Shown here piece after piece: positions 1 through 43,907 of a stretch of 43,907 nucleotides of DNA. The notes below the pieces were generated by a model that worked only from the letters and a program-made list of their open reading frames with translations, made no database searches and was not told where the DNA came from. Within the stretch, counting starts at the first letter, position 1. Every line of letters starts with the position of its first letter. The position numbers and the translations under genes were made by a program. Origin of the DNA: Bacteroidaceae bacterium (lineage in GTDB: Bacteria > Bacteroidota > Bacteroidia > Bacteroidales > Bacteroidaceae); the NCBI GenBank assembly GCA_017541265.1, contig JAFXZK010000104.1, positions 1-43,907 on the forward strand, read 5' to 3'.

Positions 1-687
1 AAGAACATTGCCTTGATGAACCTGCTCACCATCGAGCAGGGCAAGGGCCGCTTCGTGATGATGGACGACGCCATGTGGGGCATGATACTGGGCAAGAGCG
101 GCAAGGTGCCGGGTGAGATTGCTCCCGAGCTTGTGGCACTCGCAAAGGAGAAGGGCAAGGAGTTCACAGACATCGACCCGCACACGCTCTATCCCAACGC
201 GCTCGACGACTTCCGCAAGGAGATGAAAGAGAACGGTTGGGACTGCGGGCTGGACGACGAAGAGCTGTTCGAGCTTGCCATGCACCCCGAGCAGTACCGC
301 AACTTCAAGAGCGGGCAGGCGAAGAAGAACTTCCTCGCCGACCTGCAGAAGGCGAAAGAAGAAAAGCTTCTCTCCCAGAAGGGTGCGAAAGTTTCTCCCG
401 AGGAACTGGCAGCCTTCAAGCACGCTAAGGCGGATGCTGTGGCCAGCCCTGTCGACGGCCAGGTGTTCTACGAGTTCCAGGGCGGCGACCAGTGCGTTGC
501 CTGCCTCGAGCCAGCCATCGGTCAGGAGTACAAGGACGGTGACATTCTCTGCTATGTGCAGGCATCCTGGGGCGAGTTCATCCCAGTCAAGGCAGGCATC
601 GGAGGCCGTCTTGTCGACATCTCGGCCAAGAAAGCATCCCATGTTCGCCGCGGCGACACGCTTGCATGGATAGAAAGGGAGGCGTAA
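1..687 (+). CDS. Biotin-dependent carboxylase/decarboxylase subunit (oxaloacetate decarboxylase alpha / pyruvate carboxylase B type), C-terminal part
   Basis: The reading frame is open from base 1, so only the last 228 residues are present and the start lies upstream. The first two thirds resemble the post-catalytic helical region of the oxaloacetate decarboxylase alpha / pyruvate carboxylase B family. The last 80 residues look like a biotinyl/lipoyl beta-barrel domain (ASPVDGQVFYEFQGGD, then GDTLAWIE). Where a biotin carrier has A-M-K-M-E, this protein reads A-S-W-G-E (Trp codon at 568-570), so the acceptor lysine is missing. Biotin may be carried by a separate subunit and this domain may only be structural (inference). 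Family assignment is fairly sure; the exact substrate is not. The gene is followed by a palindromic array that ends like a terminator. Confidence 0.72.
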   Translation, partial: KNIALMNLLTIEQGKGRFVMMDDAMWGMILGKSGKVPGEIAPELVALAKEKGKEFTDIDPHTLYPNALDDFRKEMKENGWDCGLDDEELFELAMHPEQYRNFKSGQAKKNFLADLQKAKEEKLLSQKGAKVSPEELAAFKHAKADAVASPVDGQVFYEFQGGDQCVACLEPAIGQEYKDGDILCYVQASWGEFIPVKAGIGGRLVDISAKKASHVRRGDTLAWIEREA

Positions 688-744
688 GGCCTTAAAAACA
701 AGGGACTTGTGATTCTCTGCCCAGAGGTACATTCACTTGCTTTC

Positions 745-831
745 ATAAGAGCGTGGACTTATCGCCATAAGTCCACGTTCTTGTTGTCATAAGTCCACGT
801 TCTTATTGCTATAAGTCCGTGGACTTTTTTT
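745..831 (+). repeat. ATAAGTCC-type 22-bp palindromic array 1, ending as a terminator
   Basis: Four units start at 745, 767, 789 and 811, exactly 22 bp apart. Each has ATAAG at one end and its complement CTTAT (or ACTT) at the other, with 4-base spacers. Neighbouring units pair with each other: GTGGACTTAT (753-762) with ATAAGTCCAC (767-776). The last two units form a stem (AAGTCCAC with GTGGACTT) followed by a run of seven T, which would stop transcription after the carboxylase gene. Similar arrays lie at 14282, 24559 and 38799. Confidence 0.85.
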
Positions 832-932
832 ACCCGAGTCGGTGTGATGACCAATTTGAGTTTAACATTTATGGTCGTTAAAAGGGCTTTTAAGTGTATT
901 TTTGTCTATTTTTCTTAAATAAAGTGCTTCAA

Positions 933-966
933 TTTGCTAATAATTCAAAAAAATGTTATACCTTTG
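933..966 (+). promoter_or_regulatory. Putative Bacteroidetes promoter of the susC operon
   Basis: TTTG at 933-936 and TACCTTTG at 959-966, 22 bp apart, fit the Bacteroidetes primary-sigma pattern (TTTG, then TAnnTTTG). Transcription would start near 973, leaving a leader of about 130 bases that includes an A/T-rich stretch (1003-1020) and no open frame of note. No anti-sigma, ECF or hybrid two-component regulator gene is seen next to the locus. Confidence 0.6.
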
Positions 967-1103
967 CGGCTCGAATTGTGCTCTTTTGCGTGTCCTTATA
1001 CATTATATATAATATATAAGAGCATCGCCGTGCTTCAACAAGTGCGCCATAGCATCCGGGAAAGTGCATGAGACAGGTAAAAGGAAGAAATAACTATTAA
1101 AAG

Positions 1104-4100
1104 ATGATTTTTTATAAAAAATTAAGTCTTGTCGCGGCGTTGCTGTTCTTGTCAATCGGGATGGCAATAGCTCAGACAACAATTTCAGGAACAGTGTTCT
1201 CTGCCGATGACAACGAGCCTCTGATGGGCGTAAACATCTTGGTGGACGGTACAGAGAAGAGAACCATTACGGACATCGACGGCAAGTTCACCTTGTCGGA
1301 TGTCAAGTCGAATGCCGTGTTGACGGTGTCGATGATAGGTATGCGCACCGAGAAGGTGAAGGCCAAGAACGGGATGCGCATCATGTTGCAGAACGAAGAC
1401 GTGCAGATGACGGAGGTCGTCGTAACCGGTCAGACAGCGATTGACAAGCGACTGTTTACGGGTGCGGCCACCACGGTGGATGCCGAGAAGATCAAGCTCT
1501 CGGGCATGGCAGACGTGAGCCGTTCGCTCGAAGGCCGTGTGGCTGGCGTGCAAGTGACGAACGTGACCGGCACCTTCGGCGCATCGCCAAAGATCCGCGT
1601 CCGCGGTGCAACCTCTATTTACGGCAACTCAAAGCCCCTGTGGGTGGTCGATGGTGTCATCTATGAGGACAATGTCGATGTCAGCGCCGACGACCTCGCA
1701 TCGGGCGACGCCAAGACGCTTATCTCCAGCGCCGTGGCAGGCCTGAACTCCGACGACATCGAGTCATTCACTATTTTGAAGGACGGCTCCGCAACCTCCA
1801 TCTATGGTGCCCGTGCCATGGGCGGTGTGATTGTCGTCACCACCAAGAAGGGTTCGAAAGGCCGTGCCAGCGTAAGCTACACAGGCGAGTTCACAACCCG
1901 CCTGAAACCCAGCTACAATGACTACAACATCATGAACTCGCAGGAGGTGATGGGTGTCTATAAGGAAATGTACGACAAGGGCTGGCTGCAGCTGGACAAC
2001 ATGGTCAACGCCCAGAACACCGGTGTCTATGGCTACATGTTCCAGCAGCTTCGTGCATACGACCCTTTGACAGGTACATTCGGTATGCGTAACACAGAGG
2101 CTGCCCGAAACGCCTACCTGCAGGCCGCCGAGTTCCGCAACACGGACTGGTTCGACCTCCTGTTCACCAGCAAGATGCAGCACAACCACTCTGTCAGCAT
2201 TTCCGGCGGTACCGACCGTTCGCAGAACTATTTCTCAATGTCTGTGCTTACAGACCCGGGACAGTTCATCAACCGCAGCAAGGTGAACCGTTACACCTTC
2301 AACGGCAACACGTCTTATGACATCTTGAAAGACAAGGCTGGCTGCCAGTTGCTTAACGTGAAGCTGGCTGCCCAGGGAAGCTACCGTAAGCAGGAGGCTC
2401 CGGGCACACTGGACCGCACAACTGACGTTGTGACGGGCGAGGTGAAGCGCGACTTCGACATCAACCCCTTCAGCTATGCCCTGAATACCAGCCGCTGCCT
2501 CGATCCCAACATCAACTACACACGCTTCTATACAGGCTTCAACATCTTCAATGAGCTGGAGAACAACTTCAACGACATCCAGGTGACTGAGCTGATGTTC
2601 CGAGGCGAACTGGAGTACAAGCCCTTCAAGTGGTGGAGCCTGAGCGGACTGATTTCTTCGCGTATCACGCATACCCGCCGCCAGCACAACGTGATGGACA
2701 ATTCCAACCAGGCCAATGCCTATCGTGCCGGCACCGACGCGCAGGACGACAACTCCACCGTGCGCGACAACAACAGACTCCTCTATACAGACCCCGACAA
2801 TGAATTGGCTCTGCCGGAATCCGTTCTGCCAGAGGGCGGCATCAAGTACCAGTACGACGACAATATGCGCTCCAACAATTTCCGCCTTATGACGAAATTC
2901 AACAATGTGTTTGAGTGGTTTGGCAAGGAATGGACAATCAATGAGCTGTACGGAATGGAGTACACCACTGTCCGCAGGACAAATACGAACTGGACGGGAT
3001 GGGGCTATCAGTATGGCAATGGTGGCATCACCTATTCGCCGTATCTCTGGCTCAAACAGATGAACGAGGAGAACACCGAGTATTTCGGCGAGAAATATAC
3101 CCTGACCAACACTTTGGCCTACTACGGTCAGGTGAACATCAACTTTGACCAGCGCTATACCGTGAACGGCACATTCCGCTATGAAGGCACCAACCGCCTC
3201 GGCAAGAGCCGCCAGAGCCGCTGGCTGCCCACATGGAACGTGTCCGGCTCATACGACCTCACCAACGAGAAGTTCATGGAAGGCACCAAGTCCTGGCTCT
3301 CGCAAGTGAAGTTCCGCGGTAGCTACTCTCTGACCGCCGACACCGGTCCGGCATGGGTGACCAATGCAAACGCCATCTTCAAGACCAAGAACTCCTGGCG
3401 TCCATACACCTCTGCAGCCGAGTCGCAGATTTATATTGAAAGCCTGGGTAACTCGGAGCTGACTTTCGAGAAGAAGCACGAATGGAACGTTGGCGTTGAC
3501 CTGAGCTTCCTGAAAGACCGCATCGCCCTGACAATCGATGTCTATGGTCGTAACAACTACGACCTGATTGGCCCCACCTATACGCAGGGAGCCGGTGGCG
3601 AAATCTTCAAGTACGCCAATGTGGCAGACATGAAGTCTTCCGGTGTGGAACTGGGCCTCTCCACCGTCAACATTGACAAGGCTGGCTTCAAGTGGACCTC
3701 CGACTTCATTTTCTCCAAGTCAAAGAATGAGATAACCTCCCTCGACGTGGCAAGCCGTGCCGTCGATTTGGTTACAGGTTTGGGCTATGCCATTCAGGGC
3801 TACCCCGTCCGCTCTATATTCAGCTACAGGTTTGCCGGACTCAACTCCGAAGGCCTGCCACAGGTTTATAACGAGTTTGGCGAGAAAACCGTCGGCGACG
3901 TGAACTTCCAGGAGACAGAGAACCTGACGGACTTCCTTGTCTATGAAGGCCCCTCCGACCCAACCTTCTATGGCTCGTTCAACAACACATTCAGCTACAA
4001 GAGCAAGAAGTGGGGCAAACTGGATCTCGATGTCTTCATCACCTATGCCGGTGGCAACGTCGTGCGTCTCGACCCAGTCTTCTCTTCCGCATACAGTGAC

Positions 4101-4499
4101 CTTTCGGCACTGCCCCGCGAGTTCAAGAACCGTTGGGTGAAAGCAGGCGACGAAGCTGTGACAACCATCCCCACTATCGCCTCGCGCGTCCAGGTTGACC
4201 GTTACGGCTCGTATGCGATGCGTACCGCCTACAATGCCTACAACTACTCTACAGAACGTATCGCCATCGGCGACTTCATCCGCCTGAAGGAGGTCGCGCT
4301 CACTTATACATTGCCCGACGAGTGGCTCAAGAAGACGGTCTTCATCAATCGCGCTTCGCTGAAGGTGGCCGCTACGAACCTCTGCCTGCTTTATGCCGAC
4401 AAGAAACTGAACGGCCAGGATCCAGAGTTCATCAACTCCGGCGGTGTGGCTGCTCCTATTTCCAAGCAAATCACGGCTACTGTGCGTCTGGGATTCTAA
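1104..4499 (+). CDS. susC: SusC/RagA-type TonB-dependent outer membrane transporter
   Basis: This 1131-residue protein is the outer-membrane channel of a SusCD-type importer, driven by TonB. The signal peptide is residues 1-23 (cleavage before Q24). It is followed by a carboxypeptidase-regulatory-like beta-sandwich (about 26-98), a TonB-box-like TEVVVTG (103-109), the plug domain with KIRVRGATSI (163-172) and GGVIVVTTKKG (240-250), and then a long barrel ending in an aromatic residue (RLGF). Length and order match the family. The ATG at 1104 directly precedes the lysine-containing start of the signal peptide. susD begins 18 bases after the stop. The neighbouring hydrolase genes suggest the substrate is a peptide or protein product rather than a glycan; this is inference, and no glycoside hydrolase is present. 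Confidence 0.95.
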   Translation: MIFYKKLSLVAALLFLSIGMAIAQTTISGTVFSADDNEPLMGVNILVDGTEKRTITDIDGKFTLSDVKSNAVLTVSMIGMRTEKVKAKNGMRIMLQNEDVQMTEVVVTGQTAIDKRLFTGAATTVDAEKIKLSGMADVSRSLEGRVAGVQVTNVTGTFGASPKIRVRGATSIYGNSKPLWVVDGVIYEDNVDVSADDLASGDAKTLISSAVAGLNSDDIESFTILKDGSATSIYGARAMGGVIVVTTKKGSKGRASVSYTGEFTTRLKPSYNDYNIMNSQEVMGVYKEMYDKGWLQLDNMVNAQNTGVYGYMFQQLRAYDPLTGTFGMRNTEAARNAYLQAAEFRNTDWFDLLFTSKMQHNHSVSISGGTDRSQNYFSMSVLTDPGQFINRSKVNRYTFNGNTSYDILKDKAGCQLLNVKLAAQGSYRKQEAPGTLDRTTDVVTGEVKRDFDINPFSYALNTSRCLDPNINYTRFYTGFNIFNELENNFNDIQVTELMFRGELEYKPFKWWSLSGLISSRITHTRRQHNVMDNSNQANAYRAGTDAQDDNSTVRDNNRLLYTDPDNELALPESVLPEGGIKYQYDDNMRSNNFRLMTKFNNVFEWFGKEWTINELYGMEYTTVRRTNTNWTGWGYQYGNGGITYSPYLWLKQMNEENTEYFGEKYTLTNTLAYYGQVNINFDQRYTVNGTFRYEGTNRLGKSRQSRWLPTWNVSGSYDLTNEKFMEGTKSWLSQVKFRGSYSLTADTGPAWVTNANAIFKTKNSWRPYTSAAESQIYIESLGNSELTFEKKHEWNVGVDLSFLKDRIALTIDVYGRNNYDLIGPTYTQGAGGEIFKYANVADMKSSGVELGLSTVNIDKAGFKWTSDFIFSKSKNEITSLDVASRAVDLVTGLGYAIQGYPVRSIFSYRFAGLNSEGLPQVYNEFGEKTVGDVNFQETENLTDFLVYEGPSDPTFYGSFNNTFSYKSKKWGKLDLDVFITYAGGNVVRLDPVFSSAYSDLSALPREFKNRWVKAGDEAVTTIPTIASRVQVDRYGSYAMRTAYNAYNYSTERIAIGDFIRLKEVALTYTLPDEWLKKTVFINRASLKVAATNLCLLYADKKLNGQDPEFINSGGVAAPISKQITATVRLGF

Positions 4500-4517
4500 T
4501 GAATTGATAATTGAAAC

Positions 4518-6263
4518 ATGATGGATATGAACAAGAATATATACAGCCTTTTCGTCATCAGCCTGCTTTGCATCGCTGGTTTATCCTCTTGCACCGCGCT
4601 TGACGAGGCTCCCGACAATCGTACGGAAATCGATACGGTGGACAAGGTGCAGCAACTTCTCACTTCTGGCTACCCTGTTTCTGTTCCCGCCGTTATCTGT
4701 GAACTCAGTAGCGACAATCTGGTGGATAACAATGTCGTTGTGCCCGCTACTCACGATGATGCATACGCCCATTTCCACGAACAGGCGTACCACTGGGAAG
4801 ACATTGACGACTACAGCACTGGCGAGTCCGATACACCTTATAGTGTGTGGGAAGCATATTATCAGGGCATAGCTGTCGCTAACCATGCCATTCAGGCCAT
4901 GCGCGTGATGAGTCCTGACCCAGCAAACGACCGTGAGCTGGCTCACTCTTGGGGTGAGGCTCACCTCCTGCGTGCCTATTTGCATTTTGTGCTTCTCAAC
5001 GTTTTCGCAGAAGCATACAAAGACGAGGTGCAGAGTTCAATCGATATGGCTATACCATACGTCAGCGAAGTGGAGAACACTGTCAACGTGAACTACAGCA
5101 ACCCCATGTATCGCAAGAGTGTGGCAGAGATTTACAGGCTTATTGAGAGGGACATTCTGGAGGGCATCGACCTCATCGATGACTCTAAGTACAAGGTGCC
5201 TGCCTACCACTTCAACCGCAATGCGGCCAACGCTTTTGCCGCACGCTTCTATCTCTTCAAGCGCGACTATGAGAAATGTTTGAAGTATGCAAACAATGCC
5301 CTTGGCAGCACCCCTACCTTGCGAAACTGGAAAGCCATCAATAAAAACACTCTTGAAACCAAGGAGAGTGACTATAACGATGAGAAAATGTCTTGGAACT
5401 TCCTGATTCAGGCAACCTATTCCCTGCAATGGCGTATGCTCGTGGAGAAGACTCGCTTTTCCATCAATACGGGCACCACATTCAAGGATTTCGAAGGCAA
5501 AACCTGGCATGTCCCCTCAACATTGGATGTCACAGTGTGGGGCAGTGGTCCTAACTGGTCCGGAACTTTGCCTGCTTTCTCCGGCATGGTTTACATAAAC
5601 AGTGGTGGGCAGCAGTTCGGCGCTTGGCTTTTCCGCCTCTATGAGTACTTTGAGTATACCGACAAGATTGCGGGCATAGGCTATGTGCATCAGATATACC
5701 AGCCCTTTACCGCCGACGAGACAATCCTGTGCCGTGCCGAGGCAAAGCTTTATCTGGGAGACCGTGACGGAGCCATCCGTGACCTGGAAATGTGGACAGC
5801 TTCGCACCTTGTCACCGACGCGCTGACACTGGACAAGATAAAGAGAAAGTACAGGCGCGACACCGCTAATAACGACTTCGTCAGCGAACTCTTCCCACGA
5901 GAGATGGGATTTGAGAAGGTGTTGGAGGGCGACGACCTGAGTGTGTTGGATTGCATCCTGCATTTCCGTCGCATTGAAACCATTCACGAAGGAATGCGTT
6001 GGTTCGATGTCAAGCGCTACGGTATCAAGGTGTTCCATCACTACCGTGACCCACACGAAGACGAAATCCACACAGACTCGCTGACATGGGACGACCCACG
6101 CCGTGTGCTGGAGATACCAGACAATGTGATACAAGCAGGCTACCCAAGCAGCCGCGAAACGGGTGCCAGTGGCGGAGCTGGCAGCGGCTATAAGATGCCG
6201 GCCAACAGGAATCCGCGTTTAGAGTTATATTCCGATAATCAGAATGAAGGGGAAGAAGAATGA
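4518..6263 (+). CDS. susD: SusD/RagB-type substrate-binding lipoprotein
   Basis: This 581-residue surface lipoprotein caps the SusC channel and binds the substrate. The lipobox is LSSC with Cys25, so the mature protein is lipid-anchored. Typical SusD features are the N-terminal segment about dividing time points ('LTSGYP'), TPR-like helices with A-H-L-L-R-A-Y (about 150), 'AANAFAARFYLF' (about 240), and the C-terminal part with E-T-I-L-C-R-A-E-A-K-L and 'HEGMRWFDVKRYG'. Two ATG codons (4518, 4521) and a third at 4527 are possible starts; all keep the signal peptide. Its TGA overlaps the next ATG by 4 bp, which suggests translational coupling. Confidence 0.94.
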   Translation: MMDMNKNIYSLFVISLLCIAGLSSCTALDEAPDNRTEIDTVDKVQQLLTSGYPVSVPAVICELSSDNLVDNNVVVPATHDDAYAHFHEQAYHWEDIDDYSTGESDTPYSVWEAYYQGIAVANHAIQAMRVMSPDPANDRELAHSWGEAHLLRAYLHFVLLNVFAEAYKDEVQSSIDMAIPYVSEVENTVNVNYSNPMYRKSVAEIYRLIERDILEGIDLIDDSKYKVPAYHFNRNAANAFAARFYLFKRDYEKCLKYANNALGSTPTLRNWKAINKNTLETKESDYNDEKMSWNFLIQATYSLQWRMLVEKTRFSINTGTTFKDFEGKTWHVPSTLDVTVWGSGPNWSGTLPAFSGMVYINSGGQQFGAWLFRLYEYFEYTDKIAGIGYVHQIYQPFTADETILCRAEAKLYLGDRDGAIRDLEMWTASHLVTDALTLDKIKRKYRRDTANNDFVSELFPREMGFEKVLEGDDLSVLDCILHFRRIETIHEGMRWFDVKRYGIKVFHHYRDPHEDEIHTDSLTWDDPRRVLEIPDNVIQAGYPSSRETGASGGAGSGYKMPANRNPRLELYSDNQNEGEEE

Positions 6264-7486
6264 AAAAGACAATATATATCCTTAGCGTCACAGCTGCAAT
6301 CCTCTTGGTCAGCTCGTGCCGGAACAATGATGATTTCACCGAGTCCATCTTCGACACAACGATACCCGACGTTGATGTGAATGCCGCAACGGGGCCTTTT
6401 GACCTGTGGCTTTACAACAACTTTGTTGTACCTTATAACCTCGAGATACAATACAAGTTTAACCTGCCTGCTTCGAAGTTGGAGTATCAGCTCACACCTG
6501 CTGACTATAATAAGTCACAGTTGCTTGCATACTTCATCAAGTACCTCTTTTATGATGTTTACACCAAGTATGCCGGCGAAGAGTTCATGAAGAAGTATGG
6601 TCCGCGTATTATTCACTTTATTGGCTCATCAGCTTATTCTCCAACTACAGGAACGGAGGAGCTTGGTTATGCCTCTGCAGGCGTGAAGATTACGTTGATT
6701 AAGGTTAACGAAATGAGGATGTGGTCACCGACAAGCCCATATACAGCTACTGACATAGATGACCTCAACGAGCACCAGTTCCATACTATGCACCACGAAT
6801 TCTCCCATATCCTGCATCAGACCAAGTCCTATCCTGTCACCTTCGGACAGATAACCCCTGGTGACTATGATGGGCGCGATTGGCAGAAACGCGATTCTGT
6901 GCTGTCTCACAGCTTGGGCTTTATCACACAGTATGGTTCCTCGGCCAGCTACGAGGACTTCGTGGAAACATTGTCTTGCGCTATCACCAATAACGACTGC
7001 CGTTGGATGTATGCTATCATTGACGCTTGTGCCAACGGAGGTGTGAAGGAAGGTGACAAGGAGCGCGTGTATGAGCTTATTGACTCATTGGATATCGAGG
7101 GTCTTGATGACCCAGCAAAGCCTTGGAACAACTTCACAATAAAGAAGGAAACAGCAGTCGATAGCGAGACTGGCGAAGAGTCGGAGCGCTTCGTGCCTGA
7201 CTTCCATGAGAGGGATTCCAAGGTTCATGCCGAGAAGACTGTGACGTATAGTGTTGAAAAGAAGTTCACCTCTTTCCGCGACTACCTTGACAACTGGGTG
7301 GAGATTGACAAGAGCAGCTCAACGGGAGGCATCAATGCCATCCTTAAGAAGATTGACATCGCCACCGAGTGGTACACTGACCGATGGGGCCTGCACCTCT
7401 TCGAACTTCGTAAAGAGGTGAAGAAGCGCCAGAGCGAGGTTAACGACTTTGTAAAGGACAATGTCACCATATACGAGCTTCAATAA
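6260..7486 (+). CDS. Substrate import-associated zinc metallohydrolase lipoprotein
   Basis: This 408-residue lipoprotein has a lipobox at Cys20 (LVSSC) and a zinc-metallopeptidase motif HEFSH at residues 179-183, preceded by another His. It resembles the zinc metallohydrolase lipoproteins typically encoded next to SusC/SusD pairs in Bacteroidetes, thought to process the imported substrate at the cell surface. 'EDFVETLSCAI' about 65 residues after HExxH may supply the third metal ligand (E or D); this is inference. The start is fixed by the ATGA overlap with susD. The substrate is unknown; a peptide or protein fits the motif best. Confidence 0.87.
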   Translation: MKKTIYILSVTAAILLVSSCRNNDDFTESIFDTTIPDVDVNAATGPFDLWLYNNFVVPYNLEIQYKFNLPASKLEYQLTPADYNKSQLLAYFIKYLFYDVYTKYAGEEFMKKYGPRIIHFIGSSAYSPTTGTEELGYASAGVKITLIKVNEMRMWSPTSPYTATDIDDLNEHQFHTMHHEFSHILHQTKSYPVTFGQITPGDYDGRDWQKRDSVLSHSLGFITQYGSSASYEDFVETLSCAITNNDCRWMYAIIDACANGGVKEGDKERVYELIDSLDIEGLDDPAKPWNNFTIKKETAVDSETGEESERFVPDFHERDSKVHAEKTVTYSVEKKFTSFRDYLDNWVEIDKSSSTGGINAILKKIDIATEWYTDRWGLHLFELRKEVKKRQSEVNDFVKDNVTIYELQ

Positions 7487-7500
7487 CACAACGAAGAATC

Positions 7501-8856
7501 ATGACGATGAAAGATATGAATATAAAGTTTGCATGTATCTCTGCGGTCGTTGCATTGGCAGCTGCCATGCTTGTGGGCTGCAGTCATTTCGAAGAAGAGA
7601 ACTTGTTCTATGAGAGTGCTTCCCTGCGCACCACTCATTTCAACAACCAGCTTCAGTCCCGCTTGGTCGAGCAAAGCAGCAACGGCAATAATGGTTGGGT
7701 GATTCAATACTTTGTCGCATCGGAGTTTGAGGGGTTCAATCTCTTTGGCAGTTTCGATGGGAACGGGAAGGTGAAGCTTGCGAGCAATCACCGTTTCCTG
7801 CGTAACGGTAATGCCGGAAAGTACACGGAGTGTCTCAGTGCTTACGACATGTTGGGCGAGGACGGACCGGTGCTTTCATTCAACACTTGGAACGATGTCC
7901 TGACGGTCTTCGTGGATCCTGTTGACCCGTCACAAGCACCATCTTCTCTCGTCAGCGATGGCTTGGGTATGCTGGGCGACCAGAATCTGGTCTTCCACAG
8001 TTACAAGGATAATTCCATCATATTCCGTGGTGAGCGTTATTCTGCAAAGATACGTTTTGTGCCCTGCGACCGCACTTGGCAGCAATACATTGATGACACC
8101 GAGACCACCAAGAACTTTATCGCCAATACCACCATTACGTCCTACTATGTGGTTTTCGCGACCGACACACTCTATTTCAAGAACCTGCGTAGTGGCATCA
8201 TTACTTATTGCGAACGTGTCAACGACCCGTTGTTCCCCACTTCCCTCAATTGTGTGTTCACTCCGACAGGTTTCCGCCTGCAGAACCGAGACGACATTGG
8301 CGGTGTCTATTTCCAGGAGTTCAGCTTGGCGCCAGACAAATCTTGTCTGATATCCGAGAACGACAGCGTGCGGGTAATCCCAACATGGGACAGCTACATT
8401 GTCAACTCGCGCACCGCCATTTGGAACTTCGACCAGGACAAGTTTACAGTAGAGCAGAAGGGCTTGCTTGAACAAATCGATGTAGAGTTCCAGAAGGCCA
8501 ACAGCAACTATTCATTGGCACAGGTAGGGCTTGGACGCTCTACGGGTAGCGGAGCAGTAAAGGGTCTGGTGTTCACGTTCTATACCAACGCCGCCAAGAC
8601 CAAGACCAACACAGCCGGCATCTCGCTGACTACCAGCCGTCCGTCTTATGGACAGATGCAGATAACATCCACCGATGAAGAAAAGATTGACCGCAACCTC
8701 TCTAACATCTGCAACAAGAGTGATGCCGAGGCTTTGATACGCCAGTTTGCCGCTACGCTTTCCGGCACATACGACATGGTTCCCAATGACTATTTCCTCC
8801 CAACGGGATGTGAACTCCATGCTGTGGGTGCAGGTAATGACTATATTTTGAAATAA
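7501..8856 (+). CDS. DUF4302-like lipoprotein
   Basis: This 451-residue protein has a lipobox at Cys27 (LVGC) and an N-terminus (SLRTTHFNNQLQSRLVEQ, then GWVIQYF) like DUF4302 proteins, which often sit beside SusCD pairs with the zinc-metallohydrolase lipoprotein. No catalytic motif is visible. It is probably an extra surface-exposed binding subunit of the import complex (inference). Starts at 7501, 7507 or 7516 are all compatible with the signal peptide. The 14-base gap from the preceding gene indicates one operon. Confidence 0.78.
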   Translation: MTMKDMNIKFACISAVVALAAAMLVGCSHFEEENLFYESASLRTTHFNNQLQSRLVEQSSNGNNGWVIQYFVASEFEGFNLFGSFDGNGKVKLASNHRFLRNGNAGKYTECLSAYDMLGEDGPVLSFNTWNDVLTVFVDPVDPSQAPSSLVSDGLGMLGDQNLVFHSYKDNSIIFRGERYSAKIRFVPCDRTWQQYIDDTETTKNFIANTTITSYYVVFATDTLYFKNLRSGIITYCERVNDPLFPTSLNCVFTPTGFRLQNRDDIGGVYFQEFSLAPDKSCLISENDSVRVIPTWDSYIVNSRTAIWNFDQDKFTVEQKGLLEQIDVEFQKANSNYSLAQVGLGRSTGSGAVKGLVFTFYTNAAKTKTNTAGISLTTSRPSYGQMQITSTDEEKIDRNLSNICNKSDAEALIRQFAATLSGTYDMVPNDYFLPTGCELHAVGAGNDYILK

Positions 8857-8886
8857 TCAATAATCAACTTATTAATTCGACACGTT

Positions 8887-11733
8887 ATGAAGAAACTGTT
8901 ACTTCTTTCCGTGATGGCTTTGGCAGGACTGGCAGCAAGCGCACAGTTCGTTTCCAATCCATCGGTCACTCCAAAGACGAGGACCAACACACAGGTGGCG
9001 AACATGCCACAGACGCAACGTACATTCCAGGCTGTTGCTCCACGACAGGATTTGGCAAAGAGGATTTATGCCCCTACCAATAGGCTTTCCATCGACGCCT
9101 CCAAGTTGAAACCTGTCACACGCGAAGAGCGCATGCTAAAGGCTGCAGCGTCTGCTTTGAGCCAGACCAAGGCCGTTAGCAAAGGCATGATGCAGAGTCA
9201 CAGAATGGTAAATCTCCAGTCTACGAAGACCTTTGGCTTGCAGCAGGCTTCGACACGGGCTAAGGCAGCACGCAAGGCTCCTGAATTTGCAAAGAATTAC
9301 ACGGGAGTAGGTTACGACAATAAGACGAAGGGGGCGGCGCATTGGACCATGACTCCTACGACGGTAACTTATGTCGATGAGGAAACAGAAGAAAAGGAAG
9401 ACGTTGATGTGCTTGTTGACGTTATCCCCACTCCAAAGTTCCTTTCAGACCTTTATCCTGAAGGCATTCCTGTGGAGTACACTGTTGATGATGAAGGTGT
9501 CATCACGATTATGCCACAGGCCGTTGCTAATTATGTGGACGAAGAAGATGGCGCAACAGTCTATCTCACCCTTTGCTCTGCCAACAGTGAAGATGGTGCC
9601 ATCAGCATTACGGTTGGTGAAAAGGGCAAGCTCACTATCACGGAGGGTAATGCTATTTGCTTAGGCGAGTTCAAGGGCATGGAGTTCGACGCTGAGTTTG
9701 GTGATGCCTATTTAGGTTGGGATGTGCTGATTGGCGGCGTAAGATATTATTACCAGTATGATAGTCGTGTTGACCAGAAGTACAATGCCCACGGCGTAGA
9801 TTATTTTAACAATCAGCCTGCCGATTGGGAACTGTGGAAAGGCACGGAGACAATAGATGGCGAAGAGAAAACCAATGTCTTCGTAAATCTGATTCCTTGC
9901 CCTAAAACATTCGTAGAACTCTATCCCGACGGCATTGATGTGGAATATGAGGAGATAGAGAAGACGACGTTTGTAGTGAAGCCTCAGGTTATTGCCAGCG
10001 GTGAAGACGAGGACGGTCCATACTATGTCATGATTTTCAGTGGCACTGCCGATGACGGTAATATCGTACTTACTGAAGATAAGACAGGTCTGACAACTAT
10101 CGAAGGCGAAAGCATCTACATCGGTGCATGGGCTACGGATGAGTTTGATCCTTCTTACGAGGCTTATCAGGGCGGTTACATTATCATTGAAAACCCGAAG
10201 TATCGTACGCCTGATGCTCCTGCAGAAGCTCCGGAAGACGTTGCCTGTGAACCAGAGGAATTGGTTCTGTTTGCCGGCTTGGGCTATTCAGGCTATAGCT
10301 ACAATGACAACCTGGCAATGATGGGTGCATACGCTCCCACTTCATTCCGCAATTGTACCTTCGATATTGCCACAAACTTTGAATGGTCGGTTAAAGAAAC
10401 TGTGGATGATGAAGAGTCCACCATTAAAGGCGATGAAAGAAACTTTACTTTGACTACCAAGGGTAATGGCTTATACGAGGATTTCGTGCTCACGGGATAC
10501 AATGAGAAAGAAGTTTCTGAACCTTATACATGGGGAACAGGACATGCCTTAAGGGATGATGGGAGTGTTCGCTATGAAGCCATTCATGTTTATGCTGGTG
10601 AGAGTGCTAACTCCTTTGAGTTCTCTGATGGCACATTCGCTGTGATGACACGCCAGAACCCTGACTATGACCTGACATTCTACATCAACTGGGCAACACC
10701 GGATATCTATGAGCAATATAGTTCTAACCCAACGAGCATAGCTACCATCTATTCTTATCAGGGTAAGCCTGCTACGCCACTCTATCTCACGGGTGTAACG
10801 CTGCCTTTGGTAGACTTTGAGGCTCAGGATGACTTCAACCTGCACATCAAGCTGTGCAAGTGCAAGCGCAGCGCAACAGGAAACCTCACAGTGGGTGATG
10901 TTATTGCCGAGAGCGATGCCACAATTGACAACGTGGTTGCAGATTACGAAGCTGGTATCAAGGCAGTTGAGTTTACAGAACTTTATGTGGAAGACGAGTT
11001 CGGCATGAGCGAGACTATAGATTACCTGTTCATTGAGGACGAGTTCGTCATTGTCATTGAGGGTTGGGACAACGGCACCTTCAGTGCTGTACTTGGCAGC
11101 CATGAGTACAATTTCAATGAGATTACATCAACATGGTTCCAGGCAACTGGCGAGACAAGGATGCGCTCATACAGCGGCGGTTGGCCTCAGCTCTTCATCG
11201 GTCTGCTTGATGCCACATACGGCTATCTGTACACCGAGGACGACACCGACCTGGAGTTTGCAGATGAGGGTGGCACTTCCACTATCCATGTCGATCCTAT
11301 GTACTATGGTTTAGACGATGAGACCGAGGAACCCACTTACAGCCTTTATGTTGAAAGCATCACAGAGGATGGCGAAGAAGTGGAAGAGTTCCCAGAATGG
11401 CTTTCCTTCGAAGTTGCCAACGAGGACTATACCACCGATACTGATGACGATGGACATGAGTACTTCGTCAATGGCATCGACTATGACTTGGTAGTCACTG
11501 CTGCTGCACTTCCTGCAGGCGTAGATTACCGCACGGCTAAAGTTGTGTTCTATCAGACGGGTGCCAAGCTGACCGTCACTGTCACGCAGGGTGTTGATCC
11601 CGATGGCATCCACACTGTCGTTGCTAAGACTCCTATTAAGAACAGCCGTGCCTTCAATCTGGCAGGACAGCCTGTCGGCAAGAACTTCAAGGGCATTGTT
11701 GTGAAGGACGGCAAGAAGATGCTTGTTAAATGA
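8887..11733 (+). CDS. Large secreted protein with duplicated domain, BACON-like domain and sorting tail
   Basis: This 948-residue protein has a signal peptide (cleavage after Ala19, before Q20). It then has a low-complexity basic stretch to about residue 135 and two related acidic segments (about 155-290 and 315-430). These share the pattern V-D-V-I-P-T-P-K-F..L-Y-P-E-G-I with V-N-L-I-P-C-P-K-T-F..L-Y-P-D-G-I, which indicates an internal duplication. A BACON-like beta-sandwich (about 785-905) ends in K-L-T-V-T-V-T-Q-G. The last 30 residues (AFNLAGQPVGKNFKGIVV, ending KKMLVK) resemble type IX secretion C-terminal tails. No enzyme motif was seen; it may bind substrate or matrix. Its stop overlaps the next gene's ATG by 4 bp, so it is probably made together with the protease. 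Confidence 0.8.
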   Translation: MKKLLLLSVMALAGLAASAQFVSNPSVTPKTRTNTQVANMPQTQRTFQAVAPRQDLAKRIYAPTNRLSIDASKLKPVTREERMLKAAASALSQTKAVSKGMMQSHRMVNLQSTKTFGLQQASTRAKAARKAPEFAKNYTGVGYDNKTKGAAHWTMTPTTVTYVDEETEEKEDVDVLVDVIPTPKFLSDLYPEGIPVEYTVDDEGVITIMPQAVANYVDEEDGATVYLTLCSANSEDGAISITVGEKGKLTITEGNAICLGEFKGMEFDAEFGDAYLGWDVLIGGVRYYYQYDSRVDQKYNAHGVDYFNNQPADWELWKGTETIDGEEKTNVFVNLIPCPKTFVELYPDGIDVEYEEIEKTTFVVKPQVIASGEDEDGPYYVMIFSGTADDGNIVLTEDKTGLTTIEGESIYIGAWATDEFDPSYEAYQGGYIIIENPKYRTPDAPAEAPEDVACEPEELVLFAGLGYSGYSYNDNLAMMGAYAPTSFRNCTFDIATNFEWSVKETVDDEESTIKGDERNFTLTTKGNGLYEDFVLTGYNEKEVSEPYTWGTGHALRDDGSVRYEAIHVYAGESANSFEFSDGTFAVMTRQNPDYDLTFYINWATPDIYEQYSSNPTSIATIYSYQGKPATPLYLTGVTLPLVDFEAQDDFNLHIKLCKCKRSATGNLTVGDVIAESDATIDNVVADYEAGIKAVEFTELYVEDEFGMSETIDYLFIEDEFVIVIEGWDNGTFSAVLGSHEYNFNEITSTWFQATGETRMRSYSGGWPQLFIGLLDATYGYLYTEDDTDLEFADEGGTSTIHVDPMYYGLDDETEEPTYSLYVESITEDGEEVEEFPEWLSFEVANEDYTTDTDDDGHEYFVNGIDYDLVVTAAALPAGVDYRTAKVVFYQTGAKLTVTVTQGVDPDGIHTVVAKTPIKNSRAFNLAGQPVGKNFKGIVVKDGKKMLVK

Positions 11734-14285
11734 GAAGATTATCCCTAACTTTAATGGCGATGCTGTTTGGCATCGCCATTTTCTATGCTTGTCCTGCCTA
11801 CCGAAGCACGGCGCGGGTGGCTCAGCCCGACGGCTCCACGGTCACCATCCGTCTGGTGGGCGACGAGTATCTCCACTACAACACCACGCTGGATGGCTAT
11901 TCGCTGGTGCGCCGCGACGACGGAGCATACGTCTATGCCAGCCTGAATGCCGAGGGTCAGCTGGAGCCAACCGCCCTGCTGGCGCACGATGCCGATGCGC
12001 GTACGGCAGAGGAGCGCAGCTATGTGGAAAAGGTGTGACGGCTCGTGCCGCAGCCTACGGAACAGATGGCGCAGATGCGCCGCCAGAACCAGACTGCGCG
12101 CGCCCGCACACTCAGCCAAAGTCGTGCAGGCCGCTATGACTACTCTGAGTTTCGCGGTTTGGTTATTCTCGTGGAGTACAACGACTGCCCCTTCCGCTAC
12201 GACGACTATGCCGATATCATGGAAGAGATGATTAACGCCGATGACTATACCGGCAACAGCCGTACCAATTTCAATTATGGCGGGCAAGTGCGCTGCACCG
12301 GCAGCTTGCGCGACTATTACCGCGACAACTCCGACGGCCTGTTCGTGCCAACGTTCGATGTGGTTGGACCTGTTCAGGTGAATCGCAGCCAATACTATGT
12401 TGAAGGCACCCAGAATGCCGTCCAGCTGATGATAGATGCCTGCACGGCAGCCGACGAGCTGGTCAACTTCAAGGACTACGATGTCGATGGCAATGGCGTG
12501 GTGGACATGATTTACTTCGTCTTTTCCGGCTTGGGGGCTTACATCGACGGCAATGACAGCCGTCTGCTATGGCCGCACCAATTTGACATCAGCTACGTTC
12601 GTAATGTGCGCAAGGATGGTGTGAAGCTGGCGCGCTACGCCTGCTCTACCGAACTTCTCGGCACCTCCGAGTGGAGTGTGCTCGAGGGTATCGGTACGAT
12701 ATGCCATGAGTTCAGCCATGTGCTCGGTCTGCCAGATTTCTATGACACTAACAATCAATACGATGGCGAGTGCGTTCATCCTGATGAGTGGTCGGTGATG
12801 GCAGCCGGCAACAACCTGAACTACGGACGCACACCATGCGGCTTTTCACTCTTCGAGCGCTATGCCCTGGGCTTTGCTACACCGCAGGTCATCAGCGAGG
12901 AAGGTACGTTCAGCCTTGAGAACCTCCAGGAGAGCAACACCGGTTATCGCCTGAATACGCCAGTGAAGAAGGAGTCCTTCTTTATCGAGAACCGCCAGAA
13001 GACCAAGTGGGACGCAGCATTGCCAGGCCACGGTATGCTCATCTTCCGCGTGGATTCCACCAATGCGTCAGCTTGGGGCAGCAACTGGGTGAATGACAAC
13101 CCCAGCCACCCCTACTATGAGCTGCTGCGTGCCGGAGGCGTGAAGTCCAATGAGTACAGCGCATCCGCTGCTGTAGGCAGCGACCCATTCCCAGGCACGA
13201 GTCGCAAAACTGTTATCGACAACACGACCTCGCCGAGCCTGAAGACATGGGCAGGCAAGCCCAATGATTTGGGATTTCGCGACATCAAGGAGAATGGAGG
13301 CGTCATTACCTTCGAGGCCTACAACGTGAACGTGCTTACCTCCATCAGTTTCACCAGCGACAGTTATAGTCTTAGCGTGGGAACCACATTGCAGCTCACC
13401 ACCGTGCGTGACCCGGAATCCGCACCCTACACCCTTAGCTTCTCCAGCGACAACGTGGCGGTTGCCACCGTCGATGGCGATGGCTTGGTGACGGCGCATA
13501 GCGAGGGCATTGCACACATCACTGTCACTGCCAATGGCAGCTTGACAGCCACCTGTACCGTGACTGTGACTGGACTCAACAAGGCTCCTGACATCGCATC
13601 GTTCCGCGCTCTGGAAGAAAACACCGATGCCCTCCTCACGCTGACCGACGCACAGGTGCTCTATGTCTATGACGGCAACATCTATCTGCGCGACGCCACC
13701 GGCAGTCTGGTGCTCAGCGGAACGAATCTCAACGTCAGCAAGAACGATGTGCTTAACGGCAGTATCTTCGGACGGCTCACCTATAGCAACCTTATGCCCC
13801 AGCTTACAGCCGTTGAAGGCCAGTCGTCGGCAGAAGAGGGCATCTCCGTCAGCAGTGGCGATGCAGCTCTGCCCACAGAACTCTTTGTCGAGGAACTTTC
13901 TGCCGACAGCTATGGCGATATGGTGCTGATAAAGGGAATGACGCTGGTTCGCGACAACGGTGTTTATGCTGTTGTCGGCGACCGTCATGTGCGTCTTTGG
14001 AACAAGTTCCAGATTAAGTTGCCCAAGATAACCTTGCCATCGACCATCAACAACAAATACTTCGACATCACTGCCATCTACGGCACCGACGTTGTCAATG
14101 GCGTGGTCATCGACGAGTTCTATTTGCTCAGTTCGCCCGTCGAAGGCGAAGCCCCGGTTGGTATCAGTTCCACCCCAGCCATCTCCAAGAGCGAGGGTGA
14201 GGCTTACAATCTGCAAGGTCAGCGCGTGGGAAGGGGCTACAAGGGCATCGTCGTGGAAAACGGAAGGAAGTCTGTGAAGAAATAA
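11730..14285 (+). pseudogene. M6-family secreted metalloprotease interrupted by an in-frame TGA
   Basis: One continuous frame runs from the ATG at 11730 to 14285 except for a TGA at 12036-12038. Before it lie a signal peptide and the family's propeptide start (R-L-V-G-D-E-Y). After it come the catalytic domain with HEFSH (12705-12719) followed by VLGLPDFYD, a group-2 bacterial Ig-like domain (about 13345-13570), an OB-like region and a sorting tail (AYNLQGQRVGRGYKGIVV). The protease domain is otherwise intact, so the stop is either a recent nonsense mutation or an assembly/sequencing error; read-through is less likely. A GTG at 12045 could restart translation but would give a protein without signal peptide. 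The 4-bp overlap with the gene before it supports 11730 as the original start. Confidence 0.82.
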
Positions 14286-14410
14286 GTCCCCGTACTTATT
14301 GCCATAAGTCCCTGTACTTATCCTCATAAGTCCCCGTACTTATTGCCATAAGTCCCTGTACTTATCCTCATAAGTCCCTGTTCTTATCGCCATAAGTACA
14401 GGGACTTTTT
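14282..14410 (+). repeat. ATAAGTCC-type 22-bp palindromic array 2, ending as a terminator
   Basis: Six units start at 14282, 14304, 14326, 14348, 14370 and 14392, exactly 22 bp apart. The first unit overlaps the protease stop codon. The spacers alternate between TGCC and CCTC. The last two units pair as AAGTCCCTGTTCTTAT with ATAAGTACAGGGACTT (one mismatch, loop CGCC) and are followed by T5, so the array ends as an intrinsic terminator of the protease operon. Confidence 0.88.
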
Positions 14411-14655
14411 AGTGCCCTTCCAGCTGTCTGGAAATCAACGACTTGCCTAATCTCCAGCCCCCAAATTATTGGTATCTGCTAAAAACGGCCTGAAAGGCCG
14501 TAAGTAAATCCTTCTATCAAAGAAAAATCTCCAAGTAGTGATAAATAAGGGCTTTTCATGTCGACCGTGAAAAGTTTAGCGGACACCAATGATAATTAAC
14601 TGACAATTTGCAGCTGAACAATTCGTGAAATTCGTGCAATTCGTGGTAAAACAAA
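14411..14655. other. Gene-free stretch with a small hairpin and a 9-bp tandem repeat
   Basis: No gene is visible. A perfect hairpin ACGGCCT-GAA-AGGCCGT lies at 14485-14501; read on the minus strand it is followed by T5, so it could be a second terminator for the minus-strand operon. At 14620-14646 the 9-mer AATTCGTG(A/C/G) is repeated three times without interruption. Confidence 0.6.
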
Positions 14656-14691
14656 AAAGAGGGTATTTCAGTTTATTGAAACACCCTCTTT
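14656..14691 (-). terminator. Intrinsic terminator downstream of ppiD
   Basis: AAAGAGGG (14656-14663) pairs with CCCTCTTT (14684-14691). The stem continues inward as T..TTTCA with TGAAA..A around one mismatch and a six-base loop. On the minus strand the stem is followed by a T run, 25 bases after the ppiD stop. Confidence 0.85.
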
Positions 14692-14715
14692 GCCTTTTAT
14701 GTTGCTTCTCCTGTT

Positions 14716-16869
14716 TTAGAAGAAGATGTAGCGCTTGTCGCTGATGTCGGCTTTCTTGAGAAGCTCACCCTGGAAGTTGCCGAGGCTGCGACCGATGGTC
14801 TGCTGCAGCTTCTGCTCTTCCTGCTTCTGGTCGTACTTCACGTCGTTCTTCTTTTGGTCGAGCACCTGATAGGCATAGACGGCAGACTTGCCCTTGATGC
14901 CTGACTTGAATTCGCCCTTCGCAGCCTTGCTCACGGAACCGCTCAGCACAGGTTCGCTAGCACCAACCTTCGAGACGAAAGCGTTGCCGGTGAAGGTGAT
15001 GTGCTTGATGGTGTCGGTGACAGCTCCTTCCAGCTTGGCAGCGTCGGCCACGCTCTTCACACCCTGCATCTTCTCCATCAGGATGGCGGCCTTCTTATCC
15101 TTCATTACCTCGCTGGTCAGGAAGGTGCGAATTTGCTCGTCGTCCCAGGGCAGATAGCCTTTCTTGTGGACGCCTGTGAGCATGATGACAAGCAGGTGGT
15201 CGTTGTCGCCGCACTCGTAGAGGGGAGATACGTCGCCAACCTTTGTGTCCTCGTCGAAAATCCAGCGCAGAGCCTCGCGGGTGCTGCGGATGTTGACGAC
15301 TTTGTGCTCTGTGCTGCTCACGTTGTTGCGAACCTGCACGTTATAGCCAGCCTGTGCGGCGTTGGCTTCGATGTCCTCAACCTTTGCGTTGCCGGCCAAG
15401 AAGCTGCTGAAGTCGTTGTATGCCTTGCCGTAGGTGTCCTTGCTGAAGTCTATGCTGCGCTTGATGACAGCCACATCGTATTTCGGGACGATGTTGCGGC
15501 GGTCGGTAACCTGGGCGATGATGACACCCTGGCCGTCGAGCACAATCTTGTTGTTGCTGCCCACAGCTGCACCAGTGATGGTGCCGAGGAACTTGCGGTT
15601 GTTCTCGTCGATGGCCTGGCCTTCATACTGACTGCTGGTAATCCACGTTTTGGTGGCGGGCTGGTCGTACTTCTTGGCGATGGTGTCGAAGTTAGCACCT
15701 GCTGCCAGAGCGTTCATGATGCTGTCGGCCGTCTTCTCGATGGCAGCCATGTCGTTGCCGGGAGCGGCAATCTGGCGAACCTCGACAGAGTCGGGCAGGC
15801 TGACCTTTTTGATGAGGCGCACGATGTTGATGGTGTTGTCGTGGTCATGAACGAAAGGACCAACCTGAGAACCTTCGGTCAGGGAGTCGAGCTGCTCTGC
15901 GATGTCGTGGGGCAAAGCCTTTGCGCTGACGGGCAGCGGGCTGTAGGGCACCTGGCTTGCAGCTTCGCGGACTGTCTTGGCAGCGTCGGCACCTTCAGCA
16001 AGCGCCTGTGCATAGCCTTCCATCTCCTTCATGAGGTTGTCCTTGTCGGCGTCGCTGGCAGTGACGTGGATGTCGATGTACTTGATGTCGCGTGTCTCCT
16101 GGTCGGCGCGGAACAGCTCCTTCATCTCCTCGTATTTTGCCTTCAGCTCACTGTCTTCAACGGTGACGTCGTCGTCCTTGATGCTGGTGAAGGGCAGTGC
16201 TGCCATGTAGATGTCAGTCTCGCTGGTACGACCGTTGAAGCTTGCCTGTGCACTGACGGGGTTGCTGACCATCAGGCCGTTGAGCAGAGCCTGGTATTTC
16301 TCGTTCAGTGTCTGCCTGCGGATGGTCTTCTCAATGAACTTCCAGTAGTTGTTCATCTGCTGGTACTGCTCCTTGATTTCGCTGCTCATCTCAGGATTGG
16401 CCATGACCTCGTTGTACTGGTTCAGGAACTGCTTGAGTGCGTTCACATCGAAAGTGCCCTGCTGTGTGCGGAAAGGCGTCTGTGTAAGAATCTGGTTGCG
16501 GCCGTTTGTGATGATGTCCTGCATCTCGGCGTCGGTCACGGTGATGCCGAGCTTCTCGCACTCGTGCTGCATGAGCTTGTCGTTGACGAGAGTCTGCCAA
16601 ACCTGGTCGCGCATCATGGAGAGCTGGTCGTCGGAGAGCGTGTTGGTGCCTTGTGTGAACTTCACGACATCGGTGTACTCTTCGACCATTGCGTTGAACT
16701 CTTGTACGTTGACTTTCTCTCCATAGATTTTGCCGACACGCTGGCGGCTCTCTGTCTGTGTGTATGTGAGAGAGCGCACGAACTCTTCGGCGATGAAAGC
16801 AAACAGGGCAAGGCCTACTGTGGCAATGAGAATCTTGCCTCTGTTGCGGATTTTTTGTAATGTTGCCAT
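14716..16869 (-). CDS. ppiD: PpiD/SurA-type periplasmic peptidylprolyl isomerase chaperone
   Basis: This 717-residue protein is anchored in the inner membrane by one N-terminal helix (about residues 13-32) after a short basic segment. A SurA/PpiD N-terminal chaperone domain follows (about 36-230). A parvulin-like segment (about 345-460) follows, opening V-R-Q-I-A-A-P-G and containing A-A-G-A-N-F-D-T-I-A-K-K-Y. The parvulin part looks weakly conserved, so chaperone activity may matter more than isomerase activity (inference). The family assists folding of outer-membrane and secreted proteins, which fits secA downstream on the same strand. A TACCTTTG -7 box lies about 46 bases upstream of the start. 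Confidence 0.88.
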   Translation of the reverse strand: MATLQKIRNRGKILIATVGLALFAFIAEEFVRSLTYTQTESRQRVGKIYGEKVNVQEFNAMVEEYTDVVKFTQGTNTLSDDQLSMMRDQVWQTLVNDKLMQHECEKLGITVTDAEMQDIITNGRNQILTQTPFRTQQGTFDVNALKQFLNQYNEVMANPEMSSEIKEQYQQMNNYWKFIEKTIRRQTLNEKYQALLNGLMVSNPVSAQASFNGRTSETDIYMAALPFTSIKDDDVTVEDSELKAKYEEMKELFRADQETRDIKYIDIHVTASDADKDNLMKEMEGYAQALAEGADAAKTVREAASQVPYSPLPVSAKALPHDIAEQLDSLTEGSQVGPFVHDHDNTINIVRLIKKVSLPDSVEVRQIAAPGNDMAAIEKTADSIMNALAAGANFDTIAKKYDQPATKTWITSSQYEGQAIDENNRKFLGTITGAAVGSNNKIVLDGQGVIIAQVTDRRNIVPKYDVAVIKRSIDFSKDTYGKAYNDFSSFLAGNAKVEDIEANAAQAGYNVQVRNNVSSTEHKVVNIRSTREALRWIFDEDTKVGDVSPLYECGDNDHLLVIMLTGVHKKGYLPWDDEQIRTFLTSEVMKDKKAAILMEKMQGVKSVADAAKLEGAVTDTIKHITFTGNAFVSKVGASEPVLSGSVSKAAKGEFKSGIKGKSAVYAYQVLDQKKNDVKYDQKQEEQKLQQTIGRSLGNFQGELLKKADISDKRYIFF

Positions 16870-16914
16870 TGTTTAATTTATGTTTTGTTTATTGTTATTG
16901 GCTTAAAAAGCGCA

Positions 16915-16922
16915 CAAAGGTA
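16915..16922 (-). promoter_or_regulatory. -7 box of the ppiD promoter
   Basis: TACCTTTG on the minus strand (CAAAGGTA on plus), with the ppiD start about 46 bases further on. It matches the TAnnTTTG Bacteroidetes consensus; a clear -33 element was not located. Confidence 0.6.
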
Positions 16923-17024
16923 CGCATTTTTTTTCATATAACAGGCATTTACATGAAGAAAATATGTGTTCCTTTGCCGTTTTTGTCTGTTGGAGGTTAG
17001 CTCTAACCCCTAACCACTAATCAT

Positions 17025-17465
17025 TTATTCGGATAGCAGCTGTTTCAGGAAGGCATCAAGGTCTTCCTCAAGCCCGTCAAGCAGTGTCGTATCGAGCATG
17101 ACAGTCTCTTCGCTGTCGATGATGACCAGGTCCTGCAGCGTCTCGTGGTCCTCGTCGATGAGGACGAAGCTGAAGGGCTGCATGACGCTCATCTTCTCGA
17201 TGCTCGGGCGCATGTCTTCGATGCACTGGCGCAGGATGGGCACGATGTCCTCGTAGAACGTTTCGTCGGAACTCTTTATCCATTCCTCGACGACACAGCG
17301 GTCAAGCTCCTCGTCATCGTCGTTGTAGGTGCGTATCTCGCCTGTGTAGTTGCTCACCAAGAGGTGGATGTCCGTCATGACGGGTTCTGCCTCTGCCGGG
17401 AACTTGGCGATGACCTTGCGCAGTGTGCGCTCAATCTGCTGGATTGTCTGTTTGCTTGCTTCCAT
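17025..17465 (-). CDS. Small acidic cytoplasmic protein of unknown function
   Basis: This 146-residue protein has no signal peptide or membrane segment and is strongly acidic (D/E-rich in the middle and at the end). I do not recognise a family. Predicted order is an N-terminal amphipathic helix (Q-I-E-R-T-L-R-K-V), a beta strand with 'TDIHLLVSNYTGEI', then helices and a C-terminal helix ending K-Q-L-L-S-E. It lies just downstream of secA on the same strand, separated by short tandem repeats and a G/C-rich half element, and upstream of ppiD. Codon use is like its neighbours, so it is probably a real conserved gene. A link to secretion is only suggested by position. Confidence 0.7.
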   Translation of the reverse strand: MEASKQTIQQIERTLRKVIAKFPAEAEPVMTDIHLLVSNYTGEIRTYNDDDEELDRCVVEEWIKSSDETFYEDIVPILRQCIEDMRPSIEKMSVMQPFSFVLIDEDHETLQDLVIIDSEETVMLDTTLLDGLEEDLDAFLKQLLSE

Positions 17466-17466
17466 C

Positions 17467-17540
17467 TATCATTTACTATTTAATCATTTACCCATTTACC
17501 ATTTAGTTCCTCCCCTAACGGGGAGGTTAGGAGGGGTCTT
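17467..17540. repeat. 7-bp tandem tract and G/C-rich half element after secA
   Basis: 17467-17508 consists of degenerate units of the CATTTAC / CATTTAG kind. 17509-17540 has the hairpin CCTCCCC-TAAC-GGGGAGG followed by TTAGGAGGGGTCTTT, which abuts the secA stop codon (TTA at 17541 on plus). The arrangement (stop codon, AAGACCCCTCC, hairpin) is the same as at the end of the phosphatase gene (21160), so this looks like one half of the palindromic element described at 21029. Confidence 0.75.
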
Positions 17541-21005
<3,465 letters not shown>

Positions 21006-21028
21006 ATAGTATTTATTATATAATGTGT

Positions 21029-21160
21029 AGCCCCCTCTGACTCCCCCTTTGGGGGAGGATACGGAAGCTGGTTAAGTTTTGTCTTGTTCTCTTATTCTCT
21101 ATTCTTTAGTTTACGATTCTTTCTAAGGCACTCCCCCAAAGGGGGAGCGGGGAGGGGGCT
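21029..21160. repeat. G/C-rich palindromic element between the phosphatase gene and secA
   Basis: The outer inverted repeat is AGCCCCCTC (21029-21037) with GAGGGGGCT (21152-21160). Inside lie two perfect hairpins, CTCCCCC-TTT-GGGGGAG (21041-21057) and CTCCCCC-AAA-GGGGGAG (21131-21147), which are near copies of each other. The middle 73 bases are A/T-rich and unrelated to the copy at 23207. The right end directly touches the phosphatase stop codon at 21161-21163. It carries no gene. Confidence 0.85.
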
Positions 21161-22756
21161 TTAGTAGTTTAGCGGAGCCTCCGGGCAGGCATTCGGAGCT
21201 CGAATGCGCAATGCCTGTGCTATTGTCGGTGCTACCTGGTCGATGCTGACGGGTATGCGTACCTTCTCCGGCACAATGCCTGCGCCCAGGAAGAAGAGCG
21301 GGAAGCTCAGGTACGACTCGCGGCTGAGCGACTGTTCGTGCTTGTCTTCGTCCTTGAGCACCCATCCGGGAGAGACCTGAACGAGTATGTCGCCCGAGCA
21401 CTTCGGGTTGTAGGCGTTGCGGAGCTTGCTGATGCCTGGCGTGCCTGCACCCAAAGCCAGGCGCTGGCTGGTATAGACATCCTTCACGCCGCTCAGTTGG
21501 ATGAGGAACGCGCTGCAGCGGTCGAGCACCTCCGTCAGGTTGAGGTTGCGGTTCTCGATGAGCTTGAGGTTGAGGTATATCTGGTTGTCGATGGCAGTCT
21601 CTACATAGTCGCCCGGACCATAGACTGCGATGAGGTACATGTTGAGCAGGGCCTGTGCCTTGGTGATGGAGAAGACACCTGTCGGGATGCGGTACTTGCT
21701 CAAGTCCATCATCTCTTCGGAGTCGAAGTAGCCAGTGCTTGTGACGATGAACAATGTCTTGTCCATGCCCACCTTCCCGTCCACGAAGTTGAAGAGTTCT
21801 TCCAGCTGTCTGTCCAGGCGTGCATAGGTGTCCTGCATCTCCATGCCGAACGTCATGGCTGACTGATGGTCGTAGGCACCGGCATAGTAGGTCAGCGTCA
21901 GCATGTCGGTCACGGCGTCCGTGCCGAGTCCCGCCTTTTCGATGGCTTGCTTGGCAAAGAGGTTGACTTCGTCGTTGACGCAAGCTGTGGCTTTGAACTC
22001 ACGGTACTTGCGATTGCTGTTGAATTTGTGGCTGAAAGGCTTGACCTTGCTTCCGCTTGTTGATACAAAGTATTGGAAGTTCGTCACCTGGTCGTTGAGC
22101 GGCTTCCACTGGATATCGTCGATGCGACTGTCGAGCGAAAGGCGGATGTCGTAGTCCGTTGCCCAGTCGGGATAGTTGTCGTAGTAGATGGTTGCCGCCC
22201 ATTTGCCTGTCCAGTCGTCGAGCCAGAAGGCGCAGTTCCCTGCGTGTCCAGCGCCGAGGACAGCTGCTTCGCGTGTCGGGGCGATGGAATAGACGATGCT
22301 CTTCCCTTCGGAGGATATCTTCAGCTCATCGCTGATGGTAGAGACGGCGAGGTGCTTGGGCGAGGACTTCTCGTCGGTCATGATGCCGGGATAGGTATCG
22401 TCGTCGACGCAGAAGACGGGCAGGAGTGTCTGGCGGTCGAGCCAGTGCTCAGCCACGATGCCGTTTACATAGGGGCTTGTGCCGGTCATCAGGCAAGCCA
22501 TCGCCGAAGCGCGGTCTGGTGAGCTGAAAGGGTATTCCGCTTGCGAGTAGAAGCGTCCCTGCTCCTTGAGCCGCTGGAAGCCTCCCTGACCGTACAGGGG
22601 CGTGAAGGCGTCCATGTAGTCGCTGCGCAGCTGGTCGATGACGATGTTCACCACCAGCGACGGCACCTGCGGAGCGTCCTGCGCCATTGACCATTGACCA
22701 TTGACCATTGACCATTGGGCAAGGACAAGGAGGGAGTATAGGAAGCGTTGGCTCAT
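21161..22756 (-). CDS. PafA-like alkaline phosphatase family protein with altered active site
   Basis: This 531-residue secreted protein of the alkaline phosphatase superfamily (type I phosphodiesterase/PafA group) starts V-V-N-I-V-I-D-Q-L-R-S-D-Y (metal-ligand Asp41). Where PafA has the nucleophile in T-G-P-G-H-A-S, this protein has S-S-P-D-R-A-S (78-84). Where the family has an Asp-His metal pair after a beta strand (TADHG), it reads V-T-S-T-G-Y-F-D (338-345). The late His of the H-V-P motif appears to be replaced in 'SYLSFPLFFLGAGI'. D296-H297 may remain. Activity is therefore doubtful. The signal peptide contains W-S-M-V-N-G-Q-W-S-M, encoded by a 7-bp tandem repeat. Comparison to PafA motifs is from memory. 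Confidence 0.8.
   Translation of the reverse strand: MSQRFLYSLLVLAQWSMVNGQWSMAQDAPQVPSLVVNIVIDQLRSDYMDAFTPLYGQGGFQRLKEQGRFYSQAEYPFSSPDRASAMACLMTGTSPYVNGIVAEHWLDRQTLLPVFCVDDDTYPGIMTDEKSSPKHLAVSTISDELKISSEGKSIVYSIAPTREAAVLGAGHAGNCAFWLDDWTGKWAATIYYDNYPDWATDYDIRLSLDSRIDDIQWKPLNDQVTNFQYFVSTSGSKVKPFSHKFNSNRKYREFKATACVNDEVNLFAKQAIEKAGLGTDAVTDMLTLTYYAGAYDHQSAMTFGMEMQDTYARLDRQLEELFNFVDGKVGMDKTLFIVTSTGYFDSEEMMDLSKYRIPTGVFSITKAQALLNMYLIAVYGPGDYVETAIDNQIYLNLKLIENRNLNLTEVLDRCSAFLIQLSGVKDVYTSQRLALGAGTPGISKLRNAYNPKCSGDILVQVSPGWVLKDEDKHEQSLSRESYLSFPLFFLGAGIVPEKVRIPVSIDQVAPTIAQALRIRAPNACPEAPLNY
22684..22718 (-). repeat. 7-bp tandem repeat inside a signal peptide
   Basis: CCATTGA occurs at 22684, 22691, 22698 and 22705, followed by CCATTGG at 22712. 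It is five 7-bp units in the coding region for the C-terminal part of the phosphatase signal peptide. A gain or loss of one unit would shift the frame, and three units would restore it. Confidence 0.9.
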
Positions 22757-22762
22757 TTAACT

Positions 22763-24064
22763 TTAACCCTTTACCTTTTTTACCTTTTTACCTTTTAATC
22801 TTTTCACCTTTACCAAGTAGTAGCTTATCGGTCGCGTGAGCAAACACAATGCCAAAGGTACGGTTATTTTCGCAAATACCTGCGGAATCCATGGGGAAAA
22901 TAACAAGAACAGTGCCAAAAGCGCAAAGTAGAAGGCATACCAAAGGGTTCGCTTGTGCTTGATGGCAGATTTTATGACAAGTGGAATGCCAACAAGTGCG
23001 ATGGGGTTGAATAACCCAATCTGCCAGTTGGAGTCCACCGCAGGATGTTCCGAGAAGAAGAACATGAAGGTGAGCAGCACGCCTGCCGCGCCCTGTGCAA
23101 GCAGGAGCAGAACGTCCCAAAGCCAGAATATACGTTTCGTCCAGACCTCGAGCAACAGGATAAACAAGCAAAGAGCACCGAAGGCAAGACAGGCTTGCAA
23201 AGGAAGAAGCCCCCTCCCCGCTCCCCCTTTGGGGGAGTGCTTGGGAAACTCAGAGGTTTGCGGCTTGGACACTCCCCCAAAGGGGGAGCTGGAGGGGGCT
23301 TTTTTCACCAGCGGCCGCATGTCGCCTCTTGGTGTGCAGATGAAGGCGCCGTCGAAAGCTTTCATCAAGTTTTCAGGCACGAACATGGCTGCATGTGCGG
23401 ACGGGATGGTGTCCACCTCGCTGCCAAGCAGCAGGTCGTTGCCTTCCTGCGCCCAGGGATGCTCTGCCGTGTAGCGGTGCAGTATCTCGCGGAAAGTTTG
23501 GTGGGGTAGGGTGTCGGGGTACTGGATGCGACCGTTGATGGCCTGCTCCACCATGTCGCGCACCATTGTCGTGCAGTTCTTGTAGAGGAAGTTGTAGCGG
23601 TAGTTGCGGTTCTCCGGCAGGCAGTTCTCGATGAGACGGCTTGTCAGTCGCCGCGCCTCGGCGGGCGTCAGGTTCAGTTCCTGCTCCGTGATGCTCGAGC
23701 CGCGCTCCTCGTATTCCCTGACGAAGTATTCCCATGGGACTGGCTGCACCATGTAGTCCGTCTGCCCGAGCACGAAGCGCCAGGCGAAGTACGGTTTCGA
23801 CAAGTCGAACACGCCGTAGTTGAAGACGATGGACCCACCCCAATCATCCCATAAAGGGGAGATTTCCTCTTCAAAGTTCTCTCCCTTTAAGGGAGAGTCA
23901 GAGAGGGTCTTTTCGCACCTGATGGCTGTGTGCCCGTACAGCTCATAGACCTCCTGCCCCGGCGAACAGGTGAGCAGCGTCACGCGGATGCTGTCCTGCT
24001 GAGCGAAACAATGAGCCTGTAAGGACAAAACAAGGCACAAAAATATGACAGTCTTCTTAAACAC
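22763..24064 (-). CDS. DUF4105/Lnb-type membrane protein carrying two in-frame palindromic insertions
   Basis: This 433-residue protein has a signal peptide (1-21) and a periplasmic papain-like domain with Y-G-H-T-A-I-R (His45) and F-L-Y-K-N-C-T-T (Cys164), followed by several membrane helices (about 290-420). The family (DUF4105) includes proteins named Lnb for lipoprotein N-acylation; I infer a similar envelope role. Two stretches do not belong to the family: residues 52-77 (element at 23832-23910) and 254-286 (element at 23207-23301). Each lies in a loop, one just after His45 and one before the first membrane helix. The last 15 residues (K-V-K-R-L-K-G-K-K-V-K-K-V-K-G) are encoded by a short purine-rich repeat. 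The GTG start at 24064 lies 5 bases after the -7 box. Confidence 0.82.
   Translation of the reverse strand: MFKKTVIFLCLVLSLQAHCFAQQDSIRVTLLTCSPGQEVYELYGHTAIRCEKTLSDSPLKGENFEEEISPLWDDWGGSIVFNYGVFDLSKPYFAWRFVLGQTDYMVQPVPWEYFVREYEERGSSITEQELNLTPAEARRLTSRLIENCLPENRNYRYNFLYKNCTTMVRDMVEQAINGRIQYPDTLPHQTFREILHRYTAEHPWAQEGNDLLLGSEVDTIPSAHAAMFVPENLMKAFDGAFICTPRGDMRPLVKKAPSSSPFGGVSKPQTSEFPKHSPKGGAGRGLLPLQACLAFGALCLFILLLEVWTKRIFWLWDVLLLLAQGAAGVLLTFMFFFSEHPAVDSNWQIGLFNPIALVGIPLVIKSAIKHKRTLWYAFYFALLALFLLFSPWIPQVFAKITVPLALCLLTRPISYYLVKVKRLKGKKVKKVKG
23207..23301. repeat. G/C-rich palindromic element in frame inside the Lnb-type gene (site 2)
   Basis: The outer inverted repeat AAGCCCCCTCC (23207-23217) matches GGAGGGGGCTT (23291-23301) perfectly. 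Inside are CTCCCCC-TTT-GGGGGAG (23221-23237) and CTCCCCC-AAA-GGGGGAG (23272-23288), the same hairpins as at 21029. It is 95 bp long, contains no stop in the coding frame, and encodes a Ser/Pro/Gly-rich linker. Confidence 0.88.
23832..23910. repeat. Palindromic element in frame inside the Lnb-type gene (site 1)
   Basis: GACCC (23832-23836) and GGGTC (23905-23909) form the outer repeat. CTCTCCC-TTTAA-GGGAGAG (23879-23897) is a clear inner hairpin. The other half is eroded (CCC at 23848 with GGGG at 23856). It adds about 25 residues directly after the first conserved motif and keeps the frame. Confidence 0.72.
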
Positions 24065-24069
24065 GGGCG

Positions 24070-24077
24070 CAAAGGTA
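24070..24077 (-). promoter_or_regulatory. -7 box directly before a GTG start (Lnb-type gene)
   Basis: TACCTTTG on the minus strand is followed by five bases (CGCCC) and then the GTG start at 24064. Transcription starting about 5-8 bases after the box would begin at or inside the start codon, so the mRNA is probably leaderless. The coaX gene has nearly the same junction. Confidence 0.6.
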
Positions 24078-24083
24078 CAAAGA

Positions 24084-24110
24084 ATAATTCATAATTCATA
24101 ATTCATAATT
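24084..24110. repeat. 7-bp tandem repeat ATAATTC
   Basis: ATAATTC occurs three times from 24084 and is followed by ATAATT. It lies just upstream (in the direction of transcription) of the Lnb-type promoter, where a -33 element would be expected. Confidence 0.85.
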
Positions 24111-24197
24111 TTCTTGTTCGCTGTGTTTTTGTCTAAAAAAGCATTCCCTGCTTCTGAGGGAAAGCTGAATCATAGCGAACGCTTTTTTATTTTGTCC

Positions 24198-24327
24198 CAC
24201 AGAAATCAAGGAAATCACAGAAAACTTTTTTGAACACTGATGACTCGGATATAACGGATAATTTACTATCCCTTTATCTGTGTAATCCGTACAATCCGTT
24301 TTCGTTATTATTTCTATGGCTTCTGTG
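24198..24327. repeat. Eroded large palindrome (about 130 bp)
   Basis: The left arm starts CACAGAAATCAAGGAAAT. The right arm read on the other strand starts CACAGAAGCCATAGAAAT. Both continue with runs of related 9-base words (for example TAATCCGT and ACAATCCGT near 24286-24300). The two arms form an imperfect inverted repeat. The open frame across it (24230-24562) is not gene-like. The rest of 24328-24558 shows nothing I can name. Confidence 0.6.
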
Positions 24328-24558
24328 TAAGGATGCTGTCAAAGAAATTCGCAAAACGGCTCTTCTGGCGGCATCTTTTTGTCTGTGTGGTGTTTTTGTA
24401 CCCCAAAAGCAAGAAATGGGCTTAAATCGAATTGGTATTGGTTATCAGGCGGTTGTATGGTTGCATTGCACGGCTTTGTGGCAAAAAAGTATTTGGACGG
24501 AATGGTGTTCTGTCAAACGGTACAAAGATTTGCGGGAAAACGAGCATGGTTTTCCACC

Positions 24559-24625
24559 ATAAAGAACGTGGGTCTTTGGCAATAAGTACGTGGACTTATG
24601 GTCATAAGTCCACGTACTTATAAAA
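24559..24625. repeat. ATAAGTCC-type palindromic array 3
   Basis: Units start at 24559 (degenerate), 24582 and 24604. The last two pair perfectly over 18 bp (ATAAGTACGTGGACTTAT with ATAAGTCCACGTACTTAT, loop GGTC). The central bases differ from those of the other arrays, but the two arms match each other. Confidence 0.85.
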
Positions 24626-24695
24626 GGCAAGGCACGCTTTGGCTCCAAACGGCCCAATTTTGATGTAAGGTTTTTTCATATAAAGGTCTTCTTTT

Positions 24696-24834
24696 TGTTC
24701 GGGCGGATTTGCAATCCGACCGCATTGGATATAGGGATTTGCAATCCCGACATAATGTTGTCGCACTGCAAATGTTTTTATTGCATTATAAATGCTTATA
24801 TTCAATACTGGCGGATTGCAAATCCGCCAGAACA
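24696..24834 (+). repeat. MITE-like element, copy 1
   Basis: It begins TGTTCGGGCGGATTTGCAAT and ends with the inverted form ATTGCAAATCCGCCAGAACA. Copy 2 (31232-31353, opposite orientation) shares the ends and internal stretches such as GGATATAGGGATTT and AAATGCTTATATTC. There is no transposase gene inside (139 bp). Extra partial end copies follow at 24831-24888, where CGCAAATCCGCCAGAACAG occurs twice. Confidence 0.87.
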
Positions 24835-24969
24835 GCGCAAATCCGCCAGAACAGGGGTCGCCAGAACAGCGCAAATCCGCCAGAACAGTCATCCGTGTTC
24901 AACACCTGAAACTAACGAACAAGAATTGAAGAAATTCCTATTCCTGTATGCCAACTCCTTTATATGCGT

Positions 24970-25553
24970 TTATTTAACCATGACTTTTGTTGTCGTGCCG
25001 TCGCTCTTGCGGATGATATTCAAACCGTGCTGCTGGGTGGGCTGTCTGCGGCCTGTGAGGTCGTAGATGGCCTGGATGTTGTCCGTCGAATGTTGTCCGT
25101 CGCTGGCTTCGATTTCATCAATGCCTGTCGCATAGGTTTCTTCGTCTGCAAACGTCACTTCCGTGCAAACTTCGCCATCAGAATAATCCCTCACCACTCT
25201 GCTTCGGGCATCCCAATATGCATAGTACGGGTAAATGATGCCACCGTTTCTCAATATCAGGGAATTAAATCCAACGATTCTTCCTGTTTTGATTCTTTTG
25301 CCCTTGGTGGTCAGGTCTATTATCAAATTTCCACGAGTGCCATTGTCGTCGGGATAACCGTCTAAGTCTTCGTCGAGGGGTCGTAGGTCACCTTTCCCGT
25401 CACCGTGCCTTGTGTGGAGCTGATGGCGGCACCTATGTCGTCCTTGTTGGTGTCGTTCACCTGCACGCCGCACACCCAAATGTTGTAGCTGGCGGCCTGT
25501 CCGGTCACGATGCCTGCAATGAGCAGGAGCATGGAGAGTAGGGTCTTTTTCAT
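24970..25553 (-). pseudogene. Small secreted protein with sorting tail, frameshifted
   Basis: A clear start (MKKTLLSMLLLIAGIVTGQA, signal peptide) continues as S-Y-N-I-W-V-C-G-V-Q-V-N and runs to Y-D-P-S-T-K-T, then stops at 25362. The neighbouring frame continues without a gap as L-D-G-Y-P-D-D-N-G and ends with a sorting-type tail (I-Y-D-L-T-G-R-R, then T-T-T-K-V-M-V-K). The total length, 584 bases, is one short of a whole number of codons, so one missing base near 25360-25375 explains the break. The protein would be 194 residues, and I do not recognise a function. It could be a real mutation or a sequence error. Confidence 0.72.
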
Positions 25554-25595
25554 ATTGTACTAATTATAATAAGATTATAACGCGCTTTGCGCATA

Positions 25596-25603
25596 CAAAG
25601 TTA
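25596..25603 (-). promoter_or_regulatory. -7 box for the small secreted protein
   Basis: TAACTTTG on the minus strand lies 43 bases before the ATG at 25553. The same box and a similar distance occur upstream of the small secreted protein at 37845. The leader contains GCGC-AAA-GCGC (about 25582-25592), a short hairpin. Confidence 0.55.
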
Positions 25604-25687
25604 AATATAAGTTTGCATTTTTATGCTACCTATTGGTTAAAGTTTGTTAAATACGCGGGGCTTGCCGGCAAGGAGGCAGCGTTTTTT

Positions 25688-25769
25688 TATTTTTAACTTT
25701 CAATTTTTCATTTTTTCAACTTTTTTACCTTTTCACCTTTTCTCCTTTTCAACTTTTTCCGTACCTTTG
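25688..25769 (+). promoter_or_regulatory. coaX promoter behind a pyrimidine-rich repeat tract
   Basis: TACCTTTG at 25762-25769 is followed by CACCC and the GTG start at 25775, so the message is probably leaderless. 25688-25759 is a run of TTTTTCA / TTTTCAC / TTTTACC-type units on the upstream side, with no clear -33 TTTG. Confidence 0.6.
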
Positions 25770-25774
25770 CACCC

Positions 25775-26503
25775 GTGAAATTGATAATAGACATAGGAAA
25801 CACCGTCGCCAAGATGGTTGCTTTCCGTGGCGACGAGCCTGTCGAAGAGGTTCGGGCAGAGGGCGGTGAGCTTTCGGGCCTGGATGATTTCGTGAAGAGA
25901 CACAACTTCCGGCGCGGTATTGTGGGCAGCGTCCGCGATCTCACCGCCTGCGAGGAAGCCGCTCTCGCCCGTCTGACAATCCCTATGCTCCGTTTCTCGT
26001 CCGACACGCCCGTTCCCATCTCGAACCGCTACCGTACGCCCGAGACGCTGGGCAGCGACCGTCTGGCCGCCGTCATCGGCGCCAGTTCGCTCCGTCCTGG
26101 CAAGGATCTGCTCATCATCGACGCAGGCACCTGCATCACTTACGAGGTGATTGACGCGAGGGGCAACTACTGGGGCGGCAACATCGCCCCGGGTATGCAG
26201 ATGCGCTTGAAGGCGCTTCACGAGTTCACGGCACGCCTGCCCCTCGTGGAGGCCGAGGGCGAAGTGCCCGGCATGGGCTACAATACCGAGACCGCCATCC
26301 GCAGCGGCGTGCTGCGAGGCATGAAGTACGAGATAGAGGGCTACATTAAGTCCATGCGCTCCAAGTTCCCGCATCTGGAGGTCTTCCTGACCGGCGGCAA
26401 CCGCATCAACTTCGACACAAACATCATCAACCTGATATTCACCGACAAGTACATCGTCCCCCGGGGGCTGAACAGGATACTGGACTATAACAATGAAAGG
26501 TAA
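25775..26503 (+). CDS. coaX: Type III pantothenate kinase
   Basis: This enzyme phosphorylates pantothenate, the first step of coenzyme A synthesis. The 242-residue protein shows the ASKHA-fold motifs of the family: D-I-G-N-T (6-10, phosphate 1), G-S-D-R (93-96, pantothenate side), D-A-G-T (116-119, phosphate 2) and G-G-N-I-A-P-G (134-140). Because D-I-G-N-T must lie at the very N-terminus, the GTG at 25775 is the only reasonable start. It lies 5 bases after the -7 box. The gene heads an operon with an outer-membrane protein, lptC and a CNNM-type protein, a common order in Bacteroidales. Confidence 0.95.
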   Translation: MKLIIDIGNTVAKMVAFRGDEPVEEVRAEGGELSGLDDFVKRHNFRRGIVGSVRDLTACEEAALARLTIPMLRFSSDTPVPISNRYRTPETLGSDRLAAVIGASSLRPGKDLLIIDAGTCITYEVIDARGNYWGGNIAPGMQMRLKALHEFTARLPLVEAEGEVPGMGYNTETAIRSGVLRGMKYEIEGYIKSMRSKFPHLEVFLTGGNRINFDTNIINLIFTDKYIVPRGLNRILDYNNER

Positions 26504-26678
26504 AAAAGTGAAAAGGTGAAAAGGAAAAAAGGTGAAGAGTGAAGAATAAAAAGTAAGAATGATGACTATGAACTATGAACTGAAATATAATCTGGCCAAG
26601 CCTTTGGCATGTCGTCGCCTCTGGTGCGCGATAGTGACTCTTATTCTTCACTTTTCACTCTTCACTTTTCACTCCTTC
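26501..26678 (+). repeat. Complementary short-unit repeats flanking a start codon (outer-membrane protein gene)
   Basis: The upstream arm (26501-26554) is purine-rich with units such as AAAAGTG, AAAAGGTG and GAAGAGTG. The downstream arm (26637-26678) is made of TTCACTTTTCACTC-type units and encodes the hydrophobic core of the signal peptide. GTGAAGAATAA (26539-26549) is exactly complementary to TTATTCTTCAC (26641-26651), so the mRNA can fold with the start codon at 26559 in the loop. Confidence 0.75.
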
Positions 26679-27929
26679 GCCCAGGTGAGCAGCACGAACT
26701 CCACTTACTCGCGCTTCGGGCTTGGGTTGCTCCACGACCAGTCGCAGGGCTTCAACAAGTCGATGGGCGGCATCGGGCTTGGCGTGCGCATCGGCAACCG
26801 CATCAATACGACGAACCCCGCCTCCTACTCCGCCATCGACTCCCTAAGCATCCTTTTGGATGTGGGCATGAGCGGCTCTTTCGGGCAGATGCGGCAGGGC
26901 ACGCAAAGCGTAAAGGTGAAGAGCGCCTCGCTCGACTATATCCATGCCGGCATGCACATCGCCAAGAGGCTTGGCCTCGCGGTCGGCTTCATGCCATATA
27001 CCAGCATCGGCTATCAGTTCGCTTCGCCAGAAACTGTTATCACCAATGATGCCAACACCACACAGAAAATCTCCTACAGCAACATCTATAGCGGCAGCGG
27101 CGGCATAAACCAGGCTTACATCGGCTTGGGCTGGAGGGTGTATCGCGACCTCTCAATTGGTGCCAACGTCAGCCTCATCTGGGGACAATACAGCCACCTC
27201 CTCGTGCCGTACTACATGGATGGCGGAACAAGCAGCAACTCCTACAGCAGCACCATCAAGGGCTACTACGCTTCGCTGAAGACCTATAAGCTGGACTTTG
27301 GCGCACAGTACCCCGTGCGCCTGTCATCGCAGGACTGGCTGAACCTCGGCGTGACCGTCGGACTTGGGCACAAGTTCGCCCAGGACGCCACACTCCTTAT
27401 CTATTCCACAAAGGGCGACTCTACGAGTTTTACGGCGACCACACCCTTCGACCTGCCTTATTCCTTCGGTGTCGGTGCCGCCTGGCAGCATAAGAACACA
27501 CTGGTAGTCGGCGCGGATATGCACCATGAGCGGTGGGGCAATTGCCGCATGCCCGTCGAGACGTCGAATGCGTACGTCCCCATGAAAGGCGGCTACAAGA
27601 ACATGACGAAGATTGCCGTCGGCGCACAGTGGACGCCGGACCCCTTTGACAAGAGGTACTGGAAGCGCATCCAATACCGTATCGGCGCAAACTACACGAC
27701 TCCCTACCTCAAAGTGGACGGGAAAGACGGTCCAAAGGAAATCAGGCTGACCGTCGGTGCTGGTCTGCCCATCACGAACAGGCTCAACAACCGTTCTGTG
27801 GTCAACTTCGGTGTGCAATGGCTGAGACGCTCGTCCAGTGCCGCAGGCATGGTGAAGGAAGACTATCTGCTCATCAACCTCGGCATGACCTTCAACGAGC
27901 GCTGGTTCATGAAGTATAAGATAGAATAA
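26559..27929 (+). CDS. Outer-membrane beta-barrel protein downstream of coaX
   Basis: This 456-residue protein has a signal peptide (cleavage about SFA/Q, residue 42) and many alternating strands with Gly and aromatic residues. It starts with 'STYSRFGLGLL' and N-T-T-N-P-A-S-Y, as in FadL/PorV-like proteins that follow coaX in Bacteroidales. The protein ends in 'MTFNERWFMKYKIE'. The first 25 residues before the hydrophobic core are unusually long, so a later start is possible. Only ATG codons at 26559, 26562 and 26568 are in frame near the start, and all give an extended n-region. The substrate is unknown. It belongs to the coaX-lptC operon (gap of 55 bases to coaX). Confidence 0.82.
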   Translation: MMTMNYELKYNLAKPLACRRLWCAIVTLILHFSLFTFHSFAQVSSTNSTYSRFGLGLLHDQSQGFNKSMGGIGLGVRIGNRINTTNPASYSAIDSLSILLDVGMSGSFGQMRQGTQSVKVKSASLDYIHAGMHIAKRLGLAVGFMPYTSIGYQFASPETVITNDANTTQKISYSNIYSGSGGINQAYIGLGWRVYRDLSIGANVSLIWGQYSHLLVPYYMDGGTSSNSYSSTIKGYYASLKTYKLDFGAQYPVRLSSQDWLNLGVTVGLGHKFAQDATLLIYSTKGDSTSFTATTPFDLPYSFGVGAAWQHKNTLVVGADMHHERWGNCRMPVETSNAYVPMKGGYKNMTKIAVGAQWTPDPFDKRYWKRIQYRIGANYTTPYLKVDGKDGPKEIRLTVGAGLPITNRLNNRSVVNFGVQWLRRSSSAAGMVKEDYLLINLGMTFNERWFMKYKIE

Positions 27930-27930
27930 T

Positions 27931-28048
27931 AAAAAGTGAAAAAGTGAAAAAGCAAGACGCATTAACATCAAGAGTATAAGATATTATGAAACGCATAGTA
28001 TTCCTGTTCTTTTTTCACCTTTTCACTCTTTCAATTTTTCACCTTTTA
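27931..28048 (+). repeat. Complementary short-unit repeats flanking the lptC start codon
   Basis: The upstream arm AAAAAGTGAAAAAGTG (27931-27952) pairs with CTTTTTTCACCTTTTCAC (28009-28026) over about 16 bp with one mismatch and one bulge. The ATG at 27986 lies in the loop. The downstream units (TTTTTCACCTTTTCACTC, then TTTTTCACCTTTT) encode the hydrophobic core of the LptC signal peptide. Confidence 0.75.
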
Positions 28049-28600
28049 ATGTGTGCCTGCACCAGCGAGGTGGAGCATTTGGCAGAGCCTGTTATGGGCG
28101 AAGACACACTCCTCTTCATGCATTCCAATGGCATCAACACCTACATCAGCGACAGCGGCGTGCTACGCTATCACATGGTGGTCGAGGAGTGGGACATCTA
28201 CAATGGAACGGTGCCAGGCGAACCAACCACTTGGAAGTTCATGAAGGGCCTGCTCATGGAGCGCTTCGACGAGAAGTTCCACGTTGACCTCTTCGTGCAG
28301 TCGGACACCGCCTGGCTGCACAAGCAGAAACTGTGGGAACTGCGCGGCAGGGTAGTGGTGCGCAATGTCAACGGTGACGTCTTCCGTACCGAGGAACTCT
28401 TTTGGGACTTGGACAAGCACGAGATGTGGAATACCCAGTATATGCACATCACCACACCCGAACGTGAGCTGGAAGGCACAGAGTTCCACAGCAACGAGCA
28501 GATGACACGCTACACCGTGTTCAATTCCGTCGGTACCTTCCCCGTCGAGGAAAAAGAAACCGCCCCGCCAGACTCAACTTTGAGGAGAAGGGCGAATTGA
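27986..28600 (+). CDS. lptC: LPS export lipoprotein-like protein LptC
   Basis: This 204-residue protein has a signal peptide with Cys25 in a lipobox-like context (M-C-A-C). It then contains an OstA/LptC-type beta-jellyroll: 'HSNGINTYISDSGVLRYH', 'DTAWLHKQKLWELRGRVVVRNVNGDVFRTEELFWD' split into its repeated strands, and 'GTEFHSNEQMTRYTV'. LptC links the inner-membrane LptBFG ABC transporter to the periplasmic bridge that carries LPS to the outer membrane. Position between the outer-membrane protein and the CNNM-type gene agrees with the usual Bacteroidales order. The C-terminal 15 residues (T-A-P-P-D-S-T-L-R-R-R-A-N) look unstructured. The stop lies inside a 7-bp repeat. Confidence 0.87.
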   Translation: MKRIVFLFFFHLFTLSIFHLLMCACTSEVEHLAEPVMGEDTLLFMHSNGINTYISDSGVLRYHMVVEEWDIYNGTVPGEPTTWKFMKGLLMERFDEKFHVDLFVQSDTAWLHKQKLWELRGRVVVRNVNGDVFRTEELFWDLDKHEMWNTQYMHITTPERELEGTEFHSNEQMTRYTVFNSVGTFPVEEKETAPPDSTLRRRAN

Positions 28601-28628
28601 GGATTGAAGATTGGGGATTGAAGATTGA
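28594..28628 (+). repeat. 7-bp tandem repeat between lptC and the CNNM gene
   Basis: Five units with period 7: GAATTGA, GGATTGA, AGATTGG, GGATTGA and AGATTGA. The lptC stop codon lies inside the first unit, and the next ATG follows 3 bases after the last. Confidence 0.85.
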
Positions 28629-28631
28629 AAT

Positions 28632-29939
28632 ATGAATTATGAACTGGTTATAGCCACCGTTGCCATTCTCTTGCTTTCGGGCTTCTTTTCGGGCATGGAG
28701 ATTGCCTTCGTCTCAAGCAGCAAGCTGCGCTTCGAGATGGACAGGGAGGAGCAGGGCTTCTCGGCACGCCTCATCGATACCTTCTACCGCCACCCCAACG
28801 GTTTTATCTCGACGCTTCTCGTCGGCAACAACATTGCGCTCGTCGTCTATGGCATTCTGATGGCAAAGATAGTCAGTGCGCTCGTACTCATCCCGCTTGG
28901 CATACACCGGCCTGATGCTGTGAGTGGCGACTGTCCCAACGAAGCACTTTGCCTCTTCCTGCAAACCATCATAGCGACGCTCATCGTTCTCGTGACGGGT
29001 GAGTTCCTGCCCAAGACACTCTTCCGCTTCAACCCCAACCGCATGATGCGCATCTTCGCTCTGCCCGCCTACATCTTCTATATTGTGTTGTGGCCCGTCA
29101 GCAAGTTCACCAGTTCGCTCGGAAAGCTCCTGCTCTGGATGGTGGGTGCAAAAGTGAAGAAGACAAAGCAGGAGAAGACTTTCACGCGTGAAGACTTGGA
29201 CTACCTCATCCAAAGCAACATCGAGAAGGCTGCCGACGACGAGGACATAGAGGATGAGGTGAAGATCTTCCAGAACGCCCTCGACTTCAGCTCGGTCAAG
29301 GTGCGCGACTGCATCGTGCCGCGAACCGAAATAACAGCTGTCTCGACCGAAACCTCTTTGCAGGAGTTGCGTATGCAGTTCGTGGAGAGCGGTCACAGCA
29401 AAATCCTTGTCTATAACGAGGATATCGACAACATCGTGGGCTACATTCATACCGTCGAGATGTTCCGACTCGGCGAGGACGAGGACTGGACGAAGCACAT
29501 CCGCGAGGTTTCCATCGTGCCCGAGACGATGAACGCCCAGAAGCTGCTTGGCATCTTCATCAGCCAGAAGCGATCCATGGCTGTCATCGTCGATGAGTTC
29601 GGCGGCACAAGCGGCATCGTCACAATGGAAGACCTGGTGGAGGAAATCTTCGGAGAAATAGAGGATGAGCACGACAGCAAGAATTATGTAGCACGGCAGA
29701 CTGCTCCAGGCGAGTACCAGCTCTCGGGCCGTCTGGAGATTGCACAAGCCAACGAACTGCTTGACCTCGACCTGCCCGAAAGCGACGAGTACCTGACCGT
29801 GGGCGGGCTTATCCTGCATGAGTTCCAGAACTTCCCTAAACTCAACGAGCCAATCCGCTTCGGGCACTGGGAGTTCAAAGTCACAAAGAAGACAACCACC
29901 AAGATAGAGCTTGTGCAGCTGCGTGTGCTGGAGGAATAA
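28632..29939 (+). CDS. gldE: CNNM/CBS-domain membrane protein (HlyC/CorC family, GldE-like)
   Basis: This 435-residue inner-membrane protein has a CNNM (DUF21) domain with about four membrane segments (residues 1-175) starting L-L-S-G-F-F-S-G-M-E-I-A-F. It is followed by a CBS pair (about 215-335: V-P-R-T-E-I-T-A-V, then V-D-E-F-G-G-T-S-G-I-V-T-M-E-D) and a C-terminal CorC/HlyC domain (about 350-435). Family members transport or regulate divalent cations; in gliding Bacteroidetes a member is called GldE. The gliding name is uncertain here because no other gliding gene is in view. It is probably the last gene of the coaX operon. Confidence 0.85.
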   Translation: MNYELVIATVAILLLSGFFSGMEIAFVSSSKLRFEMDREEQGFSARLIDTFYRHPNGFISTLLVGNNIALVVYGILMAKIVSALVLIPLGIHRPDAVSGDCPNEALCLFLQTIIATLIVLVTGEFLPKTLFRFNPNRMMRIFALPAYIFYIVLWPVSKFTSSLGKLLLWMVGAKVKKTKQEKTFTREDLDYLIQSNIEKAADDEDIEDEVKIFQNALDFSSVKVRDCIVPRTEITAVSTETSLQELRMQFVESGHSKILVYNEDIDNIVGYIHTVEMFRLGEDEDWTKHIREVSIVPETMNAQKLLGIFISQKRSMAVIVDEFGGTSGIVTMEDLVEEIFGEIEDEHDSKNYVARQTAPGEYQLSGRLEIAQANELLDLDLPESDEYLTVGGLILHEFQNFPKLNEPIRFGHWEFKVTKKTTTKIELVQLRVLEE

Positions 29940-29944
29940 CCAAA

Positions 29945-30044
29945 ATATGCAGGCAAAACAGCATCTTTATGCGGAAAAAGTGTGGGGTAAGTGCATATTA
30001 TGCGTAAAACATTGTGCTTGTTTGCATAAAATGTTGTATCTTTG
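29945..30044 (+). promoter_or_regulatory. argR promoter with putative ArgR half sites
   Basis: TATCTTTG at 30037-30044 is the -7 box. Upstream lie several TATGC/GCATA half sites: ATATGC (29945), TTATGC (29967), the near-palindrome TGCATATTATGCG (29992-30004) and TTGCATAAA (30022-30030). ArgR family operators are short palindromes of this general kind, so autoregulation is likely, but the exact site is inferred. Confidence 0.5.
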
Positions 30045-30075
30045 CACCGCTAAATAGTAAATGGTAGATAGCTAA

Positions 30076-30558
30076 ATGGTAAAAGAGATTATTGAGAAGC
30101 AGGACAAGAAGAAGAGGCTACAGACAATTCGCAAGATTGTCAGCATGAACAGCCTGGAGAGTCAGGAAGATTTGCTTGCCGCACTTCGGGAAGAAGGATT
30201 TGTCAGTACGCAGACCACATTGAGCCGCGACCTCAAGCAATTGCGCATCAGCAAGGTGCGAGTGCGCAACGGGCTTAGTGTCTATGCCTTGCCTCGTGAA
30301 GGACAGTTTGTGCCGGTGCCTACGCTCGAGGAGATTAACCAGACGAAATGGCGACTCAACTTCTCCGGCAACCTGATGGTCGTCCACACGCCTCCCGGAC
30401 ATGCCAGCATGGTGGCATACGACATAGACAACGTCAAGCATCCCTTCTTCCTTGGCACTGTGGCAGGCGACGACACGGTCATTGTGGTGCTGGCAGAAGG
30501 TGCGGACAGGGAGGCTGCTGCCAAGATAGTCCGCGACATTGTTCCGAAGCTGAACTGA
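30076..30558 (+). CDS. argR: Arginine repressor ArgR
   Basis: This 160-residue regulator controls arginine genes in response to arginine. The N-terminal winged helix (about 12-75) contains the recognition helix T-Q-T-T-L-S-R-D-L-K-Q-L (45-56). The C-terminal domain has G-T-V-A-G-D-D-T-V-I-V-V (127-138), the trimerisation and arginine-binding motif. The sequence is full length for the family. The ATG at 30076 is 32 bases after the -7 box. It heads the arginine cluster and probably controls it. Confidence 0.96.
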   Translation: MVKEIIEKQDKKKRLQTIRKIVSMNSLESQEDLLAALREEGFVSTQTTLSRDLKQLRISKVRVRNGLSVYALPREGQFVPVPTLEEINQTKWRLNFSGNLMVVHTPPGHASMVAYDIDNVKHPFFLGTVAGDDTVIVVLAEGADREAAAKIVRDIVPKLN

Positions 30559-30608
30559 CAGGCTGTCTATACATTATATAATATATTATATAGGAGGGTT
30601 TCATAGAA

Positions 30609-31229
30609 ATGGAAGGAATAAAGAGTGAAGACATACGGGTGCTGGTGGCAGATGCCGAGCATGAAAAGTATGTCGATACGATAATCAACACCATACGGGA
30701 TGCCGCACGCAAACGCGGCACCGGCATTGCCGAGCGAACCCATGAATATGTCGCTACCAAGATGCGCGAAGGCAAAGCGGTCCTGGCGTTGCATGGTGAT
30801 AAGTTCGTTGGCTTCAGCTATATCGAGACGTGGGGCAACAAGCACTACGTCACCACGTCCGGACTGATTGTTCATCCCGACTATCAAGGCTTGGGCGTTG
30901 CGAAGCGCATCAAGGACTACACCTTCACGCTGGCTCGTCTTCGCTGGCCGCACGCCAAGATATTCAGCCTGACGAGCGGCGACGCCGTGATGAAGATGAA
31001 TACGGCCCTCGGCTATGTGCCTGTGAGCTTCAATCAGTTGACCGACGACGACGCTTTCTGGCACGGCTGCTTGGGCTGCATCAACCACGACATCCTCGAG
31101 GCAAAGCAGCGGAAGTTCTGCGTCTGCACGGGAATGCTTTGGGACCCGGACAAGCACAAGGGCGAGCCGACGTCGCTCGAAGTCATCAAGGACGTAATGC
31201 GGACGCTCGTCTTACGCGGAATAGAATAG
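30609..31229 (+). CDS. GNAT acyltransferase, candidate N-acylglutamate synthase
   Basis: This 206-residue GNAT protein has the acyl-CoA binding loop Q-G-L-G-V-A (93-98) after the strand T-T-S-G-L-I-V-H-P. It lies between argR and argG, and no argA or argJ is present. In Bacteroidales a GNAT of this kind in this place is the natural candidate for making N-succinyl- or N-acetylglutamate, the first step of the pathway. The downstream transcarbamylase favours the succinyl version. The assignment rests on context. A/T-rich sequence and AGGAGG (30590-30595) precede the ATG; the AGGAGG, 14 bases before the start, is one of the few good ribosome-binding sites in the window. Confidence 0.78.
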   Translation: MEGIKSEDIRVLVADAEHEKYVDTIINTIRDAARKRGTGIAERTHEYVATKMREGKAVLALHGDKFVGFSYIETWGNKHYVTTSGLIVHPDYQGLGVAKRIKDYTFTLARLRWPHAKIFSLTSGDAVMKMNTALGYVPVSFNQLTDDDAFWHGCLGCINHDILEAKQRKFCVCTGMLWDPDKHKGEPTSLEVIKDVMRTLVLRGIE

Positions 31230-31231
31230 TC

Positions 31232-31353
31232 TGTTCTGGCGGATTTGCAATCCGCCAGTATGGAATATAAGCATTTGTAATGCGAAAAAAAAGACATGGC
31301 GCGATTATAAATCCCTATATCCAAAGCGGTCGGATTGCAAATCCGACCGAACA
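31232..31353 (-). repeat. MITE-like element, copy 2
   Basis: It begins TGTTCTGGCGGATTTGCAAT two bases after the GNAT stop codon and ends with the inverted copy ATTTGCAAATCCG-type sequence finishing GACCGAACA. The terminal repeats match over 23 bp with about two differences. In reverse orientation it aligns with copy 1 at 24696 over its whole length (122 against 139 bp). No coding content. Confidence 0.87.
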
Positions 31354-31372
31354 AAGGAGGAGACTTAAACCG

Positions 31373-31408
31373 TAAATAAATTGTAAATTGTAAATCGTTA
31401 AATAGTAA
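31373..31408 (+). repeat. 7-bp repeat tract upstream of argG
   Basis: Degenerate units TAAATAA, ATTGTAA, ATTGTAA, ATCGTTA, AATAGTA run directly into the argG ATG. A closely similar tract precedes the transcarbamylase gene at 36672. Confidence 0.75.
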
Positions 31409-32605
31409 ATGAAAAAGGTTGTTGTCGCCTTTAGTGGCGGACTTGATACCAGTTACACGGTGATGTATCTGGCAAAGGAGAAAGGTTATGAGGTTTATGC
31501 TGCGTGTGCCAATACGGGTGGTTTCAGCCCGGAGCAGCTCAAGGCAAACGAAGAGAATGCCTACAAGCTGGGGGCAAAGGCTTACGTCACGCTCGATGTG
31601 ACGCAGGAGTACTATGAGAAGTCGCTGAAGTACATGGTCTTCGGTAATGTTCTTCGCAACAATTGCTATCCCATCTCTGTGAGCAGCGAGCGCATCTTCC
31701 AGGCGTTGGCGATTGCACGCTATGCCAAGGAGATTGGTGCAACAGCGATTGCCCACGGCTCAACCGGCGCAGGCAACGACCAGATTCGCTTCGATATGAC
31801 CTTCCTCGTGATGTGTCCGGGCGTGGAAATCATTACGTTGACGCGCGACGGCAACCTTTCCCGTCAGGAAGAGGTGGATTATCTTAACAAGAACGGCTAC
31901 TTTGCCGACTTCACGAAGCTTAAGTACAGCTACAACGTCGGACTTTGGGGCACCAGCATCTGCGGAGGTGAAATCCTCGACTCGAAGCAGGGCTTGCCCG
32001 AAAGCGCTTACTTGAAGCACCCCACAGAGGAAGGTCCCGAACTCCTGAAGATTGGTTTCGAGAAGGGCGAGATATGTTCCGTGAACGGCGAACACTTTGA
32101 TAATAAGATAAAGGCTATCCAGAAGGTCGAGGAGATAGGCGCACGCTACGGCATCGGTCGCGACTGTCATGTGGGCGACACCATCATCGGCATCAAGGGT
32201 CGCGTCGGCTTCGAGGCGGCAGCTCCCATGCTCATCATCGGTGCGCACCGCTACCTCGAGAAGTTCACGCTCTCCAAGTGGCAGCAGTACTGGAAGGAGC
32301 AAGTGGCGAACTGGTACGGGATGTTCCTGCACGAGAGTCAGTATCTGGAGCCGGTTATGCCGGATATCGAGGCGATGCTCCTGAGCAGTCAGCGCAATGT
32401 GACAGGCGTGGTGACGCTCGAACTGCGTCCGCTTTGCTTCCAGACCGTCGGCGTGGATAGCCCCAACGACCTCGTCAAGAACAAGCTTGGCGAGTATGGC
32501 GAGACGGCAAAAGCTTGGACGAGCGAAGACGCCAAGGGCTTCATCAAGGTGACATCAACGGCTTTGAGGGCATACTATCTTGCTCATCCAGGAGAAAGGG
32601 AGTAA
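31409..32605 (+). CDS. argG: Argininosuccinate synthase
   Basis: This ATP-dependent enzyme joins citrulline and aspartate. The 398-residue protein starts with the P-loop-like S-G-G-L-D-T-S (9-15). It also contains the family's G-S-T-G-A-G-N-D-Q-I-R-F motif (about 117-128), and 'YNVGLWGTSICGGEI' further on. Length is normal. The start is fixed by the N-terminal strand K-K-V-V-V-A-F. It follows the GNAT gene, separated by the MITE-like element and a short repeat tract. Confidence 0.97.
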   Translation: MKKVVVAFSGGLDTSYTVMYLAKEKGYEVYAACANTGGFSPEQLKANEENAYKLGAKAYVTLDVTQEYYEKSLKYMVFGNVLRNNCYPISVSSERIFQALAIARYAKEIGATAIAHGSTGAGNDQIRFDMTFLVMCPGVEIITLTRDGNLSRQEEVDYLNKNGYFADFTKLKYSYNVGLWGTSICGGEILDSKQGLPESAYLKHPTEEGPELLKIGFEKGEICSVNGEHFDNKIKAIQKVEEIGARYGIGRDCHVGDTIIGIKGRVGFEAAAPMLIIGAHRYLEKFTLSKWQQYWKEQVANWYGMFLHESQYLEPVMPDIEAMLLSSQRNVTGVVTLELRPLCFQTVGVDSPNDLVKNKLGEYGETAKAWTSEDAKGFIKVTSTALRAYYLAHPGERE

Positions 32606-32660
32606 GGAGTCTCTACCCTCGAAAGGTAATGTTGGAAAAGATAACGTGGGTAGTTAGCAA

Positions 32661-32721
32661 ACTAGGCGTGCCTAATTGACAAACTAGGCGTGCCTAATTA
32701 AGCAACTAGGTGTGGCTAGTT
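32661..32721. repeat. TAGGCGTGCCTA-type 22-bp palindromic array
   Basis: Three units ACTAGGCGTGCCTAATT (32661, 32683) and ACTAGGTGTGGCTAGTT (32705) with spacers GACAA and AAGCA; the period is exactly 22 bp. Each unit has the stem TAGGC-GT-GCCTA. A further half copy (ACACGCCTAAAGG) follows at 32727. The period and layout equal the ATAAGTCC arrays although the sequence differs. It lies between argG and argC, 30 bases before the argC ATG. Confidence 0.88.
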
Positions 32722-32751
32722 TTCAGACACGCCTAAAGGTATAAAAAGATT

Positions 32752-33783
32752 ATGATAAAAATAGGGATTTTAGGGGCAGCCGGGTATACGGGAGGCGAAC
32801 TGATAAGAGTGCTGCTGGGGCATCCTGAAGCTAAGATTATTTTTGCTAATAGTGAATCGAATGCCGGCAATCTCGTGAGTGAAGTCCACGAGGGCTTGAT
32901 TGGCGAGACTGACCTCTGCTTCACAGATGAGATGCCCTTTGACAAGGTGGATGTCGTCTTCTTCTGCTTCGGACACGGCAAGAGCGAGACGTTCCTCGCG
33001 GAGCATGAGATTCCTGCGAACGTCAAGATAATCGATCTTGCTCAGGACTTCAGGGTTAATTCACAATTTCACAATTTCACAATTTCACAATTGACAGGCG
33101 ACGCAATTGTCAAATCGTCAAATCGTCAAATTGTCAAATTTGTCTATGGTCTGCCCGAGACTCATCGCTCGGCCATAAAAGGCTGCCAGCACCTTGCCAA
33201 TCCCGGATGCTTTGCCACTTGCATACAGCTCGCCATGCTGCCAGCTTTGAAGGCAGGCATCATCAGCGGTGACATCCATGTCAACGGCATTACGGGCAGC
33301 ACGGGAGCTGGTCAGAAGCCTGGCGCAACGACACATTTCTCCTGGCGCAACGACAATATCTCCGTCTATAAGACCTTCACGCACCAGCATCTTTTAGAGA
33401 TAAACCAGACGGTACAGGAGCTTTGCCCCGGCTACGCGGGTCGTGTGCTCTTCATTCCCCAGCGCGGCTGCTTCACGCGCGGCATCTTCGTGACGGCTTA
33501 CGCCAAGTGCGACCTGCCGCTCGAAGAGGTGCAGCGCATCTATGCCGACTACTACCGGGACGCTGCCTTCACGCACTTCGTCCTGAAAAGCCCCGATATG
33601 AAGCAGGTCGTGAACACCAACAAGGCACTCGTCTATGTGGAGAGGTTCGAAGACCAGCTCCTGATGGTGAGCTGCATCGACAATCTGCTGAAGGGAGCCG
33701 TCGGGCAGGCCGTGCAGAACATGAACCTCATGTTCGGCCTTGACGAGACAGAAGGGCTGCGATTGAAAGCGTCAGCTTTCTAA
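32752..33783 (+). CDS. argC: N-acyl-gamma-glutamyl-phosphate reductase with an in-frame repeat insertion
   Basis: This NADPH-dependent reductase makes N-acyl-glutamate semialdehyde. The 343-residue protein has the Rossmann motif G-I-L-G-A-A-G-Y-T-G (5-14), the catalytic N-P-G-C-F-A-T with Cys153, and later 'HTHQHLLEI'-like ligand His residues (K-T-F-T-H-Q-H). Residues 103-129 (N-S-Q-F-H-N-F-T-I through R-Q-I-V-K) are not family sequence: they sit between I-D-L-A-Q-D-F-R and F-V-Y-G-L-P-E and are encoded by an 8-bp repeat palindrome. Because the frame and catalytic residues are intact, the enzyme is probably active. Confidence 0.95.
   Translation: MIKIGILGAAGYTGGELIRVLLGHPEAKIIFANSESNAGNLVSEVHEGLIGETDLCFTDEMPFDKVDVVFFCFGHGKSETFLAEHEIPANVKIIDLAQDFRVNSQFHNFTISQLTGDAIVKSSNRQIVKFVYGLPETHRSAIKGCQHLANPGCFATCIQLAMLPALKAGIISGDIHVNGITGSTGAGQKPGATTHFSWRNDNISVYKTFTHQHLLEINQTVQELCPGYAGRVLFIPQRGCFTRGIFVTAYAKCDLPLEEVQRIYADYYRDAAFTHFVLKSPDMKQVVNTNKALVYVERFEDQLLMVSCIDNLLKGAVGQAVQNMNLMFGLDETEGLRLKASAF
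33058..33138 (+). repeat. 8-bp-period palindrome in frame inside argC
   Basis: The left arm has ACAATTTC three times (TTTCACAA units). The right arm has GTCAAATC-type units (TTTGACGA/TTTGACAA when read on the other strand). The arms form an imperfect hairpin around ACAGGCGACG, with a mismatch at the same place in each unit. It is 81 bp, that is 27 codons, without a stop. Confidence 0.85.
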
Positions 33784-33834
33784 TTGATTCGTCATAAAGG
33801 ACACGACGTTATAACGTAATAACGAAGAAACGAA

Positions 33835-34965
33835 ATGGAATTATTCGATGTATATCCCCTCATGGACGTGACCATTGCGCGTGGCAAGGGTTGCAAGGTG
33901 TGGGACACAGAAGGTCAGGAATACCTCGACCTCTACGGCGGTCACGCCGTCATCAGCGTGGGCCATTGCCATCCGCATTACACAGAGGCAATGACCCGTC
34001 AGTTGCAGAAGCTTGGCTTCTACAGCAATTCCGTACAGAATCCTTTGCAGAAGGAGTTGGCACAGCGCCTTGGCAAGGCCTGCGGCTACGAGGACTACAG
34101 GCTGTTCCTTATCAATTCGGGTGCGGAGGCTAATGAGAATGCCTTGAAGCTGGCGTCTTTCTACAACGGCAGGACGCGCGTCTTGTCCCTTGAGAAAGCC
34201 TTTCACGGCAGGACATCTCTCGCTGTCGAGGCAACGAACAACCCGAAGATTATCGCGCCCATCAACGCAAACGGACACGTCACCTACCTGCCCTTGAACG
34301 ACATCAGGGCGTGGGAGAAGGAGATAGAGAAGGGCGACGTGTGCGCCTGCATCCTGGAGTGCATACAAGGCGTTGGCGGCATCCGCATGGTCGAGGCCAG
34401 TTTCCTGCAGGCGTTGCGCAAGCTCTGCGACGAGCACAACACGGTGCTCATCTGCGACGAGATACAATGCGGCTACGGTCGCAGCGGTAAGTTCTTCGCG
34501 CATCAGCATCTTGGCGTGAAGCCCGACATCATCACCGTCGCCAAGGGCATCTGCAACGGCTTCCCGATGGGCGCGGTGCTGATAAGCCCCATGTTCAAGG
34601 CCGTCTATGGTCAGCTTGGCACGACCTTCGGCGGCAACCATCTGGCATGTGCCGGTGCACTTGCCGTGCTCGACATCATCGAGAGCGAACGGCTTGTGGA
34701 AAATGCTGCAGAAGTGGGTGAATACTTGATGCAAAGCCTTCGCGATGCACAGCTGCCGCATGTGGTTGAGGTGCGAGGCAGAGGCTTGATGATTGGCATA
34801 GAGCTGGACATCCCCTACAAGGAACCCCGCCAGAGGCTCGTCAGCGAACAGCACTGCTTCACGGGCTGCTCGGGCACGAATGTCCTCCGCTTGCTGCCAC
34901 CCTTGTGCCTAAGCAAGGACGAGGCCCGACAGTTCATAGAGAAACTCAAGTGCGTATTAGCGTAA
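33835..34965 (+). CDS. argD: N-acyl(succinyl/acetyl)ornithine aminotransferase
   Basis: This class III PLP-dependent aminotransferase makes N-acylornithine. The 376-residue protein has N-S-G-A-E-A-N-E-N-A (94-103), I-C-D-E-I-Q (206-211, with Asp208 for the pyridine nitrogen), and the PLP lysine K237 in V-A-K-G-I-C-N-G-F. Length is slightly short of E. coli ArgD but complete. The ATG at 33835 gives the expected N-terminus. It follows argC by 51 bases. Confidence 0.95.
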   Translation: MELFDVYPLMDVTIARGKGCKVWDTEGQEYLDLYGGHAVISVGHCHPHYTEAMTRQLQKLGFYSNSVQNPLQKELAQRLGKACGYEDYRLFLINSGAEANENALKLASFYNGRTRVLSLEKAFHGRTSLAVEATNNPKIIAPINANGHVTYLPLNDIRAWEKEIEKGDVCACILECIQGVGGIRMVEASFLQALRKLCDEHNTVLICDEIQCGYGRSGKFFAHQHLGVKPDIITVAKGICNGFPMGAVLISPMFKAVYGQLGTTFGGNHLACAGALAVLDIIESERLVENAAEVGEYLMQSLRDAQLPHVVEVRGRGLMIGIELDIPYKEPRQRLVSEQHCFTGCSGTNVLRLLPPLCLSKDEARQFIEKLKCVLA

Positions 34966-34982
34966 ACACATTACAATAAGGT

Positions 34983-36671
34983 ATGTTAGAGAAGTTCCTA
35001 AAGCAGACGAAGTTCAAGGATTATGCCGACTTCATGGCCAACTTCAAAGTGGAAGTGCCAGAAGACTTCAACTTTGGATACGATGTGGTGGATGCCTACG
35101 CCGAGACAGACCCAGAGAAGGAAGCTATCCTATGGACGAACGACAGAGGCGACGTCAAGCACATCAACTATTCCGAGTTTAAGCGTCTTTCGGACAGCGT
35201 GGCATCTTATTTGCTGACCCTGGGGATAGGGAGGGGCGACTGTGTGATGCTCATCCTGAAACGCAGGGTAGAGTGGTGGCTGACGATGGTGGCGCTGCAC
35301 AAGATAGGCGCTGTGGCCATCCCTGCCACACATCTTCTCACGGACAAGGACATCATCTACCGCTGCCATCAGGCAGACATCAAGGCTATTGTGGCTGTGG
35401 GCGATGTTATCGTGTTGCGGAACGTCATCCGCGCCCGTACCTACTGTCCGTCGCTGAAGCACTGCATTTCCATCGGCCCGGCTGTACCGCAGAAGTGGGA
35501 GAACTATTGGCAGGGAGTGATGATGGCGCCAAAGTTCAAGAGCCTGAAAGGTCAGAATAAAGCCACCGACGACTTCCTGTTGTACTTCACCAGCGGCACC
35601 AGCGGCGCGCCCAAGATGGTGATGCACGACTTCTCCTATCCGCTGGCTCACATCCTGACTGCCAAGTACTGGCATAACGTGGATGAGACTTCGCTGCACC
35701 TCACCGTTGCCGATACAGGCTGGGGCAAGGCTGTATGGGGCAAGCTCTACGGGCAGATGATTTGTGGCGCAACGGTGTTCATCTATGACTTTGAGGGACA
35801 TTTCGACGCAGAAAAGATGTTGACGGTGATGCAGGACTTCAAGGTGACATCCTTCTGTGCGCCTCCAACAGTCTATCGCTTCATGATTCGCAAGGACCTC
35901 AGCAAATATGACTTGTCCAGCCTCCGCTATTGTACCACGGCAGGCGAAGCCCTCAATCCCAAGGTCTTTATGGAGTGGAAGAAGAAGACCGGCATCATGA
36001 TTTACGAGGCATACGGGCAGACGGAAACTACCCTGGTGCTGGGCACCTACCCGTTCGTCGAGCCTAAGCCAGGTTCTATGGGTTTGCCCAATCCGCAATT
36101 TCCTGTGGCTGTCATTGATGACGAGGGCAATCCTTGCAAACCGGGTGAGCACGGACAGCTTGTCATTCATGCAGAAGGGGAGAAGCCCCTGGGACTCTTC
36201 AAGGAATACCACCTGCAGCATGAACTGACAGAAAAGAGCTATCACAATGGCATCTACTATACCAAAGATGTGGTCTATTACGACGAGGACGGCTATTTCT
36301 GGTTCGTCTCGCGTTCCGACGACGTCATCAAGAGCAGCGGCTATCGCATCGGCCCCTTTGAGGTGGAGAGTGCATTGATGACACACCCCGCCGTCGTGGA
36401 ATGTGCCATCACAGGTGCGCCCGACGAGGTGCGCGGCATCGTGGTGAAGGCTACCATTGTCCTGGCAGACGCATACCGTGGCAAGGAAGGCCCCGAGCTG
36501 ATTGAGGAGCTGCAGAACCATGTGAAGCAGGAGACCGCCCCCTACAAGTACCCTCGCATCATAGAGTTTGTGGATGAATTGCCCAAAACCATCAGCGGCA
36601 AGATACGCCGCGTTGAAATAAGAGAAAGAAGCATCACCCCCAGCTCCTCACCAAAAGTAGGAGTGGAGTAA
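34983..36671 (+). CDS. AMP-forming acyl-CoA synthetase inside the arginine cluster
   Basis: This 562-residue ANL-superfamily enzyme activates a carboxylic acid to its CoA ester. Motifs: T-S-G-T-S-G-A-P-K (203-211, P-loop), Y-E-A-Y-G-Q-T-E (A5), the hinge region with D-D-V-I-K-S-S-G-Y-R-I-G (A8), and the catalytic Lys540 in S-G-K-I-R-R. It resembles medium-chain or acetate-type synthetases in Bacteroidales; the substrate is not known. It lies 17 bases after argD and is co-oriented with the transcarbamylase, so it may be co-transcribed with the arginine genes. Residues 551-562 (I-T-P-S-S-S-P-K-V-G-V-E) come from a half copy of the palindromic element and extend the usual end of the protein. Confidence 0.87.
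   Translation: MLEKFLKQTKFKDYADFMANFKVEVPEDFNFGYDVVDAYAETDPEKEAILWTNDRGDVKHINYSEFKRLSDSVASYLLTLGIGRGDCVMLILKRRVEWWLTMVALHKIGAVAIPATHLLTDKDIIYRCHQADIKAIVAVGDVIVLRNVIRARTYCPSLKHCISIGPAVPQKWENYWQGVMMAPKFKSLKGQNKATDDFLLYFTSGTSGAPKMVMHDFSYPLAHILTAKYWHNVDETSLHLTVADTGWGKAVWGKLYGQMICGATVFIYDFEGHFDAEKMLTVMQDFKVTSFCAPPTVYRFMIRKDLSKYDLSSLRYCTTAGEALNPKVFMEWKKKTGIMIYEAYGQTETTLVLGTYPFVEPKPGSMGLPNPQFPVAVIDDEGNPCKPGEHGQLVIHAEGEKPLGLFKEYHLQHELTEKSYHNGIYYTKDVVYYDEDGYFWFVSRSDDVIKSSGYRIGPFEVESALMTHPAVVECAITGAPDEVRGIVVKATIVLADAYRGKEGPELIEELQNHVKQETAPYKYPRIIEFVDELPKTISGKIRRVEIRERSITPSSSPKVGVE
36635..36668. repeat. Half copy of the G/C-rich palindromic element at the end of the acyl-CoA synthetase
   Basis: CACCCCCAGCTCCTC, then a loop, then AGGAG with TGGAG. 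It has the same half-element layout as at 17509 and 37187. It supplies the last 12 codons and runs to the stop codon at 36669. Confidence 0.7.
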
Positions 36672-36703
36672 TAAATTGTTAATTGTAAATCGTCAAATTG
36701 TAA
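36672..36703 (+). repeat. 7-bp repeat tract upstream of the transcarbamylase gene
   Basis: Units of the TAAATTG / TTAATTG / TAAATCG / TCAAATTG kind run into the ATG at 36704. The sequence is close to that before argG (31373) and to the right arm of the argC palindrome (33100-33135). Confidence 0.75.
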
Positions 36704-37762
36704 ATGATGAAGAGCTTTCTTAATGTAGAAGACCTTGGCGACCTGAAGCAAGCGCTAGCAGAAGCCAGGGAGATAAAAGCCAATCGCTATAAGTACGACA
36801 CCCTGGGCAAGAACAAGACCTTGCTCATGGTGTTCTTCAACAACAGCCTCCGCACGCGCCTCAGCACGCAGAAGGCAGCCATGAACCTTGGCATGAATGT
36901 CATCGTGCTCGATGTCAATGCCGGTGCATGGAAGCTCGAGACGGAGCGCGGCGTCATCATGGATGGCGACAAGAGCGAGCACCTGCTGGAGGCCATCCCC
37001 GTCATGGGCTGCTACTGCGACGTCATCGGCATCCGCTCTTTCGCAGGTCTTACAGACCGCGAGTACGACTATGCCGAAACCGTCTACCATCAGTTTGTGC
37101 AGTATAGTGGCAAGCCCGTCTTTGCGATGGAAACCGCAACAGTACACCCTTTGCAGGCCTTCGCAGATTTGATAACAATCGAAGAGCAGACCCACCCCCA
37201 GCCCCTCCTTTGTAGGGAGGGGAGTCAAGATGCAACAACTATCAGCTCCTCTCCCCACAAGGGAGAGGCTGGGAGAGGGTCTGTCCCCAAAGTCGTCCTC
37301 ACCTGGGCGCCTCATCCTAAGTCCTTGCCGCAAGCTGTGCCCAACAGCTTCGCCCAGTGGATGCTGGCAGCCGGCGTGGATTTTGTTGTCACCCACCCCG
37401 AGGGCTACGAACTTGATCCCCGCTTCACCAAAGGCGCACGCATCGAGTACGACCAGCGCAAGGCTTTCGAAGGCGCAGACTTCATCTATGCCAAGAACTG
37501 GAGCTGCCCGGGTGTGACCAATCCAGACAACTATGGGAAGATACTGCATGACTATCATCAGATGATGCATTGGACTGTCGATGCCGAGCACATGAGCTGG
37601 ACCAACAACGCCAAGTTTATGCACTGCCTGCCCGTGCGCCGAGGCATGATTGTCACCGACGATGTCATCGAGGCTCCCACCTCCCTCGTCATCCCCGAAG
37701 CTGCCAACCGCGAAATCTCGGCGACAGTCGTCCTCAAGCGCATCTTGCAAAGCATGAAGTAA
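36704..37762 (+). CDS. argF': N-succinylornithine carbamoyltransferase with an in-frame palindromic insertion
   Basis: This enzyme transfers carbamoyl to N-acylornithine. The 352-residue protein has the carbamoyl-phosphate loop N-S-L-R-T-R (47-52) in place of the usual S-T-R-T, then H-P-L-Q (148-151) and H-C-L-P-V-R-R. It closely follows the Bacteroides fragilis N-succinylornithine enzyme as I remember it. Residue 91 is Ser in G-D-K-S-E-H; in that family Pro, Ser, Ala or Val at this point gives succinylornithine specificity and Glu gives acetylornithine specificity. Residues 162-194 (E-Q-T-H-P-Q-P to R-G-S-V) are an insertion that makes it about 34 residues longer than the B. fragilis enzyme (about 318). 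Two ATG codons start the gene. Confidence 0.9.
   Translation: MMKSFLNVEDLGDLKQALAEAREIKANRYKYDTLGKNKTLLMVFFNNSLRTRLSTQKAAMNLGMNVIVLDVNAGAWKLETERGVIMDGDKSEHLLEAIPVMGCYCDVIGIRSFAGLTDREYDYAETVYHQFVQYSGKPVFAMETATVHPLQAFADLITIEEQTHPQPLLCREGSQDATTISSSPHKGEAGRGSVPKVVLTWAPHPKSLPQAVPNSFAQWMLAAGVDFVVTHPEGYELDPRFTKGARIEYDQRKAFEGADFIYAKNWSCPGVTNPDNYGKILHDYHQMMHWTVDAEHMSWTNNAKFMHCLPVRRGMIVTDDVIEAPTSLVIPEAANREISATVVLKRILQSMK
37187..37283. repeat. G/C-rich palindromic element in frame inside the transcarbamylase gene
   Basis: The outer inverted repeat is CAGACCCACCCCCAGCC (37187-37203) with GGCTGGGAGAGGGTCTG (37267-37283), two mismatches. The inner hairpins are CCCCTCC/GGAGGGG (37202-37222) and CTCTCCC-CACAA-GGGAGAG (37249-37267). 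Length is 97 bp, and the frame is open. Confidence 0.87.
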
Positions 37763-37801
37763 AAAAACTTCCAAATCTTTTGCACTTTAGAATAATAATC
37801 G

Positions 37802-37809
37802 TAACTTTG
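37802..37809 (+). promoter_or_regulatory. -7 box for the small secreted protein
   Basis: TAACTTTG, 36 bases before the ATG at 37845. It ends the run of arginine genes and gives the next two genes their own promoter. The 75 bases after the transcarbamylase stop contain no clear terminator hairpin. Confidence 0.55.
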
Positions 37810-37844
37810 TGGCGAAGTTAAATGTTTAAACTGTAGAATTGAAA

Positions 37845-38264
37845 ATGAAAAAGCTCATCATTTCCCTGCTGACACTTTTCGCAGCAACAGCATCTTGGGC
37901 AGATACAGCTCTCATTGTCCACCAGAAGTCAGGCGGCACCGTTGAATTCGCCTTCAGTGAGAAACCTGTTGTGACCTACGAGGGGGACTATCTTGTTATC
38001 TCTGTAGATGGTGCTTCTGTGTCTTATCCTCTCTCGGACATGCAGAAGTTCACCTTTGGCGAACTCAGCGAGAACTACACTCGCATCATCGCTCCTGTGA
38101 ATGTGGCTCCGCAGCCCACCTATATCTACAGCTTGGACGGCAAGCTCATGCGTACTCTCCAACCCAGTGAGGATGGTTCAACTTCTGCTTCCCTCGAAGG
38201 TCTTACCCCGGGCACTTATGTGATTAAGAACGGCAAGACATCCTATAAGGTGCTGAAGAGGTGA
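37845..38264 (+). CDS. Small secreted protein with C-terminal sorting tail
   Basis: The ATG at 37845 gives a 139-residue protein; a TTG at 37839 would add two residues but is less likely. The signal peptide is MKKLIISLLTLFAATASWA. The mature part begins D-T-A-L-I-V-H-Q-K-S-G-G-T and predicts as beta strands. The end (Y-I-Y-S-L-D-G-K-L-M, then G-T-Y-V-I-K-N-G-K-T-S-Y-K-V-L-K-R) is like type IX secretion tails. No function is recognised. Its stop overlaps the next gene's GTG start. Confidence 0.75.
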   Translation: MKKLIISLLTLFAATASWADTALIVHQKSGGTVEFAFSEKPVVTYEGDYLVISVDGASVSYPLSDMQKFTFGELSENYTRIIAPVNVAPQPTYIYSLDGKLMRTLQPSEDGSTSASLEGLTPGTYVIKNGKTSYKVLKR

Positions 38265-38773
38265 TCGGAAAGCTTATTGACCTTATAGGCAGCCGCTATA
38301 GTTGCCGCGCTTACCTTGACAAGCCTGTCGAAGAGGAGAAGCTCGCATACATCAAGGAATGTATGCGCTTGGCACCTTCGGCAGTGAACAGGCAGCCGTG
38401 GAAGTTCCGCATAGTCCGCAGCCGGGAGGGCAGGGAGAAACTCCAGTCGTGCTACACACGTCCATGGTTCAACGGAGCGCCGCTGTATATCCTCGTTTCC
38501 GTGCTGCATGAGCAGGAATGGGTCCGTGCGGACGGCAAGCCGCACGGTGACATTGATGCCGCCATTGCTGTGGAGCACCTTTGCCTCGCTGCGGCGGACC
38601 AGGGGCTTGGCTCCTGTTGGGTATGCAACTTCGATGCCCGGCGTTGCCGCGAACTTTTCGGGATGCCCGACACAGAGGAACCCGTTGCTATCGTCCCCGT
38701 CGGCTACGCCTCATCCGCAGATGTCCCGCCAAAGACACGCAAGGCTCTCCACGAACTGTTCTTCGAGGAATAG
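38261..38773 (+). CDS. Nitroreductase-family flavoprotein
   Basis: This 170-residue protein is short for the family. It starts with S-R-Y-S-C-R-A-Y (12-19, FMN phosphate binding) and contains A-P-S-A-V-N-R-Q-P-W-K-F-R and G-L-G-S-C-W-V. It is probably an FMN-dependent NAD(P)H oxidoreductase acting as a homodimer; the substrate is unknown. The GTG start overlaps the previous TGA (GTGA), so the two genes are coupled although their products end up in different places. Confidence 0.87.
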   Translation: MIGKLIDLIGSRYSCRAYLDKPVEEEKLAYIKECMRLAPSAVNRQPWKFRIVRSREGREKLQSCYTRPWFNGAPLYILVSVLHEQEWVRADGKPHGDIDAAIAVEHLCLAAADQGLGSCWVCNFDARRCRELFGMPDTEEPVAIVPVGYASSADVPPKTRKALHELFFEE

Positions 38774-38798
38774 CGCAGGGGGGCGGCCATAGATATGA

Positions 38799-38886
38799 AA
38801 AAGTCCGCGTACTTATGACGATAAGTGCGCGGACTTTTTCATATAAGTGCAGGGACTTATGGCAATAAGTGCAGGGACTTTTGACA
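38799..38886 (+). repeat. ATAAGTCC-type 22-bp palindromic array 4
   Basis: Units start at 38799, 38821, 38843 and 38865, exactly 22 bp apart, with spacers such as GACG, TCAT and GGCA. Units 1 and 2 pair over 18 bp with one G-T wobble and are followed by a T run (38835-38839), so this can stop transcription after the nitroreductase. 38887-39020 shows no other feature. Confidence 0.85.
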
Positions 38887-39020
38887 GGAAACCGAAGGTC
38901 ATTTTTTATTGACGGGCATAGTACATGCCTCCATGCCCGATTTTATAGCCTTTCACAGGCATTTTCAACCTTGTTGAAGAAAAAAATGCAGTTTCCTTTG
39001 TGCCTTATTGAAGAAATCAC

Positions 39021-39028
39021 TATCTTTG
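39021..39028 (+). promoter_or_regulatory. -7 box upstream of the structured RNA region
   Basis: TATCTTTG followed by CACCG, the typical Bacteroidetes form. Transcription would start near 39035. The first protein gene is 320 bases further, so the product is either a separate RNA or a long leader. Confidence 0.6.
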
Positions 39029-39079
39029 CACCGTGTTTTCCCCCGAAAGGAGGAAGGACACGACATACATTTGCTCAAA

Positions 39080-39234
39080 TTCTCCGACGAACTGCGACCT
39101 CGAAAAGAGAATAAACAGGCGAAAACAGTACAGCTTGTTCGAAGGCTGGCTGTATGCTAACATCCATTAGGAGCTTGTGCTTTAGCGCTGGCTTTCCATA
39201 GGATGTTAGAGGTTGTCGCAGACCTGTCGGAGAA
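39080..39234 (+). ncRNA. Candidate structured RNA or long leader, class unknown
   Basis: TTCTCCGAC (39080-39088) pairs with GTCGGAGAA (39226-39234) and CTGCGAC (39092-39098) with GTCGCAG (39215-39221), forming a closing helix. Inside are hairpin A (ACAG..CAGC, 39125-39134, with GCTG..CTGT, 39145-39153) and hairpin B (CTAACATCC, 39157-39165, with GGATGTTAG, 39201-39209) topped by GTGC-TTTA-GCGC. A three-way junction results. The 10-mer TTTGCTCAAA stands directly before it (39070-39079) and again at 39257-39266. No matching RNA family was recognised; 6S-type RNA or a cis-acting leader are possible. Confidence 0.6.
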
Positions 39235-39351
39235 TATGGAGGGACTGCGCTTTTCTTTTGCTCAAAGGTTAGTGCACTCTTGTCCAGATGCCGCTGAACC
39301 AGAATTAACCGTTTTATTAACTTTTTATAAACATTCTAAATTTAAGAGCAA

Positions 39352-40554
39352 ATGAAAAAGCGTTTTTTTAGCCGAACGGTCATCATGGTGGCCGCAGCTA
39401 TGGGTGTAGGCCTTGTGTCTTGCCACAAAGACAACAATGTCGTAATTCCAGTAACCCTGGATACGGAAGCCCCTCTTTCCGTGTCAGCGACATCTGTGTC
39501 CATGTTAAGTGCCAAAAACAGTACAGCGACGGTGACTGTCATCGCATCAGGTGGGTGGACGCTTACGGGATGCCCCGACTGGATAAATGCGTCAGCTTCT
39601 TCGGGGAATGGTACGACTCCCATTACACTTACGGCATTGAGCGAGAACTGGTCCGACGAGAACCGGTCTGCCAATCTCGTTTTTAATGGAAGCACATCGT
39701 CTGCCACTGTAACAGTCAGCCAATTGCCCTCGCTTCCACCAGGCTTGCGGGTTGAAACATTAAACATGACCCTCATGAGTGATGGCTTTGCGTGTGATTT
39801 GCAGTTCGGCCCGGAAACAAAAGGCTACCGCGAGGCATTCTTTACGGAAAGCAGCGTGCAAACCATGACCGACAGGGACATTTATAACAAATTGATGGAG
39901 CAGACCGAGTACAGCGGCAGACTGGACTACACATTTCTGGATGGATGGGCAGATCCAGGCACACGTCTCGTCTATTGTGTTGCGGCATACGGCAACGAAA
40001 GCAATGAGGACGGCTCACATAAGTACGGGCCAATAACAATTGAGCGCATAACCACCAGAGCCAGGACAATATATGATGATATGTACCTGACAGCATCGTA
40101 CAACAGCTCACGATGGACTGTTATCGCATCCAGACAAGGAAGCTACGGACAGAGGTGCGACGAATACTATTATGTTGCGGCAGAGGATGATTTGGCAGAA
40201 GAGTTTAACATGTACAGCATGCGTTATACTTATGCGCTTATGGCTCATCTTGTGTTCAAGCCGGAAATAACGGCAGACCGGAACTGGAACTATTGCAATG
40301 GCCCGCAGACCATGAACTGGACGCGTGGTGGGAACAAGTTCTTCTGTACGACATGGGGAATAGACCGTGACACAAGGCAATTCTCTGCCGAATTGAGCAC
40401 TCCCGTGTACTTGGACTTGTCTTCGCCTTCTGCACCCGAAACTAAACGCGTAAAGTCGAACCCCGCCGACTGGAACAAGCCACACCAGCGTCCTACTCCT
40501 GCCGAAATAATGAAGATGCGAAATTCCCTGAAGGTGTTCAGGGTTAGCAAGTAG
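39352..40554 (+). CDS. BACON-domain lipoprotein
   Basis: This 400-residue protein has a lipobox at Cys24 (G-L-V-S-C). Residues about 40-127 form a BACON domain (P-L-S-V-S-A-T-S-V-S, then G-G-W-T-L-T-G-C-P-D-W-I, ending V-T-V-S-Q-L). The rest (about 130-400) is rich in Tyr and Trp and is not recognised. It is followed after 20 bases by the C10 protease gene. In Bacteroides, C10 proteases often have small inhibitor genes beside them, but this protein does not look like one, so a surface-binding partner is the more likely role (inference). Confidence 0.82.
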   Translation: MKKRFFSRTVIMVAAAMGVGLVSCHKDNNVVIPVTLDTEAPLSVSATSVSMLSAKNSTATVTVIASGGWTLTGCPDWINASASSGNGTTPITLTALSENWSDENRSANLVFNGSTSSATVTVSQLPSLPPGLRVETLNMTLMSDGFACDLQFGPETKGYREAFFTESSVQTMTDRDIYNKLMEQTEYSGRLDYTFLDGWADPGTRLVYCVAAYGNESNEDGSHKYGPITIERITTRARTIYDDMYLTASYNSSRWTVIASRQGSYGQRCDEYYYVAAEDDLAEEFNMYSMRYTYALMAHLVFKPEITADRNWNYCNGPQTMNWTRGGNKFFCTTWGIDRDTRQFSAELSTPVYLDLSSPSAPETKRVKSNPADWNKPHQRPTPAEIMKMRNSLKVFRVSK

Positions 40555-40574
40555 GCTGTGTTAGAAGTGCAGTA

Positions 40575-42791
40575 ATGAAAAACAAAAGCTTAAGCTCATT
40601 GGTCAGGCAAACCGCATTGCCGTTGCTTTGCGGTTTGCTCCCTTGTCTGGGCATGGCACAACAGCGTAGCGCCGGCGACGCAGAAAAGATAGCCATGGAC
40701 TTTTTGTCTGGGAATCCTTTCATGCGGAAAGGTACAGGCTTAAAACTGAATCAGCCTTCTTCGTCTGTTTCTTCAAGCAATGCCCTTGCAATAGGCAAGG
40801 AGGCGTATTATGTGTTCTCCGCCACATCTCCAGGGGGAGGGTTCGTAATAGTGTCTGGCGATGAAAGGATGCCTGCGATTTTGGCATATTCGGAAGAAAA
40901 CGATTTCGACACAGACAGTGTCCCACCCAATGTGCGTTTCTGGCTTGACTGCTATGAAGAAGCTTTTTGGGCACTGAATGATAAAAAAGAACCTTCGCCC
41001 CTCTCTCTTAAATCTGTTCGGGCAGAAGGCGTGGCACCTTTGCTTGGAAGGAACGCATGGGGGCAGGACAATCCGTATAACCGGCTTTGCCCGTCGGTAA
41101 GGGGCGAAAGGTGTGTGACCGGGTGCGTGGCAACCGCAATGGCACAAGTTATGAGTTATCACAAATATCCAGACAGGGGCAAAGGTGTTGTCAGCTATCG
41201 GACAGAGACAAACAACATCCAGATATATAATAATCTTGATGCCGGACAACTGAGATGGAATGATATGTTGGATGACTATAGCGGAGAATACACCTCAGAT
41301 CAGGCAAATGCCGTAGCAGAATTGATGTACGCATGCGGCTCTTCTGTGAAGATGGACTATTGCACGGGCAGTCAAGGAGGAAGCGGTGCCTATCAAAAAG
41401 ACCTTGTGACTGCCTTTGTCGATAATTTCGGTTATGATTCTGCTGCTGCGTTTATGGCTCGCAGCTATTGTTCAATAGAAGATTGGCACCAGTTCCTTGT
41501 AAACGAGCTGAATGAGGGACGTCCTGTAAACTATGGAGGGCATAGTGCAAGGGACGGTGGTCATTCGTTTGTCTGTGACGGGTATAGGACGGGCAGCGGC
41601 GACCGTTATCCTGATTATCATATGAATTGGGGATGGAACGGGCGTTGTGATGGCTATTATCAGGTGGCAGACCTTCATCCGTCAGAGGATGGACAGCACG
41701 CCACCTATGGAGGCTTTAACAGCAGCCAGCAAATTACAATAGGAATAAAACCAGAGGATGGGACTGATGAGTGCACTGTTTATCTTTGTACTCCCAATTT
41801 GCATGTGTCTTCTTCGACGGTCAAAGCCGGCGATAAAATCCAAGTGTACACGGCTTCATGCTCAAACTTTTCCTATAGGACGTTCAATGGGACTGTCCAT
41901 GCCGCTTTGGTTTCTATGGAGGATGGTTCTGAAACTATACTTGGAGATTATAGGATGATGCCACTTGCCTATTTGCAGGAGCAGAATAATTTAAGTCTTG
42001 ATATAACCTTGCCTTCTGATTTGGCGGAAGGGCAATATAAAATACAGCTTCGCTCGAAACAGTATGGAAAGCACGAATACCAACAGGTAATCTCCAGGCA
42101 ATATCCATTTTTGGAGATTTCAATGACGGGTGACACCGGGTCTGTGGTGACAGATGAACCCATGTTAGGTTGCTCTGAATTAGAGGCAGTGAGCGGTGCC
42201 GATTCCTTATTGATAGCTGTTAATATCTATGAACTGCAGAATTTGCGTAATTCACCTTTTATCGGTGACCTTAAAATGATATTGGCCGACAAGACGGGTA
42301 AGCAATTGTGTTCGTTTGGCGACTCAATACAGCCTGGCGAACTAAGCACCTTTGAGATACAAGCAGCCCCCCTTAAAATACAAGGACAGCTTTTCGGCGA
42401 ATGGCCAGATGGAGATTACAGGCTTTACATCGGTGCAAGACTGATAAACACGTCAAAATTCGTATATGTCTCATTCTATGATATCGTTCAGCCAGACATA
42501 GCATTCCATGATATCTGTCTTAATGCTAAAATCGAAGATGGCAGGCTGTTCGTCGGCGGGAAAAGCTTCATCATATCATCTCCCACCTCGGTTATCCGGA
42601 TTGAATCAGGACATGGCAGCGAAGGAGAGGACACGATGGCTTCCTATGATAACAATCCTGGAGAGATTTATCATATGAATGGAATGCTGATTGGTCCGGC
42701 AAATGAAGCCAAGCTTAATTTGCGAGGTGGAATATATTTTATCAGACGAGGAGATACTGTGAAAAAGTTGTATGTCGGCAAAAGGCTGTAG
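40575..42791 (+). CDS. C10 (streptopain-like) secreted cysteine protease
   Basis: This 738-residue preproprotein has a signal peptide (about 1-28). The Spi-type propeptide (about 33-150) includes A-Y-Y-V-F-S-A and G-G-G-F-V-I-V-S-G-D-E-R. The papain-like catalytic domain has Cys184 in T-G-C-V-A-T-A-M-A-Q, His330 in G-G-H-S-F-V-C-D-G-Y and the N-W-G-W-N-G stretch (351-356). After about residue 395 come beta-rich domains, and a tail (I-Y-H-M-N-G-M, then G-I-Y-F-I-R-R-G) of the sorting type. All catalytic residues are present, so it is probably an active secreted or cell-surface protease. It is longer than streptopain (about 400) because of the C-terminal domains. Confidence 0.93.
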   Translation: MKNKSLSSLVRQTALPLLCGLLPCLGMAQQRSAGDAEKIAMDFLSGNPFMRKGTGLKLNQPSSSVSSSNALAIGKEAYYVFSATSPGGGFVIVSGDERMPAILAYSEENDFDTDSVPPNVRFWLDCYEEAFWALNDKKEPSPLSLKSVRAEGVAPLLGRNAWGQDNPYNRLCPSVRGERCVTGCVATAMAQVMSYHKYPDRGKGVVSYRTETNNIQIYNNLDAGQLRWNDMLDDYSGEYTSDQANAVAELMYACGSSVKMDYCTGSQGGSGAYQKDLVTAFVDNFGYDSAAAFMARSYCSIEDWHQFLVNELNEGRPVNYGGHSARDGGHSFVCDGYRTGSGDRYPDYHMNWGWNGRCDGYYQVADLHPSEDGQHATYGGFNSSQQITIGIKPEDGTDECTVYLCTPNLHVSSSTVKAGDKIQVYTASCSNFSYRTFNGTVHAALVSMEDGSETILGDYRMMPLAYLQEQNNLSLDITLPSDLAEGQYKIQLRSKQYGKHEYQQVISRQYPFLEISMTGDTGSVVTDEPMLGCSELEAVSGADSLLIAVNIYELQNLRNSPFIGDLKMILADKTGKQLCSFGDSIQPGELSTFEIQAAPLKIQGQLFGEWPDGDYRLYIGARLINTSKFVYVSFYDIVQPDIAFHDICLNAKIEDGRLFVGGKSFIISSPTSVIRIESGHGSEGEDTMASYDNNPGEIYHMNGMLIGPANEAKLNLRGGIYFIRRGDTVKKLYVGKRL

Positions 42792-42900
42792 GCTCGTGCC
42801 CGCAGGGCTATAGGTTGTTGAAATCATCCCTTTTCCCGTGCTTCCGCCCTGATTGCAAAATAAATGTTGCAATTTGTTTTGTTTATCGTTCACTTATTCG

Positions 42901-42908
42901 TAAATTTG
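42901..42908 (+). promoter_or_regulatory. -7 box of the Na/Pi cotransporter gene
   Basis: TAAATTTG followed by CACCG, with TTTG-rich sequence about 20-25 bases upstream (42875-42885). The ATG is 40 bases downstream. Confidence 0.55.
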
Positions 42909-42948
42909 CACCGTAAAGGATGTTCAACCCTTAATTCTTACCAATAGT

Positions 42949-43907
42949 ATGTCTTTCTTTGTTATCTTTAAGCTGCTTGGCTCTTTGGCATTGCTCATGT
43001 TCGGTATGAAATCCATGAGCGAGGCTCTGCAGAAAATGGCTGGTCCGCAGCTGCGCCATGTGCTTGGTGCTATGACCACCAACCGTTTTACCGGAGCTTT
43101 GACGGGCATGTTCGTTACAGCTGCCGTGCAAAGCTCTACGGCCACAACCTTGATGACCGTCTCGTTCGTCAATGCTGGCTTGCTCACCCTCGTACAAGCC
43201 ATCAGCGTCATCATGGGCGCTAACATAGGAACAACGCTGACGGCTTGGATCATGTCGCTCACCGATGCCTTCAACGTATCGAACCTCATCTATCCCGCCT
43301 TCTTCATCGGCATCATACTTATCTACATGAAGAAGCGCCGCATCGTGGGCGACTTCCTCTTCGGCGTGGCCTTCCTCTTCCTCGGACTCACCACGCTGAA
43401 GGACACGGGGTTCTCGTTGGCCAAAGACCCCGAGACAAGCGTCATCATCAGCAACTTCTTCCAGAACTTCAACGAGCCTACCTTTGCCAACTCGCTGCTC
43501 TTCCTCTTCATGGGCACCGTGCTGACGCTTTGCGTGCAGTCGTCGGCTGCCATCATGGCCATCACCATGATGCTCTGCTCTACTGGCGTGCTGGGCATCG
43601 ACCAAGGCGTCATGCTCGTCTTGGGCGAGAACGTCGGCACTACCATCACCTCGAACATCGTGGCAATGGGAGCCAACACACAAGCCCGCCGAGCCGCTTT
43701 CGCACACCTCAGCTTCAATGCTGTGGGTGTCTTTTGGGTGCTGCTCCTGATGAAACCCTTCTTTGCCATGGTCTGCGAAGTCTCAGGCTTCGACCCTTCC
43801 ATGACGCCCGACTCACCCGACTTCGCCATCAAGTCGAGCATGACACTCGCCACCTTCCACTCCGCCTTCAACATCAGCAACGCCCTGCTACTCATCTGGT
43901 TCATACC
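42949..43907 (+). CDS. Na/Pi cotransporter family protein, N-terminal part
   Basis: The frame is open from the ATG at 42949 to the window end (319 codons), so the C-terminus (often a PhoU-like domain) is outside. It is a multi-pass inner-membrane protein with the two typical repeats of the NptA/type II family: V-Q-S-S-T-A-T-T (about 62-69) and V-Q-S-S-A-A-I-M (about 196-203), each followed by G-A-N-I-G-T-T or G-E-N-V-G-T-T. It probably imports phosphate with sodium. It has its own promoter. Confidence 0.92.
   Translation, partial: MSFFVIFKLLGSLALLMFGMKSMSEALQKMAGPQLRHVLGAMTTNRFTGALTGMFVTAAVQSSTATTLMTVSFVNAGLLTLVQAISVIMGANIGTTLTAWIMSLTDAFNVSNLIYPAFFIGIILIYMKKRRIVGDFLFGVAFLFLGLTTLKDTGFSLAKDPETSVIISNFFQNFNEPTFANSLLFLFMGTVLTLCVQSSAAIMAITMMLCSTGVLGIDQGVMLVLGENVGTTITSNIVAMGANTQARRAAFAHLSFNAVGVFWVLLLMKPFFAMVCEVSGFDPSMTPDSPDFAIKSSMTLATFHSAFNISNALLLIWFI

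Follow-up and report, generated by a model that had tools for sequence, protein, structure and literature searches.

Rickettsia palindromic elements (RPE) and Wolbachia palindromic elements (WPE) are palindromes of ~100-150 bp that belong to several families and lie in frame in conserved genes, e.g., for DNA polymerase III alpha and tRNA-related enzymes (PMC2229807, PMC3767692, PMC4224334, PMC10969869). RPE-4, -6, and -7 occur at shared loci, and the description of them leaves undecided whether these are hotspots or a single diverged insert (PMC3767692). Intragenic REPs (GTAG and CGTC superfamilies; RAYT transposases) are described as short palindromes that form dimers in opposite orientation, some of them in ORFs. 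Their hosts include tRNA synthetases and pseudouridine synthases, different REPs occupy about the same site of Xanthomonas recB, and CGTC repeats are present in Bacteroidetes (PMC3733652). Judging from titles in reference lists, protein-coding palindromes have so far been treated as characteristic of Rickettsia and Wolbachia, with REPs reported in the genes of some other bacteria (PMC3733652). Among the open-access papers listed, no account of in-frame palindromes in Bacteroidota was found.

The locus compared here lies in a 43,907-nt stretch of a Bacteroidaceae genome (GCA_017541265.1, contig JAFXZK010000104.1; the genome is G000 below), and the whole of this stretch is referred to as the window. 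An ORF on the + strand (36704..37762), assigned from profile and structure-sequence matches, codes for an N-succinylornithine transcarbamylase (SOTCase) of 352 aa and is host to a palindromic element named F1 (37187..37283, +; QTHPQPLLCREGSQDATTISSSPHKGEAGRGSV). F1 consists of two inverted REP-like units. The left arm (37187..37224, +) is of type A (GACCCACCCCC...) and the right arm (37246..37283, +) is the reverse complement of type B (GACCCTCTCCC...). These 38-nt arms are 84% complementary and are separated by a 21-nt spacer, with an inner hairpin at 37248-37255/37261-37268. The RNA fold reaches -66.6 kcal/mol; shuffles average -34.4 (z -8.5), and 0 of 200 equaled it. A preliminary description of this DNA had reported a palindrome at this position, and it is real; the 17-bp outer repeat given there is the outer part of the 38-nt arms. 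Inverted repeats in the window exceed chance: a scan of its full length at the chosen strength found nine, compared to 0, 0, and 0 in three Markov-1 controls. No known Rfam RNA matched the window at gathering scores.

F1 is in frame and free of stops within the 352-aa ORF, and the motifs HPLQ, SLRTR, and HCLP around it are intact; the preliminary description was correct on both points. The best solved relative is the Bacteroides fragilis SOTCase (1js1), to which phmmer aligned residues 2-162 and 193-351 and left 163-192 without a counterpart. This agrees with the stretch of ~33 added residues (162-194) described earlier, but the net gain is smaller, at ~27 residues (81 nt). The distance from HPLQ to TWAPH is 52 residues here versus 25 in many relatives, and the loop proper has 36 aa versus 9 aa in the commonest class of the genus. 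The element itself, at 97 nt, is not a multiple of three and exceeds the 81 nt gained, so some of the native loop has been lost or remodeled, and a clean 97-bp insertion is ruled out. The NCBIfam model PRK04523 scores the protein at 274 bits in two stretches, and the insert may explain why this falls below the curated cut-off of 288.

The SOTCase fold is described as knotted, with its last 70 residues passing through a proline-rich loop, and the succinyl group as being anchored by H176, R178, and R278 (PMC4581275). With an offset of 28 from 1js1 (our own mapping), H176 corresponds to H204, ~11 residues after the insert, and the position of R178 reads K206. Purifying selection acts on the gene outside the loop. 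Ten pairs of genes were compared: dN/dS was 0.036-0.087 in five soundly aligned pairs in which both members have inserts and 0-0.03 in three further pairs, and two pairs (0.51 and 0.38) were set aside with their right side thought to be misaligned. The five pairs speak against reading the insert-bearing gene as a pseudogene. Intact motifs and low dN/dS suggest that the insert-bearing enzyme works. The preliminary description had read the locus as an in-frame palindromic insertion that the enzyme tolerates and that resembles RPE, and this reading is supported.

Other palindromes occur in the window. An Lnb-like gene on the - strand (22763..24064; Pfam Lnb_N, 5TMH_Lnb) contains two in frame, both on the - strand. 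One is a short F1-type element (23830..23911; KTLSDSPLKGENFEEEISPLWDDWGGSI) recognized by a weak model match (28.9 bits, G000:C25) and its reading frame, and the other (23220..23289; SSSPFGGVSKPQTSEFPKHSPKGGAGRG) was identified by the inverted-repeat scan and the ORF. Near the SOTCase gene, a semialdehyde dehydrogenase gene (32752..33783, +), which we take to be ArgC-like, has a palindrome in frame in the NAD-binding domain (33063..33134, +; ACAATTTCACAATTTC...) that resembles, by eye, the F3 type described below. A further family (ATAAGTnC..GGACTTAT) has four copies in the window, at 745-806, 14350-14407, 24582-24621, and 38793-38844, apparently between genes. Two more inverted repeats are found at 24696-24834 (139 nt, in a stretch without a long ORF) and at 27931-28031 (at the start of an LptC-like gene).

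The 97-nt palindrome has 46 matches in its own genome. A covariance model built from 16 copies produced 78 matches over both strands of G000, which reduce to 41 distinct places. The F1 unit is bipartite, with two inverted REP-like arms around a variable middle. The arms are mostly of type A or type B, in all four combinations, and the ends read AGACCC...GGGTCT, with GTAG present only inside the small hairpin. Full copies (19 measured) are 97-119 nt long, and 52 of the 114 reading frames over them are open. F1 sequence was identified in 100 of the 139 genomes of the genus, including at least 28 matches, counted on both strands, in G018. At the family level, the model matches 27 of 121 genomes, with those of the genus counted in. 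F1 is mobile in the sense that its copies are dispersed and that relatives have short alleles.

Most copies are inside genes. In G000, 35 of the 41 places are in frame with a long ORF on both sides, according to our reading of ORF context and Pfam matches. These ORFs comprise 32 with Pfam domains, the SOTCase (NCBIfam and 1js1), and two (C22 and C32) without a domain. The remaining six places include four that are intergenic or 5' of a start, one C-terminal extension, and one that is not assignable. The analogy to RPE drawn in the preliminary description holds in this respect, as the palindrome is dispersed over 41 places and 35 of these are in frame inside long ORFs. Hosts related to translation are AlaS, ArgS, LeuS, LysS, TsaD, TruA, TrmO, a SpoU methylase, and PrmA, while others include RNase R, topoisomerase, a UvrD-like helicase, RpoN, and many glycosidases. 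About ten of the 35 host genes act in translation (aaRS, tRNA/rRNA modification, and PrmA), which may be more than would be expected of such genes. Two of the 35 (L256 and L266) have the element directly behind an apparent signal peptide. The topoisomerase gene (G000:C5; L017, L263) appears to contain two in-frame elements or more, perhaps three; a sulfatase gene (L007, L259) appears to contain two.

Other members of the genus have a similar pattern. Of the top F1 places there, 20 were sampled; an ORF with a Pfam domain holds the element in frame at 19 of them, and one (L385) is without a domain. Genes in this set code, among others, for M24 peptidases, a Cys/Met PLP enzyme, glucuronate isomerase, GH123, GH35, helicases, LpxB, a tRNA methyltransferase, and QueG. 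As a contrast at the family level, in-frame copies in domain ORFs account for 4/5 in g30, 3/3 in g37 (L366 is under the Pfam cut-off), and only 4/12 of the sampled matches in g35 (L351, L352, L359, and L360). The g35 result means that the search method does return intergenic copies.

SOTCase matches were identified in 126 of the 139 genus genomes; 117 were taken and 116 loops were read (the loop of G112 was unreadable). The loop is short (8-14 aa) in 90 of the 116 and long (15-56 aa) in 26, and all long loops are in frame and stop-free. Close homologs that are free of the palindrome are therefore shorter in exactly the loop that contains it. Of the long loops, 14 fold with z <= -2.9 and 12 do not, so not every long loop is a palindrome. 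The long loops hold three palindrome types of unrelated sequence, along with singles and one F2 within an F1. Insert DNA groups accordingly into an F1 superfamily, F2 (GGGGCAAGGAGCAAGG...), F3 (ATTCACAATTCACAATT...), and singles; F2 is linked to F1 solely through the nested insert of G020. On a tree constructed without the loop, loops of at least 15 aa require at least 16 changes (11 forced by starred branches), and the 17 rows judged palindromic, which include the 14 with z <= -2.9, require at least 12 (seven forced). Long loops with strong folds are also present in Prevotella MAGs, such as L232 and L184, among 80 named loci (79 read, L247 unreadable; folds here are without a shuffle control). 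Unrelated palindromes have landed repeatedly in the SOTCase loop.

This pattern extends to other genes. The flanks of 12 F1 sites were joined without the element and searched in 12 close relatives, and the sites were read among the matches listed. This yielded 70 stretches from 11 genes; TrmO was in the query, with its sites outside those read, and HADH and TopB were each read in one relative. All but one of the stretches (69/70) are in frame; the exception, from a DUF4922 gene in G005 (L322), was unreadable, its left flank not being found in the stretch. Among the matches listed, at least eight of the 12 queried sites have a different palindrome at the same position in some relative. At least 33 of the 70 stretches have at least 60 nt of extra sequence, and 24 of these 33 fold with z <= -2.9, with at least one such insert at each of the eight sites (again among the matches listed). 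The other nine, among the same matches, fold no better than z -2.9, three of them above -0.6; these weakly folding inserts include L307 (F2-like, z -1.9) and the low-complexity L321 and L338. The TsaD site illustrates the range: the loop is 11 aa in six relatives, and the other six have inserts, which are F2-like in G152, G053, and G013 and of three other kinds in G113, G020, and G063. LeuS, SpoU, DUF4922, PrmA, ArgS, TruA, and LysS behave in the same way. Short loops at these sites can be palindromic too: the ArgS loop of G063 (L293) has no F1, and 31 nt of it form a palindrome (CCGTTTGTTGCGTTGCCAACGCAACAAACGG) that is unrelated in sequence.

F2, whose loci were located independently of the F1 sites, is itself a dispersed family. 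Matches in five sister species, counted as pieces on both strands, number 51 in G013, 43 in G152, 34 in G053, 63 in G020, and 67 in G113; G000 has three. By our own reading, at least 17 of 30 F2 loci are in frame in genes. Both flanks are shared with one of 58 F1 loci in 9 of 29 F2 loci, or 8 of 28 without the SOTCase seed. The shared loci are SOTCase, LeuS, RNase R, an M24 aminopeptidase, a UvrD-like gene, and a glycosyltransferase-2 gene; in terms of distinct sites, there are 47 for F1, 12 for F2, and six that are shared. Preservation of frame, several families at one site, and nesting of one family in another are all observed. Two side observations concern F2. In PrmA, a stretch of ~180-190 nt that includes a 129-nt F2 insert is identical in two species (L326 in G113 and L328 in G020), and the remaining gene is mostly 70-90% identical; the identical stretch looks like a recently exchanged tract. 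Half-F2 units are arranged in tandem with a 42-bp period at G053:C63:63215-63418.

The reading that we consider very probable is that these are selfish, non-autonomous palindromes that turn over in permissive, safe-harbor loops of proteins. F1 would be a non-autonomous selfish repeat, made of two REP-like units in inverted order, that spreads through the chromosome. Copies that land inside genes would survive where they keep the frame, introduce no stop, and occupy a loop able to accommodate ~20-55 extra residues, and insertions that break the frame would presumably be removed by selection. If the number of tolerant loops is limited, then these loops act as safe harbors, and in different species the same loops would be filled by unrelated families (F1, F2, F3, and others). 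Turnover could involve new insertions, palindromes landing within older ones, or replacement of one by another. The insert would be translated into a flexible, exposed loop and would be about neutral.

F1 would be moved by an enzyme acting in trans. Y1 transposases are present in five of 10 genomes tested and were not found in G018, despite its F1 matches, which makes them a candidate mobilizer only. A scan that finds stems in element-bearing loci detected no 9-bp stem within ~1.5 kb of three Y1 genes. One F1 copy lies ~1.6 kb from a Y1 gene (G000:C49), but it is inside tsaD. No target-site duplication was recognized by eye at the sites compared.

A further step, which we put forward tentatively and regard as somewhat short of probable, is that proteomes of the genus hold a small, fixed set of permissive loops, on the order of a hundred, that serve as lasting harbors. 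Unrelated families would succeed one another in these loops, partly by landing in or replacing older palindromes. A rough capture-recapture estimate from 47 F1 sites, 11 F2 sites without the seed, and five shared sites gives ~103 sites, and uneven sampling of conserved genes biases this number downwards.

Turnover might instead be directed, with an enzyme or recombination that targets existing palindromes or a DNA feature and swaps them in place, so that sites recur by targeting and not by tolerance. This is possible, though we consider it rather less likely than not to be the case. It would account for unrelated families reusing the same positions and for nesting, in which F2 blocks of 84-85 nt are placed at the tip of an F1-type hairpin in three loci: SOTCase (G020) and SpoU (G113 and G020), the SpoU pair being orthologous. 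Some short alleles also have AGAC-like ends or a small palindrome, such as LeuS in G101 (AAGACCTCGGAAGGTCTT). The intragenic excess of F1 fits as well. Intergenic DNA makes up ~11% of the window (from the sum of ORFs), and if insertion were random and then filtered by frame, 27-45% of copies would be expected to be intergenic (the value varies with the filter), compared to at most 6/41 observed (P = 0.02 at 30%, 0.002 at 36%, and 0.00004 at 45%). Survivorship may explain part of this low share, and pure tolerance may not be the whole story. However, many occupied sites have, by eye, no outer remnant of an older element, and the AlaS site is filled in G000 alone among 13 genomes; none of the 12 relatives has an insert there, 11 of them having an allele of 2 aa and the twelfth one of 7 aa.

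It is unlikely that selection keeps the hairpins, whatever their sequence, for a benefit to the host, either because coding hairpins act in the mRNA (ribosome pausing or stability) or because the peptides are useful linkers. Strong folds of unrelated sequence at one site, the low intergenic share of F1, and the presence of several elements per gene (topoisomerase and sulfatase) are in line with such a role. Paired positions in the F1 arms, however, do not covary clearly beyond shuffles (the covariation score was reached by 32/500 and the number of pairs changed on both sides by 144/500), so the arms vary almost independently, and a clearly covarying functional stem was rejected. Arm types A and B mix, and 90 of 116 relatives do without an insert in SOTCase. 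Very improbable, finally, are explanations without a mobile element, namely a low-complexity loop that slipped or expanded locally or an artifact of assembly: a few long loops resemble local duplications (SEYSECSEYSENSDSSDKRKRP in G113) and the genomes among the named loci are mostly metagenome-assembled, but the same sequence is at 41 places and in 100/139 genus genomes, and assemblies from several projects agree, containing both the same and unrelated palindromes, so that an assembly artifact was discarded.

A small, fixed set of lasting harbors, if this tentative reading is true, would make the loops of essential enzymes a niche with its own succession of selfish palindromes. In the ~116 related genomes, one per species, the same positions are occupied by families of unrelated sequence, and short and filled alleles exist alongside nested ones. 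This makes the question of hotspots versus a diverged insert (PMC3767692) directly testable. The naturally occurring inserts also map the places at which essential enzymes (tRNA synthetases, TsaD, topoisomerase, and a knotted transcarbamylase) seem to accommodate 20-55 foreign residues, which is useful for protein engineering and for interpreting insertions in metagenomic genes.

Compared to known systems, F1 is a non-autonomous inverted-repeat element, as MITEs are, and a search for a MITE-like parent insertion sequence, which covered Y1_Tnp only, found none; a P. gingivalis element differs in being described as strictly intergenic (PMC10969869). F1 is like intragenic REPs in being a short palindrome and an inverted dimer within ORFs. 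It is unlike them in its ends (AGAC/GTCT, neither GTAG nor CGTC) and in being mostly intragenic, whereas REPs are described as mostly intergenic (PMC3733652). The likeness to RPE is one of behavior: a palindrome dispersed over 41 places, with full copies of similar length, lies in frame and without stops in conserved protein genes (35/41 in G000), and relatives have short alleles. Unlike RPE, the host is not in Rickettsiales but in Bacteroidota, and close named matches are Bacteroidaceae or Prevotella-like MAGs from the ruminant gut. The intragenic share (35/41) differs from the nearly half reviewed for R. conorii (PMC10969869), and here families of unrelated sequence occupy the same sites in sister species. 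The behavior itself is already known from RPE, WPE, and intragenic REPs; what seems to be new is its occurrence in another phylum and the sharing of sites by unrelated families.
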